A DNA stretch of 64,000 nt. It comes from Sandaracinus amylolyticus (lineage in GTDB: Bacteria > Myxococcota_A > Polyangia > Polyangiales > Sandaracinaceae). Both the position numbers and the translations under genes were made by a program. Shown piece after piece: positions 1-64,000 of this stretch. The stretch is from the NCBI RefSeq assembly GCF_000737325.1, contig NZ_CP011125.1, forward strand, positions 2,170,001 through 2,234,000, read 5' to 3'. Every line of letters begins with the position of its first letter. The first letter of the stretch is position 1. The notes below the pieces were generated by a model. That model did no database searches, was not told the DNA's origin, and saw nothing but the letters and a program-made list of their open reading frames with translations.

Positions 1-1
1 T

Positions 2-496
2 CATCCCGGCGAGACCGACGCGGACTTCGCGGAGCTCTGCGACTTCGTCACGTGGGCCGAGTTCGATCGCGTCGGTGTGTTCCGCTACTCGCCCGAGGAG
101 GACACGCGCAGCCACGCGATGGAGGACGACGTGCCCGCGAAGGTGAGCAACGCGCGCGCGCGCAAGCTCGTCGCGCTGCAGCGCCCGATCTCGCGCCGCA
201 AGACGAAGGCGATGATCGGCCAGGAGGTCGAGGTCCTCGTCGAGGGCGGCAGCGAGGAGAGCGAGTTCCTCCTGCGCGGCCGGTGGTGGGGCCAGGCGCC
301 CGAGATCGACGGCGAGGTGCACCTCGCGAACGGCACCGCGAAGGTCGGCGAGCTGCGCAAGGCGCTGATCACGGCCGCGGCGGATCACGATCTCGTCGCG
401 GATCTCGCGGACGAGCACGGCGAGCTCCCCGAGCCCCCGGACGGCCCGCGCCGCGCGCCGCGGAAGCCGCGGATCTCGCTGCGCACGATCGCTTGA
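2..496 (+). CDS. rimO: Ribosomal protein S12 methylthiotransferase RimO, C-terminal part (cut by window start)
   Basis: The frame is open from base 2 and encodes the C-terminal part of a radical-SAM methylthiotransferase; the start and the two Fe-S cluster regions lie upstream of the window. What remains begins with the conserved PGETDADF segment, followed by FDRVGVFRYSPEEDT and KLVALQRPISRRK, which match RimO rather than its tRNA-acting relative MiaB. A TRAM-like beta domain (IGQEVEVLVEG onward) follows and binds the substrate. RimO adds a methylthio group to a conserved Asp of ribosomal protein S12. The last 30 residues are a Pro/Arg-rich tail. Family assignment is strong; the gene is incomplete only because of the window edge. 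Confidence 0.9.
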   Translation, partial: HPGETDADFAELCDFVTWAEFDRVGVFRYSPEEDTRSHAMEDDVPAKVSNARARKLVALQRPISRRKTKAMIGQEVEVLVEGGSEESEFLLRGRWWGQAPEIDGEVHLANGTAKVGELRKALITAAADHDLVADLADEHGELPEPPDGPRRAPRKPRISLRTIA

Positions 497-527
497 TTCC
501 ACAAAGGAATCTGCGGGAATTTCGTCT

Positions 528-556
528 TTGACGACCCGGGAGGCGGGCTCCATACT
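528..556 (+). promoter_or_regulatory. Sigma70-type promoter for the ferredoxin gene
   Basis: TTGACG (528-533), a 17-bp spacer and CATACT (551-556) match the housekeeping consensus in sequence and spacing. The hexamers lie after the rimO stop and 27 nt before the ferredoxin ATG. Confidence 0.6.
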
Positions 557-583
557 CGCCGCCGTCCGAGGAGCCAGCTTTCG

Positions 584-889
584 ATGGCAACCCACATCAC
601 GAGCGACTGCATCAACTGCGGGGCCTGCGAGCCCGAGTGCCCCAACCAAGCGATCAGCGAGGGCACCGACATCTACGTGATCGACCCGAACCTCTGCACC
701 GAGTGCGTGGGCTTCTACGATCACGAGGCGTGTCAGGCGGTGTGCCCGGTCGAGTGTTGTCTCCCCGACCCGAATCGCCCCGAGAGCGAGGACGTGCTGA
801 TCGAGCGCGCGGTGCACCTGCACCCCGAGGACGAGCAGCTCAAGTCGCGCGCGAGCGCGAACGACTACCCCTCGCGCTTCCGCAAGTAG
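584..889 (+). CDS. YfhL-type 2[4Fe-4S] ferredoxin
   Basis: A 101-residue electron carrier. The first cluster motif is C9-x2-C12-x2-C15-x3-C19-P. The second set is C38-x2-C41-x8-C50-x3-C54-P, the spaced arrangement of the YfhL/Allochromatium-type ferredoxins, in which an 8-residue insertion sits between the second and third cysteines. Adjacent extra cysteines C58 and C59 follow. The C-terminus is charged, as in this family. The ATG was chosen because the Cys motifs begin 8 residues later, as is usual. It stands alone under a good promoter. The partner redox enzyme cannot be read from context; a link to the upstream radical-SAM enzyme RimO is possible but only an inference. Confidence 0.93.
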   Translation: MATHITSDCINCGACEPECPNQAISEGTDIYVIDPNLCTECVGFYDHEACQAVCPVECCLPDPNRPESEDVLIERAVHLHPEDEQLKSRASANDYPSRFRK

Positions 890-900
890 TCGGAGCGAGC

Positions 901-1692
901 GTGGGGCTGCGCCCGCAGGATCCACGCGGTTCCTCCCGTCGCCGGCGTTCGCCTGTTCGTGCGAGCGCCGGCGCGCTCGTCTTCGCGATCGTGATCGCGG
1001 CGGGATGCGCGGCGCCGCAGCCGATGATGCTCGGCGGTCGCACCACACCGCGTGATCGTGTCGACCTCGGCGTCGGTGGCGCGGCGCGGATCCCGCTCGG
1101 CGATCTGCAGCCGCCCGAGACGCCCGACGGCGACGAGCAGGTGCTGCACTACGCGGAGAGCGGCGGCATCGCGCCGATCGCGTGGGGCCGCTGGGGGCTC
1201 GCGGACGACTGGGATCTCGGGCTGTTCGTGTCGGGCTCGGTGGTGCGCCTCGAGACGCTCGGCGAGCTGCGCCTCTCGCCGTTCCTGCGCTTGATCGGCG
1301 GCGTGATGCCGTACGGCGGTTATGCGCGCGCCGACGTGCCCGAGCCGGCGACGATGTCGACGCGCACGAGCGAAGGATGGCGCGTCGGTGCGCTCGCGCC
1401 GATCGCGATCGGGATCGAAGCGGGCGGTGTGTTCGAGGGATGGCTCGGCGCGCGCGTCGGGTTCGAGCACGCCGATGGATCGTTCGGGCCTGCGGAGATG
1501 CGCACGTCGGGCGCGCTCACCGCGTTCCGCGGCGGGCTCGTGCTCGGCCTCGGCCTCGGGCTGCGGCGCGTGCACGTGCTGATCGAGCTCGCCGCGGACT
1601 ACGAGTATTGGCGCGGCGGCATCGGTGAGGACGACATCGAGCGACACGGCGTCGCCCTCACGCCCGGCTTCGCGCTGCGGCTGAGGCTCTGA
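901..1692 (+). CDS. Predicted lipoprotein, possible outer-membrane beta-barrel
   Basis: I do not recognise a named family. The GTG start gives a basic N-terminus, a hydrophobic segment (residues 21-35) and a lipobox ending AAGC, so the protein is probably lipidated and sent to the envelope. The rest (about 225 residues) alternates short amphipathic strands rich in Gly, Tyr and Trp and ends in a strand with terminal Leu (FALRLRL), a pattern typical of small outer-membrane barrels. It starts 11 nt after the ferredoxin stop and could be co-transcribed, but no functional link is evident. An upstream in-frame start inside the ferredoxin gene was rejected because it would place the signal peptide internally. 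Confidence 0.65.
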   Translation: MGLRPQDPRGSSRRRRSPVRASAGALVFAIVIAAGCAAPQPMMLGGRTTPRDRVDLGVGGAARIPLGDLQPPETPDGDEQVLHYAESGGIAPIAWGRWGLADDWDLGLFVSGSVVRLETLGELRLSPFLRLIGGVMPYGGYARADVPEPATMSTRTSEGWRVGALAPIAIGIEAGGVFEGWLGARVGFEHADGSFGPAEMRTSGALTAFRGGLVLGLGLGLRRVHVLIELAADYEYWRGGIGEDDIERHGVALTPGFALRLRL

Positions 1693-1755
1693 ACGAGCCG
1701 CCGCCCAGGACCACGTTCGCGTGGGCGTGAACGTGGTCGCGGTCGTGCACGATCG

Positions 1756-2088
1756 TCACGCCGCGAGCGCGGGCTCGATCATCCGTCGCACGATCGTCTC
1801 GGGCGTCAGCCCGGTCTGACGCGCGATCTCGCGACCGCCCGCGAAGAGCATGATCGTCGGCGTGCCGCGGATGCCGAGGCGCACCGTCGTCACCGGCGCC
1901 TGCTCGATGTCGAGCAGCACCACGCGCACGCGCCCCGCGAGCTGCGCCGCGATGCGCTCGAGGATCACGTGCTGCGCGCGGCACGGCCCACACCAGCGCG
2001 AGGTTGCTTCCACGAGCACGGGCAGCTCGCTCCCGAGCACGTCGACGTCGAAACCGAGATCGTCCACCGAGATCAGATGCTTGGTCAT
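1756..2088 (-). CDS. Thioredoxin
   Basis: A 110-residue thioredoxin-fold protein with the classical active site W32-C-G-P-C36 and the cis-proline segment GTPTIMLF that faces it. It should act as a cytoplasmic dithiol reductant. The segment before the active site reads VEATSRW rather than the usual VDFWAEW, so it is probably a specialised paralogue. It is transcribed divergently from a sigma factor, with a perfect palindrome between the two start codons, which suggests joint control, perhaps by redox or another stress (inference). Confidence 0.93.
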   Translation of the reverse strand: MTKHLISVDDLGFDVDVLGSELPVLVEATSRWCGPCRAQHVILERIAAQLAGRVRVVLLDIEQAPVTTVRLGIRGTPTIMLFAGGREIARQTGLTPETIVRRMIEPALAA

Positions 2089-2116
2089 GCCGCGGACAGG
2101 TCGCGGGCGGCGCGCT

Positions 2117-2132
2117 TCTTACGCCTGTAAGA
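2117..2132. promoter_or_regulatory. Palindrome between divergent thioredoxin and sigma-factor genes
   Basis: TCTTAC-GCCT-GTAAGA is a perfect inverted repeat with 6-bp arms. On each strand its outer half also reads as a -10-like hexamer (TAAGAT on plus, TAAGAA on minus), so one bound dimer could cover both divergent promoters. No regulator is identified. Confidence 0.45.
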
Positions 2133-2161
2133 TCGTCGCTCGACGACACCTTCTCGCTCGC

Positions 2162-2647
2162 ATGGACCCGGTGATCGACAGCCTCGTGCGCACCCATCGA
2201 CGCACGCTCGTCGCGATCGCGCGGCGCGAAGGGCTCGGCCCCGAGGAGGCGCTCGAGTGCGTGCAGGACGCGCTCTGCACGTTCTTGTCGCTGCCGCATC
2301 CGCCGCACGATCACGCGCTCGCCGCGATCTGCGTGATGGTGCGCAACGCCGCGCGGAACGTGCGTCGCCGACACCATCGACTGCGCATCCACGACCCGAT
2401 CGCCGACGAGCTCGCCGCACCGTGCGCCGACGCGGAGTCGCTCGTCTCGCGCGCGGAGGACGTCGCGCGCCTGCGCAGCTGCGTCGCCGCGCTGCGCGGA
2501 CCGCAGCGCGAGGTCGTGCTGCTGCGCTTGCTCGAAGAGCGATCCGGCGAGGACGTCGCGGCCGAGCTCGGTCTCGCGCGCGGCCACGTCGACGTGCTGG
2601 TGCACCGCGCGAAGCGCTCGCTCCGCGCCTGCATGAACGACCGCTGA
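2162..2647 (+). CDS. ECF-like RNA polymerase sigma factor
   Basis: A 161-residue protein with sigma70 region 2-like sequence in the first half (VIDSLVRTHRRTLVAIARR, then ALECVQDAL) and region 4 at the end (PQREVVLLRLLEERSGEDVA, then a helix-turn-helix of the ELGLARGHVDVLVHRAKRSL type). No sigma 1.1 or region 3 is present, so it is ECF-like. No anti-sigma gene is adjacent. The ATG at 2162 was preferred because an upstream in-frame start lies within the divergent thioredoxin gene. A palindrome 30 nt upstream may control it. Target genes are unknown; the adjacent desaturase and thioredoxin are candidates only by position. Confidence 0.82.
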   Translation: MDPVIDSLVRTHRRTLVAIARREGLGPEEALECVQDALCTFLSLPHPPHDHALAAICVMVRNAARNVRRRHHRLRIHDPIADELAAPCADAESLVSRAEDVARLRSCVAALRGPQREVVLLRLLEERSGEDVAAELGLARGHVDVLVHRAKRSLRACMNDR

Positions 2648-2671
2648 GCCCGCGCGGCCGCGATCACGATG

Positions 2672-2706
2672 ACAGCGCGCGCTGTGATCTTGACAGTTAG
2701 AACTGT
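2672..2706 (+). promoter_or_regulatory. Two ACAG-N6-CTGT palindromes over the desaturase promoter
   Basis: Two inverted repeats sharing outer half-sites lie 21 bp apart centre to centre: ACAGCGCGCGCTGT (2672-2685) and ACAGTTAGAACTGT (2693-2706). A consensus -35 TTGACA (2690-2695) overlaps the second; 17 bp further on is a weak -10, CATGAC (2713-2718). The layout is that of a repressor covering the promoter of the desaturase. Confidence 0.5.
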
Positions 2707-2759
2707 AACCGTCATGACTGGTGCAGTTGGTGGGCGACACGCCCGCAGGAGGACTGGTC

Positions 2760-3923
2760 ATGGAGCTCGCACACTTCGAGACGGACCCGCGTTCACTTCC
2801 CGATGCCGAGCGCCTGCGTCGCTTCGGCGACGAGCTCGACGCGATCAAAGCCCGCGTCGAAGCGGAGATCGGCGCGGAGGACCTCGCGTACGTGCGCCGC
2901 ATGCATCGCTTCTCGCGCACGATGGAGGTGCTCGGCCGCGTGCTCATCCACGTGAGCCCCGAGCCGATCACGTGGAGCGCGGGCGTGATCGCGCTGTGGA
3001 TCCACAAGCAGCTGCAGGCGACCGAGATCGGCCACACCGTGCTGCACGGCGCCTACGATCGCATCGAGGGCAACGGGAAGTTCGACAGCAAGAAGTGGTG
3101 GTGGCGCGTGCCGATCGACGAGGAGTCGTGGCGCTACGGGCACAACGTCCGGCACCACGGCGCGACCAACGTCGCGGGCAAGGACGCCGACATCCACTTC
3201 GGCCCGGTGCGCCTCACCGAGCAGACGCCGCACCGCGCGGAGCATCGCTTCCAGCTGCTCTTCGCGCTCGCGGTGCTGTTCCCGAACTTCGGGTTCCTCA
3301 TGAACCTGCACTTCACGGGGCTGAACGATCTCCACTGGGACAACGGGCTCCCCGGCGGCGAGAAGCAGCTCGACTTCATCCCCGATCGATCGCCCGAGAG
3401 CCGTCGCCTCGCGTGGAAGCGCGCGCTCCGGAAGTACGTGCCCTACTACGCGTACGAGTACGGCCTCTTTCCGCTGCTCGCCGGGCCCTTCTTCTGGAAG
3501 GTGCTGCTCGGCAACTGGCTGAGCGACACGATGCGCGACGTGTACTCGGCCGCGACGATCTTCTGCGGTCACGTCGGCGAGCGCACGAAGAGCTACGACC
3601 CCGGCACGAAGAGCAAGAGCCGCGGCGAGTGGTACGCGATGCAGATCGAGGCGAGCAACGACTTCGAGGTGCCCTGGGTCGTGTCGGTGCTGTGCGGCGG
3701 GCTCGATCGACAGATCGAGCACCACCTCTTCCCGAAGCTCGCGCCCCAGCGCCTGCGCGCGATCGCGCCCGAGGTCCGCGCGCTTTGCGAGAAATATGGC
3801 GTCGACTACCGCACCGGCTCGTGGCCGCAGGTGCTGAGGGACGCGCTCAGGTGGATCGACACGCTCTCGCGTGATCACGGTGCGATCGGCGGCGCCCGGG
3901 CCGCGCTCGCGGCGATGGCATGA
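2760..3923 (+). CDS. Membrane fatty acid desaturase
   Basis: A 387-residue di-iron desaturase with all three histidine boxes: H92-x3-H96, H128-x3-H132-H133, and Q318-I-E-H321-H322 followed by LFP. The QxxHH third box is typical of the front-end/acyl-lipid branch that introduces double bonds into membrane fatty acids. Hydrophobic stretches fit an integral inner-membrane enzyme. The ATG at 2760 has a perfect AGGAGG (2747-2752) 7 nt upstream and was chosen over an in-frame start 39 nt earlier. The upstream palindromes suggest repressor control, perhaps by a lipid-responsive regulator. Exact positional specificity cannot be read from sequence. Confidence 0.9.
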   Translation: MELAHFETDPRSLPDAERLRRFGDELDAIKARVEAEIGAEDLAYVRRMHRFSRTMEVLGRVLIHVSPEPITWSAGVIALWIHKQLQATEIGHTVLHGAYDRIEGNGKFDSKKWWWRVPIDEESWRYGHNVRHHGATNVAGKDADIHFGPVRLTEQTPHRAEHRFQLLFALAVLFPNFGFLMNLHFTGLNDLHWDNGLPGGEKQLDFIPDRSPESRRLAWKRALRKYVPYYAYEYGLFPLLAGPFFWKVLLGNWLSDTMRDVYSAATIFCGHVGERTKSYDPGTKSKSRGEWYAMQIEASNDFEVPWVVSVLCGGLDRQIEHHLFPKLAPQRLRAIAPEVRALCEKYGVDYRTGSWPQVLRDALRWIDTLSRDHGAIGGARAALAAMA

Positions 3924-3983
3924 CCGCCGTTCCTGCCGATGGCGGACTGACGGCTGCGATGTTCGCGCGGGCCGCGTCTCTGG

Positions 3984-3989
3984 TAGAAA
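3984..3989 (+). promoter_or_regulatory. -10-like element, short leader, MerR-type gene
   Basis: TAGAAA, preceded by TGG, ends 8 nt before the chosen ATG at 3998, so transcription would begin at or next to the start codon. It lies downstream of the desaturase stop. Confidence 0.4.
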
Positions 3990-3997
3990 CGGCGTCG

Positions 3998-4759
3998 ATG
4001 TCCTCTTCCGAGGCGAGCGCGGCCGAGCCCGAGTACACGATCGACGAGCTCGCGCGCGAGTCGCGTGTCCCGAGCCGCACGATCCGCTTCTACCAGAGCA
4101 AGGGCGTCCTCATGGCGCCGGTGCTGCGCGGGCGCGTCGCGTACTACGGGCCGAAGCACCTCGAGCGGCTCGAGCTGATCGCGCAGCTGCAGGATCGCGG
4201 GCTGAAGATCGACACGATCCGCGAGCTCGCGGCGCGCCTCGACAAGGGCGAGATCGACGTCGCGGACTGGCTCGGCCTCGACGCGCAGCTGCGCGCGCCG
4301 TGGGCCGAGGATCGGCCGCGCACCGTGACCGAGGCGCAGCTGATCGAGCTCGCGGGCGCGAAGCGCCCGGGGTTGGTCGCGGACCTGGTGCGCACCGGCG
4401 GCGTGGAGCGACACGGCGACGTGTTCCTCGTGCGCAGCCCGGCGCTCCTGCAGGTCGCGATGAAGCTCGAAGGCGCGGGGGTCGATCTCGAGGTCGCGAC
4501 GAAGGCCGCGGACATCTTGAGGCGACACCTCGCGAAGGCCGCGAAGGATCTGACCGACCACTTCTTGTCGCACGCGGGCCGCATCCTCGAGGGCGAGTAC
4601 GAAGGCGACCTCGGCCGCGCGGTGGAAGCGCTGCGTCCGCTCGGCCTCGACGCGGTGCGCATCGTGTTCGCGCAGGAGATGGAGAAAGCGCTCGCGGCGC
4701 TGCGCGACTCGGGCCGCGCCGCGAGGCTCCCGACGCGGAAGAAGAAGAAGATCCGCTGA
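3998..4759 (+). CDS. MerR-family transcriptional regulator
   Basis: A 253-residue regulator. The N-terminal winged helix-turn-helix is clear (YTIDELARESRVPSRTIRFY, then the AYYGPKHLERLELI wing-helix region, then LKIDTIREL). The remaining 170 residues form a helical effector/dimerisation region without metal-binding Cys patterns, and the tail is very basic (RKKKKIR). An in-frame ATG at 3920 overlaps the desaturase stop by 4 nt and would add 26 residues; 3998 was preferred because a -10-like element lies just before it and MerR proteins begin close to the HTH. Its place behind the desaturase suggests it may regulate lipid genes (inference). Confidence 0.85.
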   Translation: MSSSEASAAEPEYTIDELARESRVPSRTIRFYQSKGVLMAPVLRGRVAYYGPKHLERLELIAQLQDRGLKIDTIRELAARLDKGEIDVADWLGLDAQLRAPWAEDRPRTVTEAQLIELAGAKRPGLVADLVRTGGVERHGDVFLVRSPALLQVAMKLEGAGVDLEVATKAADILRRHLAKAAKDLTDHFLSHAGRILEGEYEGDLGRAVEALRPLGLDAVRIVFAQEMEKALAALRDSGRAARLPTRKKKKIR

Positions 4760-4769
4760 GGAGCGCCTC

Positions 4770-5185
4770 CCAGCTCGGATTGCTGAGGGGCGCAGGATCT
4801 CGCGCGATGAATGATCCGCATTCGCTCGATTTGGCGCAGCTCTGAGGAGTTGCCGCCAAGGAGAGCAGGAGGAGCAGGAAGGGATTCGCGCGACGAGCGA
4901 GCCGCGTGAGCTCGGATGGCTCGAGTTGCGCAGCTCTGAGGAGTTGCCGCTAAGGAGAGCAGGAGGAGCAGGAGGGGATTCGCGCGATGAGCGATCCGCG
5001 TGAGCTCGGATGGCTCGAGTTGCGCAGCTCTGATTATGAGGAGTTGCCGCTAAGGAGAGCAGGAGGAGCAGGAGGGGATTCGCGCGATGAGCGACGAGTC
5101 TGAGCTCGAGGTGGCGCAGCTCTGCTCTGATAATGAGGAGTTGCCGCTGAGGGAGCAGGACGGGCAGGTGGGATTCGCCGCGCGT
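4770..5185 (+). repeat. Tandem array of about 94-bp units with start-codon-bearing short frames (array A)
   Basis: This 450-bp stretch between the MerR-type and GxxExxY genes is mostly a degenerate tandem repeat. GCGCAGCTCTG begins at 4834, 4928, 5022 and 5114, and a partial unit precedes the first. Each unit holds GAGGAGTTGCCGC, then an AGGAGAGCAGGAGGAGCAGG purine run, then ATTCGCGCG followed by ATGA (ACGA in one unit). ATGs at 4807, 4987 and 5087 open short related frames (MNDPHSL, MSDPRELGW, MSDESELEV; two continue to EELPLR). Whether they are translated is unknown. No established gene is present here. Confidence 0.85.
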
Positions 5186-5212
5186 GGATTCGCCCGAGCT
5201 CGGTCGACTCGC

Positions 5213-5629
5213 TCAGCGAGACCTTCCACGAGGCGGTGCGGAACGCGCGCGCGGCGTGGCCGTGACGATGACCCGCTTCGCTTCGAGCTTCGGTTTGGCG
5301 AAGTTCAGGATCACACCGTGCTCGCGCCCGACGGCGCGCAAGTACGACCGGACGACCGCGAAGTGCGAGTCGGTCACGTCCTTCACTGCCTTGAGCTCGA
5401 CGACGATCTCTCCAGCGACGAGCAGATCGAGCCGGTGCGTCCCGACCTCGACGCCGCGGTACACCACCGGAACCGAACGTTCACGCTCGTACGACAGACC
5501 CCGCGCGCCCAGCTCGAGCGCGAGCGCGCCCGCATACACGCTCTCGAGAAACCCCGGACCCAGCGCGCGATGCACGGCGATCGCCGCTCCAATGAGGCTG
5601 CGCGTCATTTCTTCGTGCTCGAGCGGCAT
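5213..5629 (-). CDS. GxxExxY family protein (PD-(D/E)XK-like)
   Basis: A 138-residue member of the GxxExxY family. The signature is visible near the N-terminus (IGAAIAVHRALGPGFLESVY: G-F-L-E-S-V-Y). It is followed by the conserved VVYRGVEVGTHRLDLLV and EIVVELKAVK segments, whose D, E-x-K pattern is that of a PD-(D/E)XK nuclease-like fold, and by RSYLRAVG and GVILNFAKPKL. The biochemical role of the family is not established. The ATG at 5629 is preceded by GGAGG 5 nt upstream and gives the usual start; an upstream ATG lies in the repeat. The gene sits between two tandem arrays, one behind its stop and one in its leader. Confidence 0.88.
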   Translation of the reverse strand: MPLEHEEMTRSLIGAAIAVHRALGPGFLESVYAGALALELGARGLSYERERSVPVVYRGVEVGTHRLDLLVAGEIVVELKAVKDVTDSHFAVVRSYLRAVGREHGVILNFAKPKLEAKRVIVTATPRARSAPPRGRSR

Positions 5630-5700
5630 GCGCCTCCGACGAGCACGCGGCGCGCGACTGACGCGTTCCGCAAACCCCTCCACGGCGGGAGCCCAAGACG

Positions 5701-5966
5701 CATGGAGCACCACGTCGAGCGAAGTACCGTGGCCTTCCTTCTCCTCCTGCCCTCCTCAGAAATTCCGAAAGGCGGGATCCAGAAGACGCATGGAGCACGA
5801 CGTCGAGCGAAGTACCGTGGTCTTCCTTCTCCTCCTGCCCTCCTCAGAAAATTCCGAAAGGCGGGATCCAGAAGACGCATGGAGCACGACGTCGAGCGAA
5901 GTACCGTGGTCTTCTGTCTCCTCCTGCCCTCCTCAGAAATTCCGGAGGGTGGAGCTCCTGCTCTCC
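5701..5966 (-). repeat. Tandem array of 88-89-bp units upstream of the GxxExxY gene (array B)
   Basis: Three near-identical units begin (plus coordinates) at 5701, 5789 and 5878. Read on the minus strand each contains TCTGAGGAGGGCAGGAGGAG, then GTACTTCGCTCGACG, then GTGCTCCATG, so each opens a short frame (MRLLDPAFRNF). One unit has an extra base that changes the frame end. The innermost unit runs into the leader of the GxxExxY gene, so the array looks like a multiplied leader. The rest of 5630-5978 holds no recognised gene. Confidence 0.88.
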
Positions 5967-5978
5967 TGAGAGGCTCGA

Positions 5979-6449
5979 TCAGCGCTTCGTGCGGCGATCC
6001 AGGTAGTCCCGCAGGTGCGGCACGATCTCCATCGCCAGCGCTTCCTCGGGCGTCTTCCATCCCGCCCAGATCAGCTCGCGCCCGTTGGGCTCCACGTGGA
6101 ACGGCTCTTCGAGGTCCGCTTCGAAGATGTCGAGCGAGTCCGTCCGGTGCTCGAACGGGAAGCTGCCCGCCCATGCGTGCCTCAGCGCGTCGTCGGGCAG
6201 CGCGAGGCCGAGCTCCTCGTCGAGCTCGCGCCGCGCCGCGCGCCGCGCGTCCTCGCCGCTCTTCACGTACCCGCCGGGCAGCGAGTACGTCGCGCGATAG
6301 CTCGATCGGATCAGCAGGATCTTCCCGCGGAACCACAGCGCGACGAGCGCGCCGTGGGTCTCGGGCCTGCGGACGAGCCAATACGCGCGCAGCGCGAGGT
6401 GCGCGGCGCGGTAGACCATGCGGACGGGCGCGTTGACGAGCTCGCTCAC
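5979..6449 (-). CDS. NUDIX hydrolase
   Basis: A 156-residue NUDIX protein with a perfect Nudix box: G-x5-E-x7-R-E-L-x-E-E-x-G-L, seen in GGYVKSGE followed by RRELDEELGL. The box coordinates metal for cleavage of nucleoside-diphosphate-linked substrates; the actual substrate cannot be told. The N-terminus has the YRAAHLALRAYWLVRRPETHG helix common in this subgroup. The GTG at 6449 was chosen because a -10-like TATCCT (6462-6467, minus) ends 12 nt upstream; an ATG at 6419 would shorten it by 10 residues. It is divergent from an XRE-cupin regulator. Confidence 0.88.
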   Translation of the reverse strand: MSELVNAPVRMVYRAAHLALRAYWLVRRPETHGALVALWFRGKILLIRSSYRATYSLPGGYVKSGEDARRAARRELDEELGLALPDDALRHAWAGSFPFEHRTDSLDIFEADLEEPFHVEPNGRELIWAGWKTPEEALAMEIVPHLRDYLDRRTKR

Positions 6450-6529
6450 GGGATGGCCCCGAGGATAGACGCTCGATACAGATTCGTCGAAATCGCGGAC
6501 CACGTGAATGGGGCAGAACCCCGACCGCG

Positions 6530-6535
6530 TACACT
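6530..6535 (+). promoter_or_regulatory. -10 element of a leaderless promoter (XRE-cupin regulator)
   Basis: TACACT ends 7 nt before the ATG at 6543, which places the transcription start at about the A of the start codon. No clear -35 was found. Confidence 0.45.
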
Positions 6536-6542
6536 GCGCGCG

Positions 6543-7115
6543 ATGGCTCGAGGCCCGGTGGACGTCATGTCGCTCTCGGCGGTGCTCGCCGAGAACGTGC
6601 GGCAGCTGCGCGCGGCGCGCGGCCTGACCCAAGCGCAGCTCGCGAAGAGCGCGGGCGTGCCGCGCGCCACGTGGGCGAACCTCGAGTCCGGCGAAGCGAA
6701 CCCCACGCTGCACGTGATCAGCGCGGTCTCGCGCGCGCTCGGCGTCTCGCTCGAGGAGCTGCTCAGCGCGCCGCGCGCCGCGTGCGTGCTCCATCCGCGC
6801 GAGACGCTCCCCACCAAGAAGCGCGGCACCGTCACCGTGCGCAACCTGCTGCCCGATCCGCTGCCCGGCTCGAACATCGATCGCATCGAGCTGCCGCCCG
6901 GCGCGCGCATGACCGGCATCCCCCACACACCCGGCACGCGCGAGTACCTCACGGTCGAGCGCGGCGCGATCGTGCTCGCGGCCGCGGGCGAGCGCTTCAC
7001 GCTGCGCGAAGGCGACGTGCTCGCGTTCCGCGGCGACCAGCGCCACTCGTACGCGAACCCGTCCACGCACGAGACGGCGATCGGCTACTCCGTCGTGATC
7101 CTCGTCGACGCCTAG
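6543..7115 (+). CDS. XRE-type regulator with cupin sensor domain
   Basis: A 190-residue protein: an XRE helix-turn-helix (residues about 13-65; VRQLRAARGLTQAQLAK, ATWANLESGEANPTL) joined to a C-terminal cupin domain (about 95-190; GTREYLTVERGAIVL, FTLREGDVLAFRGDQRHSY). This XRE-cupin architecture is a common one-component regulator in which the cupin senses a small ligand or metal. The ATG at 6543 fits the short-leader promoter; ATG 6567 is an alternative. It is divergent from the NUDIX gene, and control of that gene or of itself is plausible. Confidence 0.88.
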   Translation: MARGPVDVMSLSAVLAENVRQLRAARGLTQAQLAKSAGVPRATWANLESGEANPTLHVISAVSRALGVSLEELLSAPRAACVLHPRETLPTKKRGTVTVRNLLPDPLPGSNIDRIELPPGARMTGIPHTPGTREYLTVERGAIVLAAAGERFTLREGDVLAFRGDQRHSYANPSTHETAIGYSVVILVDA

Positions 7116-7167
7116 TCGGGCGCTGGGCTCGGTCGATCACACGAACGGCGAGCCGCGCGATGCGACG

Positions 7168-7195
7168 TTGGCGGTACGTCGGGAGCACCTATCTG
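7168..7195 (+). promoter_or_regulatory. Promoter of the methyltransferase gene
   Basis: TTGGCG (7168-7173), a 16-bp spacer and TATCTG (7190-7195). The -10 ends 8 nt before the GTG at 7204, again implying an almost leaderless mRNA. Confidence 0.5.
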
Positions 7196-7203
7196 CACCC
7201 CGC

Positions 7204-7929
7204 GTGAGCGTCGTCCTCCGCTTCGATCGAGCGCGCACACACTCGAGCGAGGATCGCTTCCACGACCTCGCGTTCGCGCGCATCGTGCGCGAGATCGGCG
7301 CCAAGCCGGGCGACGAGATCTTCGACGCGGGGTGCGGCGACTGCACGAACGCGCTGCGCTTCGCGCGGCTCGGGCTGCGCGTGAAGGGCGTCGACGTCTC
7401 GCACCTCGCGCTCGAGCGCGCGCGCTCACGGATCGCTCGCGAGCGCGCAGAGCGGCGCGTCTCGGTCTCGCACGGCGACGTCCGCGCGCTGCGCGTCCGC
7501 GATCGCGCGTTCCGGTTCGCGTCGTGCTGGAGCGTGCTGATGCACGTGCCGCACGTCGAGCGCGCCCTCGACGAGCTCGCGCGGGTGCTCGCGAAGCACG
7601 GCCGGCTCGCGATCATGGAGCGCACGTGCGAGTCGCTGCAGGCGCGCACCTGGGATCGCGCGGTGCGGCTGCTCCGCCGTCATCGGCTCGAGCGCACGGC
7701 GCGCGGGCTCGAGGAGTGGCGCGAGGAGGGACTGCTCGTGCGCGGCTTCGATCCCGCGTGGCTCTGCGAGCACCTCGACCGTCGCGGGCTCTCGCTCGTC
7801 GCGCGCTTCGCGGGGCAGCTCACCGAGGTCGAGCCGCTCGCGCGCGTGCTCGGGGATCTCTACTTCAGCGCGAACGCGCCCGCGCGCTTCGCGCACGGCA
7901 ACGTCTTCGTGTTCGAGAAGCGCAGCTAA
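7204..7929 (+). CDS. Class I SAM-dependent methyltransferase
   Basis: A 241-residue Rossmann-fold methyltransferase. The SAM-binding motif I is plain (EIFDAGCGDCTNALRFA), motif II follows (VKGVDVSHLALERAR), and the post-core region HGDVRALRVRD ... FASCWSVLMHVPHVERAL resembles the Methyltransf_11 group. It should transfer a methyl group to a small molecule or lipid, but the substrate is not indicated. The GTG at 7204 is supported by the promoter directly in front of it; a TTG at 7168 would add 12 residues but lies inside that promoter. It is monocistronic, with a strong hairpin downstream. Confidence 0.85.
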   Translation: MSVVLRFDRARTHSSEDRFHDLAFARIVREIGAKPGDEIFDAGCGDCTNALRFARLGLRVKGVDVSHLALERARSRIARERAERRVSVSHGDVRALRVRDRAFRFASCWSVLMHVPHVERALDELARVLAKHGRLAIMERTCESLQARTWDRAVRLLRRHRLERTARGLEEWREEGLLVRGFDPAWLCEHLDRRGLSLVARFAGQLTEVEPLARVLGDLYFSANAPARFAHGNVFVFEKRS

Positions 7930-8012
7930 CCCGAAGACCGCTTGCGTCGATCCTCGACGCTGCGGGCTCGGGTTCGGGCGGGAGGGAGGCTCGGCGGGCT
8001 TTGCCCGACGAG

Positions 8013-8037
8013 GGAGGGCGCGCCGCACGCGCCCTCC
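8013..8037. terminator. Hairpin between convergent genes
   Basis: GGAGGGCGCG / CGCGCCCTCC form a perfect 10-bp stem with a 5-nt loop. It lies between the convergent methyltransferase and the 8131-9726 gene. No T-tract follows. Confidence 0.5.
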
Positions 8038-8130
8038 GGGAAGGAACAGCGAACCCAAGCCCGAGTTGAGGTTCACCTCAACCGGGCGCTGGGGTAGCCG
8101 CCCGTCGAGCGCTCGACGGATGCGAGGCAG

Positions 8131-9726
8131 CTACGCGCGCCCGAGATAGATCTTCAGCGTCTCGCCCGCGCTCTGGCGATCGAAGCCGTGCCCCGCGAGC
8201 TCGGCGCGGCCCGACACCTTCTCGAACAGCTCGCCGAGGAACTGCGAGAGCGCGCGGCACTCCTCCACCGCCTCGGCCATGCGATGCGGCTCGAGGAGAT
8301 CGACGTCGCGCAGTCGCTCGAGCGACGTGAGGAACGGATCGAGCCGCTCGTAGTCGTGGCTGCGCACGAGCTGGTACCCGATCGCGCGGAAGTGCCCGAG
8401 GAAGTCGCGCACGAACTGGAAGCTGCCGTGCCCCGCCCAGCGATCGTGCGCGCCGTCGCTCCCTGCGCTCGCGGCCGCGTCCGCCTTCGCGAGGAACGCG
8501 CGGAGGATCTGCTGGAACATCCAGATCTCGCGGCGCAGCCGATCGCTCGCGGCGCGACGCCCCGCGAGATCGACCGCGAGCTCGGGCAGCGTGTCGCCCG
8601 GACGGATCTCGCTGCACAGCGCGCGCACCGCGTTCTGCAGCGACGCGCGCAGCTCGGCCGCGGCGATGACCATCTGTGGCCCGAGCTCCTGCGCCGAGAT
8701 CTCGGCCTGCGGCGAGGGCAGGTCGTGCTCGAAGATCTTCTTCACCTCGACGCGCAGCCCGTTCGCGACGTGGTCGAGCGTCCCGCGGATGCGCGTCAGC
8801 GAGCGCGCGACGTCCGCGAGGTGCGTGTAGCGCACCCCGATCTCGTCCGACGGAGTCGCGAGCAGCTCCCGCTCGAGCCCGTCGGCGATCGCGTCCCCGG
8901 CGCGCCGCCCGAGGTAGCGCGTCAGCGCGCGCAGATCGGATCGCAGCACCGCGAGGATCACGTACGCGCGGCGCGTCGACGCCGGGTCCGACGCGTACGC
9001 GTCGACGAGCGACACGTAGCGGAGCGCGCGAAAGAGCGCGAGGAACGTCAGCGCGAGCACGCGGTGCGCGGTCTCGGACTCGACGACGTGGAGCGCCTCG
9101 AGCACCTCGCCGCTGCGGATGCGATCGAACTCCGGGCGGAACTCGAGCGCCATCAGCGGATTGAAGTACGCGTTGCGCCCGATCTCGCGCACCACGACGC
9201 CGTGCATCGCGAAGTAGAGCCGGTTCGACACGCGCCCGAGCCGCGCGAGCCCGTCGCTCAGATCGAGGAAGTGCCCGAACGCGTTGCGCAGGACGAAGAG
9301 CGCCTCCTCGGGCGTGTCCTGCGTGAGCTGCTCCTGGATCAAGCGCCCGCGCGCCGAGTCCTCGGGCAGCACGGACTCGAGGTAGCGCGTGAACGTGTAC
9401 GCGCGCTCCTTGTCGCCGAGGAGCTGCTTGGTCAGCGTGATCACGCGCTGCGACGCGTCGCGCAGGATGCGCAGCTCTTCGTGGAAGTCCTGCGCGACCG
9501 CGCTCTTCGCCGCGGGCGTGCCCGGGTGGTTGCGCGGGTTGCCGAAGCACGCGAGCCCCTTGAGCAACATCTCGAGCTCGAAGAGCGTCTCTTCCTTGCG
9601 CTCCCACGGCATCGACGCGAACCAGACGTCGCGCGCGTTCGCCTGCTCGCGGCGGAGCCCGCGGGTGTCGCGCAGCAGGTTCGCGTAGACGTCACGCTCG
9701 GTGCGGATCACCGCGATCGGCGGCAT
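8131..9726 (-). CDS. Large uncharacterised, mainly helical protein
   Basis: A 531-residue protein I cannot assign. It is long, soluble and predicted almost wholly helical, with Leu/Arg/Glu-rich stretches (for example LFELEMLLKGLACFGNP, FVLRNAFGHFLDLSDGLARL, FLGHFRAIGYQLVRSHDYERL). There is no signal peptide, transmembrane segment, nucleotide-binding loop or Cys/His metal site. The ATG at 9726 follows a -10-like TAGACT 10 nt upstream; longer in-frame versions overlap the divergent LysM gene. It is transcribed alone. A scaffold or regulatory role would be a guess. Confidence 0.72.
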   Translation of the reverse strand: MPPIAVIRTERDVYANLLRDTRGLRREQANARDVWFASMPWERKEETLFELEMLLKGLACFGNPRNHPGTPAAKSAVAQDFHEELRILRDASQRVITLTKQLLGDKERAYTFTRYLESVLPEDSARGRLIQEQLTQDTPEEALFVLRNAFGHFLDLSDGLARLGRVSNRLYFAMHGVVVREIGRNAYFNPLMALEFRPEFDRIRSGEVLEALHVVESETAHRVLALTFLALFRALRYVSLVDAYASDPASTRRAYVILAVLRSDLRALTRYLGRRAGDAIADGLERELLATPSDEIGVRYTHLADVARSLTRIRGTLDHVANGLRVEVKKIFEHDLPSPQAEISAQELGPQMVIAAAELRASLQNAVRALCSEIRPGDTLPELAVDLAGRRAASDRLRREIWMFQQILRAFLAKADAAASAGSDGAHDRWAGHGSFQFVRDFLGHFRAIGYQLVRSHDYERLDPFLTSLERLRDVDLLEPHRMAEAVEECRALSQFLGELFEKVSGRAELAGHGFDRQSAGETLKIYLGRA

Positions 9727-9830
9727 GGGCGCCCGGAGTCTATCCGATCGTGGAAGGCGCTTGGGCGCGAAGGTTCGCGGTGCGGGAACCCGTGTCGCGA
9801 GGACGCGCGTTCGTGCGACGACAGGTGCGG

Positions 9831-10739
9831 ATGATCCGGCGATGGGCGCTGGTGCTCGCGATGTGGCTCGCGGTGCCGGGAATGACGCAGGCGCAGCCGC
9901 GGCCACGCACGTACGTGGTCCGCGAGGGCGACACGCTGGCGCGCATCGCGCGGCGGCACCGCAGCTCGGTCGAGGCGATCCGCGAGGCGAACCGGCTGCG
10001 CGGCGATGCGGTGCGCGCCGGGCAGGAGCTGATCGTGCCGCGCGAGGGCGAGGACCCGCGGGCGCTCCGCTCGAGCCGAGGCGCGACGCCGGCGCGCGAG
10101 ACCCCGGCGCAGCGCGAGGCGCGGGGCAGGGCGCGACGGATCGGGCTCGGTACGGTGCGCGCGGGGCAGTCGCTGCTGGTGCGCGCGCCGGAGCGCCGGT
10201 GGGTCGCGGCGGCGGGCGAAGGACCGCGGCTCTCGGGGACGCTGCGGCTGCCCGTCGATCGTGGTCGGCTGATCCGCGGCTGGGGCAGCGGCGAGGGTGG
10301 GTATCACCTGGCGATCGACATCCGAGGCCGGGTGGGCGCGACGATCCGCGCGGCGGAGCGCGGGATCGTCGCCTACGCGGGCGACGGGCTGAGCGGGTAC
10401 GGCAACTTCGTGATCCTCGTGCACCCGAACGGATGGGTGACCGCGTACGCCCACAACCGCGAGAACCTGGTCGTCGCGGGCCAGGTGGTCCGCCGTGGCG
10501 AGGCGATCGCGCGGCTCGGGAACACCGGGACCAGCCAGTCGCCGCACCTGCACTTCGTGCTCGTCGACGGCGGCGCCCACTGCGACGCGGTGCCGCTCTT
10601 CGATCCGCCGATCGCGCGCAGCGTCACGAGCGCGGTCTGGCGCGACGAGCGCCCGGAGAGCGTGCAGTGCCTGCGGCGCAGCGAGCGCCCGCACCCGAGC
10701 CACGCCGAGGAAGACGACGAGCGCGCAGACGAGCCCTGA
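9831..10739 (+). CDS. LysM-M23 peptidoglycan endopeptidase
   Basis: A 302-residue exported cell-wall protein. A signal peptide (MIRRWALVLAMWLAVP ... TQAQ) is followed by one LysM domain (YVVREGDTLARIARRH ... AGQELIVP) that binds peptidoglycan, and by a C-terminal M23/LytM domain. The M23 zinc residues are visible as H-x3-D in YHLAIDI and H-x-H in SPHLHF, so it is predicted to be active. The start was placed at the methionine opening the signal peptide; an in-frame ATG at 9750 would add 27 residues in front of it. It probably acts in periplasmic cell-wall remodelling. Its tail is acidic. Confidence 0.9.
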   Translation: MIRRWALVLAMWLAVPGMTQAQPRPRTYVVREGDTLARIARRHRSSVEAIREANRLRGDAVRAGQELIVPREGEDPRALRSSRGATPARETPAQREARGRARRIGLGTVRAGQSLLVRAPERRWVAAAGEGPRLSGTLRLPVDRGRLIRGWGSGEGGYHLAIDIRGRVGATIRAAERGIVAYAGDGLSGYGNFVILVHPNGWVTAYAHNRENLVVAGQVVRRGEAIARLGNTGTSQSPHLHFVLVDGGAHCDAVPLFDPPIARSVTSAVWRDERPESVQCLRRSERPHPSHAEEDDERADEP

Positions 10740-10763
10740 GCGTATCAACAGAGACGCATTCGG

Positions 10764-10906
10764 GCTTCCGACGCGCTCCGGAGGCTTCCGACGCGCATTT
10801 CCGCCCGGAAGACGCGCTCCGCGGAGGCTTCCGACGCGCTCCGGAGGCTTCCGACGCGCTCCGGGAGCTTCCGACGTGCTCCGGGAGCTTCCGACGCGGC
10901 ACGATC
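10764..10906. repeat. 20-bp tandem repeat array (array C)
   Basis: About seven copies of GCTTCCGACGCGCTCCGGAG, beginning at 10764, 10784, 10804 (diverged, 23 bp), 10827, 10847, 10867 and 10887. Several units contain the self-complementary CTCCGGAG. The array starts 24 bp after the LysM-M23 stop and ends before the convergent cytochrome gene. There is no gene in 10740-10980. Confidence 0.9.
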
Positions 10907-10980
10907 AGGCCGTCGGAGCGCAGCGGAAGCGTCCAGCCCGCGCCGGAAGCGATCCGCGCGCGTCCCCGGGCCCGCCGGGC

Positions 10981-12393
10981 TCAGAGTCGGGCTTCGATCG
11001 CGCCGAGGAGGGCGAAGCTGAACGTCGGGTTGTGCACGCCGCGCGACCCGTCGCGCTCGAGCAGCATCAGGTCCCACATCGAGTCGCGCACGTCGCGCGG
11101 CAGCGCGTCGATCGAGACCGGGCGCTCGTCCTCGTCGAACGCGCCGTCCTCGTCGCAGTCGCCGAGCATCACGCCGCGCACGTCGACGAGCACCAGCGTG
11201 CCCGGCCCACCGCCCGCGGCGTGCTCGGTGAACGCGACCGCCGTGCTGCTTCGAGTCCCGCAGCGCGCACGCACCCGCGCCTGCTGCACGCGCGACTCGA
11301 GCCGGCGTCGCACCCGCGCCACCGCGCGATCGTGCTCCTCCGCGACCGCGCCGCTCGCGCCGTCTCCGTCCCAGTCGCCGCGCGCGATCGACTCCGGCGC
11401 GACCTCGCCGTGGCACGACGAGCATGCATCGCGCGCGATGCCGCCCGACGCCTCGCGCACCTCGAAGGTGTGGCCGAGCGTGAGCTCCGCCGGGTCCGCC
11501 TCGCGCCACGGCGCGGCGTGGCAGGCGACGCAGGCGTCCGCGATCGCACCGTGCGGCGCCTCGCCGACGTCGGCGCTCGCGAGGGTGCGCGCGCCGCGAC
11601 CGAGCACGACGTCGGCCTGCGGCGCGTGGCCGGGCGCGCGGTGGCACTCGACGCACACCGCGCCGGTGCCGAGCCCGCTCGCCGGCGCGCCCGCGACGTG
11701 ATCGACGTGCTCGAATGCGCGCAGCTCGGTGCCCTCGTGGCACGCGACGCAGGCATCGCCCGCGATGCTCGTCGTCTCTCCGTGCGCGGCGGCGAACGCC
11801 GACGCGTCGTGGCAGCTCGCGCACTCCGCGCCGTCGCTCGTGTCGCCCGCGAGCCGCATCGCGCCGAGCGCCCACTGCTCGCGCGCGCCCCACGCGGTGC
11901 ACGTGCCGCAGGGGACCGTCTCGACGCCTTCGGGCTCGCGCACGCCGCGCACGAGCCAGCGCTCGAGATCGACGTCCTCGATCCACCGCAGCACCGCGTC
12001 GGGATCGGTGCCGTGCTCCTCGTGGTACTGCGCGACGACGTGCTCGGCGCGCGGCGTCTCGTCGTGCGCGGGCACGAGCCGAATCACGATCGACGCGCTC
12101 TCGTCGACGCCGACGTCGATGCGCGTCTGCGCGTCCTCGCGGCCCGCCGCGCTCGCGCGGATCGACCGGGCGTCGCCGCGCGAGACCGAGAGCGTGAAAC
12201 GGCCCTCGTCGTCGGTGCGCGTCGCCGAGCCATCGTGCGCGACGACGCGCGCGCCTGGGATCGCGCGTCCTGTGCGGGCGTCGACGACCACGCCGGTGAC
12301 CTCGGCGCGGGTCGACGATCCGCAGCCCGCGATCAGCGCGATCGTGCTGATCAGGGCGGGCATCTTGCGGGTCTTTCGGACCACGGGCCGCAC
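10981..12393 (-). CDS. Five-heme c-type cytochrome lipoprotein with N-terminal beta-sandwich domain
   Basis: A 470-residue lipoprotein. From the GTG a basic N-terminus and hydrophobic core lead to a lipobox (LIAGC). Next is a carboxypeptidase-regulatory-like beta-sandwich (EVTGVVVDARTGRAIPGARV ... TDDEGRFTLSV). The middle holds five CxxCH heme motifs: CASCH, CVACH, CVECH, CVACH and CSSCH, so it should be a periplasm- or surface-facing multiheme electron carrier. Near the end an acidic DCDEDGAFDEDE segment resembles a calcium-binding loop. The GTG at 12393 was chosen over an internal ATG because it supplies the positive signal-peptide n-region. Redox partner unknown. Confidence 0.85.
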   Translation of the reverse strand: MRPVVRKTRKMPALISTIALIAGCGSSTRAEVTGVVVDARTGRAIPGARVVAHDGSATRTDDEGRFTLSVSRGDARSIRASAAGREDAQTRIDVGVDESASIVIRLVPAHDETPRAEHVVAQYHEEHGTDPDAVLRWIEDVDLERWLVRGVREPEGVETVPCGTCTAWGAREQWALGAMRLAGDTSDGAECASCHDASAFAAAHGETTSIAGDACVACHEGTELRAFEHVDHVAGAPASGLGTGAVCVECHRAPGHAPQADVVLGRGARTLASADVGEAPHGAIADACVACHAAPWREADPAELTLGHTFEVREASGGIARDACSSCHGEVAPESIARGDWDGDGASGAVAEEHDRAVARVRRRLESRVQQARVRARCGTRSSTAVAFTEHAAGGGPGTLVLVDVRGVMLGDCDEDGAFDEDERPVSIDALPRDVRDSMWDLMLLERDGSRGVHNPTFSFALLGAIEARL

Positions 12394-12489
12394 CCTAACA
12401 CGAGGCCGAGGGCCGACCAGGAAGAAAGGAGCGCACGCCCTGGTGGAGTGCCGAAGGTGCTACGTCGAAGCGCATCCGCCGCCGCACGT

Positions 12490-12495
12490 TATTCT
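12490..12495 (+). promoter_or_regulatory. -10 element of a leaderless promoter (matrixin gene)
   Basis: TATTCT ends 7 nt before the GTG at 12503. Confidence 0.45.
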
Positions 12496-12502
12496 TCGAC
12501 AC

Positions 12503-13318
12503 GTGAGCTCGACCCCGACGCGGCACCGCTCGGTGCGCACGCTCGTGACGCTGGTCGCGGCGCTCGCCATCTCCGTCGGGGCTGCGGGGCGCGCACGCGC
12601 GTACGAGCGCGCGACCGTCACCGGCGACACGACGCCGCTCGCGTGGGCGCGTCGTGATCTCGGGCTCCGGATCGCCGAGGACACCTCGCGCGACCTGGCG
12701 CCGGTCGACGTGCGCGACGCGGTCCGGCGCTCGATGACGACGTGGACGCGCGCGGGCGGGTGCACGGACATCGTGCTCGTCGACCTCGGGACACCGCCCG
12801 ACCTGCGCACGAACCTGCTGGGCGGGGCGCCGGACCTCGAGAACCGGGTGGTCTTCCGCGAGGACGCGTGGCCGTCCGAGCTCGGGCCCGAGACGCTCGC
12901 GATCACGACGCTGGTCTACCGCCGCAGCACCGGCGAGATCCTCGACGCGGACATCGACCTGAACGCGCTCGATCACAGCTGGTCGGTCGCGGCGGTCCCG
13001 TCGCTCGAGACCACCGATCTCGAGAACACGATCACCCACGAGGTCGGGCACCTGCTCGGCTTCGCGCACGTGGTCGACCCCGACGCGACGATGTTCGCGT
13101 CGAGCGATCCCGGCGACGTGGTGAAGCGCGACCTCGCGACCGACGACGTGACCGCGGTGTGCGAGGTCTATCCCGCGAGCCGGCGCACGCCGGGCGGGGT
13201 GGGACCGCGTCCGCCGCTGACGAGCGGGTGTGCGGTCTCGAGCGCGGGCGGAGCGGGCGTGATCCCGGTGCTGCTCGGGCTCGCGGCGCTCATCGTGCGG
13301 CGCCGCCGACGATCCTGA
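12503..13318 (+). CDS. Matrixin-like secreted zinc protease with MYXO-CTERM-like tail
   Basis: A 271-residue metzincin. A signal peptide (SVRTLVTLVAALAISVGAAG) precedes the catalytic domain. The zinc site is H179-E-V-G-H183-L-L-G-F-A-H189, the full HExxHxxGxxH motif, and ATMFAS downstream supplies the Met-turn. The C-terminus has SGCAVSS, a hydrophobic helix (VIPVLLGLAALIV) and an RRRRRS end, the layout of a MYXO-CTERM sorting signal that anchors or processes proteins at the myxobacterial surface. The GTG start fits the short-leader -10. Its 3' end overlaps the convergent Hpt-receiver gene by 29 bp. Confidence 0.88.
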   Translation: MSSTPTRHRSVRTLVTLVAALAISVGAAGRARAYERATVTGDTTPLAWARRDLGLRIAEDTSRDLAPVDVRDAVRRSMTTWTRAGGCTDIVLVDLGTPPDLRTNLLGGAPDLENRVVFREDAWPSELGPETLAITTLVYRRSTGEILDADIDLNALDHSWSVAAVPSLETTDLENTITHEVGHLLGFAHVVDPDATMFASSDPGDVVKRDLATDDVTAVCEVYPASRRTPGGVGPRPPLTSGCAVSSAGGAGVIPVLLGLAALIVRRRRRS

Positions 13319-14042
13319 CGAGCGCGTCGAGCAGCTCGCGCGGTCGGAACGGCTTGCGGAGCCAGCTCGCGCCGGGCGGGATCGTCCATCCGAGCTCCTC
13401 GGGGGTCGCGGCCGAGAGGAACGCGAAGACGCCGTTCGCGCCGTGCGCGCGATGGCGCGCCGCCGCGACGAGCTCGAGCCCGGTGAGCGTCGGCATCATC
13501 GCATCGACGATGATCACGTCGAAGGCGCGGTGATCGAGGAGCACGAGCGCCTCGTCGGGCGCCTCGATCACGCGCGCGTCGGCGCCGCCCATCGTGACCA
13601 GCGTGAGCTCGAGGAGGCGACGGGTCGGCGCGTCGTCGTCGAGCGCGAGCACGCTGCGGCCGACGAGCGGTCGCGCCGACGGCGTCACGAGCGGCGGCGC
13701 GGCGACCGGGGCGACGGGGCGCGACTCGTTGGCGATGCGCCGGATCGACGCGACGAGCGCGAGCGTCCGCGCGACCACGCGCGCGCAGTCGTCGTCCCGC
13801 GACGCGAGCAGCTCGACCTCGCCGGCCTCGGTGCTGAGCGCGTCGTGTCCGTGCGAGCCCGCGGTGCCGCGGAGCCGATGCGCGGCGCGGCGGATGTCCT
13901 CCCGCGCGCGCGAGTCACCGGAGGCCAGGCGATCGGCGGCCGCGCGCAGCTCCGCGGCGCGCGTCGGGAGGCCGTCTTCCATCCGCGCCCGCAGCTTCGC
14001 GAGCCGCTCTTCCAGCGAGGGCCGGGACGGATCGTCGCTCAC
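13290..14042 (-). CDS. Hpt-receiver two-domain signalling protein
   Basis: A 250-residue protein with an N-terminal Hpt-like helical domain and a C-terminal receiver. The Hpt phospho-acceptor is probably H55 in AAHRLRGTAGSHG. The receiver (about residues 125-250) has the acidic pocket LALDDDAP, the phospho-acceptor Asp in VIIVDAMMP and the conserved Lys in WLRKPFRP. No output domain is present, so it probably relays phosphate to or from other proteins. It is transcribed divergently from a kinase-receiver fusion 51 bp away, which suggests a functional pair (inference). Confidence 0.83.
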   Translation of the reverse strand: MSDDPSRPSLEERLAKLRARMEDGLPTRAAELRAAADRLASGDSRAREDIRRAAHRLRGTAGSHGHDALSTEAGEVELLASRDDDCARVVARTLALVASIRRIANESRPVAPVAAPPLVTPSARPLVGRSVLALDDDAPTRRLLELTLVTMGGADARVIEAPDEALVLLDHRAFDVIIVDAMMPTLTGLELVAAARHRAHGANGVFAFLSAATPEELGWTIPPGASWLRKPFRPRELLDALVRIVGGAAR

Positions 14043-14093
14043 GCGTCCATCTTGCCAGGAGTCCAGCGCTGCGGGCACGCTCGACCGCTCCCG

Positions 14094-15455
14094 ATGTCCG
14101 GCGCGCGCCGCTCCGACCCCGACGACGACGAGCTCCCCCGGACGCAGCCGCGTCGCGCCGGCGACGTGCCGGCGCCGGAGACGACGCGCCCTCCGCGCGC
14201 GCGAGCCTGGGACGGCGTGCCCGGGCCGGGCGAGCTCGTCGCGGACACGTATCGCATCACACGCGTGCTCGGGGAGGGCGCGATGGGCGTGGTGATGCTC
14301 GCGCGCGACGAGCGCCTCGAGCGCGACGTCGCGATCAAGCTGATCCATCCCGACTACGTCGCGAGCCCCGACGCGCACGCGCGCTTCGTGGGCGAGGCGC
14401 GGACGATGGCGCGGGTGCGCCACGAGAACGTCGTCGAGATCTACACGTTCGGCGAGCACCGGGTCGCGGGAGGGCAGCGCGCGCCGTACTTCGTGATGGA
14501 GTACGTGCCGGGGATCACGCTCGACGCGCGGCGGCGCGCCCAGGGCGTGCTCTCGATCGACGAGGTGATCGGCGTGCTCGAGCAGGTGTGCCGCGGGCTC
14601 GGCGCGATCCATCGCGCGGGCGCGGTGCACCGCGATCTGAAGCCGACGAACGTGCTGATCGGTCCGGCGTTCCGCGTCGCGGTGGCGGACCTCGGGCTCG
14701 CGCGGGTGCTCGATCGGCCGCGCGACGCCGAGCGCGACACGGTGTCCGGCACGCCCGCGTACATGTCTCCCGAGATGGTGCGCGGCGACGTGGTGCCCGC
14801 GGGGATGCACCACCGCGCCGACGTCTACTCGCTCGCCGTGATGGCGCTCGAGCTGCTCACGGGGCGGCTCCCGTTCGAGACCGACGACGCGGTCGAGATG
14901 ATGACGCGGCACGCGACGGAGGCGCCGCCGCGCGCGAGCGAGATCCGGCACGAGCTGCCGCGCGCCTTCGACGAGGTGCTGCTGCGCGGGATGGAGAAGG
15001 ACCCGGCGCGACGCACCGCGAGCGCCGACGCGTTCCGCCGCGAGCTGCTCGAGGCGCGCGACAGCGCGAGCCAGCACGCGGGCGCGCTGCGCCTGCTCGT
15101 CGCGGACGACGACGAGGACTTCGCGGCGCTGGTGCGCGAGACCCTCGACTGGGCGTTCCCGGGCGCCGAGATCGTGGTGGCACGCGACGGAGAGCAGGCG
15201 CTGCGCGAGCTCGATCGACACCCCGCCGCCCTCGCGGTGCTCGACCTCGACATGCCGGGGCTCAACGGCATCGAGCTGACCGCGGCGATCCGCGCGACGT
15301 CGCGCTCGGAGCGCATGCCGATCCTCGTGGTGACCGCGACGGGCGGCGCGCCCGACTGGCGCCTGCTGGCGTCGCTGGGCGCCGACGGGTTCCTGGTGAA
15401 GCCGATCGACCCGATGGCGCTCGTCGCGCTCGCGCGCCGCACGCTCGCGCGTTAG
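14094..15455 (+). CDS. Ser/Thr protein kinase fused to a receiver domain
   Basis: A 453-residue hybrid. A eukaryotic-type kinase domain (about residues 45-325) has the glycine loop LGEGAMGVV, catalytic Lys in VAIKLIHP, HRDLKPTN catalytic loop, a DLG in place of DFG, and SGTPAYMSPE activation segment. A C-terminal receiver (about 335-453) has LVADDDEDF, the Asp in VLDLDMPG and Lys in FLVKPID. No transmembrane segment lies between, so it is probably cytoplasmic. It joins Ser/Thr phosphorylation to His-Asp phosphorelay, plausibly with the divergent Hpt-receiver protein. Confidence 0.9.
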   Translation: MSGARRSDPDDDELPRTQPRRAGDVPAPETTRPPRARAWDGVPGPGELVADTYRITRVLGEGAMGVVMLARDERLERDVAIKLIHPDYVASPDAHARFVGEARTMARVRHENVVEIYTFGEHRVAGGQRAPYFVMEYVPGITLDARRRAQGVLSIDEVIGVLEQVCRGLGAIHRAGAVHRDLKPTNVLIGPAFRVAVADLGLARVLDRPRDAERDTVSGTPAYMSPEMVRGDVVPAGMHHRADVYSLAVMALELLTGRLPFETDDAVEMMTRHATEAPPRASEIRHELPRAFDEVLLRGMEKDPARRTASADAFRRELLEARDSASQHAGALRLLVADDDEDFAALVRETLDWAFPGAEIVVARDGEQALRELDRHPAALAVLDLDMPGLNGIELTAAIRATSRSERMPILVVTATGGAPDWRLLASLGADGFLVKPIDPMALVALARRTLAR

Positions 15456-15457
15456 CC

Positions 15458-15964
15458 CTAGCGCGCGCGGCGGATCGCGGGCTTGGCCATCGCGAGCATC
15501 GGGGTGCTCGCGAGGTGCGTGATCGCGATCGCGAGCGCGTCGGCGGCGTCGGCGGGGGGCACGGTGGCGAGACCGAGGGTCGCCGCGACGACGCGCCCGA
15601 CCTGCGCCTTCTCGGCGGCGCCGCGCCCCGCGACGGTGCGCTTCACCAGCGCGGGCGGCCACTCGGTCAGCGGCTTGCCGTTGCGCGCCGCGGCGAGCAG
15701 CACGACGCCACGCACGTGTCCGAGCTTGATCGCGGCCGACGCGAAGCGCGCGAAGAACACGTCCTCGACGGCGATCACGTCGGGCGCGTGATCCTCGATC
15801 ATCAGCTCGACCTGCTCGAAGGCGCGCGCGAGGCGATCGTGCAGCGGCGTCTTGGGGTCGAGCGAGACCACGCCCGCCGCGACGCCGCGCAGCTTCGCGC
15901 TCCGTCGCTCGACCACGCCCCAGCCGAGCTTCCGTGTGCCGGGATCGATGCCGAGGACGCGCAC
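15458..15964 (-). CDS. ruvC: Holliday junction resolvase RuvC
   Basis: A 168-residue RuvC. All four acidic catalytic residues are visible: D7 in LGIDPG, E67 in AVEDVFF, and D139 and D142 in the C-terminal ADAADALAIAITH. The protein cleaves Holliday junctions in recombination. The conserved KRTVAGRGAAEKAQV segment is present. The GTG at 15964 places D7 in the standard position, and a -10-like TACGTT lies 7 nt upstream. ruvA and ruvB are not adjacent. Its 3' end meets that of the kinase-receiver gene with a 2-bp gap. Confidence 0.95.
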   Translation of the reverse strand: MRVLGIDPGTRKLGWGVVERRSAKLRGVAAGVVSLDPKTPLHDRLARAFEQVELMIEDHAPDVIAVEDVFFARFASAAIKLGHVRGVVLLAAARNGKPLTEWPPALVKRTVAGRGAAEKAQVGRVVAATLGLATVPPADAADALAIAITHLASTPMLAMAKPAIRRAR

Positions 15965-15971
15965 GGCTCGC

Positions 15972-15977
15972 AACGTA
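15972..15977 (-). promoter_or_regulatory. -10-like element of ruvC
   Basis: TACGTT on the minus strand ends 7 nt before the ruvC GTG. The match to consensus is weak; the placement is as in other genes here. Confidence 0.35.
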
Positions 15978-16046
15978 CGGCGCGACCCCGCGCGCGAGCA
16001 ACCTCGGATTGACGCTCGGGCGCGCCGTCGGCGAAGGTCGCCCGCG

Positions 16047-17723
16047 ATGAAGTTGCCGCCGCCTCCACGCATCTCGGGTCGCGCGCTCCGCGCGCTGGTG
16101 CGCGCCACCGACGCCGATCCCGTCCGCCGTGTCGTCGCCGCGCTGATGCGTCGCGACCTGAAGATCGACGAGCTCCGCGCGCTGCCCGCGCGCGTGCGCG
16201 GTCCGATGCCGCTCACGGCGCGCCCGCTCCAGGCGCGCCTGCCGCCGAAGCGCGCGAGCGAGGACCTGCCGCTCCCGGACGTCGATCGCGCGCACGCGCC
16301 GACCGCGGCGCGCTTCACCGCGCTCTATCGCAGCGGCGCGCTCGATCCCGTCGAGGTCGCGCGACGCTGCTTCGAGGCGTCGCGCTCGCTCGCGTCGCGC
16401 GCGCCGGCGATGGATCCGCTGCTCTACCGCGACGAAGCGCGCGCGCTGCGCGACGCCGAGGCCTCCGCGAAGCGGTGGCGCGCAGGACAGCCGCTCGGCC
16501 CGCTCGACGGAGTGCCGGTGCCGGTGAAGGAAGAGGTCGACCTCGAAGGGCACGGCGCGCGCCTCGGCACCGCGCGTCCGGCGCGCACCGACGTCGTCGA
16601 CGCGACGGCCGTCGCGCGGCTGCGTGCGGCGGGCGCGATCGTGATCGGCCAGACCGTCATGACCGAGTACGGCATGACGCCGCTCGGCGTGAGCGCGACG
16701 CGCGTGCTCCCGCGCAACCCGCACGACACGCGTTGCTCCGCGGGCGGCAGCTCGACGGGCTCGGCGGTCGCGGTGACGGTCGGGCTCGCGCCGGTCGCGC
16801 TCGGCAGCGACGGAGGCGGATCGATCCGCACGCCGGCGTCGTTCAACGGCATCTGGGGCATCAAGCCGACGTTCGGGCGCATCTCGCGCCGCGGCGACGG
16901 CTTCGGCGGCACCGTCGCGCACGTCGGCCCGCTCGGCGCGTCGGTGCTCGACCTCGCGCACTTCCTCCAGGCGACGAGCGGCGAAGATCCCGACGACGTG
17001 CTCACCGACGGCAACCCCGGGTTCGTGCCGGGGTTCCTCGAGGGCGCGATGAAGCGCGGGGTGCGCGGCCTGCGCATCGGCGTGATCGACGGCGAGATGG
17101 AGGACGCGCACCCCGAGGTCGCGAAGGGCTGTCGCGACGCGCTCTCCGCGCTCGAGCGCGAAGGCGCGGTGATCGTCCCGGTGCGCCTTCCGCTCGCGCG
17201 ATGGGCCCCGGCGATGGGCTACCTGACGATCGGCCTCGAGACCCACGCGGCGATGATCGAAGAGCGACGCACGTCGTGGAGCGAGCTCGGCACCGACCTG
17301 CAGCTGCTGCTGCGCGTGATGAGCACGTTCGCGTCGGACGACTACCTCGACGCGCAGCAGCTGCGCGCGGGCCTCCGTCGCGACACCGCCGCGCTGCTGC
17401 GCGAGGTCGACGTGCTCGCGCTGCCGACGGCGGGGCGCACCGCGCCGGCAGTGAGCGACAGCGACGTGCTCGAGGGCATGGCCGACACCGTCGAGCTCGA
17501 CGCGGCGTGCCGCTACGCGTTCCTCGGCAACCTCACCGGCCTGCCCGCCGCGAGCGCGCCGATCGGCCGCGACGCGCGCGGGATGCCGATCGGTCTCCAG
17601 ATCCTCGGCGACGCGTGGGACGAGGCGACCGTGCTGCAGGTCTGCGCGCACCTCGAGCGCACCGGGATCGCGTCGGTGCCGCGCCCCGAGGTGCGCGTCG
17701 ACGTGCTGCGTGCGAAGGCATGA
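16047..17723 (+). CDS. Amidase signature family hydrolase
   Basis: A 558-residue amidase-signature enzyme. The Ser-cisSer-Lys triad is complete: K161 in PVPVKEEVD, S235 in AGGSSTGSA and S259 in GSDGGGSIRTP. Family members hydrolyse amide bonds; the substrate here is unknown. The N-terminal 90 residues are an Arg/Pro-rich extension before the usual core. No signal peptide is seen. It leads a tightly packed operon with a SMUG1-like glycosylase and two thioesterase-fold proteins: its TGA is followed by the next ATG after 1 nt. Confidence 0.9.
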   Translation: MKLPPPPRISGRALRALVRATDADPVRRVVAALMRRDLKIDELRALPARVRGPMPLTARPLQARLPPKRASEDLPLPDVDRAHAPTAARFTALYRSGALDPVEVARRCFEASRSLASRAPAMDPLLYRDEARALRDAEASAKRWRAGQPLGPLDGVPVPVKEEVDLEGHGARLGTARPARTDVVDATAVARLRAAGAIVIGQTVMTEYGMTPLGVSATRVLPRNPHDTRCSAGGSSTGSAVAVTVGLAPVALGSDGGGSIRTPASFNGIWGIKPTFGRISRRGDGFGGTVAHVGPLGASVLDLAHFLQATSGEDPDDVLTDGNPGFVPGFLEGAMKRGVRGLRIGVIDGEMEDAHPEVAKGCRDALSALEREGAVIVPVRLPLARWAPAMGYLTIGLETHAAMIEERRTSWSELGTDLQLLLRVMSTFASDDYLDAQQLRAGLRRDTAALLREVDVLALPTAGRTAPAVSDSDVLEGMADTVELDAACRYAFLGNLTGLPAASAPIGRDARGMPIGLQILGDAWDEATVLQVCAHLERTGIASVPRPEVRVDVLRAKA

Positions 17724-17724
17724 G

Positions 17725-18468
17725 ATGCCGACGGTCTCGCCGCTCGTCCGCATCAGCCGCGAGCTCGGCAAGAAGGTCTCGCGCCTCTCGTTCGGCGAGC
17801 CCGTGGCGTACGTCTACAACCCGCTCGAGTACGCGCGCGCGCCGCACGAGGCGTACCTCGAGCGCTACGGGAGCAAGGCGCCGCGCGAGGTGCTGATGCT
17901 CGGGATGAACCCCGGGCCGTTCGGGATGGCGCAGACCGGCGTGCCCTTCGGCGACGTGGCGATGGTGCGCGACTTCCTCGGCATCACGGGCGACGTCTCG
18001 CGCCCGAAGAAGCAGCACCCGCAGCGCCTCGTGTTGGGCTTCGCGTGCCCGCGCAGCGAGGTGAGCGGGACGCGCTTCTGGGGCTTCGCGCGCGATCGCT
18101 TCGGCACCGCGGAGCGCTTCTTCGATCGCTTCTTCGTGTGGAACTGGTGCCCGCTGGTCTTCATGGAGGCGTCGAGCCGCAACCTCACGCCCGACAAGCT
18201 GCGCGCGAGCGAGCGCGAGCCGCTCTTCGCGGCGTGCGACGAGGCGCTCGGCCGCATCGTCGAGACGCTGCGCCCGAGGTACGTCGTCGGCGTCGGCGGC
18301 TTCGCGGAGCAGCGCGCGCATCGCACGCTCGGCGAAGGAACGCCGATCACGATCGGCTGCATCCTCCATCCGAGCCCGGCGAGCCCTGCGGCGAACAAGG
18401 ACTGGGCGGGCAACGTAGATCGCCAGCTGCGCGAGCTCGGCATCGCGCTCGAGGGAGCGAACGCATGA
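17725..18468 (+). CDS. SMUG1-like uracil-DNA glycosylase
   Basis: A 247-residue glycosylase of the single-strand-selective (SMUG1) group. The active-site loop MNPGPFGMAQTGVPFG is nearly identical to that of SMUG1, where the Asn of MNPGP acts in catalysis, and the intercalation/His motif is present as HPSPASPAANKDW. It should remove uracil and oxidised pyrimidines from DNA in base-excision repair. ATG 17725 is used; an ATG 15 nt earlier overlaps the amidase. It is translationally coupled to the next gene by a 4-bp ATGA overlap. Confidence 0.9.
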   Translation: MPTVSPLVRISRELGKKVSRLSFGEPVAYVYNPLEYARAPHEAYLERYGSKAPREVLMLGMNPGPFGMAQTGVPFGDVAMVRDFLGITGDVSRPKKQHPQRLVLGFACPRSEVSGTRFWGFARDRFGTAERFFDRFFVWNWCPLVFMEASSRNLTPDKLRASEREPLFAACDEALGRIVETLRPRYVVGVGGFAEQRAHRTLGEGTPITIGCILHPSPASPAANKDWAGNVDRQLRELGIALEGANA

Positions 18469-18935
18469 GGCTCGACGTCCCGCCGGATCAGAAGGCGCAA
18501 GTCTGCGCGGTGATGACGCAGGGCATGCAGGCCCGCATCCCGCACAACCGCGCGCTCGGGCTCGAGGTGATCGACTACGCGGCGAGCGAGGTGTGGATGC
18601 GCCTGCCCTACGACGCGAAGCTGGTCGGCAATCCCGCGACGGGCGTGATGCACGGCGGTGCGGTCTCGTCGCTGATGGACGCCGCGTGTGGGTTCGCGAC
18701 GATGATCGCGCTCGGCGGGCCCTCGCCGATCGCGACGCTCGATCTGCGCATCGACTACCTCAAGCCCGCGATCCCGGGCGCCGACGTCATCGCGCACGCG
18801 CACTGCTTCAAGATCACGCGCCACGTGTGCTTCGTGCGCGGCACCGCGTACGTGCACGACGCGAACGATCCGATCGCGTCGGTCGCGGCGACGTTCGCGC
18901 GCAAGGCGCGCAAGAGGAAGGACGGCGCGCCGTGA
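18465..18935 (+). CDS. PaaI-type hotdog thioesterase
   Basis: A 156-residue hotdog-fold protein. The catalytic region TGVMHGGAVSSLMDAACGFA matches the PaaI/YbgC-like HGG..a.laD pattern, and ATLDLRIDYLKPA is the conserved second strand. It probably hydrolyses a CoA or ACP thioester in the cytoplasm. It overlaps the upstream glycosylase stop by 4 bp and the next thioesterase start by 4 bp. Confidence 0.88.
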   Translation: MRLDVPPDQKAQVCAVMTQGMQARIPHNRALGLEVIDYAASEVWMRLPYDAKLVGNPATGVMHGGAVSSLMDAACGFATMIALGGPSPIATLDLRIDYLKPAIPGADVIAHAHCFKITRHVCFVRGTAYVHDANDPIASVAATFARKARKRKDGAP

Positions 18936-19399
18936 CGCCCGCTGCGCTCGAAGGGCTGCTCCAGCGCGCGCGTGAAGCGCGGGATCCGAGCGTGCTCGTC
19001 GCCGCGATCCCGTACGCGCAATTCCTCGGCCTCGGGCTCGAGCCCGACGGCGACGGGGTGCGCGGTCGACTGCGCTACGACGAGTCGCTCATCGGCGACG
19101 CGACGATCCCCGCGCTGCACGGCGGCACCATCGCGGCGCTGCTCGAGTCGACGGCCATCCTCGACGTGCTGTGGCGCGCCGAGGACGAGATCGTCCTGCC
19201 GCGCACGATCACGTTCACGATCGACTACCTGCGCTCGGGCCGTCCGGTCGACACGCTCTGTCGCGCGTCGATCGTGCGGCAGGGTAAGCGCGTCGTCGTG
19301 GTCGACGTGCGCGCGTTCCAGGACGACGACGAGTCGCGCCCGATCGCGACCGCGGTCGTGCACCTCCTCGTCGCGCGCGACACCAGCGACGCCGACTGA
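18932..19399 (+). CDS. Second PaaI-type hotdog thioesterase
   Basis: A 155-residue paralogue of the preceding gene with the same fold: IPALHGGTIAALLESTAIL replaces the MHGGAVSSLMDAA motif, so the usual Asp is a Glu, and ITFTIDYLRSG is the matching strand. Two neighbouring hotdog proteins may form a hetero-oligomer (inference). It starts at GTG 18932, overlapping the previous stop (GTGA), and is the last gene of the operon; its stop abuts that of a convergent lipoprotein gene. Confidence 0.85.
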   Translation: MTPAALEGLLQRAREARDPSVLVAAIPYAQFLGLGLEPDGDGVRGRLRYDESLIGDATIPALHGGTIAALLESTAILDVLWRAEDEIVLPRTITFTIDYLRSGRPVDTLCRASIVRQGKRVVVVDVRAFQDDDESRPIATAVVHLLVARDTSDAD

Positions 19400-20056
19400 T
19401 CACGGCGCGGCGGCGATCGGGCGCACGTCGACGACGCGCCACTCCTCGCCCTCGCGCACGAGCTCGATCTCGATGCCGCCCGGCGTGCGGACGAACGCGC
19501 GCTCGCCGTCGACGGTCACGCGCAGCGCGTCCTCGTCCGCCGTCTGCTCGAGCACGCGCGCGACCTCGGCCTCCCACGCGGCGCGGGTGCGACGCGCGAG
19601 CACCTCCTCGATGCCGCGCAGATGACGTCGCGCGAGCGCACCGCGCAGCGCGACCACCGCGTCCCGCGGCTCGACCAGCGCGGGCACGCCGAGCACGCCG
19701 CCTTCGATGCGCCACCCGCCGTCGGAGTCGCGCGCGAGCACGACGGTCTCGCCGTTCGAGAGCGCGACGCGCGCGTGGGCCCGCATCGCGTCGCGCGGTG
19801 CGCTCGCCAGGGCGCTCCCCACCTCGGCGAGCTCGCCGCGCGCATCCTCGAACCGCGCGCGCTGGGCGGCGACGTCGCGATCGCGATGTGCCACGTCGAG
19901 CTCCATCTCGTACGTCCCGGCCGCGTCTCCGCGCGCGAGGGCCTCCGCGTACGCGCGCACTGCACGCTCGGGTGGATCGCCCGCCGTCGCCATCGCGCCG
20001 CCGCACCCGACGATCGCCACCATCGGCACCAGAACGAGAGCGGACGCCCGAGACAC
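19400..20056 (-). CDS. Predicted lipoprotein of unknown function
   Basis: A 218-residue protein, not recognised. It has a short signal peptide with lipobox (VAIVGC), then a helical region beginning PPERAVRAYAEALARGDAAGTYEM, which resembles the start of NTF2-like or DUF4878-type domains, and a C-terminal beta strand pair ending IELVREGEEWRVVDVRPI, typical of such small alpha+beta cone folds. A central Trp-containing strand (GGWRIEGG) repeats the pattern, so two NTF2-like units are possible. GTG start with TACGAT 8 nt upstream. Confidence 0.68.
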   Translation of the reverse strand: MSRASALVLVPMVAIVGCGGAMATAGDPPERAVRAYAEALARGDAAGTYEMELDVAHRDRDVAAQRARFEDARGELAEVGSALASAPRDAMRAHARVALSNGETVVLARDSDGGWRIEGGVLGVPALVEPRDAVVALRGALARRHLRGIEEVLARRTRAAWEAEVARVLEQTADEDALRVTVDGERAFVRTPGGIEIELVREGEEWRVVDVRPIAAAP

Positions 20057-20064
20057 GCGCGCGC

Positions 20065-20070
20065 ATCGTA
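20065..20070 (-). promoter_or_regulatory. -10 element of a leaderless promoter (lipoprotein)
   Basis: TACGAT on the minus strand ends 8 nt before the GTG at 20056. Confidence 0.42.
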
Positions 20071-20186
20071 GCGCGGTGTGGACCGTGCGAAGTCATGCCG
20101 GTTCACGCGCCCCGGTGTGAACACGCGTCCACTCATTCGCGCGGCTCGGATCCAGAGATCCTGCGGATCGTCGGCGATCCGCAGCG

Positions 20187-20216
20187 GCGACACGTTGGCG
20201 CGCTTCTTGGTAAAAC
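20187..20216 (+). promoter_or_regulatory. Promoter of the Cys-rich lipoprotein gene
   Basis: GCGACA (20187-20192), 18-bp spacer, then TAAAAC (20211-20216) preceded by TGG. Unlike the short-leader genes, the start codon is 44 nt downstream and has a Shine-Dalgarno sequence. Confidence 0.4.
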
Positions 20217-20260
20217 GGCCGTCAGCCCGTCGCGGTGCGACCGCGCGGGGGAGGTGCCAC

Positions 20261-21253
20261 GTGGCGAGGACCCGTTCCGCGATCTTGCTCGGCTTGGCGG
20301 CAGCCGCGACGTTCGCGCTCCTGGGTGGATGTTCCCAGGAGGACTACTACTGCGACGAGACCGGCTGTTACTACTGCGATGGCCTCGGCTGTCGCGACGT
20401 GGACCCGCCGGACCGCGGCGACTGCGGCTGCAACGCCGACTGCGCCTCGGGCCTCTCGTGCACCTCGCTCGGCTGCACCCAGAGCTGCGACGACACCGAC
20501 GACTGCGCGCGCGGCACCATCTGCGAGGCCGGCTTCTGCGTCGGCCCGACCGAGACCGTGCCCACCGCGTCGATCGAGTGCACCTGCACGAACAACTCGG
20601 ACTGCGACCGCTTCGAGGGTGACGGCGAGGACCTCGTCTGCATCGACGGCTCGTGCGTCCCGACGACGACGCCGACCTGCGACGAGACGCGCCCCTGCTC
20701 GGCGGGCCGCGTGTGCGTCGACGGCGAGTGCCGCACGCCCGACGACGTGTGCCGCTTCTCGTCGGAGTGCGGTCCTGGCCGCATCTGCGTCGACCAGCAC
20801 TGCACGATCGGCTGCGACGCGACGACGCCGTGCCCGACCGGCGCGATCTGCGTGGACGGCTTCTGCCGCGAGGAGCCCGGCACCGACGACTGCACGACGA
20901 CCGCGGAGTGCCCCTCGGGCGACGTGTGCATCGACGGTCGCTGCTGGGATGCGTGCACCAGCGACGAGCAGTGCGGCGAGGGTCGTTACTGCGGTCCCGA
21001 TGGTCGCTGCCGCGTGGACGATCGCCCGCGCCCGATCTGCTCGCGCGACGCCGACTGCGCCGAGGGCGCGGTGTGCCGCGACGGCGTGTGCCGCTCGCCC
21101 TGCGAGGACGCGACCGACTGCCGTCGCTTCGACGAGCAGCTGACGTTCTGCATCGAGCTGCTCTGCTACACGACGAACGAGGCGACGAGCGACTGCTCGG
21201 CGGCCTCGGAGTGCGACGCGGGTCAGAGCTGCGTCGACGGCATCTGCCGCTGA
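20261..21253 (+). CDS. Cys-rich repeat lipoprotein
   Basis: A 330-residue surface lipoprotein. The signal peptide ends in a lipobox (LLGGC). The mature part is a string of short Cys-rich modules of the form C-x4-CxxGxxCxxGxC (for example CSAGRVCVDGEC, CPTGAICVDGFC, CPSGDVCIDGRC), about ten copies. Such disulphide-stapled repeats are common in myxobacterial secreted proteins, and no enzymatic motif is present. A binding or structural role is likely but unproven. The GTG has a strong GGGGGAGG upstream. A perfect hairpin follows the gene. Confidence 0.82.
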   Translation: MARTRSAILLGLAAAATFALLGGCSQEDYYCDETGCYYCDGLGCRDVDPPDRGDCGCNADCASGLSCTSLGCTQSCDDTDDCARGTICEAGFCVGPTETVPTASIECTCTNNSDCDRFEGDGEDLVCIDGSCVPTTTPTCDETRPCSAGRVCVDGECRTPDDVCRFSSECGPGRICVDQHCTIGCDATTPCPTGAICVDGFCREEPGTDDCTTTAECPSGDVCIDGRCWDACTSDEQCGEGRYCGPDGRCRVDDRPRPICSRDADCAEGAVCRDGVCRSPCEDATDCRRFDEQLTFCIELLCYTTNEATSDCSAASECDAGQSCVDGICR

Positions 21254-21314
21254 TTTCCGGTTCGGTTCGTTCCCTTCCTTACGTCCGTTCCCCGTTCTCG
21301 TCCGTTCCCTCCTA

Positions 21315-21351
21315 GACGGCCGCGGTCGATTCGCCATCGACCGCGGCCGTC
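21315..21351. terminator. Strong bidirectional hairpin terminator
   Basis: GACGGCCGCGGTCGAT and its exact complement form a 16-bp stem with a 5-nt loop, followed on the plus strand by GTCTTTCCT. It separates the convergent Cys-rich lipoprotein and aminotransferase genes. Confidence 0.75.
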
Positions 21352-21359
21352 GTCTTTCC

Positions 21360-22517
21360 TCAGACGCTCAGCACCGCGCGCAGCCGCGCGAGCGCCTCGT
21401 CGATCTCGTCGTCGGTCACGTACGGCGCGGGCCCGAGGCGCAGCACGTCGCCGCGCGCATCGGTGAGCACGCCGCGAGCGCGCAGCGCGCCGACCACGTC
21501 GTTCGCACGAGGCACGCGCAGCGCGACGAACCCACCGCGCGCGCTCGGCTCGCGCGGCGTGAGCACCTCGACGCCGTCGAGCCCCGCGACGATGCGCGTC
21601 GTCTGCGCGCTCGACGTCGCGCGCAGCCGCTCGATCGTGAGCCCCTGCGCGTCGAAGAAATCGATCACCGCGCGCGCGCGATAGTGGCTCGTCGGGTCGT
21701 ACGTCGAGCCCGCGAAGCGATCCGCGCCGCGCGCGCCGTACCCGATCGCACCGCCGCTGCGCATCGCCGCGAGGTTCGCGAAGTCGCTGAACCAGCCGGT
21801 CACGACGGGGCGCATCGCGTTGTCCGGCGGCACGCGCAGCCAGCAGACGCCTTCGCCCCACTGCGCGTACTTGTACCCGCCGCCCGTGACGAAGATCGGA
21901 TCGGGCCCGAGCTCGCCCACGGAGAACGGCACCACCCCGAACGCGTGGTACGCGTCGATCAGCACCGCCGCGCCGACACGATGCGCGGCCTCGATCGCGA
22001 CGCGCAGGTGCGGGACGATCGACGACGTCTCGAAGAGCACGCTGGACGCCATCAGCGCGGCGGTCGTCGGACGCACCGCGGCCGCGAGCCGCTCGGCGAG
22101 CGTCGACACCGGCGCCCACGGCACCATCTCGACGTCGACGCCCGCCTCGGCGAGGCGCGCGAGCTGCCGGTGCATCGAGTGGAACTCACCGCTCGTCGTC
22201 ACGACGTGCGGTCGCGCGCGCAGATCCAGCGCGGACGAGAAGCGCGTCACCAGCTCGTGCGTGCTCGCGCCGAGCGCGATGTCGTCGGCGCGCGCGCCGA
22301 TGCGCGACGCGACGCCCACGCGCACCGCCTCCGCGGCCTCGAAGGCGCGCTCCCACTTGTCGTCGACGAGCTCGGCCGCGTCGTCGAACGCGCGCAGCTG
22401 CGCGTCGCGCGCGACGTCGGGCCACGCCTGGTGTGAGTGCCCGGTGAGCAGGATGCGCCCCGGACGAACGAAGTGCGTGTAGTGCGCGCGCAGCGCGCGA
22501 GGATCGATCACGGTCAC
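21360..22517 (-). CDS. PLP-dependent aminotransferase class V / kynureninase-like enzyme
   Basis: A 385-residue fold-type I PLP enzyme. Conserved features include ILLTGHSHQAWP near the N-terminus, the cofactor Asp in VLIDAYHAFG, and GGGYKYAQWGEG, whose Lys should bind PLP. The end (RLGPAPYVTDDEIDEALARL) is typical of the kynureninase/isopenicillin-epimerase branch. Which reaction it performs cannot be decided; no tryptophan-catabolism genes are nearby. The GTG start follows a -10-like TAGAGT by 6 nt. It is divergent from ppk2. Confidence 0.83.
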   Translation of the reverse strand: MTVIDPRALRAHYTHFVRPGRILLTGHSHQAWPDVARDAQLRAFDDAAELVDDKWERAFEAAEAVRVGVASRIGARADDIALGASTHELVTRFSSALDLRARPHVVTTSGEFHSMHRQLARLAEAGVDVEMVPWAPVSTLAERLAAAVRPTTAALMASSVLFETSSIVPHLRVAIEAAHRVGAAVLIDAYHAFGVVPFSVGELGPDPIFVTGGGYKYAQWGEGVCWLRVPPDNAMRPVVTGWFSDFANLAAMRSGGAIGYGARGADRFAGSTYDPTSHYRARAVIDFFDAQGLTIERLRATSSAQTTRIVAGLDGVEVLTPREPSARGGFVALRVPRANDVVGALRARGVLTDARGDVLRLGPAPYVTDDEIDEALARLRAVLSV

Positions 22518-22523
22518 GCGCGG

Positions 22524-22529
22524 ACTCTA
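22524..22529 (-). promoter_or_regulatory. -10 element of a leaderless promoter (aminotransferase)
   Basis: TAGAGT on the minus strand ends 6 nt before the GTG at 22517. Confidence 0.42.
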
Positions 22530-22559
22530 CCGCACGGTCTGGTACCGTCCCGGTACGCC

Positions 22560-23456
22560 ATGCCCAAGAAGAAGACCCGCTTCGTCGAGGCCGTCCCGAG
22601 CGAGTTCCTCGTCCCCTTCGACGGCGGCTTCCGCATCAAGGACACGCCGACGAAGCCGCCGAAATCCAAGCGCGACGACGGCGGGAACGGCGACGCGCTC
22701 CTCGCGTCCATCGAGCGCATGCGGAAGCTGCAGGCGCGGCTGATGGCGGGTGATCGTCACTCGCTGCTCGTCGTCTTCCAGGCGATGGACGCAGCGGGCA
22801 AGGACGGCACGGTGAAGGCGGTGATGACCGGCGTGAACCCCGCGGGCGTCGAGGTCACGTCGTTCAAGCAGCCGAGCGAGGTCGAGCTCGATCACGACTT
22901 CCTCTGGCGCGTGCAGCGCGCGCTGCCGGAGCGCGGTCGCATCGGCATCTTCAACCGCAGCCACTACGAGGAAGTGCTCGTCGTGCGGGTGCACCCCGAG
23001 TACCTCGATCGCCAGCGCTTGCCCGAGCTGCCCGAGGATCTCGATCGGCTCTGGGACGAGCGCTACGAATCGATCCGCGCGTGGGAGCACCACCTCGCGC
23101 GCAACGGCACGACCATCGTGAAGTTCTTCCTCAACGTCTCGCGCGACGAGCAGAAGAAGCGCTTCCTCGATCGCGTGAACGATCCGGAGGCGAACTGGAA
23201 GTTCAGCTCCGCCGACATCCGCGAGCGCGCGCGCTGGAAGGACTACATGCGCGCGTACGAGGACGCGCTGAACGCGACGTCGCGCCCCTGCGCGCCGTGG
23301 TACGCGATCCCCGCCGACGACAAGAAGTTCATGCGCGCGGCCGTCGCGGACATCATCGTGCGCACGCTCGAGGCGATCGATCCGCAGTACCCGTCGGTCA
23401 CCGACGCGGAGCGCGAGAGGATGCAGGAGGCAGTCGCCGAGCTCGCGCGCGAGTAG
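22560..23456 (+). CDS. ppk2: Polyphosphate kinase 2 family phosphotransferase
   Basis: A 298-residue PPK2. The Walker A loop is at residues 77-83 (DAAGKDG), Walker B follows in IFNRSHYEEVLVVRV, and the lid region has KKRFLDRVNDPEANWKF. The enzyme moves phosphate between polyphosphate and nucleotides, recharging ADP or AMP in the cytoplasm; the subclass is not clear from motifs alone. The conserved SFKQPSEVELDHDFLWR segment is present. The ATG at 22560 is preceded by GGTACCGTCCCGGTAC, whose TACCGT may serve as a -10. Confidence 0.93.
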   Translation: MPKKKTRFVEAVPSEFLVPFDGGFRIKDTPTKPPKSKRDDGGNGDALLASIERMRKLQARLMAGDRHSLLVVFQAMDAAGKDGTVKAVMTGVNPAGVEVTSFKQPSEVELDHDFLWRVQRALPERGRIGIFNRSHYEEVLVVRVHPEYLDRQRLPELPEDLDRLWDERYESIRAWEHHLARNGTTIVKFFLNVSRDEQKKRFLDRVNDPEANWKFSSADIRERARWKDYMRAYEDALNATSRPCAPWYAIPADDKKFMRAAVADIIVRTLEAIDPQYPSVTDAERERMQEAVAELARE

Positions 23457-23459
23457 CGA

Positions 23460-24335
23460 TCAGCTCGTCGTCGGTGCGCGCGGTCGCGCGACGATCGCGG
23501 TGCCGATCGCGATCGACGTCGCGCCGGCGAGCGTCCACGCGGTCGGCGTCTCGCGGAACAGCACGACGCCGAAGATCACGGCGAAGAGGATCTGCACGTA
23601 GCTCACCGCGGTCGCGCGCGCGGCGGGCTCGAGGTGCAGCGCCTCGGTCATCTTCACCTGGCCGATCTGGGTGAACACGCCGACGCCGAGCAGCACGAGC
23701 CACTCGAACGGCGTCGGCCACTGCCACACCGGGATCACGAGCGGGAGCGTGAGCGGCACGGTCAGCATCGGGAACTGCAGCACCACGACGAGCGGATGCT
23801 CGGTCGCGCGCAGCTTGCGCACCACGACGTAGACCGACGCTGCGACGATCGCGCCGAGCACCGCGACCCCGAGCGCGATCGGATCGAGCGCGCGCTCCTC
23901 GCCGCCGAAGAGGAACGTCGGACGCGACACCAACACCACGCCGCCGAGGCCCAGCGCGATGCCCGCGAGATCGCTCCGGCGCAGCGGCTCGTGCAGGAAG
24001 ATCGCCGCGGCGACGGCGACCATCAGCGGGTTCGTCAGCTGGATCACCGTCGCGTCAGCGAGCGGCAGGCGCGTGACCGCGAAGTAGTAGCAGTGGAGCC
24101 CCACGAACCCGAGCAGCCCGCGCACCACGAGCCACTTGCGATCGTTGCCCCAGGGCGAGATCCCCGCGCGCTTCACCGCCCACCACGAGAGCGCGAGCGT
24201 GACGATCCCGCGCACCATCGTGATCTGGACGCTCGAGAGGCGCTCTCCCGCGAGCTTCACGAGCGCGCTCATCACGCTGAACGCGAGCGCGCTGAGGAGC
24301 ATCGCGCGGATGCCGGGGCTCAGGAACTGCTGCAC
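23460..24335 (-). CDS. DMT-superfamily (EamA) transporter
   Basis: A 291-residue inner-membrane protein with about ten transmembrane helices in two EamA repeats (FSVMSALVKLAGERLSSVQI ... FAVTRLPLADATVIQLTNP; second repeat YVVVRKLRATEHPLVVV ... VSYVQILFAVIFGVVLF). The family exports amino acids, purines or other metabolites; the substrate is not predictable. GTG start. It lies downstream of the glycosyltransferase gene on the same strand, separated by a hairpin. Confidence 0.88.
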   Translation of the reverse strand: MQQFLSPGIRAMLLSALAFSVMSALVKLAGERLSSVQITMVRGIVTLALSWWAVKRAGISPWGNDRKWLVVRGLLGFVGLHCYYFAVTRLPLADATVIQLTNPLMVAVAAAIFLHEPLRRSDLAGIALGLGGVVLVSRPTFLFGGEERALDPIALGVAVLGAIVAASVYVVVRKLRATEHPLVVVLQFPMLTVPLTLPLVIPVWQWPTPFEWLVLLGVGVFTQIGQVKMTEALHLEPAARATAVSYVQILFAVIFGVVLFRETPTAWTLAGATSIAIGTAIVARPRAPTTS

Positions 24336-24364
24336 GAGATCGTCTCAGCGTGACGGACGAAGAA

Positions 24365-24392
24365 GGGGCGCGCTCCTTCCGGAACGCGCCCC
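24365..24392 (-). terminator. Hairpin terminator after the glycosyltransferase gene
   Basis: GGGGCGCG / CGCGCCCC, an 8-bp GC stem around a 12-nt loop, lies 21 bp past the stop and is followed on the minus strand by TTCTTCGTCC. Confidence 0.55.
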
Positions 24393-24413
24393 CCACTCGA
24401 TCCGACGGGTCGC

Positions 24414-25856
24414 TCAGCGCGCCTGGTAGAGGCTCAGCCCGCCGACGTACAGGAAGCCGACCATGAAGAGCACGAGGAACGGGATGCTCGCCCACGCGCC
24501 GATCACCACGCCGAGCGCGATCGTCGCGACGAAGTAGAGGCCGAACCCGAACTCGAGCCACGAGAAGAGGTTCTTGCCGGCGCGGTACTTCGCCTTCGTC
24601 CAGCTCTCGGTCTTCTTCACGACGCCGTGCTTCGGCGTGCGGACGAACTCGCTCTCACCGCCGAACAGACCCTCGACCACCGCGCGCGCGTTGTTGAGCG
24701 AGAGACCGATGCCGAGCGCCATCATCAGCGGCAGGCGTCGCACGGCCTCCCAGAGGTTGCCGTACAGCGCGCGGTGCGTCGTCAGGTAGAAGAGCACGAT
24801 CGAGCCGCTGGTCAGCGCGAAGAGCGGCACGTCGAGCAGGAGCAGCTCGGGGCGCGCGATCTGCTGCCGCAGGATCATGTTCGGCAGCTGCAGCATCGCG
24901 AGGATGACGAGGAAGAGGTACGCGAAGTTGTTCGTGAGGTGGAAGACGCACTCGAGCTTGATCTTCCACGGCAGCTTCGCGCGGAGGACGACGGGGAGCA
25001 GCTTCTTCGCGGTCTGCGCCGAGCCCTTCGCCCAGCGGAACTGCTGCGACTTGAAGCTGTTCATCTCGCAGGGCACCTCGGCCGGCGCGAGCGCGTCGGG
25101 CACGTAGACGAAGCGCCATCCGCGCATCTGCGCGCGGAACGAGAGGTCCATGTCCTCGGTGAGCGTGTCGTGCTGCCAGCCGCCCGCGTCGACGATCGCG
25201 GCCTTGCGCCAGATGCCCGCGGTGCCGTTGAAATTGAAGAAGCGGCCCGAGCGATTGCGCGCGATGTGCTCCACCACGAAGTGGCCGTCGAGCATCATCG
25301 ACTGCACGCGCGTGAGCATCGAGTAGTCGCGGTTCAGGTGGCCCCAGCGCGCCTGCACCATGCCGACCGTCGGATCGCTGAAGTGGTGGATCAGGTCCAT
25401 CACGATCGACGTCGTCGGGACGAAGTCGGCGTCGAAGACGAGCAGGTAGTCGCCCTTCGCGACCTTCACGCCGGCCTCGAGCGCGCCCGCCTTGTAGCCG
25501 CTGCGATCCGTGCGGTGGAGATAGACCGCGTCGAAGCCGCGCTCGACGAGCTCCTCGACCTTCGCCTTCGCGATCTGGCGGGTCTCGTCGGTCGAGTCGT
25601 CGAGGACCTGGATCTCCAGCTTGTCCTTCGGGTAGTCGATGCCGGCGACGCTCTCGAGCAGCCGCTCCGCGACGTACATCTCGTTGAACATCGGGAGCTG
25701 CACCGTGACGACGGGCAGATCCTTGAACTTCGAGGCGGGGCGTGGCGCCTGGTGGCGGTGCTTCCAGTAGAGGAAGAGGAGCTGCCCGCGGTGGAACCCG
25801 TACACGGCGAGCACACCGAGCACGAGCATGTAGAGGGCGATGACCGCGATTTCCAC
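24414..25856 (-). CDS. Processive family-2 glycosyltransferase, membrane-bound
   Basis: A 480-residue inner-membrane glycosyltransferase. One N-terminal helix is followed by a GT-A catalytic domain with the complete processive signature: DDS, D-A-D in VFDADF, TED in LTEDMD and Q-Q-F-R-W (QxxRW). About four to five transmembrane helices follow. This is the architecture of cellulose synthase-like enzymes and of ceramide glucosyltransferase-type enzymes, which build a beta-glycan or a glycolipid. No PilZ domain or other exopolysaccharide genes are adjacent. GTG start, with a good promoter just upstream. Divergent from the TonB-receptor run. Confidence 0.9.
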   Translation of the reverse strand: MEIAVIALYMLVLGVLAVYGFHRGQLLFLYWKHRHQAPRPASKFKDLPVVTVQLPMFNEMYVAERLLESVAGIDYPKDKLEIQVLDDSTDETRQIAKAKVEELVERGFDAVYLHRTDRSGYKAGALEAGVKVAKGDYLLVFDADFVPTTSIVMDLIHHFSDPTVGMVQARWGHLNRDYSMLTRVQSMMLDGHFVVEHIARNRSGRFFNFNGTAGIWRKAAIVDAGGWQHDTLTEDMDLSFRAQMRGWRFVYVPDALAPAEVPCEMNSFKSQQFRWAKGSAQTAKKLLPVVLRAKLPWKIKLECVFHLTNNFAYLFLVILAMLQLPNMILRQQIARPELLLLDVPLFALTSGSIVLFYLTTHRALYGNLWEAVRRLPLMMALGIGLSLNNARAVVEGLFGGESEFVRTPKHGVVKKTESWTKAKYRAGKNLFSWLEFGFGLYFVATIALGVVIGAWASIPFLVLFMVGFLYVGGLSLYQAR

Positions 25857-25887
25857 GCGGCCTGGGTACCACGGCGATTGTCACCGA

Positions 25888-25915
25888 ATTGTACTCAATG
25901 GTCGTGCTCTGTCTC
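25888..25915 (-). promoter_or_regulatory. Promoter of the glycosyltransferase gene
   Basis: On the minus strand GAGACA (25915-25910), a 16-bp spacer and TACAAT (25893-25888), the best -10 match in the window. The leader would be about 25 nt. The 25857-26082 intergenic region is richer in A+T than its surroundings. Confidence 0.55.
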
Positions 25916-26015
25916 GGTGCGTCACGGAAAATCCCGAATGGTTATGCGGTGTGTAGAGCGTCAAGACCGCATCTCGAGATTGTTTCGTGAGTGTGGATTT
26001 TTTGATGGATCCCGC

Positions 26016-26030
26016 ATCCCGCGTTGGGAT
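26016..26030. promoter_or_regulatory. Inverted repeat upstream of the TonB-receptor gene
   Basis: ATCCC-GCGTT-GGGAT, preceded by a direct repeat of ATCCCGC. A possible -35 TTGATG (26002-26007) and a -10 TGGGAT (26025-26030) overlap it, so it could be an operator. The promoter match is weak. Confidence 0.35.
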
Positions 26031-26082
26031 ACGTTGTCGATAGAACGTTGCATCTTGAGTGTCGCGCCGAGGAGGGAGCCTG

Positions 26083-28512
26083 GTGCGATTCGGGGGGTGC
26101 GCTCGGGCCTTCGTGGTCGCGTCGCTGATCGTCGGCGCGCCGCCGTCGGTCCGCGCGCAGCGAGCAGAGAGCGAAGCGCCGCAGGACGAGAGCCCGCCGT
26201 CGTCGCCGGACGTGCCGAGCGACGGAGGGTCGGAGTCGGACGTGGCGCCGGGCTCGGATTCGGGCGCGCCGGATTCCGTTCCGGCGTCGGAGCCGGACGC
26301 GGCTGCGTCGGAGCCCGACGCGGCTGCGTCGGAGCCGGACGTGGTCTCGGCTCCGGGCGCGGCGACCGAGTCGCCGAGCGAGCCCGAGGTCGCGGCCGAG
26401 ACGGTCGAGCCCGATCCCGGCGCGATCGAAGACTTCGATCTCGAGTCGCTCCTCCGCGATCCCGTCGTGACGTCGAGCGGTGGCGAGGCCGAGGAGCGCG
26501 TCGTCGCGTCGGGCAACGTCGTCGTCATCCGTCGCGAGGACTTCACGCGCAACGGGTGGCGCACCGTCGCGGACGCGCTCGCGTCGCAGGCGGGCATCTA
26601 CGTCGTCGACGATCTCGTCGTGCCCTCGGTCGGCGTGCGTGGCGTGACCGGTGGTCTGCGCGCGGGCACGCGCATCGTGCGCGTGATGATCAACGGCGTG
26701 CCGGTCGGGTTCCTCCCCGATCTGACTGCGTTCCTCGGCTCGGAGTTCATCCCGATCGAGCTCGTCGAGCGCGTCGAGATCGTGCAGGGCCCGCTCTCCG
26801 CGGTGTACGGCGCGAACGCGTTCCTCGCGACGGTGAACGTCATCACGCGCGACGCGACGGAGCAGAGCACGACCGAGGCCGCGGGGCGTTTCCTCCTCAC
26901 GAACGGCAATCCGGGGTTCGGGCTCTCGGCCGCGACGATCCAGGGCGGCGCCGACTGGGGCGTCGTGCTCGGCTTCTCCGCGGACTGGATCGATCGCAGC
27001 GGGCTGCGGATCACGCCGACGTTCGTCTCCCAGGACGCGACGCTCGAGCGTTATCGCTTCCTCTTCGCGGATCGCACGCAGGGCGACGCGAGCACGCCGA
27101 TGAGCGGCTTCGCGCAGGTGCACCTCGGCGGGATCCGCGGCGCGTACGGTCGCTTCACGCTGCAGGGCGGCGTGCAGCGGCTCGACTCGATGGCCGAGCT
27201 GCAGGTGAGCTCGGTGCTCTCGCATCGCAGCCGCGTCGCGATCGACAACTTCTGGATCGATCTGCGCCACGAGGCCGAGTGGTCCGAGCTCGTGTCGACG
27301 ACGATCGACGTCGGGTACTCGACGGGCGGACCGACGCGCGACATGCGCCTCGCGCTCGCGCAGAACCACGACGCGACGTGGCGCCCGCAGTTCGGATACG
27401 ACGCGTTCAACGCGAGCGCCGCCGTGGTGATCTCGCCGCTCGGTCGTCAGCTCTCGTTCCGCGTGGCGGCGGATCTGCTCGTCGACCTCGAGAACATCCT
27501 CTACTACCGGCAGACGTTCAGCGCGCCGGGCGAGGGTGGTGAGCCGCCGGCGACGATCGATCTGATCTCGCCCTCGACCGATCGCGAGCAGACGATCACC
27601 GACTTCGGCGTGTCGCTCGGCGTCGCGAGCGTGCCGCTGCCGACCGAGCTCCCGGGGCTGCGCCTCACCGGCGATCTGCGCGTGGATCTGATCCGCTACG
27701 GGCCGATCGAGTACCCGGCGCAGGTGAGCTGGCGCGCGGGCGTGATCTACCAGTGGTCGCCCGAGGTCACGACGAAGATCGTCGGCGGGCAGGCGTTCCA
27801 GACTCCTTCGGGCGTGCTGATGTTCGCGCAGGGCGGGTTCGGCATCGCGAACAACGTCCTCGGCAACTTCGACGTGAACGTGCTCGGCGTGCCGCCGCTG
27901 CGGCCGCAGGTCGTCACCGGTGCCGAGGCGATCGCGAGCCTCGAGCTGCTCGATCGCGCGCTCGCGATCGACGCGGGGCTCTACGTGCAGAGCGTCGACG
28001 ATCGCATCGTGTTCAACCAGCTCGCGACCGACTTCGTGGCGGTGAACGAGGCGCAGGCGACCTCGATGGGCGTGTTGCTCAGCGCGCGGCTCACCGTCGA
28101 TCGGCTGAGCGCGTGGACGAACGTGACCGGCGGCGTGCAGGTGCTGGAGAGCGGGATCTCGACGCGACCGCCGCCGCAGTACCCGTCGATCTTCGGCGCG
28201 TCCGGCTTCGACGTCACGATCTCGGAGATCCACGTGCGCGCGGGCGCGGGCGTGCGCTGGGCGGGAGAGCGCGGCGCGACGCAGAGCAATTCGCTGCTCA
28301 ACGACGGTCGCGCGTACACGCTCGATCCGTACGCGCTCATCGATCTCACGCTGAGCACCGTCGACCTGCGCGTGCTCGGCGAGAGCGAGACGCGCATCGT
28401 CGTCGCGATCCGGAACCTGCTCGATACGCGCTACTCCGAGCCCTACTTCGCCGGCTACGACCTGCCGAGCCAGGGGCGGACGATGTGGATCGAGCTGCGG
28501 CAGGTCTTCTGA
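26083..28512 (+). CDS. TonB-dependent outer-membrane receptor
   Basis: An 809-residue receptor. Signal peptide (ARAFVVASLIVGAPPSVRAQ), then an acidic Ser/Pro/Asp-rich linker with three 7-residue repeats (ASEPDAA type), then a plug domain (VVIRREDFTRNGWRTVADAL, RIVRVMINGVPVG, IELVERVEIVQGPLSAVYGA) and a long beta-barrel ending in LRQVF with terminal aromatic Phe. It should take up or sense a TonB-energised ligand. The GTG at 26083 has GGAGGG 7 nt upstream and was preferred over a GTG 24 nt earlier. The next gene begins 15 nt after its stop. Confidence 0.9.
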   Translation: MRFGGCARAFVVASLIVGAPPSVRAQRAESEAPQDESPPSSPDVPSDGGSESDVAPGSDSGAPDSVPASEPDAAASEPDAAASEPDVVSAPGAATESPSEPEVAAETVEPDPGAIEDFDLESLLRDPVVTSSGGEAEERVVASGNVVVIRREDFTRNGWRTVADALASQAGIYVVDDLVVPSVGVRGVTGGLRAGTRIVRVMINGVPVGFLPDLTAFLGSEFIPIELVERVEIVQGPLSAVYGANAFLATVNVITRDATEQSTTEAAGRFLLTNGNPGFGLSAATIQGGADWGVVLGFSADWIDRSGLRITPTFVSQDATLERYRFLFADRTQGDASTPMSGFAQVHLGGIRGAYGRFTLQGGVQRLDSMAELQVSSVLSHRSRVAIDNFWIDLRHEAEWSELVSTTIDVGYSTGGPTRDMRLALAQNHDATWRPQFGYDAFNASAAVVISPLGRQLSFRVAADLLVDLENILYYRQTFSAPGEGGEPPATIDLISPSTDREQTITDFGVSLGVASVPLPTELPGLRLTGDLRVDLIRYGPIEYPAQVSWRAGVIYQWSPEVTTKIVGGQAFQTPSGVLMFAQGGFGIANNVLGNFDVNVLGVPPLRPQVVTGAEAIASLELLDRALAIDAGLYVQSVDDRIVFNQLATDFVAVNEAQATSMGVLLSARLTVDRLSAWTNVTGGVQVLESGISTRPPPQYPSIFGASGFDVTISEIHVRAGAGVRWAGERGATQSNSLLNDGRAYTLDPYALIDLTLSTVDLRVLGESETRIVVAIRNLLDTRYSEPYFAGYDLPSQGRTMWIELRQVF
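26284..26346 (+). repeat. 21-bp in-frame tandem repeat in the TonB-receptor linker
   Basis: Three copies of GCGTCGGAGCCGGACGCGGCT (26284, 26305, 26326) encode ASEPDAA. As the unit is a multiple of three, copy-number change would alter linker length without breaking the frame. Confidence 0.85.
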
Positions 28513-28526
28513 TGCGGGAGGGCTCG

Positions 28527-30047
28527 ATGCGCTCGTCCACGATCGCCGTCGTCGTCGTCGCGCTCGCGCTCGGGTGTGCGCCCGACGACGCGACGCGCGC
28601 GGGGCCGAACGTCGTCACGATCGGCGCGGTGATCGATCAGACGGGATCGAACGCGCGGCCGCAGTGGCGAGACGCAGCCGAGCTCGCGATCGCGCACGCG
28701 AACCGCGGGCTCGAGCTGGCCGGTGGGCACCGCGATCTGCGCTTCGAGCTGCGGTTCAGCGACTCGAGCGGCGTGCCGCGCGTCGCGATGGACCGCGCGC
28801 TCGCGATGACGCGCGACCACGCGGTGGCCGGGCTGATCACCGACACCACCGAGGACGTGCTCGCGATCGCGGGGACGCAGTACGACCCCGAGGTCGACGA
28901 CGTCGGCGTGCCGATCGTGTGCATGGCGTGCACGTCGCCGGAGCTCGGCGATCCGATCGCGGCCGATCCCGACTTCGTGCGCCAGCAGGCGATGCGCGAT
29001 CGTGATCACTGGGTGTGGCGCACCGCGGCGGACTCCGATCCCGAAGCGGTCGCGCTGCTCCACGCTGCGCGCGCGCTCGGCGATCGTGGCGACACGAACG
29101 GCGACGGCGTGTGGAAGGTCGCGTTCTACGTCGTCGACGACGAGTTCGGGAACGGCTTCTTCGAGGGCATCCAGCGCGCGCGCGATCGCAGCTACCCGCT
29201 GATCGATCCGACGGGCGACTTCATCCGAGGCGGGCTGCGCCTCGAGATCGTGCGGCACGCGCCCGACATCGACGCGAACACGCATCGCTGGGACGCGGAC
29301 CTCGCGGCGCTCACCGACGATCGCAACGAAGAGCCCGAGGTGAACCCCGGCGTGTCGCGCCCGGGCGAGCCGCTACCGGACTTCGTGATCGACGGAGAGC
29401 CCGACGCGATCGTCGAGATCACGTTCCCGCTCTTCGCGGCATCGATCACGCGCGCGTACGTGCAGGCCGGTGACGAGGTGCGCGCGATGCCGTTCCTCCA
29501 TCATCACAACTGGCGGCACGAGACCACGCTGGTGCGCCTCGTCGGCTTCGATACCGATGGTCAGGAGGGCGTGTCGCACGCCGTGCTCGACAACTGCCAG
29601 ACGTCGGGCCGCACGTTCGCGGAGTCGATGCGCGACGAGGTCGGTCACGAGGCCGGCATCTGGGACGCGCAGACCTACGACGCGGCGATGGCGCTGATGC
29701 TCGCGACGTTGATCGCGATCGAGGAGACCGATCCCGCGACGAACGCGCAGGTCGAGGGCACTGCGGTGCGCGACGCGCTCGCGCGTGTGTCGTCGGGCGA
29801 CGCCGCGGCGACGACGATCGTCGCGGGGCCGGAGGGCTTCGCCGAGGCGGTGCGCGCGATCCGCGACGGTACGCCGATCGAGTACGAGGGCGCGTCGGGG
29901 CCGGTCGACTTCGATGCCGCGGGCGACGTCCGCAACAACTTCGTGCACTACCGCGTCGAGGGCGCGCGCTTCGTGGATCAGCGCACGTTCGGGTGCGTCG
30001 CGGATCCCGAGGGCTGCGCCGTGGTCGAGGGAGCGTGCGGGCTCTGA
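28527..30047 (+). CDS. Periplasmic solute-binding lipoprotein (amino-acid/ligand type)
   Basis: A 506-residue lipoprotein (lipobox LALGC) with a type I periplasmic-binding fold of the branched-chain amino acid/ANF-receptor sort: TIGAVIDQTGSNARPQWRDAAELAIAHAN, VAGLITDTTEDVLAIA, VPIVCMACTSPELGD. A 35-residue Asp/Glu/Pro-rich insertion (DRNEEPEVNPGVSRPGEPLP region) interrupts the second lobe. ATG 28527 has GGGAGG upstream; ATG 28512 overlaps the receptor stop and would add 5 residues. No permease or ATPase gene is present, so it may hand ligand to a sensor rather than a transporter (inference). Confidence 0.85.
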   Translation: MRSSTIAVVVVALALGCAPDDATRAGPNVVTIGAVIDQTGSNARPQWRDAAELAIAHANRGLELAGGHRDLRFELRFSDSSGVPRVAMDRALAMTRDHAVAGLITDTTEDVLAIAGTQYDPEVDDVGVPIVCMACTSPELGDPIAADPDFVRQQAMRDRDHWVWRTAADSDPEAVALLHAARALGDRGDTNGDGVWKVAFYVVDDEFGNGFFEGIQRARDRSYPLIDPTGDFIRGGLRLEIVRHAPDIDANTHRWDADLAALTDDRNEEPEVNPGVSRPGEPLPDFVIDGEPDAIVEITFPLFAASITRAYVQAGDEVRAMPFLHHHNWRHETTLVRLVGFDTDGQEGVSHAVLDNCQTSGRTFAESMRDEVGHEAGIWDAQTYDAAMALMLATLIAIEETDPATNAQVEGTAVRDALARVSSGDAAATTIVAGPEGFAEAVRAIRDGTPIEYEGASGPVDFDAAGDVRNNFVHYRVEGARFVDQRTFGCVADPEGCAVVEGACGL

Positions 30048-30073
30048 TGCCGCGCACGCGAGGGGAGGGGACG

Positions 30074-31486
30074 ATGGCGAAGAAGAACGGAGCTCGATCG
30101 CCGCTGTCGCGTCGTGGGTTCCTTCGCACGAGCGCGAGCGCGGCGGGCGCCGCGGGGCTCGCGGCGAGCGGGATCGGTTCGCTGGTCGGCTGCGGCGGCG
30201 ACGACGACGTGCCGATGACGACGCCCGACGCGGGCCGTCGCGAGACGCAGCTGCGGATCCTCGGCTGGACGCACTTCGTGCCGGGGCACGACGTGTGGTT
30301 CGATCGCTTCGCGCGCGAGTGGGGCGAGGCGAACGGCGTGGAGGTCGTCGTCGAGCGCGTGCCGTTCAACATGGTGCGGCCGACGTTCATGGCGGAGATG
30401 GAGTCGGGCACCGGGCACGACATCTACGAGTGGCCGACGCCGCAGGCGGATCTCGAGCCGCACGTCGTCTCGCTGAACGAGATGATGACGGAGCTCGAGG
30501 CGCGGCACGGGACGATGATCCCGCTCTGTCGTCAGAGCTGCTTCAACCCGCGCACCAACAACTTCTACGCGCTGAACCACGGGTGGGCGCCGGACCCTGC
30601 GAACTTCCGCAGCTCGCTGTGGAGCGCGGTCGGCATGCCGCAGGGCCCGAGCACGTGGCAGCAGCTGCTCGAGGGCGGCCGTCAGATCAAGACGGCGATG
30701 GACGTGCACGTCGGCATCGGGCTCGCGGGCAGCGATCCCGATGCGAACATGGCGTGCCGCGCGCTGCTGTGGTCGTACGGCGCGAGCGTGCAGAGCGCGA
30801 GCGCCGAGGTCGTGATCAACTCGCCGCAGTCGATCGCGGCGGTCGAGTTCATGCGCGAGCTGTACGCGGACACGATGGTGCCCGAGGTGCTCGCGTGGGG
30901 CGCGGCGGACAACAACATCGCGCTCGTCGAGGGGCGCGCGTCGTACATCATCAATTCGATCTCGGCGTACCGCACCGCGCAGACGAACGTGCCGGCGACT
31001 GCCGCCGACGTCTTCTTCGGTCGCGCGCTGATGGGGCCGGCGACCGCGCTCGTCGGCGCGCACGCGAACGTGTCGATGATGGTCGCGCGCCACGCGCGGA
31101 ACCCGAACGCCGCGCAGGACTTCATGCTCCACCTCGTCGAGCGCTACAACGAGGTCGTCTACAACTCGGCGCTCTACAACCTCCCGGCGTTCCCGAGCAC
31201 GACGCCGCAGCTCACGGGCGACGACGGGTGGCTCGCGCAGGACCCGTTCGAGTCGCAGCCCGCGGACAAGCTCTCGCTGCTCACGGACGCGGAGTCGTGG
31301 AGCACGAACGTCGGGTATCCGGGCGCGGCGAACCCGGCGGTCGGCGAGGTGCTCGCGAGCGGCATCGTGCCCCAGATGTTCCTGCGCGCCGCGAACGGCG
31401 AGATGACGTCGGAGCAGGCCGTGCAGTGGGCCGAGGATCAGATCGCGCCCATCTACGAGCGCTGGCGCGCGGAGGGGCTGATTTGA
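30074..31486 (+). CDS. Tat-exported extracellular solute-binding protein
   Basis: A 470-residue binding protein with a twin-arginine signal (S12-R-R-G-F-L17) followed by a hydrophobic segment and a lipobox-like GSLVGC, so it is probably exported folded and lipidated. The mature part follows the sugar-type (family 1) solute-binding pattern: ETQLRILGWTHFVPGHDVWF, NGVEVVVERVPF, EMESGTGHDIYEW, LVEGRASYIINSISAY. The ATG at 30074 has GGGGAGGGG upstream; an earlier ATG (30047) overlaps the previous stop. It is the third gene of the run, and again no ABC membrane components are nearby. Confidence 0.87.
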   Translation: MAKKNGARSPLSRRGFLRTSASAAGAAGLAASGIGSLVGCGGDDDVPMTTPDAGRRETQLRILGWTHFVPGHDVWFDRFAREWGEANGVEVVVERVPFNMVRPTFMAEMESGTGHDIYEWPTPQADLEPHVVSLNEMMTELEARHGTMIPLCRQSCFNPRTNNFYALNHGWAPDPANFRSSLWSAVGMPQGPSTWQQLLEGGRQIKTAMDVHVGIGLAGSDPDANMACRALLWSYGASVQSASAEVVINSPQSIAAVEFMRELYADTMVPEVLAWGAADNNIALVEGRASYIINSISAYRTAQTNVPATAADVFFGRALMGPATALVGAHANVSMMVARHARNPNAAQDFMLHLVERYNEVVYNSALYNLPAFPSTTPQLTGDDGWLAQDPFESQPADKLSLLTDAESWSTNVGYPGAANPAVGEVLASGIVPQMFLRAANGEMTSEQAVQWAEDQIAPIYERWRAEGLI

Positions 31487-31601
31487 TCGTCGGCGCGCGA
31501 GCGTGGCTGTGCGACGTGGTGCGCGTGAATCGACGCGTCCGCGCTCACGTCTTCGCTCGTCGCGCGGCTCGCCGCGATTACCATCGTCATCTCGAGATCG
31601 G

Positions 31602-32204
31602 ATGAGGAAGCTCGCCGCCACGTTCCTGGTCGTGCTCCTCGCGTCGGTTGTGCCCGTCGCGACGGTGGAGTCCGTGCTGCCGGCGATCGCCCAGGCGCAG
31701 GACGCGTCGCGCGAGGCGGCGCTCATCCTGCGGATCCTCTCGTACGATCGGAACCTCGCGCAGCGCGCGACGAACGGGCGCGTCGCCGTGCTGATCGTCT
31801 ACCAGCAGGGCAACGGCGCGTCGGAGGCGGAGCGCTCGCGCGTCGTGACCGCGCTGAACGCGCTCGGCGCGCGCACGACCGTCAGCAACATGCAGGCGCG
31901 CGCGGTGGAGCACGCGTTCCGCGATCGCGCGACGCTGGTGCAAGCGGCGCGCACGGCGGGCGCGACCGCGATCTTCGTGTGCGGTGGGCTCGGCGGTGCG
32001 GCGCAGCAGATCTCGCAGGCCGCGCGTGAGGCGCGCACGCTCTCGATGACGTCGGAGAGCGAGGGCGTGCGTCGCGGCGGGCTCGGCGTCGGGCTCGTCG
32101 CGGATGGCTCGCAGGTGCGCCTCGTGATCAACCTCCCGGCGGTCGAAGCGGAAGGCGCGCGGCTCGACGCGGCGGTGCTGCGGCTCGCCGAAGTCATCCG
32201 CTGA
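31602..32204 (+). CDS. YfiR/DUF4154-like periplasmic protein
   Basis: A 200-residue secreted protein. A signal peptide (MRKLAATFLVVLLASVVPVA) is followed by a domain matching the YfiR pattern: EAALILRILSYDRNL at the start, ATAIFVCGGLG in the middle and VRLVINLPAVEAEGARL plus LLRLAEVI-like ending. YfiR proteins are periplasmic repressors of membrane diguanylate cyclases and often sit beside TonB receptors, as here. No GGDEF partner is in the window. TACCAT 17 nt upstream may be its own -10. The assignment is by pattern and is moderately secure. Confidence 0.7.
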   Translation: MRKLAATFLVVLLASVVPVATVESVLPAIAQAQDASREAALILRILSYDRNLAQRATNGRVAVLIVYQQGNGASEAERSRVVTALNALGARTTVSNMQARAVEHAFRDRATLVQAARTAGATAIFVCGGLGGAAQQISQAAREARTLSMTSESEGVRRGGLGVGLVADGSQVRLVINLPAVEAEGARLDAAVLRLAEVIR

Positions 32205-32240
32205 GCGAGCTCCGCGCGCACGACGTCGGCGAGGGCGCGC

Positions 32241-33326
32241 TCAGTCGCGTGCGCGACGCTGCGCCGCGCTCGCGAGCGTGCGGCCGTGCGGTGTCGTGTC
32301 GGCGTGGCTCGCGGCGCATCGGAACGCCGCGCGCGCCTGGGCGCGCTCTCCGCGCTTCTCGAGCGTCTCGCCGAGGAGGAACCACGCCTCGGCGCGCGTG
32401 GGCGTGATCTCGAGCGCCGCCCGCAGCGCGCGCTCCGCTTCGTCGAGCTCACCGAGGCCCAGCGCACGCGCAGCGCGCTCGAGCTCGTCGACGCTCGGCG
32501 CCGTGAACGCCGGCGGCGCAGCGGCGATGCGCGCCGCGCTCGACGGAGGCTCGAGCCACCCCAGCGGATCGCCGTGGCGCAGCGAGGGTGGGATCGCGAC
32601 GAGCGCCTCGACCGGCGCGACGATCATCGCGCCGCCCGGACGAAGCCGCGCCGCGAGCCGGCTCGCGATCGCGGCGGCCTGCGCGGCGGGGAAGTAGATG
32701 AGCACGTTGCGACAGAGCACCACGTCGAACGGCCCCGCGCCCCGATCGGGATCGGGCTCGGTAATCGACGCGCGCTCGAAGCGCACGACGCGCCGGAGCG
32801 CGTCGGGCGCGCTCCACGACGACGGGATCGCGATCGGCGCGCCCGCGCCGCCGATCACGCGCGGATAGATCCCGGCGCGCGCGGTGCGCAGCGCCTCGGG
32901 GCTCACGTCGGTCGCGAGCAGCTCGATGTCGATCCCGAGCTGCGACGCGAGCAGCGCGACGCTCCACGGCTCTTCGCCGGTCGCGCATCCGGCGCACCAG
33001 ATGCGCACGGGCGCGCCGCGTCGCTCGACGATGCGCGGCAGCTCGCGCGCGAGGCGCTCGAAGTGCTCGGGGTGCCGGAAGAAGCGGGTGTGCGGCACCG
33101 TCGCCGCGGACACCAGCGCATCGAGCGCTTCTGCGTCGGGACGCGCGAGCAGATCCCGCGCGAGCGCCAGCGGCGACGTGCGTCGCGCCCGCGCGATGCG
33201 ATCGAGCGCGAGCCGCAACGCGCTCGGCCACGGCTCGAGCGTGTGCCCGAGGCGCGGCGAGATCAGCGCGCGCAGCAGCTGCGCGAGCTCGCGATCAGCG
33301 TCGGCGTCGGAGGGCTTCGCGGACAT
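32241..33326 (-). CDS. cheR: CheR chemoreceptor methyltransferase with C-terminal TPR-like repeat
   Basis: A 361-residue CheR. An N-terminal helical domain is followed by TRFFRHPEHFERL, the SAM motif IWCAGCATGEEPWS and FDVVLCRNVLIYF, all typical of MCP glutamate methyltransferases. The last 100 residues contain a TPR-like pair (ALGLGELDEAERALRAALEI, AEAWFLLGETLEKRGERAQA). It methylates receptor glutamates and opposes CheB. It is the last gene of the operon; its start overlaps the end of cheB by 32 bp. Confidence 0.93.
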   Translation of the reverse strand: MSAKPSDADADRELAQLLRALISPRLGHTLEPWPSALRLALDRIARARRTSPLALARDLLARPDAEALDALVSAATVPHTRFFRHPEHFERLARELPRIVERRGAPVRIWCAGCATGEEPWSVALLASQLGIDIELLATDVSPEALRTARAGIYPRVIGGAGAPIAIPSSWSAPDALRRVVRFERASITEPDPDRGAGPFDVVLCRNVLIYFPAAQAAAIASRLAARLRPGGAMIVAPVEALVAIPPSLRHGDPLGWLEPPSSAARIAAAPPAFTAPSVDELERAARALGLGELDEAERALRAALEITPTRAEAWFLLGETLEKRGERAQARAAFRCAASHADTTPHGRTLASAAQRRARD

Positions 33327-34239
33327 CGGTGACGATCGTGTCGAGGCGCACCGCCCGCACGCGCGGCGAGACGTCGAGCGCGTGGCGCGGCATCGACGGC
33401 GCGGCGCACTCGTCGGGGCTCAGCGCGAGGCACGTCGCGCTCCCTTCGAGCGCGAGCGCGATGCCGCGCGCTCCGTCGCGCCCCATGCCCGAGAGCACGA
33501 GCGCGACCACGCGCCGTCCGAGCGACGCGGCCGACGCGAGCGCGCGATCCGCGGAGGGCACGTGGAGCTCTCCGATCGCGCCCGCGACGAGCCGCACGAC
33601 GCCGTTCTCGATCACGAGGTGACGCCCCGCGGGCGCGATCAGCGCGCGCCCGCTCGCGAGCGCATCGCCGTGGCGCGCGGGCCGCGCAGGCAGGCCGAGC
33701 CCCGCGATCCATCGTGCGAATCCGACCTCACCGCCGAGCGGCAGGTGCTGCACGACGACGATCGCCGCGGGCACGTCGCGCAGCCCCGGCACCAGACGCT
33801 CGAGCGCGCGCGGCGCGCCCGTCGAGCCGGCGATCACGAGCACCGGGAGCTCGCGCGCGATCGACTGCGTGGCCGCGTCGCGCACGATCGCGCGCAGCCT
33901 CGTCTCTCCGGGCTCGGTGCCGAGCTCGCGCTTGGACACGAACGCGACCGCGCCCTGCGCCACCGCCTCGAGCGCGACGTCGGAGCCCTCCGCGACGTCG
34001 CTGACCACGACGACGGGCACGCGCGCCGCGATCTCGCGGATCGCACCGAGCCCCGACGCGCCCGGCATCCACACGTCGAGCACCACGACCGACGCGGTGT
34101 CGAGATCGCCCCACGCGCGCAGCTCGTCGACGCTCGCGAAGCGCTTGATCACCCGGACGTCGTCGTCGCTCTCGAGGATCCGCGCGATCCGCTGCGCGGC
34201 GATGTCGGAGTCGTCGACGACACAGACTCGAAGCGTCAT
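33295..34239 (-). CDS. cheB: CheB methylesterase
   Basis: A 314-residue CheB: a receiver domain with phospho-acceptor D55 (VVVLDVWMP), a linker, and a methylesterase domain with catalytic S139 (AGSTGAP), H165 (VVQHLP) and the Asp of SGMGRDGARG. It removes methyl groups from, or deamidates, chemoreceptors when phosphorylated by CheA. Its ATG overlaps the cheA stop (ATGA), so the two are translationally coupled. Confidence 0.94.
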   Translation of the reverse strand: MTLRVCVVDDSDIAAQRIARILESDDDVRVIKRFASVDELRAWGDLDTASVVVLDVWMPGASGLGAIREIAARVPVVVVSDVAEGSDVALEAVAQGAVAFVSKRELGTEPGETRLRAIVRDAATQSIARELPVLVIAGSTGAPRALERLVPGLRDVPAAIVVVQHLPLGGEVGFARWIAGLGLPARPARHGDALASGRALIAPAGRHLVIENGVVRLVAGAIGELHVPSADRALASAASLGRRVVALVLSGMGRDGARGIALALEGSATCLALSPDECAAPSMPRHALDVSPRVRAVRLDTIVTDVREALRRRR

Positions 34240-36326
34240 CGCGCCAGACACTCGTCGATCACCTGTCGCAGCTCCGTCTCGACGAAGCGCTGCTTGGAGA
34301 GGAATCCACGCACGCCGAGCGCGCGTGCGCGGTCGCGCACCGCGGGCTCGCTGCGCGTGGTGAGCACGATCACCGGCACCTCGCGCAGCGCGGGATCGCC
34401 GCGCAGCTCCGCGATCATCTCGAGCCCGCCGAGGAACGGCATCTCGACGTCGGTGAGGATCAGATCGGGGCGCTCGGTGCGCGCGAGCAGGAGCCCCTGC
34501 TTGCCGTCGGACGCGTCCGATACTTTGAGCCCAAACGATCTCAGGATGCCGAGGAGCAGCTCGCGCGCGACGGGCGCGTCCTCCACCACGAGCACGTGCG
34601 GCACCGCGCGCCGCGGCGACGTCGAAGGACGCGCCGCGCTGGTCGCGACACGGCCGCGCAGCGTCGCGTGGGTCGCGTCGGCGTCGAGCAGGAAGTAGAC
34701 GCCGCCGTCGGGCGCGGGCGCGACGCCGCGCACCACGTCGGAGCGCACCGCGAGCTCGTCGATCCGCTCGAACGCCATCGGGCGCGGGTTGTCGTACCCG
34801 TCGACGCGCAGCGCGAACACGCCGGTGCGGTGGTGCGTGATCACCGCGACGTCGCCCGCGCGCGGCGGCTCGGCCGCGCCGAAGAGCGCGCCGAGGTCGA
34901 AGAGCGGCACGAGATCTGCGGCGTTCGCCGGTCCTCGCGCGAGGCGCCACCCATCGCTCGCGCGCACCGGCTCGCCCATGCGCTCGACGGCGAGCACCTC
35001 GCGCACCGGGATCGCGAGCCGCGTCCCGCGGCACTCGATCGGCACCACGATGTCGGCGCGCAGCATCGTCGGGAGCACGATCTCGAAGCGCGTGCCGCGC
35101 CCGCGCTCGGACTCGACGCGCACGCTGCCGCCGACCGCCGCGACCTCGCGCGCGACCACGTCGAGCCCGACACCGCGTCCCGAGATGTCGGTCACTTCGT
35201 CGCGCGTCGTCACGCCCTGCTCGAAGATGCGCTGCAGCAGCTCGGAGTCGTCGCCCTCGTGGCGGAGCCGAGTGCGCATCCGCTCGAGATCGACGCCTCC
35301 GCCGTCGTCCTCGACGATCACCTGCACGCTCGAGTCGGTCTGGTGGATCGTGATCTCGATGCGACCGACCGGCGACTTGCCCGCCGCGGTGCGCGCGAGC
35401 TCGCTCTCGATCCCGTGATCGACCGCGTTTCGCACGAGGTGCAGCAGCGCGGGGCCGAGCGAGCGCTCCACCGACGCATCGACGTACGCGTCGCCCGAGA
35501 CCAGCAGCTCGACGCGCTTGCCGAGCGCGTGCGCCGTCGAGCGCGCGGCGCGATGCACCTGCGACTTCAGCGCCGCGACCGAGACCATCGCGGCCGAGCG
35601 CACCGTGTCCTCGAGCTGCTCGAGCGCCATCTCGAGCGCGAACTCGTGCGTCGACCACTGCGCCGCGAGATCGCCCATGCGCCGCTCGATCTCCGCGCCG
35701 TACCCGAGCGTCTTCACGATGCGCTCCGCGAGCGCCTCCGGCGGCAGCTGCGGATCGATCTCCGAGAGCAGCGCCCGGAGCATGCGCCGCACCTCGCGCA
35801 GGGCAGGGTGCAGCAGCGAGTGCTCGCGATGGAGGCGCCGCGCTTCGTGGACCAGCGGCGCGAGGCGCGCGGGATCGAGCGAAGGGCGCGCGTGCTCGAC
35901 GTGCTCGGCGCGTGCCTCGACCTCGGTGTGCGTCGCGTCGGCGTGCGTCTCGGTCGACGTCGCAGCCGCGGCGCTCGCCGCGGCGAGCCGCGCGAAGATC
36001 TCGTCGAGGTCGATCTCGAGCGCGCCCTCCGACGCCGCCATCGCCGAGATCGCGTCGAGCGCGGTGAGGATCGCGTCGCCCGCGCCCTCGCTCATCGCCT
36101 TCGACGCGCGCTCGACGACGCCCTCCATCGACTGCAGCAGGTGGCCGCAGTCGGCGAGGCCGAGCATGTGCGCCTCACCCTTCATCGTGTGGAGCAGCCG
36201 CTTCAGCGAGCGCGACGCGCCCGCGTCGCCCTGCTCGAGCGCGATCCACAGATCCGTCGCCTCGCTGATGCGATCCGACGCCGCGTCCCAGAACGCGCGG
36301 ACGAGATCGCGATCCTGCACCGCCAT
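34236..36326 (-). CDS. cheA: Hybrid chemotaxis histidine kinase CheA with receiver domain
   Basis: A 696-residue hybrid. P1 Hpt domain with H46 in LLHTMKGEAHMLGL; a variable acidic linker; a dimerisation region; ATP-binding domain with HLVRNAVDHGIE, VEDDGGGVDLERM and SGRGVGLDVV; a CheW-like domain; and a C-terminal receiver with the Asp in LILTDVEMP. The built-in receiver, seen in many non-flagellar chemosensory kinases, suggests an internal phosphate sink or relay. There is no obvious P2 CheY/CheB-binding domain. It starts 3 bp after the MCP stop. Confidence 0.94.
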   Translation of the reverse strand: MAVQDRDLVRAFWDAASDRISEATDLWIALEQGDAGASRSLKRLLHTMKGEAHMLGLADCGHLLQSMEGVVERASKAMSEGAGDAILTALDAISAMAASEGALEIDLDEIFARLAAASAAAATSTETHADATHTEVEARAEHVEHARPSLDPARLAPLVHEARRLHREHSLLHPALREVRRMLRALLSEIDPQLPPEALAERIVKTLGYGAEIERRMGDLAAQWSTHEFALEMALEQLEDTVRSAAMVSVAALKSQVHRAARSTAHALGKRVELLVSGDAYVDASVERSLGPALLHLVRNAVDHGIESELARTAAGKSPVGRIEITIHQTDSSVQVIVEDDGGGVDLERMRTRLRHEGDDSELLQRIFEQGVTTRDEVTDISGRGVGLDVVAREVAAVGGSVRVESERGRGTRFEIVLPTMLRADIVVPIECRGTRLAIPVREVLAVERMGEPVRASDGWRLARGPANAADLVPLFDLGALFGAAEPPRAGDVAVITHHRTGVFALRVDGYDNPRPMAFERIDELAVRSDVVRGVAPAPDGGVYFLLDADATHATLRGRVATSAARPSTSPRRAVPHVLVVEDAPVARELLLGILRSFGLKVSDASDGKQGLLLARTERPDLILTDVEMPFLGGLEMIAELRGDPALREVPVIVLTTRSEPAVRDRARALGVRGFLSKQRFVETELRQVIDECLAR

Positions 36327-36329
36327 CGA

Positions 36330-37883
36330 TCAGCGCCCGCTGCGATGATCTCGCGGCAGCTCGGCGGACGCGACGCGGAACGCCTGGATCGCCTGCTTCA
36401 GCTCGTGCGAGAGCTGCAGCAGCGACTCCGCGGAGCGCGTCGTCGCCGCCGATCCGGTGAGCGACTCGTTCACCGCGCGCACCACCTCGTCGGCCGCGGA
36501 CTTCGCCTGCGACGTGCCTTCCTGATGGCGGTTCACCGCGTCGGAGATCTTCGCGGCCGCCGCCGCCGCGTCGCGCGCGAGCTTCGTGCTCTCCTCGGTC
36601 GCGAGCACCGACGCGTGCGACGCCGCGCGCATGTCCGCGACGAGCTTCCGGATGTCGCGCACCGAGTCCATCACGTGCTCGGACAGCCGCCGCATCTCGG
36701 CCGCGACCAGCGAGAACCCGCGCCCGACCTCGCCCGCCTTCGTGCCCTCGAGCGCGGCATTCAGCGCGAGCAGATCCGAGCGATCCGCGATGTCCTGGAT
36801 GAGCGAGAGGATCTCGCCGATGCGATCGGAGTGCGCGCTCACCAGGCGCGTCTGATCGGCCATGCGCGTCGAGCTCTCGAGCGTGCGGCCCGACATCTCG
36901 TGGACCGCCTGCGCGTCGCGCGCGACCGCGTCGGCCGCGGCCGCGAGCGTCTCGAGCGTGCGGCGGATCTCCTCGAGCGACGCGGTCTGCTGCGTCGCGA
37001 GCGTCTCCTGCTCGCGCACCGCGGAGAACATCCCCGCCGACGCCGACGCGACCGCGTCCGAGCTCGTGCCGATCCGCTGGGTCAGGCTGCGAAGGCTGTC
37101 GAGCATCCGCCGGAACGCGACGAAGAGCTCACCGTCGCCGCCGATCGATCCCGTGAGATCGCCGTCCGCGACGCGCACCGCGCCCTGCTGCAGCTCGCGC
37201 AGCCGATCGTTCATGCGCTCGAACGCCGTCGCCATCTCGCCGAGCTCGTCGTTCGAGTGCGACAGCGCGAGGTTGCTCGACACGTCACCGCGCGCGATCT
37301 GCTCCGCCGCGCGCGCCATGCGCTGCATCTGGCTCGACATGCGCGTCGCGAACACGAAGGACGCGAGCAGCCCGACGATCGCGACGCCGAGCCCCTGCAT
37401 CGCGATCCAGCCGCGCGTCTCCTCGCGGCGCCGCGCGATCGCGGTGCTGCGCAGCGCGACCGCGACGGTCCCGATCGCGTCGTTGTTCCCGCGCGCCACC
37501 GGGGCCGCGACCACGACCAGCGACTCGCTCGCGGACACGTCCTGCGGCTCGTCGCGCATCCGCATCGTGCGCGGCGGGTTGCCGTCGCCCACGACCGTCA
37601 CGCGCTCGCCGTTCGCGCGGTACACCGCGGCCCACTCGACGAGCCGATCGGCGAGCGCGACGCGCATCACCTCGGCGGCCGAGTCGTCCTGATCGAACTC
37701 GAGTGGCGCGACGACCGACTCCGAGAGCATCGCCGCCGTCGCGCGCGCGCGCTCGGTGATCGACTCGCGCTCCGCCTGCGCTGCGCGCTCCGGCACGAGC
37801 CACGCGTCGAGCCCCGTGATCACGAGGACCACGCCGAAGAGCAAGCCCGCGATCTTCCAACGAACCGAGACGAATCGGAACAT
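36330..37883 (-). CDS. Methyl-accepting chemotaxis protein
   Basis: A 517-residue membrane chemoreceptor. Transmembrane helix 1 (about 10-29), a periplasmic region of about 140 residues, transmembrane helix 2 (WIAMQGLGVAIVGLLASFVF), a HAMP domain (MARAAEQIARGDVSSNL) and a long coiled-coil signalling domain with the hairpin tip SDLLALNAALEGTKAGEVGR. The tip differs from the enteric ILALNAAVEAARAGEQGR form. It should sense a periplasmic ligand or a ligand-loaded binding protein and control CheA. Confidence 0.93.
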   Translation of the reverse strand: MFRFVSVRWKIAGLLFGVVLVITGLDAWLVPERAAQAERESITERARATAAMLSESVVAPLEFDQDDSAAEVMRVALADRLVEWAAVYRANGERVTVVGDGNPPRTMRMRDEPQDVSASESLVVVAAPVARGNNDAIGTVAVALRSTAIARRREETRGWIAMQGLGVAIVGLLASFVFATRMSSQMQRMARAAEQIARGDVSSNLALSHSNDELGEMATAFERMNDRLRELQQGAVRVADGDLTGSIGGDGELFVAFRRMLDSLRSLTQRIGTSSDAVASASAGMFSAVREQETLATQQTASLEEIRRTLETLAAAADAVARDAQAVHEMSGRTLESSTRMADQTRLVSAHSDRIGEILSLIQDIADRSDLLALNAALEGTKAGEVGRGFSLVAAEMRRLSEHVMDSVRDIRKLVADMRAASHASVLATEESTKLARDAAAAAAKISDAVNRHQEGTSQAKSAADEVVRAVNESLTGSAATTRSAESLLQLSHELKQAIQAFRVASAELPRDHRSGR

Positions 37884-37906
37884 GTGCCCTCGACGTCCGG
37901 AGGCGC

Positions 37907-38269
37907 TCAGCGCGCGCTCGAGCCCGAAAAGAGATCCAGATCGACCAGCCAGACGAGCCCGACGTCGTCCATCTCGGCGACGCCGACGACGTGAGGCAGG
38001 GCCATCGCGTCGCGCAGCAGATCGGGCAATGCGAAGAGGCGCTCCTCGGAGAGCCAGTCGAAGCGTGCTTCGGCGCAGTCCACGCGCCGCTCGCCGGCGC
38101 CGGTGCGCACCCACAGCGATCGCACGTCGCGCACCGACGCATCGGGCTCGCGGCGGAAGAGCGCGACCGGCCGCTCGTCGTCGCTCCCCGATCCCGAGGC
38201 GCGCACGACCTGCGACGCGGGGAGGGCGCAGCGCACTCCGTCGTGCGAGAGCAGCACCACGCGGCTCAC
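37907..38269 (-). CDS. Short CheW-like protein
   Basis: A 120-residue protein resembling half of a CheW domain: VVLLSHDGVRCALPASQVVRA at the start and VGVAEMDDVGLVWLVDLDLF at the end match the opening and closing strands of CheW. It is shorter than normal CheW, so it may be a reduced coupling protein. The GTG start overlaps the stop of the receiver gene by 4 bp (GTGA). Its place between receiver and MCP supports a chemosensory role. Confidence 0.65.
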   Translation of the reverse strand: MSRVVLLSHDGVRCALPASQVVRASGSGSDDERPVALFRREPDASVRDVRSLWVRTGAGERRVDCAEARFDWLSEERLFALPDLLRDAMALPHVVGVAEMDDVGLVWLVDLDLFSGSSAR

Positions 38270-38655
38270 CGCGGCTCCGCGAGCAGCTGCTTCACGATCT
38301 TCACGAGCGCGTCCGTGCCCGCCGACTTCGCGACCACCGCGTCGGCCTGCGCGTCGCGCGCGAGCACCTCGAGCTGCGTCGTGTCGTTCCCCGAGACGAG
38401 CACGATCTTCAGGTCGCCGAGCTTCTCCGTCTTGCGGAACAAGCTCGCGAGCTTGTCGCCACGCATCGACGGCATGTTGATGTCGATCACGACGAGGCGC
38501 GGCTGCGTGCGCAGGATCGCGCTCGTCGCGCCGATCGGCGAGGGAAGGTCGACGACGCGAAGCCCTGCGCCGGCGAGCGCGCGCTTCATCGACTCGCGCG
38601 CGATGTCGCTGTCGTCGATGACCAGGACGTCGGCCGAAGGAGTTCGCGAGCTCAT
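38266..38655 (-). CDS. Stand-alone receiver (CheY-like) protein
   Basis: A 129-residue single-domain response regulator with the acidic pair in LVIDDSDIA, phospho-acceptor D58 (LVVIDINMPS), the Ser/Thr position in IVLVSGND and the Lys in AVVAKSA. It is probably the diffusible output of the adjacent CheA. Its ATG overlaps the cheW stop by one base and its stop overlaps the CheW-like GTG. Confidence 0.9.
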   Translation of the reverse strand: MSSRTPSADVLVIDDSDIARESMKRALAGAGLRVVDLPSPIGATSAILRTQPRLVVIDINMPSMRGDKLASLFRKTEKLGDLKIVLVSGNDTTQLEVLARDAQADAVVAKSAGTDALVKIVKQLLAEPR

Positions 38656-39119
38656 CAGGTCGTCTCCCGTGCTGCGGCGATCAGCGCGACCGGATCCACG
38701 ATCGTCAGCGGGCCCTCGGACGAGTCGACGAGCTCGCCGGCGGACGCGTCGCGTGCGAGCTCCACCGTGCTCACGCCGCGCGTCGTCTCCGCGGGGATCC
38801 CCACGAACCCGCGCGGCGTGCCGCACACGATGAGGCGACGCCCGGCGCGCGACTCGCCCGCGCCCGCGCCGAGCGGCGACTCGAGCACCGCGACGATGCG
38901 ACCGCGGTCCTGCACCACGCCGGCGAAGCCCGCCGTCGCGCACGGCAGACGCGCCGGGGCCAGCCACGCGATCACCGCGTCCACCGACTCGGCGGGGACT
39001 CCGAGCAACGCACCTCCGTGCTCGAAGAGCAGCAGCGCGCGCCGATGTCGCGCCGTGCCCTCCGCGTCGCCCCGTCCCCCCGACAAATCCTCGCGAAATC
39101 GCGAGAGCGGATCCGTCAC
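38655..39119 (-). CDS. cheW: CheW coupling protein
   Basis: A 154-residue CheW-like adaptor: RRALLLFEHGGALLGVPAESV, GFAGVVQDRGRIVAVLE and GRRLIVCGTPRGFVGIPAE correspond to the conserved strands of the family. It should link the MCP to CheA. It leads the seven-gene chemosensory operon. The GTG start follows a -10-like TAGTAT by 7 nt, so the operon mRNA probably has no leader. Confidence 0.83.
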   Translation of the reverse strand: MTDPLSRFREDLSGGRGDAEGTARHRRALLLFEHGGALLGVPAESVDAVIAWLAPARLPCATAGFAGVVQDRGRIVAVLESPLGAGAGESRAGRRLIVCGTPRGFVGIPAETTRGVSTVELARDASAGELVDSSEGPLTIVDPVALIAAARETT

Positions 39120-39126
39120 GTCTTCG

Positions 39127-39132
39127 ATACTA
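39127..39132 (-). promoter_or_regulatory. -10 element of the chemosensory operon
   Basis: TAGTAT on the minus strand ends 7 nt before the cheW GTG at 39119; TTCCAT 18 bp further upstream is a poor -35. Confidence 0.48.
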
Positions 39133-39210
39133 GCCGACGATTCCGCGCTGATGGAACCTGAAAGTCAGGCCTCACCACACGCGAATGGCGTGCGAGTGCG
39201 CGTACTTGCG

Positions 39211-39270
39211 TCAGCCGGGGAACCGGTGCGCTAGCCCGGGAACCAGTGCGCTAGCCCGGGAACCACTGCG
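39211..39270. repeat. 20-bp tandem repeat over the stop codon of the CPBP gene (array D)
   Basis: Three copies of a 20-bp unit (CTAGCCCGGGAACCAGTGCG type) cover the last codons of the CPBP protease gene. On the minus strand each outer copy would read WFPG-stop; the gene uses the stop at 39251 and an extra copy with TAG lies at 39231. Each unit has a CCCGGG palindrome or a near match. Confidence 0.8.
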
Positions 39271-40243
39271 CGGGCATGCCCCGCCCGCTCACGATGAGCG
39301 CAGTGACGTCCATCGTGATCGCGACGCCGATGTGCACCACGCAGCCGCCCCAGATCGAGCGCGTCCGCAGCGCGAGCGTCCCGAGCACCACGCCCGCGAA
39401 GATCGCGGCGGCCGCCTCGAGGAACGGCTTGCCGAAGTGGATCATGCAGTAGGGCACGACCATCGCGAAGATCGCCTGCGAGCCCATCGCGCTGCGCATC
39501 GAGCGCATCCAGAAGCCGCGGAAGAAGAACTCGAGCGAGAGGAACTGCGCCGCGTAGAGCAGCTCCCACGCGATCAGATCGAACCAGCTGCGCGAGCAGA
39601 GATCGTAGAACGGGTAGTACTGCGTGAAGTGCGGCACGAAGCGCGCGACGAACATCACGCCGACGAACACCGCCGCGTAGCTGAGCCCGTAGATCCACGC
39701 GTGGTTGCGGATCTCCTTCGTCTCGAGGCCGTGGTCGCGCAGCCGCTCCTTGAAGAACCACTTCACGACGATCGCCGGGATCACGAAGTACCCGAGCACG
39801 CGGAAGCCCGACCACCACACGAAGTCCGCGAGCTCGAGCCACTGCGAGTCGCGCAGCCACGTCCAGAAGGTGTCTTCGCGCGAGCCGAGCGGCGCGAGCT
39901 CGCGCATCAGCTGGCGGAACGTCGTCGAGTGCCCGACGTACTCCATCACCGTCAGGCACAGCGCGCCCACGCAGAGCGCGATGATCGGCCGGTAGTCGTA
40001 GCCCTTGCCCGCGGCCTCGCGCTCGCTGCGCTCGTCGGACGCGAGCTCGTCGAGCACCCGCCACGCGCGCACGAAGAAGTTGCGCGGGTGCAGCTCGGTC
40101 AGGCGCTGCGGCCACGTCTTCGCCGAGAGCCCGTGCTCGAGCCACTCGATGCGCGCGCGCTTGTCGCTCTCGGCGGCGCTGCGGTACGGCCCCGCCTCGG
40201 ACGCAGCGGCAGCGGCCTTCGCGGCAGCGCCTCGCTTGCTCAC
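39251..40243 (-). CDS. CPBP-family intramembrane metalloprotease
   Basis: A 330-residue membrane protein with about six to eight helices. The Abi/CPBP motifs are visible: EFFFRGF (the E-x3-R motif), HFGKPFLE (motif 2) and GGCVVHIGVA (motif 3). Motif 1 has one Glu where EExxxR is common. Such proteases process prenylated or membrane proteins, or act as bacteriocin-immunity factors; the target is unknown. The N-terminal 90 residues are a soluble Ala/Arg-rich extension. The GTG start overlaps the gltX stop by 4 bp (GTGA), so it is co-translated with gltX. Confidence 0.85.
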   Translation of the reverse strand: MSKRGAAAKAAAAASEAGPYRSAAESDKRARIEWLEHGLSAKTWPQRLTELHPRNFFVRAWRVLDELASDERSEREAAGKGYDYRPIIALCVGALCLTVMEYVGHSTTFRQLMRELAPLGSREDTFWTWLRDSQWLELADFVWWSGFRVLGYFVIPAIVVKWFFKERLRDHGLETKEIRNHAWIYGLSYAAVFVGVMFVARFVPHFTQYYPFYDLCSRSWFDLIAWELLYAAQFLSLEFFFRGFWMRSMRSAMGSQAIFAMVVPYCMIHFGKPFLEAAAAIFAGVVLGTLALRTRSIWGGCVVHIGVAITMDVTALIVSGRGMPAQWFPG

Positions 40244-41679
40244 GAGGCCGACTCGCTCCGCGCGATGCCGCGATCGAGGCGCGCGAGCGTGCGCTCGCGA
40301 CCGAGCACTTCCATCACGTCGAAGAGCCCGGGGCTCGCGGTCTTGCCGGTCATCGCGACGCGCGCCGGCTGCGCGACGTTCTTCATCTGCAGGCCCGCCT
40401 GCGCGAGCCACTCGTTGACGCTCGCCTCGAGCGCGACGCGATCGAACGAGTCGACCTTCGCGACGTGATCGCGCAGCGCCTTCAGCGTCGCCGCGCTCTC
40501 CTTCACGAGGAACTTCGCGACCGCCTTCTCGTCCTCGACGGGCGGCTCGCGGAAGTAGAAGTCGACCATCTCGACGATGTCGATCAGGGTCGTCGCGCGC
40601 GTCTTCACCGTCCCGACCGCGCCGACGTAACGATCGCGATCGCCATCGATCGCGCTCGCGATCGTCGCGTCCTTCGCGAACGGGCGCGCCCTCTCCGCGA
40701 GCTCTGCGTCGCCCAGCGCGCGCAGGTGCGAGGCCTGCACGTGCGCGAACTTCTTCGCGTCGTACTGCGCCGCGGTGCGGCCCACGCCGTCCCACGAGAA
40801 CGCCTGGATCAGCTCGTCGCGCGTGAAGATCTCCTGATCGCCGTGCGACCAGCCGAGGCGCGCGAGGTAGTTGAGCACCGCGTCGGGCAGGTAGCCCATG
40901 TCGCGATACTCGGTCGTGCTCACCGCCGCGTGGCGCTTGCTGAGCTTCTTGCCGTCCTGCCCGTTGATCATCGGCAGGTGCGCGAACTTCGGCAGCGCGT
41001 AGCCGAGCGCCTCGTAGAGGATGATCTGGATCGGCGTGTTCACGACGTGATCGTCGCCGCGCGCGATCAGCGTGATGCCCATCGTGATGTCGTCGACGAC
41101 CGCGCCGAAGTTGTAGAGCGGCACGCCGTCGCCGCGCATCAGCACCCAGTCCTGCTGCGCGTCGTTCGGGACGTCGATGCGCCCCTTCACGAGATCGAGC
41201 CAGCCCGTCGCCCCGCTCGTCGGCGACTTCATGCGGATCACGTACGGGCGATCCGGCTGATCGGTGCGCGTGCGGCAGGTGCCCGGATAACGGAAGTGCT
41301 GACCGGGCGCGAGCTTCGCGCGCTGCGCGTCGAGCTCTTCCTTGGTGCAGTAGCACCTGAAGGCCGCGCCGCGCGCGATGAGCTTCTCCGCGAAGTCGCG
41401 ATAGAGCTCGAGGCGCTGCGTCTGGAAATAAGGCCCGTTCGGACCACCGACCTCGGGCCCCTCGTCCCACTCGAGGCCGCACCACTTCATCGAGTCGAGG
41501 ATGACGTCGACGCTCTCCTGCGTGCTGCGCTCGCGGTCGGTGTCTTCGATGCGCAGCACGAAGGTCCCGCCGGTCCTCCGCGCCCAGAGCCAGTTGTAGA
41601 GCGCGGTGCGAACGCCGCCGATGTGCAGGAATCCGGTCGGCGAAGGCGCGAAGCGGACGCGATCTCCCTTGGTCGTCAT
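40240..41679 (-). CDS. gltX: Glutamyl-tRNA synthetase
   Basis: A 479-residue class I aminoacyl-tRNA synthetase. The HIGH motif is HIGG at residues 19-22 in FAPSPTGFLHIGGVRTAL, and the KMSKS motif is KLSKR at about residue 244. The discriminating segments LRIEDTDRERS and YNFGAVVDDITMGITLIARGDDH are typical of GluRS. It charges tRNA-Glu and, if GatCAB is present, possibly tRNA-Gln. A -10-like TAACGC (minus) lies 10 nt before the ATG. A CPBP protease is coupled downstream. Confidence 0.96.
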   Translation of the reverse strand: MTTKGDRVRFAPSPTGFLHIGGVRTALYNWLWARRTGGTFVLRIEDTDRERSTQESVDVILDSMKWCGLEWDEGPEVGGPNGPYFQTQRLELYRDFAEKLIARGAAFRCYCTKEELDAQRAKLAPGQHFRYPGTCRTRTDQPDRPYVIRMKSPTSGATGWLDLVKGRIDVPNDAQQDWVLMRGDGVPLYNFGAVVDDITMGITLIARGDDHVVNTPIQIILYEALGYALPKFAHLPMINGQDGKKLSKRHAAVSTTEYRDMGYLPDAVLNYLARLGWSHGDQEIFTRDELIQAFSWDGVGRTAAQYDAKKFAHVQASHLRALGDAELAERARPFAKDATIASAIDGDRDRYVGAVGTVKTRATTLIDIVEMVDFYFREPPVEDEKAVAKFLVKESAATLKALRDHVAKVDSFDRVALEASVNEWLAQAGLQMKNVAQPARVAMTGKTASPGLFDVMEVLGRERTLARLDRGIARSESAS

Positions 41680-41716
41680 GGGGAGGCGAGCGTTAGCACA
41701 AGCGCGACACCCGTGC

Positions 41717-41745
41717 TTGACCCCTGATCCGCGGGGCTCCATGCT
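41717..41745 (+). promoter_or_regulatory. Promoter of the M16 peptidase operon
   Basis: TTGACC (41717-41722), a 17-bp spacer and CATGCT (41740-41745). The ATG is 18 nt further on. Confidence 0.5.
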
Positions 41746-41763
41746 CCCGAGCCGCTCTTCCGG

Positions 41764-43200
41764 ATGGAACATTCAGCCTCGCCCGCAACGCACCCGGCGC
41801 CCGCGGCCGCTTCGTCCACCGAGGAGATCGAAGCGCGCCTGAACCGTGTCATCGAGGGTGCTGCGACGACCGCCGCACACGCGCGCGTGCGCTTCGTCGA
41901 GGAGGTCCCGTTCGGCGAAGCGCTGCGCATCCAGCGCTGGGTGCTCGGCAACGGGCTGACGATCCTCGTGCTGCCCGATCCCGCGGCGCCGGTGGTCTCG
42001 TACCACACGTGGCTGCGCGTCGGCTCGAGCCACGAGAAGCCCGGAAAGACGGGCCAGGCGCACCTGCTCGAGCACCTGATGTTCCACGAGACGAAGACGC
42101 TCGCGCAGGGCGAATTCGATCGTCTGCTCGAGGCCGCGGGCGGCGAGACGAACGCCGCGACGTGGGTCGACTGGACCTACTACTACGAGAACCTGCCCGC
42201 CTCGGAGATCGCGCTCGCGGTGCGCCTCGAGAGCGACCGCATGTCGAACCTCGTGCTCGCGAAGGACAAGGTCGCGAGCGAGAAGCAGGTCGTCACGTCG
42301 GAGCGCCGCGACCGCGTGGAGGACGACGTCGAGGGCAAGGTCAGCGAGGTCCTCTACGCGACCGCGTTCGGCAAGGAGCACCCCTACGGCTGGCCGACGA
42401 TCGGCTGGATGGACGACATCGAGGCGTTCACCGCGTCGGACTGTCGCTCGTTCTATCGAACGAATTACGCGCCGAACGGCGCGACGCTCGTGGTCGTCGG
42501 CGACGTCGAGATCGAGCCGCTGCTCGCGATGATCCAGGAGCACTACGGCACGCTCGCGCCGTCGAAGCTCACGACGCACGACGCGCCCCCCGCGCCGCGG
42601 CAGCGCAGCGAGCGCCGCAAGGACGTCGCGTGGCCGACGCCGACGCCGAAGATCGCGGTGGGCTGGCACGCGCCGGGGTACGCGTCGTTCGATCACGCGG
42701 TCCTCACGGTGATCGATCAGCTGCTCGTCGGTGGTCGCTCGTCGCGGCTCTGGAAGGAGCTCGTGCGCGAGAAGGAGCTCGCGGCCGAGGTGCGCATGTC
42801 GCTCTCGCCGTTCCGCCACGGCGGGCTCGTCGATCTCTGGCTCTCGGCGCGCGAGGGCGCGTCGATCGACAAGTGCTTCGCGATCGCCGAGAAGCACCTC
42901 AAGCGACTGAAGAAGGAGCTCGTCGACGACGACGAGCTCGCGAAGGTGAAGAACCGCCTCGAGCTCGGGTTCCTCTCGGGGCTCGAGACGGTCTCGGGCA
43001 AGGCCGAGCAGATCGGCTTCTCGGAGACGGTCGTGGGCGATCCGCGGCACAGCTTCACGCGGCTCGCGGAGTACCGGCGCGTCACGTCGGACGACGTGCG
43101 TCGCGTCGCGCGCGAGGTCTTCGACGATCGCCGCCGCACCATCGTGCGCGTGACGCCGAAGGAGCGTCGCACGGCGTCGCGAAAGCGCAGCGCAGCGTGA
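41764..43200 (+). CDS. M16-family zinc metallopeptidase (catalytic member)
   Basis: A 478-residue M16B-type peptidase with the inverted zinc motif H-L-L-E-H in QAHLLEHLMFHETKT, and the distal Glu expected in a segment about 75 residues later. The C-terminal half has GGRSSRLWKELVREKELAAE, the R/Y-type substrate-binding region. M16 pairs form a clam-shell dimer that degrades peptides, often in the periplasm, but neither member shows a signal peptide, so the location is uncertain. Its stop overlaps the next gene (GTGA). Confidence 0.92.
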   Translation: MEHSASPATHPAPAAASSTEEIEARLNRVIEGAATTAAHARVRFVEEVPFGEALRIQRWVLGNGLTILVLPDPAAPVVSYHTWLRVGSSHEKPGKTGQAHLLEHLMFHETKTLAQGEFDRLLEAAGGETNAATWVDWTYYYENLPASEIALAVRLESDRMSNLVLAKDKVASEKQVVTSERRDRVEDDVEGKVSEVLYATAFGKEHPYGWPTIGWMDDIEAFTASDCRSFYRTNYAPNGATLVVVGDVEIEPLLAMIQEHYGTLAPSKLTTHDAPPAPRQRSERRKDVAWPTPTPKIAVGWHAPGYASFDHAVLTVIDQLLVGGRSSRLWKELVREKELAAEVRMSLSPFRHGGLVDLWLSAREGASIDKCFAIAEKHLKRLKKELVDDDELAKVKNRLELGFLSGLETVSGKAEQIGFSETVVGDPRHSFTRLAEYRRVTSDDVRRVAREVFDDRRRTIVRVTPKERRTASRKRSAA

Positions 43201-44546
43201 CGACGTCTCGACGTCCCACCGCTCCGGCGCCCGACGCGCCGTGGGGCCCGCGATGGACGACCGACGCGGGGATGACCGTGCTCCTCGAGGAGAGCCACGC
43301 GATCCCGCTCGTCGACGTCGAGGTCGTGCTGAAGACCGGCGCGCTCTTCGATCCCCCGGGCAAGGAAGGGCTCGGTCGCCTCGCGGCGCGCCTGCTCCGC
43401 ATGGGCACGAAGCGCCTGAAGGCGGAGGACGTCGACGAGGCGATCGACTCGATGGGCGCCGCGCTCAGCGTCGACGTGGCGCACTCGATGGTGCGCATCC
43501 ATGCGTCGGTGATCCGCCGCAGCCTGCCCGACCTGCTGGAGCTGCTGGGTCAGCTCGTCTGTGCGCCCGCGCTGCGCGGCGCGGATCTCGGCCTCGTGCA
43601 GCGCGAGACGATCGCGGATCTGCTGAGCCAGCGCGACAACGATCGCTGGCTCGCGAGCCGCGGCTTCCGCGCGCACCTCTTCGGCGAGCACCCGTACGCG
43701 CGCCCGACGTTCGGCACCGCGGACACGATCACGAAGGTGTCGCGCGGCGACGTCGCGGACTTCCTCGGGGCGCACGTGGTCGGCGAGAACATCGTGCTCG
43801 GCGTGGCCGGCGACGTGACCGAGGGCGAGCTGCGCGCGATGGTCGATCGCGCGTTCGCGAAGGTGCCGCGCGGCCGCGCGCCCGAGGTGACGCTCCCGGT
43901 GCCGGTGATCGCGAAGGGCCGCCGCGTGCTCGTCGTCGACAAGCCCGAGCGCACGCAGACGCAGATCTTCCTCGGCACGCTCGGCACGCGCCTCGCCGAC
44001 CCGGTCTTCTATCCGCTCGTCCTCGCGAACACCGCGTTCGGCGGCACGTTCACGTCGCGCCTCGTCAACGAAGTGCGCAGCAAGCGTGGCTGGAGCTACG
44101 CGGCGAGCGCGCGGCTCGGCGCCGATCGACAGCGCGAGGCGTGGAGCCTCTACACGCATCCTTCGGCGGAGAACGCGATCGACTGCATCGCGCTCGAGCT
44201 CGAGCTGATCGAGAAGTTCGTCGACGAGGGGATCAGCGCGCCCGAGCTCAGCAATGCGCGCGACTACCTCGTGAAGTCGCACGCGTTCGATCGCGACACG
44301 GCGGCGAAGCGGCTCGAGCCGCGCCTCGACGCCGAGGTGCAGTCGATGCCCGCCGAGTTCTACACGCACTTCGTGACGAGCGTCGGCGCCGTGACCCTGC
44401 CGCGCGCCAACGAGGCAGTGCGTGCGCGACTCTCGCACGAGGATCTGTCGATCGTCCTCGTCGCGACCGCGGCGCCGCTTCTCGATCGCCTGCAGCGACT
44501 GCCGGGTGTGCGAGAAGTCTCGGTCCTTCCGTTCGACTCGCTCTGA
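43197..44546 (+). CDS. M16-family peptidase-like protein (non-catalytic partner)
   Basis: A 449-residue M16 relative lacking HxxEH: where the zinc motif should be it reads LGRLAARLLRMGTKR. It keeps the substrate-binding region (FGGTFTSRLVNEVRSKRGWSY). This is the usual inactive half of an M16B heterodimer, here coupled to the active half by a 4-bp overlap. Confidence 0.9.
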   Translation: MTTSRRPTAPAPDAPWGPRWTTDAGMTVLLEESHAIPLVDVEVVLKTGALFDPPGKEGLGRLAARLLRMGTKRLKAEDVDEAIDSMGAALSVDVAHSMVRIHASVIRRSLPDLLELLGQLVCAPALRGADLGLVQRETIADLLSQRDNDRWLASRGFRAHLFGEHPYARPTFGTADTITKVSRGDVADFLGAHVVGENIVLGVAGDVTEGELRAMVDRAFAKVPRGRAPEVTLPVPVIAKGRRVLVVDKPERTQTQIFLGTLGTRLADPVFYPLVLANTAFGGTFTSRLVNEVRSKRGWSYAASARLGADRQREAWSLYTHPSAENAIDCIALELELIEKFVDEGISAPELSNARDYLVKSHAFDRDTAAKRLEPRLDAEVQSMPAEFYTHFVTSVGAVTLPRANEAVRARLSHEDLSIVLVATAAPLLDRLQRLPGVREVSVLPFDSL

Positions 44547-44818
44547 GCGTCGCGCAGCGCGTCGTCGCTTCGCGCTCCGTCAGGATGCTTACGCGCGCGA
44601 CACCCTGTCTCGCGGGTGCGACTGTGCGGGTGCTGGAAATCCCCGAAGGATCGAATCTGCACCCGACGCGAGTGTGGCGTGGCACATCGGTTGCGATGAC
44701 GGCCGCCCCGATCCGACCGGGAGCGTCGCACCGTGCGTCCTCTGACGACCGTCGTGTGCTCACGGAAACGAACGAAATCAGCACACGGAATCGACGCCGG
44801 ACGGCCAATCAGAACACG
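44547..44818. other. Intergenic region with inverted repeats, no gene seen
   Basis: No convincing coding frame. It contains CGGGTGC (44627-44633) paired with GCACCCG (44659-44665), and CGTGTGCT (44753-44760) paired with AGCACACG (44780-44787), each able to form a hairpin. A tRNA was considered for the first and rejected. The second lies 32 bp upstream of a consensus -35. Confidence 0.5.
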
Positions 44819-44848
44819 TTGACAAGAGGTCCGCGCCTCTGTCCTACT
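44819..44848 (+). promoter_or_regulatory. Promoter of the barrel/met-zincin cluster
   Basis: A perfect -35 TTGACA (44819-44824), 18-bp spacer and CCTACT (44843-44848). The spacer is an inverted repeat (AGAGG-TCCGCG-CCTCT), possibly an operator. The leader to the GTG at 45006 is about 150 nt and holds no recognised riboswitch. Confidence 0.55.
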
Positions 44849-45005
44849 CCGCCGCTCGTCCGCGGTGGGGCCTTTGCGCGCTCTGCGTGAAAGGCATCGT
44901 CACGACGACACCCGCTTCAAGCGCGGCAATCGACTTTCGCCGGACAACGTTGCTCGCCTTCGTTTTTGTTCCCCCAGCACCGATCGGACGGATGGAGAAG
45001 CCTCG

Positions 45006-46454
45006 GTGAGAGAATGGACGCTGACGGCTCGCCTTTCGCGGGCCTGGTTCGTCGTCGCGCTGAGCGCGATCGCGGGGCTGACCATCGCCTCGCCTCTCGC
45101 GTCCGCGCAGACGACGGAAGACGCGGACGAAGCAGCACCGGCGCAGGAACAGGCGCCATCCGACGGCGCGACAGAGGCGCCCGCCTCTCCCGAAGCCGCA
45201 GAGTCCGCCGAGGCCGCAGCCTCTCCCGAAGCCGCAGAGTCTGCCGAGGCCGCAGGGTCTCCCGAGGCCGCGACGCCTCCCGACGAGACCACCGAGGCCG
45301 CGCAGACCGACGCGACGACGACGAGCGCGCCCGACTCGGCGCTGCAGCCCGGCGACATCGAGGCCGAGGAAGCCGCGGCGAGCGGTGAGGACGCCGCCGC
45401 CGAGGAGGTCGCCGCCGAAGAGGCGCAGGCCCAGCGCGAGCCGCTGCCGTGGCGCAACTCGTTCTTCAGCTGGACCCACGGCATCACGCCGAACTCGTTC
45501 TTCCGCGGGGCGCAGCTCAGCTACGACCCGATGTACTACTGGTCGTTCAACCTCGCGCCGCGCTGGTACCTCGACTCCGCCACGTTCTTCGCGCTCAGCC
45601 AGAGCCTCTCGGTCGAGCTCACCGACGACGGCCTCTCGAGCGTGAACAACCGCGAGCCGATGCTCAGCGACACGATCGTCGAGCTCCGCCGCACGATCGC
45701 GTGGGAAGGCTTCATCTTCATCCCCGCGGGCCGCGTGGTGCTCCCCGCGTCGAAGGCGAGCCAGGCGCAGCAGCGCTACTTCGGCCTCGCGGGCGGCCTC
45801 ACGGCGGTGCGCGTCATCCCCGAGGCGGCCTCGCTCACGTTCGCGCTGATCGGCCGCTACCAGTACTGGTTCGCGGGCCGCAACACGCCGGGCACGCTGG
45901 GCACGTATCCCGCGCAGCAGCACGCGCCGAGCGGCGATCTCCAGGGCGGCAACTTCGGTGATCAGGCGTCGGCGCTCACCGGCGCGCGCCACGTGATCAC
46001 CGCCGGCCTGAACGTGACGATCATGCCGCTCACCGGCCTCACGGTGTCGGCGGCCGCGTTCTGGCAGTCGCAGGAAGGCCACGGCCTCGGCACGGCGTGC
46101 ACGCCGGTCGACACGCTGCCCGGCGGCGAGCTCTGCCTCGGCGACAACAGCGACACGCACTGGCGTCACTTCACGTCGGTCTCGCTCTCGGTCGCGTACG
46201 ACGTGCAGTCGTGGCTGAACCTCTCGATCGGTTGGTCGAACGCGACGGTGCTCGCGCCGCTCCAGAACGACGACGGATCGGCACGCAACATCTTCAACCC
46301 CGACAACAACTTCTTCCTCACTGCCACCGTGCAGATCGACGCCCTCTTCGAGACGCTCCGCGGCGCCGAGGACGACGGTCTCACGCCGGAGCAGCGCCAG
46401 CGTCGCCGTCAGGGCCTCGCGGGTGTGCAGAGCACCACCGGAGGTTCCTTCTGA
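45006..46454 (+). CDS. Predicted outer-membrane beta-barrel protein with repetitive acidic linker
   Basis: A 482-residue protein without a recognised family. Signal peptide (AWFVVALSAIAGLTIASPLASAQ), then about 120 residues of Ala/Glu/Pro-rich low complexity including a 12-residue repeat (ASPEAAESAEAA), then a domain of aromatic-rich alternating strands (YDPMYYWSFNLAPRWYL, LIGRYQYWFAG, SVAYDVQSWLNLSIGW) ending with a short Gln/Arg-rich tail. The strand pattern suits an outer-membrane porin-like barrel. GTG start with GGAG upstream. It is followed by two huge metalloprotease lipoproteins, perhaps as part of one surface system. Confidence 0.7.
   Translation: MREWTLTARLSRAWFVVALSAIAGLTIASPLASAQTTEDADEAAPAQEQAPSDGATEAPASPEAAESAEAAASPEAAESAEAAGSPEAATPPDETTEAAQTDATTTSAPDSALQPGDIEAEEAAASGEDAAAEEVAAEEAQAQREPLPWRNSFFSWTHGITPNSFFRGAQLSYDPMYYWSFNLAPRWYLDSATFFALSQSLSVELTDDGLSSVNNREPMLSDTIVELRRTIAWEGFIFIPAGRVVLPASKASQAQQRYFGLAGGLTAVRVIPEAASLTFALIGRYQYWFAGRNTPGTLGTYPAQQHAPSGDLQGGNFGDQASALTGARHVITAGLNVTIMPLTGLTVSAAAFWQSQEGHGLGTACTPVDTLPGGELCLGDNSDTHWRHFTSVSLSVAYDVQSWLNLSIGWSNATVLAPLQNDDGSARNIFNPDNNFFLTATVQIDALFETLRGAEDDGLTPEQRQRRRQGLAGVQSTTGGSF
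45183..45275 (+). repeat. 36-bp in-frame tandem repeat
   Basis: Units begin at 45183 and 45219, and a partial unit at 45255. Each encodes a 12-residue Ala/Glu/Ser/Pro block in the linker of the barrel protein. Confidence 0.85.
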
Positions 46455-46567
46455 TGCTGCGGCACGGACACGATCACGCGCGCTCGTCGCGCGCCTGTCT
46501 TTCGAACTCGGATCGCACGACGGAACCCCGCGCGGAGAGCGCTCCTGCGGGGCTGGAGGCTGGGACG

Positions 46568-49500
46568 ATGAAGCGTCTCGGGATGTGGGTCGCGTTGGGC
46601 TTGCTCGTGGGCGCGAGCATCGGTGGCTGCGGCAACGAGCAGCCTCCGGTCAATCGCGTCGGCGTGAACGTGGTCGAGAAGAGCGCGTTCACGGGCTCGT
46701 GGTACATGGCGCGCACGACGATCGACATGGACTACGAGGCCGCGGGTCTCGGGTTCATGGGCGAGATCGCGCGCGACGGCACCGCGGGCTTCATGGGGTT
46801 CGCGCTCCCGCGCATCCGCTGGGTCATCGACGAGGAGACGCTCTACGCCTATCGCGACTACGAGATCGTCGGCGATCCCGAAGATCCGTGGGGCGAGTCG
46901 GAGCCGAACCCGGATCACCTCGGCGCGCCGGTCGCGGCGTTCCGGATCCTCAGCCACTTCGACATCCGTCGCGACTACAACACGGTCACCGGCGAGGAGC
47001 TGAACGTCCTCGTCGAGAACACGACGGACCGTCGCTGGTGGGAGCGCCGGTTCATGCGCGTCGACTGGTCGCGCAACCTGCTCACGTCGTACTTCGGCAC
47101 GAGCCACGAGCTCAGCGAGATCTTCGGCCAGACGCGCCGCGAGCCTGCGCAGCTGGTCGTCCAGGACGAGTCGCAGTTCCCCGAGAGCTGGCGCCCGCAG
47201 TTCCACTTCATGTCGTGCGCCGGCATCGACGATGCGTCGGAGTCGTGCGCCGCGGAGGATCGCGACTGGGCGGGTGACTACCAGCCGGGCGATCTCTACA
47301 GCTTCAGCTTCGTGACCCAGGAGATCGTCTCTCCGGGCAACATCTTCATCCCCGGGTTCGGCACTCAGCCGTACTGCGGCGAAGCGAGCGCGGGCCTCCC
47401 CGAGTGCGCCTCGGTGCTCGTCGCGGTGCGCACGAGCTTCCTGCGCGTGAGCGACACGCGTCAGTACGAGCCCGTCGAGTGGACCGACGAGCGCCACGCG
47501 CGCGCCGGCTTCTTCCGCCTCGATCGCGTCACCTACGACGCGAGCCGCACCGCCGACGACCCGACGTGGGGCCAGACCGACTTCTCGAACCGCGGCACCA
47601 ACCGCCACAACATCTGGCGCAACTGGTACACGGAGAGCGACGACGGCACGCGCACGGCGGTGCCGTACGCCGAGCGCGACGTCCGCCAGATCGTCTGGTA
47701 CACGACGCCCGAGCTGCCCGCGCACCTCGTCGAGCCCGCGTTCGAGACGATCGGCGAGTGGAACGAAGTGCTGATGGGCACCGTGCGCCAGCTGCGTGGC
47801 CAGGCGCTCCCGGTCTATCAGCGCACTGCGTGTCAGAGCGACGATCCGAGCGGGTACTGCTACTGCCAGTGCGACCCCGAGGAGTTCCCCGACGGCACCG
47901 GGTGCACGGCGGCGGACGCGCTCAATCCGACCTGCGCGGGTCAGTACGATCCCTTCGAGACGCCGGATCAGGCGCGCGGTCGCCTCGCCTCGGGCGAGCC
48001 GTTCGACTGCCACGTCGTGGTGCCCGAGGGCGCCGAGCCGAACATGGCGGATCGTGGCGTCGCGGAGCGCCTGAGCGACGGCTCGTTCAACGGCTGGTTC
48101 GGCGCGCGCATGGAAGGCAGCGAGTGCGTCAACGTCCTGCGCATCAACAGCTGCAACCAGGCGAGCCTGGCGGCGGCCGAGGAAGCGGACGAGACGATCA
48201 CCTGCCAGGAGCGCGGCGACATCCGCTTCAAGTTCCTGAGCTACGTCGATCAGCCGGGCACGCCGTTCCTCGGCGTCGCGCAGCTGCGCGGCGACCCGAT
48301 CACCGGTGAGGTCTTCACCGGCGACGCGAACATCGGCGGTCCTGCGATGCAGTCGCAGCGCACGCGCGCGATGCAGACCTACGACCTGATCAACGGCCGC
48401 TCGACCGATCAGGAGTTCTTCACCGGCGAGGACATCCGCGCGTTCCTCGAGGCCGCGAACCGCGTCGATCTGCCGGCCCCGCCGCGCATCGACTTCAGCG
48501 TCGCGCTCGAGGGTGGCGTCGGTGCGGATCCCGCCGTGCGCGGCGAGATCCACAACGTGATGGACCGCGCGATGATGCGCGCCGAGCGGCTGCAGGGCCC
48601 CGAGGGCCGCGCGCAGCTCTTCAGCGACTCGCGCGTGCGTCAGCTCGCGGGCACCGACATCGAGCGTCGTCTCGTGTCGGGCGAGGACGCGCTCGTCTTC
48701 GCGGGCCTCACCAACGTGCCCTCGACGATGACCGGCGCCGAGCTCAACGAGGCGGTGCTCGAGCAGGCGTCGCCCTTCCGCCACGACGTGAGCGAGCACC
48801 TCGACCACTACGCGGACTTCAACGTCCGCAGCGGTCTGAACGCGTTCCACATGTCGACCGAGTTCACGGATCACTCGGTGATGTGGTTCGTGATGCAGCA
48901 CCGTAGCTGGCCGCGCGCACGCGTGGAGTTCGAGCTCAATCGCCGCCTCTATCGCGACACGCAGGTCCACGAGATGGGCCACTGTCTCGGCCTGCTCCAC
49001 GACTTCGGTGGTACGGCGGACAGCCAGAACTACGAAGACGACTACTACCTCATCAATCGTCGCTTCCCGCTGCCGAGCCCGGCGACGTACGACACGGACG
49101 GCACGCCCGGTCTGAGCCCGGCGGAAGTCACGGAGTTCGAGACGGATTACGCCGAGGCGCGCCGTCTCCGCGAGCTCGCCGGCATCGACACGTGGATGAA
49201 CGCGTCGGTGATGGACTACACGGCGCAGTGGTACGAGCGCATCCAGGGCGCGGGCCACTACGACCGCATGGCCATCCGCTTCGGCTACGGCGACATCGTC
49301 GACATCTACGACAACCGCACGTCGCGGCTCCCGCTCGAGCAGATCAACCCGGCCGGCGTGCGCGCCAACGGGACGATCGCCGAGGGCTTCCAGCGCGTCG
49401 GCATCAAGTGGTACCGCGGCGGCGAGAGCTGCGACGCGGACGCCGACTGCCCGTACGCGGTCGGCGGCGCGCGCGCGGCCGAGCTGCTCGAGACCAACAT

Positions 49501-51049
49501 GACGACGGGCCTGACGCAGACCTGCGTCGCGAACCCGACGTCGGCCGGCGGCGGCATCTGCTCGAACTTCGACTCGGACGTCGCGGAGTTCAGCGAGACG
49601 CTGAGCGGCACGCCCGACTTCGTGCCGGTGACGTTCCGCTACTGCGACGACATCCGCGCGAACACCCGCACGCTCCCGTGGTGCAACCTCTTCGACGAGG
49701 GTGACTCGTTCCGCGAGATCGTGCGGAACGCGATGGAGTCGTACGAGCGCAACTACATCTTCTCGGCGTTCCGCCGGTACCGCCGCACGTTCTCGATCAA
49801 CGGCTACATCAACGGCCTCACGCGGTACCTCTTCCCGCTGCTCAACATCGAGCAGAACCTGCTGTATCGCTACCAGAACGATCCGGAGTTCCGCGACCAG
49901 GAAGGCGCGTGGGGCTTCTACGATCAGTTCCTCGCGACGGCGGACACGCTGAACTTCTTCGCGCGCATCCTCGGCTCGCCGGGCATCGGCGCGTACCAGT
50001 GGAACTCCGGTTACCAGTGGTACGAGCGGTTCAACTCGAACCCCGACTCGCCGACTGGCCAGCTCCAGATCCGACTCGGACAGGGCCGCTTCTTCGGCTC
50101 CGTCTATCAGGCGGGTCTGACGGGCATCAACCGCATCGAGCGAATCGGATCGCTCTACGACAAGATCATCACGATGCAGATGCTGACTCTGCGTGGTCTG
50201 TCGCCCTTCTACGGTCCCGATCTCGTGTTCTACACGAACATGTACGACCTCTTCCCGAACGAGATTAACCAGATCTTCACGGGAATGATCGCGGACCAGC
50301 CGGGCGAGTACATGCCGCGCGTCATCTGCGACGCATCGAGCTCGTTCCCGCAGTGCCGCAATCCGCGCACCCTCTACATGGACTTCTATCGCGGCGACTG
50401 CACGACCCCCGGGTCGACGACCTGCCGCCCGCACCCCGCGGACATCACCTATCGTCCGAACCCCGCAGAGCGGATGTTCGTGATGAACGGTGGCGACAAC
50501 TTCCTCCTCCAGTCGTACGCGACCATCTTCGGTCTCTCGGAGTTCCCGGTCTATTACGACACGGCGTTCCAGACGCAGCTGTTCCTGTGTGTCGAGGGCC
50601 AGGGCGACTGCAACGCTCCGGAGGGCACCGAGGGCGTCGACTACGTCCGCTACACCAGCACTCGCTTCGGCAAGAGCTACCTCGCGTGGCAGCTCACGCC
50701 GGAAGAGGGTGGTCTGATCGACCAGGAGTCGATCGCGTTCTCGATGGTTCGAGAGGCGCGTGACTCGGCGTTCATCCTGCGCTGCCTGCGTCAGTTCCGC
50801 GGCGACTTCGGCGGCACGCCGAACGACGAGACGAACATCCCGGCGGCAGACCGCACGCGCCTCGCGGCGCTCGGTTACACCATCCCGCGCCTCGGCGACG
50901 GACGCCCCGACTCCACGCGCATCAACGACGAGGTCGAGCGCCTCGACGGTCGCGTGGTCCAGCTGGAGTCGTTCTTCGGCTACCTCATCCAGCTCGAGCG
51001 CGAGTTCGGAATCCAGTTCCCGTTCACGTACACCCGGCCGGAGATCTGA
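46568..51049 (+). CDS. Giant met-zincin-type metalloprotease lipoprotein (copy 1)
   Basis: A 1493-residue lipoprotein: signal peptide (MKRLGMWVALGLLVGASIGGC), an N-terminal beta-rich region (FTGSWYMARTTIDM, RIRWVIDEETLYAYRDYEI), a middle with scattered Cys pairs, then the zinc site H801-E-M-G-H805-C-L-G-L-L-H811-D-F and a Met-turn at M882 (SVMDYTAQW). The motif and great length fit the DUF4953 met-zincin families of cell-surface proteases. Several Cys-x(n)-Cys blocks (CDADADCPYAVGG) resemble calcium or disulphide modules. The ATG at 46568 is the start of a good lipoprotein signal; an upstream ATG at 46454 is less likely. It is a paralogue of the next gene. Confidence 0.85.
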   Translation: MKRLGMWVALGLLVGASIGGCGNEQPPVNRVGVNVVEKSAFTGSWYMARTTIDMDYEAAGLGFMGEIARDGTAGFMGFALPRIRWVIDEETLYAYRDYEIVGDPEDPWGESEPNPDHLGAPVAAFRILSHFDIRRDYNTVTGEELNVLVENTTDRRWWERRFMRVDWSRNLLTSYFGTSHELSEIFGQTRREPAQLVVQDESQFPESWRPQFHFMSCAGIDDASESCAAEDRDWAGDYQPGDLYSFSFVTQEIVSPGNIFIPGFGTQPYCGEASAGLPECASVLVAVRTSFLRVSDTRQYEPVEWTDERHARAGFFRLDRVTYDASRTADDPTWGQTDFSNRGTNRHNIWRNWYTESDDGTRTAVPYAERDVRQIVWYTTPELPAHLVEPAFETIGEWNEVLMGTVRQLRGQALPVYQRTACQSDDPSGYCYCQCDPEEFPDGTGCTAADALNPTCAGQYDPFETPDQARGRLASGEPFDCHVVVPEGAEPNMADRGVAERLSDGSFNGWFGARMEGSECVNVLRINSCNQASLAAAEEADETITCQERGDIRFKFLSYVDQPGTPFLGVAQLRGDPITGEVFTGDANIGGPAMQSQRTRAMQTYDLINGRSTDQEFFTGEDIRAFLEAANRVDLPAPPRIDFSVALEGGVGADPAVRGEIHNVMDRAMMRAERLQGPEGRAQLFSDSRVRQLAGTDIERRLVSGEDALVFAGLTNVPSTMTGAELNEAVLEQASPFRHDVSEHLDHYADFNVRSGLNAFHMSTEFTDHSVMWFVMQHRSWPRARVEFELNRRLYRDTQVHEMGHCLGLLHDFGGTADSQNYEDDYYLINRRFPLPSPATYDTDGTPGLSPAEVTEFETDYAEARRLRELAGIDTWMNASVMDYTAQWYERIQGAGHYDRMAIRFGYGDIVDIYDNRTSRLPLEQINPAGVRANGTIAEGFQRVGIKWYRGGESCDADADCPYAVGGARAAELLETNMTTGLTQTCVANPTSAGGGICSNFDSDVAEFSETLSGTPDFVPVTFRYCDDIRANTRTLPWCNLFDEGDSFREIVRNAMESYERNYIFSAFRRYRRTFSINGYINGLTRYLFPLLNIEQNLLYRYQNDPEFRDQEGAWGFYDQFLATADTLNFFARILGSPGIGAYQWNSGYQWYERFNSNPDSPTGQLQIRLGQGRFFGSVYQAGLTGINRIERIGSLYDKIITMQMLTLRGLSPFYGPDLVFYTNMYDLFPNEINQIFTGMIADQPGEYMPRVICDASSSFPQCRNPRTLYMDFYRGDCTTPGSTTCRPHPADITYRPNPAERMFVMNGGDNFLLQSYATIFGLSEFPVYYDTAFQTQLFLCVEGQGDCNAPEGTEGVDYVRYTSTRFGKSYLAWQLTPEEGGLIDQESIAFSMVREARDSAFILRCLRQFRGDFGGTPNDETNIPAADRTRLAALGYTIPRLGDGRPDSTRINDEVERLDGRVVQLESFFGYLIQLEREFGIQFPFTYTRPEI

Positions 51050-51059
51050 GGAGCGAGCG

Positions 51060-54000
51060 ATGAGCATGCACCCGAAGAACCTCCGGACCTCCGAGGCGAC
51101 GACCATGATCACCAGCAAGCTCCGCCCTCTCGCGCTGCTCGCCGCGCTCGTGGCGGTCGCGGTGTCCGGCTGCGAGCCGGGCCCGCGGATCGACCGCGTG
51201 CAGACCAACCTGATCGACAAGAGCGTGTTCGAGGGCGAGTGGTGGTTCACCCACACCGTCGTCGACCTCTCGGACAGCGAGTCGTGGGCGATCGGCGCCG
51301 CCGGCGCGGGCGCTCCGTGGCCGGGCGCGACTGCCAACTTCGACATCGCGTCGCAGTCGGGCGTCGTCGGCCGCATCCGCTGGGTCGTCGACGAGAACTT
51401 CCTGTTCGCGTATCGCTCGAGCGAGATCGTGCAGGGCTCGTCGGCGGACGCGCGTGACCCCGAGTTCCGCGGTCAGCCGCTCGCGGCGTATCGCATCTCC
51501 GGTCACTTCGACGTTCGGCAGGACTTCAACCCCGTCACCGGCGAGCCCGGCAACGTGGTGAGCGAGAACACCGATCGTCGCTGGTACGACCGCCGCTTCG
51601 TGCGCGTCGACTGGTCGCAGAACCTCGTCACCTGGGGCCTCTTCGGCGCCAGCCTCGAGATCGACCAGCTCTTCGGCACGTTCCGCCGCGAGTCGGTGCC
51701 GCTCGGTGTGCTCGACGAGGGTCTCTGCGCGGATCCCGAGAACCCCGACGCGCGCTGCGATCTCCCGGCGGAGTGGGCGCCGCAGTTCGTGCGCCTCGGC
51801 GACGAGACCGCGTGCGACCCGAGCGGCGAGAGCGAGGGCGCCTGCTATCGCTTCCTCGACGAGTGGCCGGCCGACCAGCGCGACGCGGTCCACTACATGT
51901 CGTTCGTCACGCAGGAGCTCTGGACTCCGCTCCAGTGCGTCGACGCGCTCTGCGAGACGTCGATCCGCATCACGGTGCGCGACGCGTTCCTCCGCATCCC
52001 GCCGAACCACGAGTACGCGACGGAGACCCTCGCGAACAGCGAGTACGACCGCTTCGGCATCATCCGCACCGAGTCGCGCACGTACACGCGCGGCGGTGAG
52101 GATCGCTCGACGATCGGCCGTCGCTGCGACACGAACCTCGACTGCGATCCCGGCTGCGACCCCGAGTTCGGCATCGAGTGCGAGGTCGTCTGCGACACGA
52201 CGCAGCACGTGTGCGTCGGCGGTCTGACGAACGAGCTCGGTGAGACCGACTTCCTCACCTATTACCGCCTTCGTCACAACTTCTATTCGGACTCGCTCCG
52301 TGATCAGGAGTGCATCGCGGACTGGCAGTGCAGCGGTCGTTACGACGGCGGCACCGGCGCGAACGGCGGCTCGGTGTGCGATCAGCACGCGCGTCGCTGC
52401 ACCGTGCCGCTCCACGAGCGCCCCGTCCGCGCGGTCCACTACACGCTCTCGGCGGACTACCCGACGTACCTGACGCGCAGCGCGTTCGAGCTCGTCGCGC
52501 AGTGGAACGACGCGTTCATGCGCGGCAATCGCGAGCAGCGCGAGGGCCGCAACATCGGCGGCGTCACCGTCCCGCCGCCGCCGACCGGCGCGCGCGTCGC
52601 GATGCAGAGCGCGGATCCGACGCAGTACTGCTACGGCCGTGACGGGTTCCTCTCGCCCGAGGTGGACCGCGACACGATGGACTGCGCGCACGTGTCGAAC
52701 TACTTCGTGCGCCCCGAGGAGCGCAACGAAGAGAACCCGTTCGACTGCTGGATCGAGGGCCCGGCGGATCTCGCGAGCCCGACGGACTTCGCGGACTACG
52801 ACGTGGACAGCGACGGCAACGAGGTCGTCGACGCGTACGAGTACCGGTTCCGCGGCTCGGAGTGCATGCTCGTCCTCGACGTCAACGACTGCGACCGCAA
52901 CCCCGGCGCGGCGTGTCAGCAGCTCGGCGACCTCCGCTACCAGTTCTTCAACTACGTCAGCGGCGCGGGCGCGGGCTGGTGCGGCGTCATGCAGCCGAAC
53001 CAGGATCCGCTCACCGGTGAGGCGATCATCTCGCCGGTCAACATGGGCGGCCTGTGCCTCGACAGCACGTCGCAGGTCGCGATCAACATCTGGCCGATCC
53101 TCCGCGGCGAGCAGCCGGCGGATCCGCTCTTCGAGGGCGAGGAGATCCGTCAGTACTTCGAGCGTCTCGGCCGCGTGCGCTCGCCGGTCGGGCTCGCGCC
53201 CGGCGCGGCGGCGGGCAGCGACGTGGGCGGTGGCCCGCGTCCTTCGCTCCCGACCGATCTGCACGCGCACTTCGAGGACGTGATCGAGACGCACGCGGCG
53301 CGCGTCGAGCGGCTCCACGGTCGCGAGGCTCGCGCGCAGCTCCTGAGCGAGCGCCTGCAGAACATCGCGGGCAGCGGTCTCGAGCGTCGCTTCACCGACG
53401 GCGTCGCGATGGAAACCTTCCAGCCGACGCGCCCCGCGGAGCTCCAGGCGACGAGCCGCCTCGCGACCGGACGCACGCCGACCTCGGTCGAGCAGGAGCT
53501 CGTCTCGCGCTACGGCATGTCGAGCCCCGCGCAGTTCGCGGACGCGGTGCGTGATCGCGCATCGCCCGCGCGCGACGCGTTCCTCGGCGACGTGATGGCG
53601 GAGCGCCGTCGCGAGCAGCTCCTCGGCGAGTCGGGGACCTGCATGCTGTTCGAGAACGAGTACCAGCTCATCAGCCAGTACGGCCGCTACTGGGCGAACG
53701 CGTTCGACGGTGTCGCGCTGCCGACGGCACGCATCCGCTGGGCGCAGGCGTTCCACCGCGCGGTCATGCAGCACGAGCTCGGTCACGGCCTCGGCCTCGA
53801 GCACAACTTCGGCGCGACGCTCGATCGCGATCACTACAACCCGGCGTACTTCAACGTCGAGATGTCGGACGACTGCGAGGACCTCTCGGGCGCTCGCCGC
53901 TCGTGCGCGCTCCCGCTGATGACCGAGTTCGACGCGGACCGCAACGGCGTCCTCACCGACGTCGAGACGAACGTCTGGCTGCAGGAGTTCCAGAACATCC

Positions 54001-55811
54001 GCAGCCAGCGCCAGGAGCGCGGTCTCGGCAACTACACCACGTCGTCCACGATGGACTACCCCGGCGACGAGTCGGACTCGATGGGCATCGGGTTCTACGA
54101 CCGCGGCGCGGTGTACTTCAACTACTTCAACATGATCGAGTCGTTCGAGGGCGACCCGCGCCACGAAGAGCCGGGCACCTCGCGCGACGACCTGCTGCGC
54201 TCCGACGTCAACGGCCGCGAGCTGTGGACGTGGTACCGCGGTGGTGATCAGTGCCGCGTCGACGCGCAGTGCCCGATGGCGGCCGGCTCGTCGGGCCTCG
54301 CGCCCGGCCAGGCGGTCACCCAGCGCTGCGTCTCGAACCCCCGCTACTCGTCGATCCCCGTGCCCTGCGGTGACCTCGCCGACCCCGAGGCGGCGCGCCA
54401 CTGCATCTGCTCGAACTTCGACGAGGACATGGTCGACTACGTCGCCGGCGCCGCGTACCGGCCGCCTTCGGCGCCGCTCGACTACTACCCGGTGAACTAC
54501 CTCTTCTGCTCGAACTCGCGCCTCAACGACATCTCGTGGTGCAGCACGTTCGACGCGGGTGAGTCGTTCCTCGAGGTGACCGCGAACATGCGCACCGCGT
54601 GGGAGTCGAGCTATCCCACCGCGTACTTCCGCCGCTTCCGCCGTCCGTTCTACGCGGGCTCGCGTGCGACCCGCTGGATCCCCGACGCGGCGAAGATCTA
54701 CCAGCACCTGCTCTTCCGGTACTACTACGAGACCGGCTTCGGCAGCGATGCAGGCCCGCTCGGGTTCGACGACCAGTTCATGGCGTCGGTCGACTCGATG
54801 AACTTCCTCTCGTACCTCGCGCAGCTGCCGGACGTCGGGTCGTACGACTACGACGCGACGACCGACACCTACGTCCACATGGGCGAGACCCCCGGAATGG
54901 CCGGCTCCGAGTTCACGCTCGAGGCGGGTCAGGGCTTCCACACGTGGTCGGCGTACCAGGAGGGCCTCCAGGGCTTCTGGCGCCTCGAGCGCGCGGGCAC
55001 GTTCTTCGACAAGCTCATCGCGCTGCGCGCGCTGACGATCCGTGACTGGGGCCTCTCGTTCACGATCGACGAGCGCTACTTCATCAACTTCTACGACCTG
55101 TTCCCGGTCGAGATGACGGAGCTGTTCGGCGGCTACGTGATCGACGACCCGCACTGGTACGCGCCGCGCGTGACGGTGGACGACGGCGAGGCGACCCTCG
55201 AGTACGTCAACTGGTACCGCGCGAACTGCCGTGAGGCGGGCACCGGCGCGCTGGTGCCGTGCCGTGGACCGAACACGGAAGTGTTCCCGGGCAGCGCGCT
55301 CGGTGGCACCAGCAACGACGTGCTCCGCTTCTACGCGGCCGCGTTCGCGCTCTCCGAGTTCCCGGTCTTCTACGACTCGTCGTGGGAGCAGCGTCTCGCG
55401 GTGTTCAAGCTCGGCAACGCCGACGGCTTCGACATCCCCGACACGCAGCCCGACGGCGACGCGACGTGCGCGTTCGGCACGGCGATCGACGCGGGCCACG
55501 CGCTCTGCACCGACCCGCTCGAGGCCGACTACATCGTGTACGAGTCGAACCGCCTGCACGTCTCGTACGTCGCGGTGAAGGTCCGCCCGCGCATCGAGTA
55601 CAACCTCGAGGAGGAGCAGCTCGGCTTCGCGCTGCTTCTCGAGATGACGCGCAACCAGCAGCGCATCGAGGAGCTCGAGGCGCTCGCGACGCGCACGCCG
55701 GAGCAGGAGCGCGAGCTCCGCAACCGTCAGCGCGAGCTCGAGCGCAACGAGTCCTTCCTCGAGACGCTCATCGAGGTCCAGCGCATCTTCGGCATCACGA
55801 GCTGGCTCTGA
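51060..55811 (+). CDS. Giant met-zincin-type metalloprotease lipoprotein (copy 2)
   Basis: A 1583-residue paralogue of the preceding protein. Lipobox VAVSGC; N-terminal RIRWVVDENFLFAYRSSEI mirrors copy 1; zinc site H905-E-L-G-H909-G-L-G-L-E-H915-N-F and Met-turn M998 (SSTMDYPGD). More Cys pairs are present than in copy 1 (CDTNLDCDPGCDPEF region). A C-terminal coiled segment (ELEALATRTPEQERELRNRQ) follows. Start ATG 51060 has GAGGAG upstream, 10 nt after the copy 1 stop, so both are surely one transcript. Likely surface or secreted proteases for predation or nutrient release (inference). Confidence 0.86.
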   Translation: MSMHPKNLRTSEATTMITSKLRPLALLAALVAVAVSGCEPGPRIDRVQTNLIDKSVFEGEWWFTHTVVDLSDSESWAIGAAGAGAPWPGATANFDIASQSGVVGRIRWVVDENFLFAYRSSEIVQGSSADARDPEFRGQPLAAYRISGHFDVRQDFNPVTGEPGNVVSENTDRRWYDRRFVRVDWSQNLVTWGLFGASLEIDQLFGTFRRESVPLGVLDEGLCADPENPDARCDLPAEWAPQFVRLGDETACDPSGESEGACYRFLDEWPADQRDAVHYMSFVTQELWTPLQCVDALCETSIRITVRDAFLRIPPNHEYATETLANSEYDRFGIIRTESRTYTRGGEDRSTIGRRCDTNLDCDPGCDPEFGIECEVVCDTTQHVCVGGLTNELGETDFLTYYRLRHNFYSDSLRDQECIADWQCSGRYDGGTGANGGSVCDQHARRCTVPLHERPVRAVHYTLSADYPTYLTRSAFELVAQWNDAFMRGNREQREGRNIGGVTVPPPPTGARVAMQSADPTQYCYGRDGFLSPEVDRDTMDCAHVSNYFVRPEERNEENPFDCWIEGPADLASPTDFADYDVDSDGNEVVDAYEYRFRGSECMLVLDVNDCDRNPGAACQQLGDLRYQFFNYVSGAGAGWCGVMQPNQDPLTGEAIISPVNMGGLCLDSTSQVAINIWPILRGEQPADPLFEGEEIRQYFERLGRVRSPVGLAPGAAAGSDVGGGPRPSLPTDLHAHFEDVIETHAARVERLHGREARAQLLSERLQNIAGSGLERRFTDGVAMETFQPTRPAELQATSRLATGRTPTSVEQELVSRYGMSSPAQFADAVRDRASPARDAFLGDVMAERRREQLLGESGTCMLFENEYQLISQYGRYWANAFDGVALPTARIRWAQAFHRAVMQHELGHGLGLEHNFGATLDRDHYNPAYFNVEMSDDCEDLSGARRSCALPLMTEFDADRNGVLTDVETNVWLQEFQNIRSQRQERGLGNYTTSSTMDYPGDESDSMGIGFYDRGAVYFNYFNMIESFEGDPRHEEPGTSRDDLLRSDVNGRELWTWYRGGDQCRVDAQCPMAAGSSGLAPGQAVTQRCVSNPRYSSIPVPCGDLADPEAARHCICSNFDEDMVDYVAGAAYRPPSAPLDYYPVNYLFCSNSRLNDISWCSTFDAGESFLEVTANMRTAWESSYPTAYFRRFRRPFYAGSRATRWIPDAAKIYQHLLFRYYYETGFGSDAGPLGFDDQFMASVDSMNFLSYLAQLPDVGSYDYDATTDTYVHMGETPGMAGSEFTLEAGQGFHTWSAYQEGLQGFWRLERAGTFFDKLIALRALTIRDWGLSFTIDERYFINFYDLFPVEMTELFGGYVIDDPHWYAPRVTVDDGEATLEYVNWYRANCREAGTGALVPCRGPNTEVFPGSALGGTSNDVLRFYAAAFALSEFPVFYDSSWEQRLAVFKLGNADGFDIPDTQPDGDATCAFGTAIDAGHALCTDPLEADYIVYESNRLHVSYVAVKVRPRIEYNLEEEQLGFALLLEMTRNQQRIEELEALATRTPEQERELRNRQRELERNESFLETLIEVQRIFGITSWL

Positions 55812-55893
55812 TGCTCTCGTCGGGTCGCAGGTGATCCTGTGATCTGACGCAGAGTCCGGCAGAGCCGATCGAGCGCGAGTCGCTCCACATCAT

Positions 55894-55927
55894 GTAGGCC
55901 CCGATCGCGTGAGCGGTCGGGGCCTAC
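55894..55927 (+). terminator. Hairpin terminator after the met-zincin operon
   Basis: GTAGGCCCCGA / TCGGGGCCTAC, an 11-bp stem with a 12-nt loop, followed by GTCGTTCTG. The rest of 55812-56139 carries only the pdh promoter. Confidence 0.62.
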
Positions 55928-56109
55928 GTCGTTCTGCGGTCCGTGCTCGGGCGGTGTCTTCTCGTGGTCCGTGGTCTCGTGCGACCCTGGCCCGCGGCCT
56001 TGAACTGCTGCAGGACGAAATGGTGCCTCGACGCAGAGTGACGCTCTGCGTCAAAGGAAAAACAAGGCGATCGACGGATCGCCGCGGTGGCGTGGCGTCC
56101 TTCTTTTCG

Positions 56110-56118
56110 TGCTAGGCT
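56110..56118 (+). promoter_or_regulatory. Extended -10 promoter of the pdh operon
   Basis: TGCTAGGCT, a TGn extended -10 with TAGGCT (56113-56118). The ATG follows after 21 nt with a TGGAGG Shine-Dalgarno sequence. No good -35 was found. Confidence 0.42.
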
Positions 56119-56139
56119 CCGCGCCCCTTTGGAGGAACG

Positions 56140-57171
56140 ATGGGCTCTCTGGCTACGCAGCCCGCCGAGGCTCCCGCGCCGCGCGACGAGCTCGCGCGGA
56201 TGTTCCACTCGATGCAGCTGATCCGGCGCCTCGAGGAGGAAGCAGCGCGGGCCTACGTGCAGGGCAAGATCGGTGGCTTCCTGCATCTCTACATCGGGCA
56301 GGAGGCGATCGCGGTCGGCGTCGAGGCGGCGATCCGCAAGACCGACTGGATCATCACGACCTACCGCGACCACGGCTTCGCGCTGACGCGCGGGACCAGC
56401 GCGCGCGGTGTGATGGCCGAGCTCTTCGGCAAGGACACCGGGTGCGCGCGCGGCCTCGGCGGCTCGATGCACATGTTCGACGGACCGAACCGCTTCCTCG
56501 GCGGCCACGGCATCGTCGGCGGTCACTGCTCGCTCGCCGCCGGCGTCGGCTTCCGGTGCAAGTACCTGAAGAACGACGAGGTCGTCCTCTGCTTCTTCGG
56601 CGAGGGCGCGACGAACATCGGCGGCTTCCACGAGGGGCTCTCGCTCGCGGGGCTCTGGAAGCTGCCCGTCGTGTTCGTCTGCGAGAACAACATGTACTCG
56701 ATGGGCACGCCCCTCGAGCGCACGCTGCCCGCGAAGGACATCACCGACAAAGCGCCGGGCTACGGCATGGCGCGCGATCGCTTCGAGGGGCAGGACGTGA
56801 TCGAGGTGCGCGATCGCATCGCGAAGGCGGTCGCGCGCGCCCGTGACGGCGAGGGCCCGACGCTCGTCGAGATCCTCACCTATCGCTTCCGCGGTCACTC
56901 GATGTCGGATCCCGGCAAGTACCGCACGAGCGAAGAGGTCGAGGAGCGCAAGCGCAAGGGCGACCCCGTGCGCATCGCGCGGCAGCGCCTGCTCGAGGCG
57001 GGCGCGAGCGAGGACGACGTCGCGCGCATCGAGGCGCAGGTCGAGGAAGAGGTCGCCGACGCGGTGAAGTTCGCGGACGAGAGCGAGCCCGCGAAGGAGT
57101 CGTCGATGCTCGACTACGTCTTGGCCAAGACGACGAGCGGCGACGCGCCGCGCGAGGGAGGAGGCGCGTGA
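56140..57171 (+). CDS. pdhA: Pyruvate dehydrogenase E1 component, alpha subunit
   Basis: A 343-residue E1 alpha. The thiamine-diphosphate motif runs from FFGEGATNIGGFHEG to VFVCENNMYSM (GDG-NN type, here GEG). Conserved TYRDHGFALTRG and GGSMHMFDGPNRFLGGHGIV are present, as is the phosphorylation-loop-like RFRGHSMSDPGKYR. With the beta subunit it decarboxylates pyruvate and acylates the lipoyl group of E2. The stop overlaps the pdhB start region. Confidence 0.95.
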   Translation: MGSLATQPAEAPAPRDELARMFHSMQLIRRLEEEAARAYVQGKIGGFLHLYIGQEAIAVGVEAAIRKTDWIITTYRDHGFALTRGTSARGVMAELFGKDTGCARGLGGSMHMFDGPNRFLGGHGIVGGHCSLAAGVGFRCKYLKNDEVVLCFFGEGATNIGGFHEGLSLAGLWKLPVVFVCENNMYSMGTPLERTLPAKDITDKAPGYGMARDRFEGQDVIEVRDRIAKAVARARDGEGPTLVEILTYRFRGHSMSDPGKYRTSEEVEERKRKGDPVRIARQRLLEAGASEDDVARIEAQVEEEVADAVKFADESEPAKESSMLDYVLAKTTSGDAPREGGGA

Positions 57172-58157
57172 TGCGCGAGATCACCTATCGCGACGCGCTC
57201 AAGGAAGCGATGGCCGAGGAGATGGAGCGCGATCCTCGCGTCTTCATCATGGGCGAAGAGGTCGGTCACTATCAGGGCGCGTACAAGGTCACGCGCGGCC
57301 TGCTCGATCAGTTCGGCGCGGAGCGCGTGATCGACACGCCGATCGCCGAGGCGGGGTTCGCGGGCGTCGGTGTCGGCGCGGCGATGACGGGGCTGCGCCC
57401 GGTCATCGAGTTCATGACGTGGAACTTCTCGTTCGTCGCGTTCGACCAGATCGTCAACAACGCGGCGAAGATGTACCAGATGAGCGCGGGCCAGTACCCG
57501 GTGCCCATCGTGTTCCGCGGGCCCAACGCGTCGGCGCGTCAGGTGGGCGCGCAGCACTCGCACGCGGTCGAGCCGTTCTACTGCAACGTGCCGGGGCTCG
57601 CGGTCGTGTACCCGTCGACGCCGCGGGACGCGAAGGGGCTGCTCAAGACGAGCATCCGCGACGACAACCCGGTCGTGTTCCTCGAGGGCGAGACGCTCTA
57701 CAACGTGAAGGGCGACGTGCCCGACGCGGGCGAGGACGAGATCATCCCGCTCGGCCAGGCGCGCGTGGTGCGCGAGGGCCGGCACGTGACGGTCGTGACG
57801 TGGGGGCGCCCGTTCTACACGGTGCTCGAGGTCGCGAATCGGCTCTCGGGCGAGGGCATCGAGCTCGAGGTGATCGACCCGCGCACGCTGCGCCCGCTCG
57901 ACACCGACACGATCGTGCAGAGCGTGAAGAAGACGAACCGCTGCGTCGTGGTGCACGAGCACTGGCCCTACGGCGGACCGGGCGCGGAGATCGTCGATCG
58001 TGTGACGCGCGACGCGTTCGACTACCTCGACGCGCCGATCCTGCGTGCGACGAACCTCGACGTGCCCATGCCTTACGCGCTGCACCTCGAGAACAAGGTG
58101 ATCGTCGGACCGGATCGCATCGAGAAGGCGATCCGTCAGGTCCTCTACAAGGACTGA
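57171..58157 (+). CDS. pdhB: Pyruvate dehydrogenase E1 component, beta subunit
   Basis: A 328-residue E1 beta with FIMGEEVGHYQGAYKVTRGL, TPIAEAGFAGVGVGAAMTGL, GPNASARQVGAQHSH and VVHEHWPYGGPGAEI, all typical of the transketolase-like beta chain. It completes the thiamine-diphosphate site with PdhA. The ATG at 57171 shares one base with the pdhA stop; a GTG 3 nt earlier is also possible. A GGAGGAGG run precedes both. Confidence 0.95.
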   Translation: MREITYRDALKEAMAEEMERDPRVFIMGEEVGHYQGAYKVTRGLLDQFGAERVIDTPIAEAGFAGVGVGAAMTGLRPVIEFMTWNFSFVAFDQIVNNAAKMYQMSAGQYPVPIVFRGPNASARQVGAQHSHAVEPFYCNVPGLAVVYPSTPRDAKGLLKTSIRDDNPVVFLEGETLYNVKGDVPDAGEDEIIPLGQARVVREGRHVTVVTWGRPFYTVLEVANRLSGEGIELEVIDPRTLRPLDTDTIVQSVKKTNRCVVVHEHWPYGGPGAEIVDRVTRDAFDYLDAPILRATNLDVPMPYALHLENKVIVGPDRIEKAIRQVLYKD

Positions 58158-58169
58158 GCGAGGCGAGAG

Positions 58170-59543
58170 ATGGCGAAGATCATCGGGCTCCCGAAGCTCT
58201 CTCCGACGATGGAGGAGGGCACGCTCGCGCGCTGGGCCAAGAAGGAAGGCGACGCGATCGGCATCGACGATCTCGTGGCGGAGATCGAGACCGACAAGGC
58301 CACGATGGAGTGGCGCTCGTTCGACAAGGGTGTGCTGCTGAAGGTGCTCGCGCCCGAGGGCGCGACGCTCAAGCCGGAGCAGCCGGTCGCGATCTTCGGC
58401 AACGCGGGCGAGGACATCACCGCGCTGCTCGCGCAGGTGAAGAGCGGTGCGGCCGCGGCAGCGCCCTCGATGCCCGATGCGCCGAAGCCCGAGCAGCCGC
58501 ACAGCGCGCCGGTCGCGCCGGGCGCGCTCACGCCGTCGCCGAACACGCCCGCGAGCACGGCGCGTCCTTCGACGCCGCCCGAGCAGGCGCCGACCGCGCC
58601 GCCGCCGGTCGTGCAGAACGGCGCGCAGGTCACGAACGGGCACGACGGACGCGTGCGCGCGTCGCCGCTCGTCCGTGCGCTCGCGCGCGAGCACGACGTG
58701 GATCTGCGCAGCGTGCGCGGCACCGGACCGGGCGGGCGCATCATCAAGCGCGACGTCGACGAGGTGCTCTCGCGCCCGAAGCCGGCGCCGGCCGCGGAGG
58801 CGAAGGCTCCGGCTGCGCACGTGTTCGTGCCGCTGCAGACGAGCTTCGAGCGTCATCCGCCCGCGGAGCAGCCGCTGACGCAGATGCGCAAGACGATCGC
58901 GCGCCGGCTCGTCGAGTCGAAGCAGAACGTCCCCCACTTCTATCTGACGATCGACGTCGACGCGGATCCGATCAACGACGCGCGTGCGCGGATGAACGCC
59001 GAGCTCGAGAAGAGTGGCGAGAAGGTCTCGGTCAACGATCTGCTGATCAAGGCGTGCGCGATCGCGCTGCGTCGCGTGCCGGCGGTGAATCGATCGTTCG
59101 CGGGCGACAAGATCCTGCAGCACCAGGTCGTCGACATCTCGGTCGCGGTCGCGGTGCCCGACGGGCTGCTCACGCCGGTGGTGCGCGACGCGGACCGGAA
59201 GGGCATCGTCGAGATCGGGCGCGAGGTGCGCGAGCTCGCGAAGAAGGCGCGCGACAAGAAGCTGAAGCCCGAGGAGATGCAGGGCGGGACGTTCTCGATC
59301 TCGAACCTCGGCATGTTCGGCATCGAGGACTTCTCTGCGGTGATCAATCCGCCCGAGGGCGCGATCCTCGCGGTCGGTGTGGTGCGCGAGGAGCCGGTCG
59401 TGAAGAACGGCGCGGTCGTGCCGGGTCGGCGGATGCGCATGACGATGTCGTGCGATCACCGCGTGGTGGACGGCGCGGTCGGCGCGGAGTGGCTCGCGGC
59501 GCTGAAGAAGATCCTCGAGGCGCCGATCACGATGCTCATGTGA
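58170..59543 (+). CDS. pdhC: Pyruvate dehydrogenase E2, dihydrolipoamide acetyltransferase
   Basis: A 457-residue E2: one lipoyl domain with K43 (IETDKATMEW), an Ala/Pro linker, an E1/E3-binding domain (ASPLVRALAREHDVDLRSVR) and a catalytic domain ending in SCDHRVVDGAVGAEW with the active His. It transfers acetyl to CoA. Start is 12 nt after pdhB. The E3 gene (lpd) is not next to it, as expected if one E3 serves several complexes. Confidence 0.95.
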   Translation: MAKIIGLPKLSPTMEEGTLARWAKKEGDAIGIDDLVAEIETDKATMEWRSFDKGVLLKVLAPEGATLKPEQPVAIFGNAGEDITALLAQVKSGAAAAAPSMPDAPKPEQPHSAPVAPGALTPSPNTPASTARPSTPPEQAPTAPPPVVQNGAQVTNGHDGRVRASPLVRALAREHDVDLRSVRGTGPGGRIIKRDVDEVLSRPKPAPAAEAKAPAAHVFVPLQTSFERHPPAEQPLTQMRKTIARRLVESKQNVPHFYLTIDVDADPINDARARMNAELEKSGEKVSVNDLLIKACAIALRRVPAVNRSFAGDKILQHQVVDISVAVAVPDGLLTPVVRDADRKGIVEIGREVRELAKKARDKKLKPEEMQGGTFSISNLGMFGIEDFSAVINPPEGAILAVGVVREEPVVKNGAVVPGRRMRMTMSCDHRVVDGAVGAEWLAALKKILEAPITMLM

Positions 59544-59549
59544 TCCGCG

Positions 59550-59575
59550 GCGCGCGCAGTCGCCACTGCGCGCGC
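59550..59575 (+). terminator. Hairpin after the pdh operon
   Basis: GCGCGCGCAGT / ACTGCGCGCGC, an 11-bp stem with 4-nt loop, 6 bp after the pdhC stop. No T-tract. Confidence 0.5.
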
Positions 59576-59585
59576 GGTGATGCAG

Positions 59586-59591
59586 TACGCT
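59586..59591 (+). promoter_or_regulatory. -10 element of a leaderless promoter (PEGA protein)
   Basis: TACGCT ends 6 nt before the GTG at 59598. Confidence 0.42.
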
Positions 59592-59597
59592 CGCGCC

Positions 59598-60854
59598 GTG
59601 GCTCGTGCGTGCGCGTGGGTGGTGGCCGGGCTGATCGCGATCGGCGCGGTGCCGGCGCGCGCCGATGCGCCGCACGTCGTCTGGATCGCGTCGGCGCCCG
59701 AGGGCGAGGTCGCGGGGCGCGCGCGCCGGTGGCAACGCCGGGTCGCGCGCGCGCTCGAGCGTGCAGGCGCCGAGGTGACGATCGAGGCCGAGCAGTGGGC
59801 GCTCGACGAGGCGGGCAGCGACGAGGCGCGCGTCGCGCGGCTCGCCGACGTGGAGCGACTCGTGCGCGAGGCTCACGACGCGCGCGCCGAGCTCGACTCG
59901 CACGGCGCGCTCGCGCGGCTGGCGGACGCGGAGCGCATCGCGCGATCGGTGCTCGACGTGCCCGGCGCGAGCGCGTGGTACGCAGAGGTGCAGATCGCGC
60001 TCGCGGTCACCGCTGCGGAGCTGGGACAGACCGGGCTCGCCGAGGCGGCGCTCGCGCGCGCGAGCACGATCGATCCGAGCCGCGTGCTCGGCGCCGCGGA
60101 AGCGCCGCCGTCGCTCGTCGCGCGGGCGGCATCGATCGCGCGCGCGATCGCGACCGGGCCACGCGGGCGCTTCGAGCTACGCACCGACGTGCCCGGCGCG
60201 ATCGTGTCGCTCGACGGGCGCGTGATCGGCGAGGCACCGGCGCGCATCGAGGCGAGCGTCGGGGCGCACGTGCTCCGCGTCGATGCGCCCGGGCATCGCG
60301 CGTGGGCGCGACTCGTCGACGTGCTCCAGGGCGCGCGCGCGCCGATCGCGGTGACGCTCGCGCCCGAGCCCTCGCTCGTCGCCGCGCGGTCGCTGCGCGA
60401 TGCGAGCGATGCGGGCGCGCTCGAGCACGTCGCCGCGATCCTCGCGGAGCTGTCACGCGAGGGGCATGCGCCGCGTGCGCTCTGGCTCGTCGAGGCGAGC
60501 GCCGGCGCGACCGATCGCGCGATCGTCGTCGCCTGTCGCGCGGCGGGATGCGGCGCGCCCGTGCGCATCGACGTCGCGCGCGTCGAGTCGGTGCTGCCGC
60601 GCGATCCGGATCTCGAGGCCGAGCCGCTGGCGCCGGCGGCGCTCGCCGATGCACGCGCGTGGCTCGACGAGCCGATCCCCGTCACTCCGCCGCCGCCGCC
60701 GGACGCGTGGTGGGAGGAGCCGTGGCCGTGGGTGATCGCGGGCGTGGTGATCGCGGGTGCCGTCGGCATCGCGATCGGTGCGACCTGGCCCGAGCCGCAG
60801 CAGCGCGACGTGCTCGTGATCGACGGACGCGAGCCGTGGGGAGTCAGCCGCTGA
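59598..60854 (+). CDS. PEGA-domain envelope protein
   Basis: A 418-residue protein. Signal peptide (ACAWVVAGLIAIGAVPARA), a helical region with TPR-like character (LVREAHDARAELDSHGALARL), a PEGA domain (GRFELRTDVPGAIVSLDGRV, then ARIEASVGAHVLRVDAPGH) and a C-terminal transmembrane helix (WVIAGVVIAGAVGIAIGATW). PEGA domains are common in myxobacterial surface and kinase-tail proteins; the partner is unknown. Start at GTG 59598 because of the adjoining -10; an ATG at 59580 would include that promoter. Confidence 0.75.
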   Translation: MARACAWVVAGLIAIGAVPARADAPHVVWIASAPEGEVAGRARRWQRRVARALERAGAEVTIEAEQWALDEAGSDEARVARLADVERLVREAHDARAELDSHGALARLADAERIARSVLDVPGASAWYAEVQIALAVTAAELGQTGLAEAALARASTIDPSRVLGAAEAPPSLVARAASIARAIATGPRGRFELRTDVPGAIVSLDGRVIGEAPARIEASVGAHVLRVDAPGHRAWARLVDVLQGARAPIAVTLAPEPSLVAARSLRDASDAGALEHVAAILAELSREGHAPRALWLVEASAGATDRAIVVACRAAGCGAPVRIDVARVESVLPRDPDLEAEPLAPAALADARAWLDEPIPVTPPPPPDAWWEEPWPWVIAGVVIAGAVGIAIGATWPEPQQRDVLVIDGREPWGVSR

Positions 60855-60873
60855 CGTCGCGCGCGCGACGCCG

Positions 60874-60879
60874 TAGACT
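60874..60879 (+). promoter_or_regulatory. -10 element of a leaderless promoter (lipoprotein)
   Basis: TAGACT ends 7 nt before the ATG at 60887. Confidence 0.45.
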
Positions 60880-60886
60880 GCCGGCG

Positions 60887-61567
60887 ATGCGCGTCGCTGC
60901 GTCGCTCACCGCGCTCGTGCTCGCGCTCGCGGGCTGCGACGACGGCGTGATGGTCCGGCTCCAGACGGGCGCGCGCGGGTTCGACGTCGACGCGGACGCG
61001 CTCGCGCTGCCCGACACGATGCGCGACGGCGACGTGATCGCGCAGCTCGCGTGCGGGCCTACCGAGATGTGCCCGAGCTCCGCGGACGTCCCGATCACGT
61101 GCGAGGAGAGCGTGTGCGATCCCGCCCCGCGCACGATCTCGGTCGCGCTCGGCGAGGTCGTCGACGTCGATCAGCTCACGTCGGACGCGCGCGAGCTGCT
61201 GGGGCACGTCGAGGCGATCGAGGTGATCGACGCGCGCTACGACGTGCCGTTCAACGCGCTCACGGTCGCGCTGCCCGAGACCGAGCTGTTCTGGGGCCCC
61301 GAGGGCGCATCGCACGTGGACCCCTCGATGGGCGTCGTCGCGCTCGGCGTCGTGCCTCCCATCGCGGCCGGCGCGATGACGAGCGGCACGATCGCGCTCG
61401 ATGCCGAAGGTGTCGACGCGCTCTCGCGATACCTCGTCGACACGTCGCGCCGCGTGCGGTTCTTCGCGCGAACGCGCGTCGATCTCGCGCCGGGCGACGC
61501 GTTCCCCGACGGCAACGCGCGCATCGGGATCGATCTGCACCTCGAGATCACGGGGTCCCTGCGCTGA
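60887..61567 (+). CDS. Predicted lipoprotein of unknown function
   Basis: A 226-residue lipoprotein (signal with lipobox ALAGC). The mature part is acidic and beta-rich, with two Cys pairs (CGPTEMCPSS, CEESVCDP) and ends in a LHLEITGSLR strand. I do not recognise the family. Its position after the PEGA protein suggests an envelope role only. Confidence 0.68.
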   Translation: MRVAASLTALVLALAGCDDGVMVRLQTGARGFDVDADALALPDTMRDGDVIAQLACGPTEMCPSSADVPITCEESVCDPAPRTISVALGEVVDVDQLTSDARELLGHVEAIEVIDARYDVPFNALTVALPETELFWGPEGASHVDPSMGVVALGVVPPIAAGAMTSGTIALDAEGVDALSRYLVDTSRRVRFFARTRVDLAPGDAFPDGNARIGIDLHLEITGSLR

Positions 61568-61698
61568 AGGTTCTCGCGCGTCGCGGCATGAAGACGCCCG
61601 AGAGCCCGGCGCGTGCGGCGCTGTGCGATTGGGACGGCACGCATCGCGTGGCGTGGTAAAAGGAGCCCGCCGAAAGGCGTGCTCGAAGGGAGAGAACG

Positions 61699-62295
61699 TT
61701 GGCGTCCGAGTCGACACCGCCTCCCCAGCCCGGTGGCGGGGGAGCCAAATATGCGATCGCCGGCGTGGCGTTGCTCGCCATCGCGGGCCTCGCTTATTGC
61801 CTGACGCGCGAGGAGGCTCCACCGCCCGCGCCGGTCGCCGACACCACGCCCGATGCGGGCCCAGGTCGGTCGACCGCGCTCGTCGAGGACGAGTTCGAGA
61901 TCCCGGAGCTCGAGCCGGACGCGGGCCCGCCGCCGGACGCGGGTCAGGTCGCGACGACGCCGCGGCGTCCGCAGCCGACGCGCAGCTGGGACGAGTGCAC
62001 CGGTGAGATCGCCACCGCGGCCGCCTCGCAGGTCATCCGCGAGCACAACGCGCAGATCCGCAACTGCTACGAGCGCCAGCTCAAGCAGAACCCGATGCTC
62101 GAGGGCAACATGACGCTCGCGGTGCGCATCGCGCCGAACGGAAGCGTGGACGGCACGCAGGTGACGGGCTCGCTGCGCGATCGCGACGTGTTCGCGTGCG
62201 TGCGCAGCGTCGCGTCGCACATGCGGTTCCCGCCGCCCGGCGGGCGAGACTGCGCGGTCGTGCAGGTGCCCTTCCAGTTCACGCCGCGGCAGTGA
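61699..62295 (+). CDS. AgmX/PglI C-terminal domain protein (TonB-like)
   Basis: A 198-residue membrane-anchored protein: an N-terminal helix (YAIAGVALLAIAGLAYCLT), a Pro/Asp-rich spacer, and a C-terminal domain of the AgmX/PglI type (IREHNAQIRNCYERQLKQNP, GNMTLAVRIAPNGSVDG, FACVRSVASHMRFPPPGG, VQVPFQF), which resembles TonB. In myxobacteria such domains occur in gliding-motility and predation proteins. The TTG start is preceded by AAGGGAGAG; TAAAAG at 61657 may be a -10. Confidence 0.85.
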   Translation: MASESTPPPQPGGGGAKYAIAGVALLAIAGLAYCLTREEAPPPAPVADTTPDAGPGRSTALVEDEFEIPELEPDAGPPPDAGQVATTPRRPQPTRSWDECTGEIATAAASQVIREHNAQIRNCYERQLKQNPMLEGNMTLAVRIAPNGSVDGTQVTGSLRDRDVFACVRSVASHMRFPPPGGRDCAVVQVPFQFTPRQ

Positions 62296-62302
62296 TGTCC
62301 CG

Positions 62303-62323
62303 GGGGAGGCTGCGCGCCTCCCC
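62303..62323 (+). terminator. Hairpin terminator
   Basis: GGGGAGGC / GCCTCCCC, an 8-bp stem with 5-nt loop 7 bp after the AgmX-like gene, followed by TCTCG. Confidence 0.6.
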
Positions 62324-62423
62324 TCTCGACCCTCGCGCTGCGCGCGTCCTGGGGGGCGGCGGGGTGAGATGAGTCCGAACGTGCGCTCGATCGACGCGAG
62401 CGCGCGTGTCACTCCTTCGCGCG

Positions 62424-63194
62424 ATGGACTACCTCCGCGGCCTGCGCCGACTCCGTGAAGATCCCGATTGGCTCTCGAAGATCGGCGTCGGATCGCTGCT
62501 GCTGTTGAGCGCGTCGATCATCCCGTTCCTCGGGCAGATCGTGCTCGCGGGGTGGGGCGCGGTGATGGTGCGCCGCTCGGTGTCGGGCACCGAGACGCCG
62601 ATGCCGCGCCTCGATCTCGACTTCGACTACCTCGGCAAGCTGCTCTCGACCGGGTTCAAGGCGTTCCTCGCGATGATGATCTGGGGCCTGCCCGCGGGGA
62701 TCCTGATCGGCACCGGCGTGATCTGCCTGTACGTGGGCGCGGTCGCGAGCTTCATCAGCAGCGCGTCGGCGGGCGGCGACGGCGGCATGGGCGGGCTCGG
62801 CGCGCTCTGCATGTTCGGCGTGGGATTCCCGCTGCTGATCGCGGTGTCGATCGTCCTGCAGCTCCCGGCGCAGATGGCCGGCATCCGCGCGGAGCTCGCC
62901 GACGATCTGAACGCGGCGCTCCAGTTCCGCGAGGTGCTCGACATGACGAAGCTCGTGCTGCGCGAGCTCGTGATCGGCTCGCTCGTGCTCGCGTTCGTGC
63001 AGTGGCTGATGATGGTCGGCTCGATGCTGCTCTGCGGGCTGCCGCTCATCCCGTGCATGGTCGCGATGGTCGTCGCGCGCGCGCACTTCGCGGCGCAGCT
63101 CTACCAGAAGTACGTCGAGCGCGGCGGCGCGCCGCTCCAGGTCGCGCATCCGCCGTCGGACGGTCCGGTCGCGCCCGCACCGTCGACGTTCTGA
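62424..63194 (+). CDS. DUF4013-like membrane protein
   Basis: A 256-residue polytopic protein with about five transmembrane segments (IGVGSLLLLSASIIPFLGQI, FLAMMIWGLPAGILIGTG, LCMFGVGFPLLIAVSIVL, LVIGSLVLAFVQWLMMVG and others) and the DUF4013-type N-terminal RLREDPDWLSKIGVGS and FDYLGKLLSTGFKAFLA. Function unknown. ATG 62424 was preferred; a GTG 18 nt earlier is possible. It converges on the next gene with a 4-bp gap. Confidence 0.78.
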   Translation: MDYLRGLRRLREDPDWLSKIGVGSLLLLSASIIPFLGQIVLAGWGAVMVRRSVSGTETPMPRLDLDFDYLGKLLSTGFKAFLAMMIWGLPAGILIGTGVICLYVGAVASFISSASAGGDGGMGGLGALCMFGVGFPLLIAVSIVLQLPAQMAGIRAELADDLNAALQFREVLDMTKLVLRELVIGSLVLAFVQWLMMVGSMLLCGLPLIPCMVAMVVARAHFAAQLYQKYVERGGAPLQVAHPPSDGPVAPAPSTF

Positions 63195-63198
63195 TCGA

Positions 63199-64000
63199 TC
63201 ACTGCGCGTCGACGGAGATCCGCGGAGGCGTCGCGCGGAAGTCGACGACGGCGCGCAGTCGCGTTCCCGGCTCGGCGCGGAACGAGGCGCTCGCGCGGAG
63301 GCCGAGCGGCGCGTTCTCCGCGACGATCGTGTGCGCGCCCGGCGCGAGCGCGGCGCGACGGATCGGGGTCGTGCCGAGGCGTCGGCCGTCGACGCTGATC
63401 TCCGCCCAGTCGCGCGACGAGACGGCGATCGACGCAGCGCGGGCGCGCGCGGGGTCCTCGGTCGCCGGGGTGCTCGAGGTCGCGGGCTCGGTCTCGGGCG
63501 GGGCGGGCGTGGTGACCGGCGTCGCGATCGGGTCGGGCTCGGGCGGCGGAGGAGGCGCGACGCGCGGCGGCTCGGGGGCTGCGACGACCGGGCGATCGGG
63601 GATGGGCGCATCGTCGATCTCGCGCGGCGCGCCCGCCGCGAGCGCGAGGACCAGCGCCCCCGCGACCGCGAGACCTCCGACGACGACCGGGCCGACCCAG
63701 CTCCGCGCGCGCGGCGCGACGGGGAGGCGGGTGCGCTCGGTGCGCTCGACGGGCTCCGGCGCCGGCGCGGCGCTCGGTCGCGGGCGATCGAGGGGCTTCG
63801 TCGCGGGCTCGAGGCCCGAGGGAACGCTGGCGCGCGGCAGCGGCGCGGTGCCCGCGATGATCTCCTCGAGCGCGCGGCTCTGCGCGAGCGTGCGCACCTT
63901 GCCGGTCGGCTCGCGCCGCGCGGTGCTGGTGCCGGTGGTCGGCGCGGGCGGACGCTCCGAGGCACGCCGTCGCTCGCGGCGCGTGCGAGCGCGCTCGGCG
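63199..64000 (-). CDS. C-terminal part of a PEGA-tailed protein, probably a Ser/Thr kinase (cut by window end)
   Basis: The frame is open to the window edge, so the start lies beyond base 64000. The visible 267 codons begin with an Arg-rich stretch and LAQSRALEEIIAG, which resembles the juxtamembrane part of myxobacterial Ser/Thr kinases. A transmembrane helix (WVGPVVVGGLAVAGALVLAL), a Pro/Glu-rich extracytoplasmic linker and a PEGA-like domain (EISVDGRRLGTTPIRRAALA, PGAHTIVAEN) follow. The kinase identity is an inference since the catalytic domain is outside the window. Confidence 0.65.
   Translation of the reverse strand, partial: AERARTRRERRRASERPPAPTTGTSTARREPTGKVRTLAQSRALEEIIAGTAPLPRASVPSGLEPATKPLDRPRPSAAPAPEPVERTERTRLPVAPRARSWVGPVVVGGLAVAGALVLALAAGAPREIDDAPIPDRPVVAAPEPPRVAPPPPPEPDPIATPVTTPAPPETEPATSSTPATEDPARARAASIAVSSRDWAEISVDGRRLGTTPIRRAALAPGAHTIVAENAPLGLRASASFRAEPGTRLRAVVDFRATPPRISVDAQ

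Follow-up and report, generated by a model that had tools for sequence, protein, structure and literature searches.

REP repeats are scattered through extragenic DNA, where they form inverted doublets whose spacers are short and variable (PMC3116915). Each REP is a palindrome that forms a hairpin and carries a GTAG motif; the partner enzyme, RAYT, belongs to the Y1 HUH transposases (PMC8266576). Known 23S rRNA IVSs are small elements that contain an ORF and end in inverted repeats of 28 bp (PMC4990558). They reside within rRNA genes, their ORF codes for a four-helix bundle, and their excision takes place at the RNA level. Here we describe a locus of Sandaracinus amylolyticus in which a GxxExxY gene is framed by two inverted repeat arrays, a layout that shares features with both systems and with MITEs and insertion sequences. 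The analysis suggests that the GxxExxY nuclease runs, or once ran, a very small mobile repeat of a kind not described before. No earlier description of such a GxxExxY-arm unit was found in the open-access literature. Among 5.39 million open-access papers the name GxxExxY appears in two, and in PMC8934634 it serves as an annotation label only.

The window, which is the whole 64,000-nucleotide stretch analysed, covers positions 2170001-2234000 of a single contig of 10,327,335 bp (features in Table 1). Its MerR (+) and NUDIX (-) genes are convergent, and array A, the GxxExxY gene and array B lie in between. A sequence-only reading had pointed to inward-facing arrays with a common core around this gene. 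These are real: array A on the plus strand and array B on the minus strand pair as inverted repeats over 23-24 nt with 91-92% identity, and this paired-array architecture exceeds chance by far. The core common to both arrays is TGAGGAG...GCAGGAGGAG, into the middle of which the array A arms bring about 14 additional bases (TTGCCGCTAAGGAGA) compared with array B. The GxxExxY gene probably starts at the ATG at 5629, with GGAGG upstream, and is the only PF13366 member in the genome. Elsewhere in the window, a 20-bp unit (GGCTTCCGACGCGCTCCGGA) stands in tandem at 10763-10898 (6.7 copies).

Table 1. Features of the GxxExxY locus and its two neighbours (window coordinates)
Feature	Position	Strand	Evidence and remarks
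MerR-family regulator	3920-4759	+	PF13411 E 1e-19; 93% identity with sister species G002; left neighbour, outside unit
Array A, tandem ~94-bp units, 3.5 copies, inward arm in each	4843-5178	+	TRF; family D1
Arm A1	4851-4882	+	R1 model 31.3 bits
Arm A2	4945-4976	+	R1 model 31.9 bits
Arm A3	5045-5076	+	R1 model 32 bits
Array A fourth arm, degenerate	5143-5176	+	partial copy GGAGCAGGACGGG (D6)
GxxExxY gene, predicted PD-(D/E)XK nuclease, 138 aa	5213-5629	-	TIGR04256/PF13366; AlphaFold2 pLDDT 87; conserved E57, D96, E106, K108
Array B, three tandem 88-89-bp units, arms point left	5684-5944	-	TRF; family D2
Arm B1	5728-5765	-	R1 model 40.7 bits
Arm B2	5816-5853	-	R1 model 42.5 bits
Arm B3	5905-5942	-	R1 model 30.7 bits
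Outermost arm, partial, few bp from NUDIX stop	5955-5976	-	R1 model 18.9 bits; 90% complementary to array A arms (I14)
NUDIX hydrolase	5979-6446	-	PF00293; 94% identity with G002; right neighbour, outside unit

The GxxExxY product matched TIGR04256 with 124.4 bits (curated cut-off 35, E 3e-36) and PF13366 (PDDEXK_3) with 120.1 bits (curated cut-off 22, E 9e-35). No Y1 HUH transposase domain was found in it, PF13366 being the sole match. Among 77 GxxExxY sequences, E57, D96 and K108 are invariant and E106 is nearly so, numbered on the 166-aa ORF beginning at 5713 and not on the 138-aa form; this is the PD-(D/E)XK pattern, E-x-K included. The nuclease-like fold proposed earlier is borne out by the AlphaFold2 model. 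Its closest structure was the Cas4 nuclease SSO0001 (Foldseek E 8.5e-4, Z 9.7), with Hjc resolvases next (Z 7.5). Other PD-(D/E)XK enzymes also stayed at Z <8, and matches at that level (Hjc, restriction enzymes and others) may reflect the common fold only. A sequence search returned no solved structure of a GxxExxY relative. The protein is thus predicted to have an intact PD-(D/E)XK active site and a Cas4/Hjc-like fold. It shares fold and active-site pattern with Cas4 and archaeal Hjc but has no gene context in common with them, and its family match is weak (PADLOC Cas4b, E 0.024).

Three other identities were rejected. A defence gene was dismissed on that weakness of the PADLOC matches. For CRISPR, the neighbouring genes examined included no recognisable Cas gene, and the single Rfam match, CRISPR-DR29 at 4694-4734, lies inside MerR and scored 25 bits where 39 are needed. 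For a phage origin, a search of 50,697 phage records gave no match to GxxExxY, and no PHROG matched it either. The family is present across bacteria and in archaea and is rare on plasmids (7 of 72,556 plasmid records).

We examined how the arm repeat is distributed in the genome. The array A sequence had 49 genomic matches and that of array B 67, and a sequence-only model of the window arm (R1) gave 151 matches at E<=10, of which 101 remained at E<=0.01. The arm matches group into 57 clusters, 35 of them with both orientations. Strictly inward (plus-then-minus) order was found in 34 of these 35, and in the exceptional cluster an inward set is preceded by one weak, isolated minus match. In the mixed clusters the inner gaps span 0-223 bp against 651 bp at the GxxExxY locus, indicating that gene-less inward pairs are the rule and the gene-bearing pair is the exception. 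Across 19 genomes searched, the core was essentially absent from other genera, with one weak match in G006 besides those in the sister species G002. The sequence-only reading had tied the core to the GxxExxY gene and had held that a core lacking at other loci, or a general genomic repeat, would speak against the idea. The core is indeed a dispersed, mostly gene-less repeat that is nearly absent from other genera, so the tie to the gene fails; however, the core is the wrong thing to judge by, because every lineage has its own arms.

Comparison with the sister species bears on the age of the gene-less copies. G002 carries 84 arms, and no GxxExxY gene was detected in it, which indicates that arms persist without the gene. 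Each of the seven gene-less elements tested has a counterpart at the corresponding G002 site, so this genus gives no sign of recent movement. Between the two species, the arms of these elements are 83% identical and the inter-arm spacers 54%, and arm number differs. The gene-less copies in this genus look old, with their arms maintained or homogenised. At elements 357155 and 2525760 and their orthologues (L266, L269), the arms alternate between GGAGGAGAAGG and GGAGGGTTAGG from species to species; in element 2525760 both arms have switched jointly, which hints at inter-arm conversion or selection on pairing. Single arms are non-palindromic, and the five tested as hairpins folded no better than shuffles; for a gene-less unit as a whole, a strong hairpin was predicted.

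Several elements in the S. amylolyticus genome are only tens of bp away from the end of a gene, and of 23 classified sites 8 are convergent and 1 divergent. This placement, together with conserved positions and the excess of arm over spacer identity, would fit arms with a regulatory or structural role, as bidirectional terminators, hairpins for 3' processing or sites that organise the chromosome, with GxxExxY as their dedicated housekeeping nuclease and nothing moving. We consider this reading very unlikely, as relatives lack the whole unit in the homologous operon gaps and its spread across phyla is independent of the hosts (both below).

In G002 the MerR and NUDIX genes are adjacent and 93-94% identical to the window copies, and the homology ends at their stop codons. 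A look for empty sites at this junction in sister strains had been suggested, and gene and arms are indeed missing there, but the gap is not clean: it holds 433 bp of unrelated, coding-like sequence (L272, G002:C1:5385754-5386186), and a clean empty site was therefore rejected. In other genera, where both genes were found, they lie on separate contigs or about 200 kb apart, so the change at this junction cannot be polarised. Since the G002 junction has neither gene nor arms, the unit is variable within the genus.

Next to the GxxExxY genes of relatives we found other flanking sequences in an identical layout. Full-length loci from relatives within the taxonomic order had inverted flanks in nine of nine cases; G003 (L047), for example, has two CCGGGAGGAGAGGAGGCCGGGAGATT arms to the left of the gene and three inverted ones to the right. 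A survey then covered 80 loci from GTDB genomes, the closest relatives of this query set, of which 71 were testable. The left 600 bp of each gene were aligned with its right 600 bp, and an inverted match of at least 32 bits was counted as arms. Such arms frame GxxExxY in 40 of the 71 loci, from 13 phyla, and the other 31 have none at this threshold; the frequency of 56% may be inflated, because the full-length loci of the query set all have inverted flanks. At the same threshold, 3 of 344 shifted positions in GxxExxY loci and 8 of 295 neighbouring ORFs were positive (Fisher p about 5e-26), and some of the neighbouring ORFs counted are themselves dispersed arms. A small independent sample from plasmid records had arms at two of seven tested GxxExxY loci. 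That the GxxExxY nuclease gene and the inverted repeats on its two sides make up a discrete, probably mobile unit thus holds as a general feature of the family as well as for this one locus.

A typical arm starts with (A)ACC, followed by three or four CRCNNAG or CRCNNAT motifs at 8 or 9 nt spacing. Median distances of the two arms to the matched coding region are 46 and 60 bp, and the median unit is 483 bp long. In 35 of the 40 armed loci the purine-rich strand is read inward, and the window arms have a like polarity. The sequences differ among lineages: the arms are CGCAGAGG in Niveibacterium and CGCCAAG in Phycisphaeraceae. At G046:C476:2804-3550 (L045, L051), two convergent GxxExxY genes stand 45 bp apart between inverted repeat flanks of 157-166 bp with 92-93% identity.

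Arm type was then compared with the protein. On a GxxExxY tree of 77 sequences, the arm iteron type needs 5 changes where the minimum is 4, and 300 shuffles gave a mean of 15.8 and a lowest value of 11; resolution of this tree is weak, and the classes of arm were set after the arms had been inspected. The Mantel test, which is class-free, gave r 0.41 between arm and protein distance, and 0.40 for different-phylum pairs only, values that none of 2000 permutations reached. By contrast, the tree shows no fit to host phylum, which needs 23 changes against 25.7 shuffled. That gene and flanking repeats form one unit, as had been proposed, is supported by this co-segregation. On these sequence comparisons the simplest reading would be that the unit travels whole, each protein clade being matched to its own arms. 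The arms could instead be moved by another enzyme, with GxxExxY as captured cargo that does not act on them. The 84 arms of G002, the mostly gene-less arms of S. amylolyticus and the four-helix-bundle genes found in similar settings (below) would all suit such cargo, which would leave the tracking of GxxExxY clade by arm sequence across 13 phyla, the recurrent framing and the tight unit length unaccounted for; we regard it as quite unlikely.

A model of the arms from surveyed GxxExxY loci (R2) found 4-142 matches per genome in 14 arm-bearing genomes tested, 2 and 11 in two Bacteroidota genomes with an armless GxxExxY gene, and none in the genome of the window. In the three genomes listed in full, all 40 mixed clusters (19, 13 and 8) are oriented inward, and most are gene-less, so that with S. 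amylolyticus dispersed gene-less inward pairs are present in four genomes. The gene-sized gaps are the GxxExxY loci themselves, of 415 bp (L149; Niveibacterium, G065) and 378 bp (L161; a Methanosarcinales archaeon, G068), and the remaining inner gaps in these three genomes measure 9-229 bp. In G064, the gene's own arms are CGCCAAG and the dispersed pairs listed have CGCAGAG.

Presence and absence of the unit could be followed in two operons. In Sphingomonas parapaucimobilis, a unit of about 435 bp runs from TTCACGCGAAGG to CTTCGCGTGAA between fabD and fabG, in the order fabD stop, TCTTTT, unit, CCAAAGAATTGGAGGATAAGC, fabG start, with 27 nt outside the unit. The same gap without a unit is 29 nt in S. 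paeninsulae and 30 in Rhizobium indigoferae, and is similar in Shinella and Methylobacterium. In Bacteroides finegoldii, radA and a gene for an FAD-dependent protein are separated by a unit of about 472 bp whose arms are TTCACCACAGAGGACGCAGAGG; in Parabacteroides distasonis this gap is 13 nt. Near-plain gaps are left outside the unit, which indicates that it consists of arms, gene and little else. These empty sites lend support to the earlier suggestion of a mobile unit, and the comparison with distant relatives of about 70-75% DNA identity, rather than sister strains, points to insertion into the operon gaps. No target-site duplication was detected with element ends known to a few bp: the length of duplication-like matches was 1.63 against 1.73 shuffled, and none of 40 elements reached 5 or more.

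Insertions into operons would also be tolerable if they were excised from RNA, as in an IVS-like element whose arms pair in RNA and whose insert is cut from transcripts (RNase III-like), the nuclease being a passenger or an RNA-processing factor. The unit and the 23S rRNA IVS with its S23p ORF have a similar size, terminal inverted repeats and one small ORF, and the strong hairpin of the gene-less unit would suit pairing in RNA. Genes matching PF05635 (23S_rRNA_IVP), the four-helix bundle, likewise lie between inverted arms of 6-7-nt tandem repeats, for example (GTCGTCA)n, (CGTGGT)n and (GTACTC)n, amid protein genes (L181, L182, L183, L192, L207 and L208, in G038, G018, G053, G051 and G015). 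This setting hints that the class may be wider, and it leaves an explanation at the RNA level in play. Even so we judge it unlikely: no unit was seen in any rRNA gene here, with MerR and NUDIX as neighbours in the window, the ORF is not PF05635 and encodes a predicted nuclease, and tandem multiplication of the arms and their adherence to protein phylogeny are features that RNA pairing alone does not need. Rfam, moreover, had no known RNA family in the window region or at 14 loci, one tRNA aside. Convergent pairs of four-helix-bundle genes about 45-115 bp apart occur, many per genome, in G012 (C2, C5, C6, C10), G040, G047 and G053. A place for four-helix-bundle genes inside the S. amylolyticus arm clusters was rejected, as those listed lie outside them.

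The reading we prefer is that gene and two arrays constitute one unit, and that this unit is probably a compact element that moves or propagates repeats, or a descendant of one. We infer that GxxExxY binds and cleaves the arms and that the unit transposes. The protein would bind its own iterons and cut at the arms, or at a hairpin or cruciform (four-way junction) formed by arm pairing, an option proposed because its predicted fold resembles those of Cas4 exonucleases and Hjc junction resolvases. A nuclease alone joins no strands, so the joining step must come from elsewhere; host repair or replication may copy or join the unit into intergenic DNA without target duplication. Scattered gene-less arm pairs would then be non-autonomous copies, as REPINs are to a RAYT gene, and the window arms would have been multiplied to about 4 + 4 through tandem duplication. 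Because the gene-less elements look old and settled, the family in this genome may be past its active phase.

Such a unit would work by analogy with the REPtron (RAYT/REPIN), in which an enzyme gene is flanked by the repeat, inverted doublets are dispersed and enzyme and repeat are specific to each other, a specificity seen here as co-segregation. Yet it lacks two features that define such systems, their enzyme class and palindromic repeats: GxxExxY is a PD-(D/E)XK and not a Y1 HUH protein, and its arms are non-palindromic iterons. With MITEs and insertion sequences it shares short inverted termini and gene-less copies that outnumber the gene-bearing one, but no transposase was found in the unit, and it has no target-site duplication, arms multiplied in tandem and non-conserved spacers. 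A broader proposal, which we advance tentatively and at a little under even odds, is that GxxExxY proteins are the engines of cross-domain mobile repeats, each a lone PD-(D/E)XK nuclease without a transposase, with arms of 8-9-nt iterons, every clade reading its own iteron, and that they are one source of intergenic repeats of the CRCNGAG / CGCCAAG type, which many genomes contain.

For GxxExxY, a widely annotated family without a known role, the candidate substrate is now its own iteron arms. The unit may be where one class of intergenic repeats, observed here in several phyla, comes from, and it is suggested that REPIN-like systems have also arisen with an unrelated enzyme. The clade-specific nuclease-iteron pairs would offer a natural set for DNA recognition by minimal PD-(D/E)XK nucleases.
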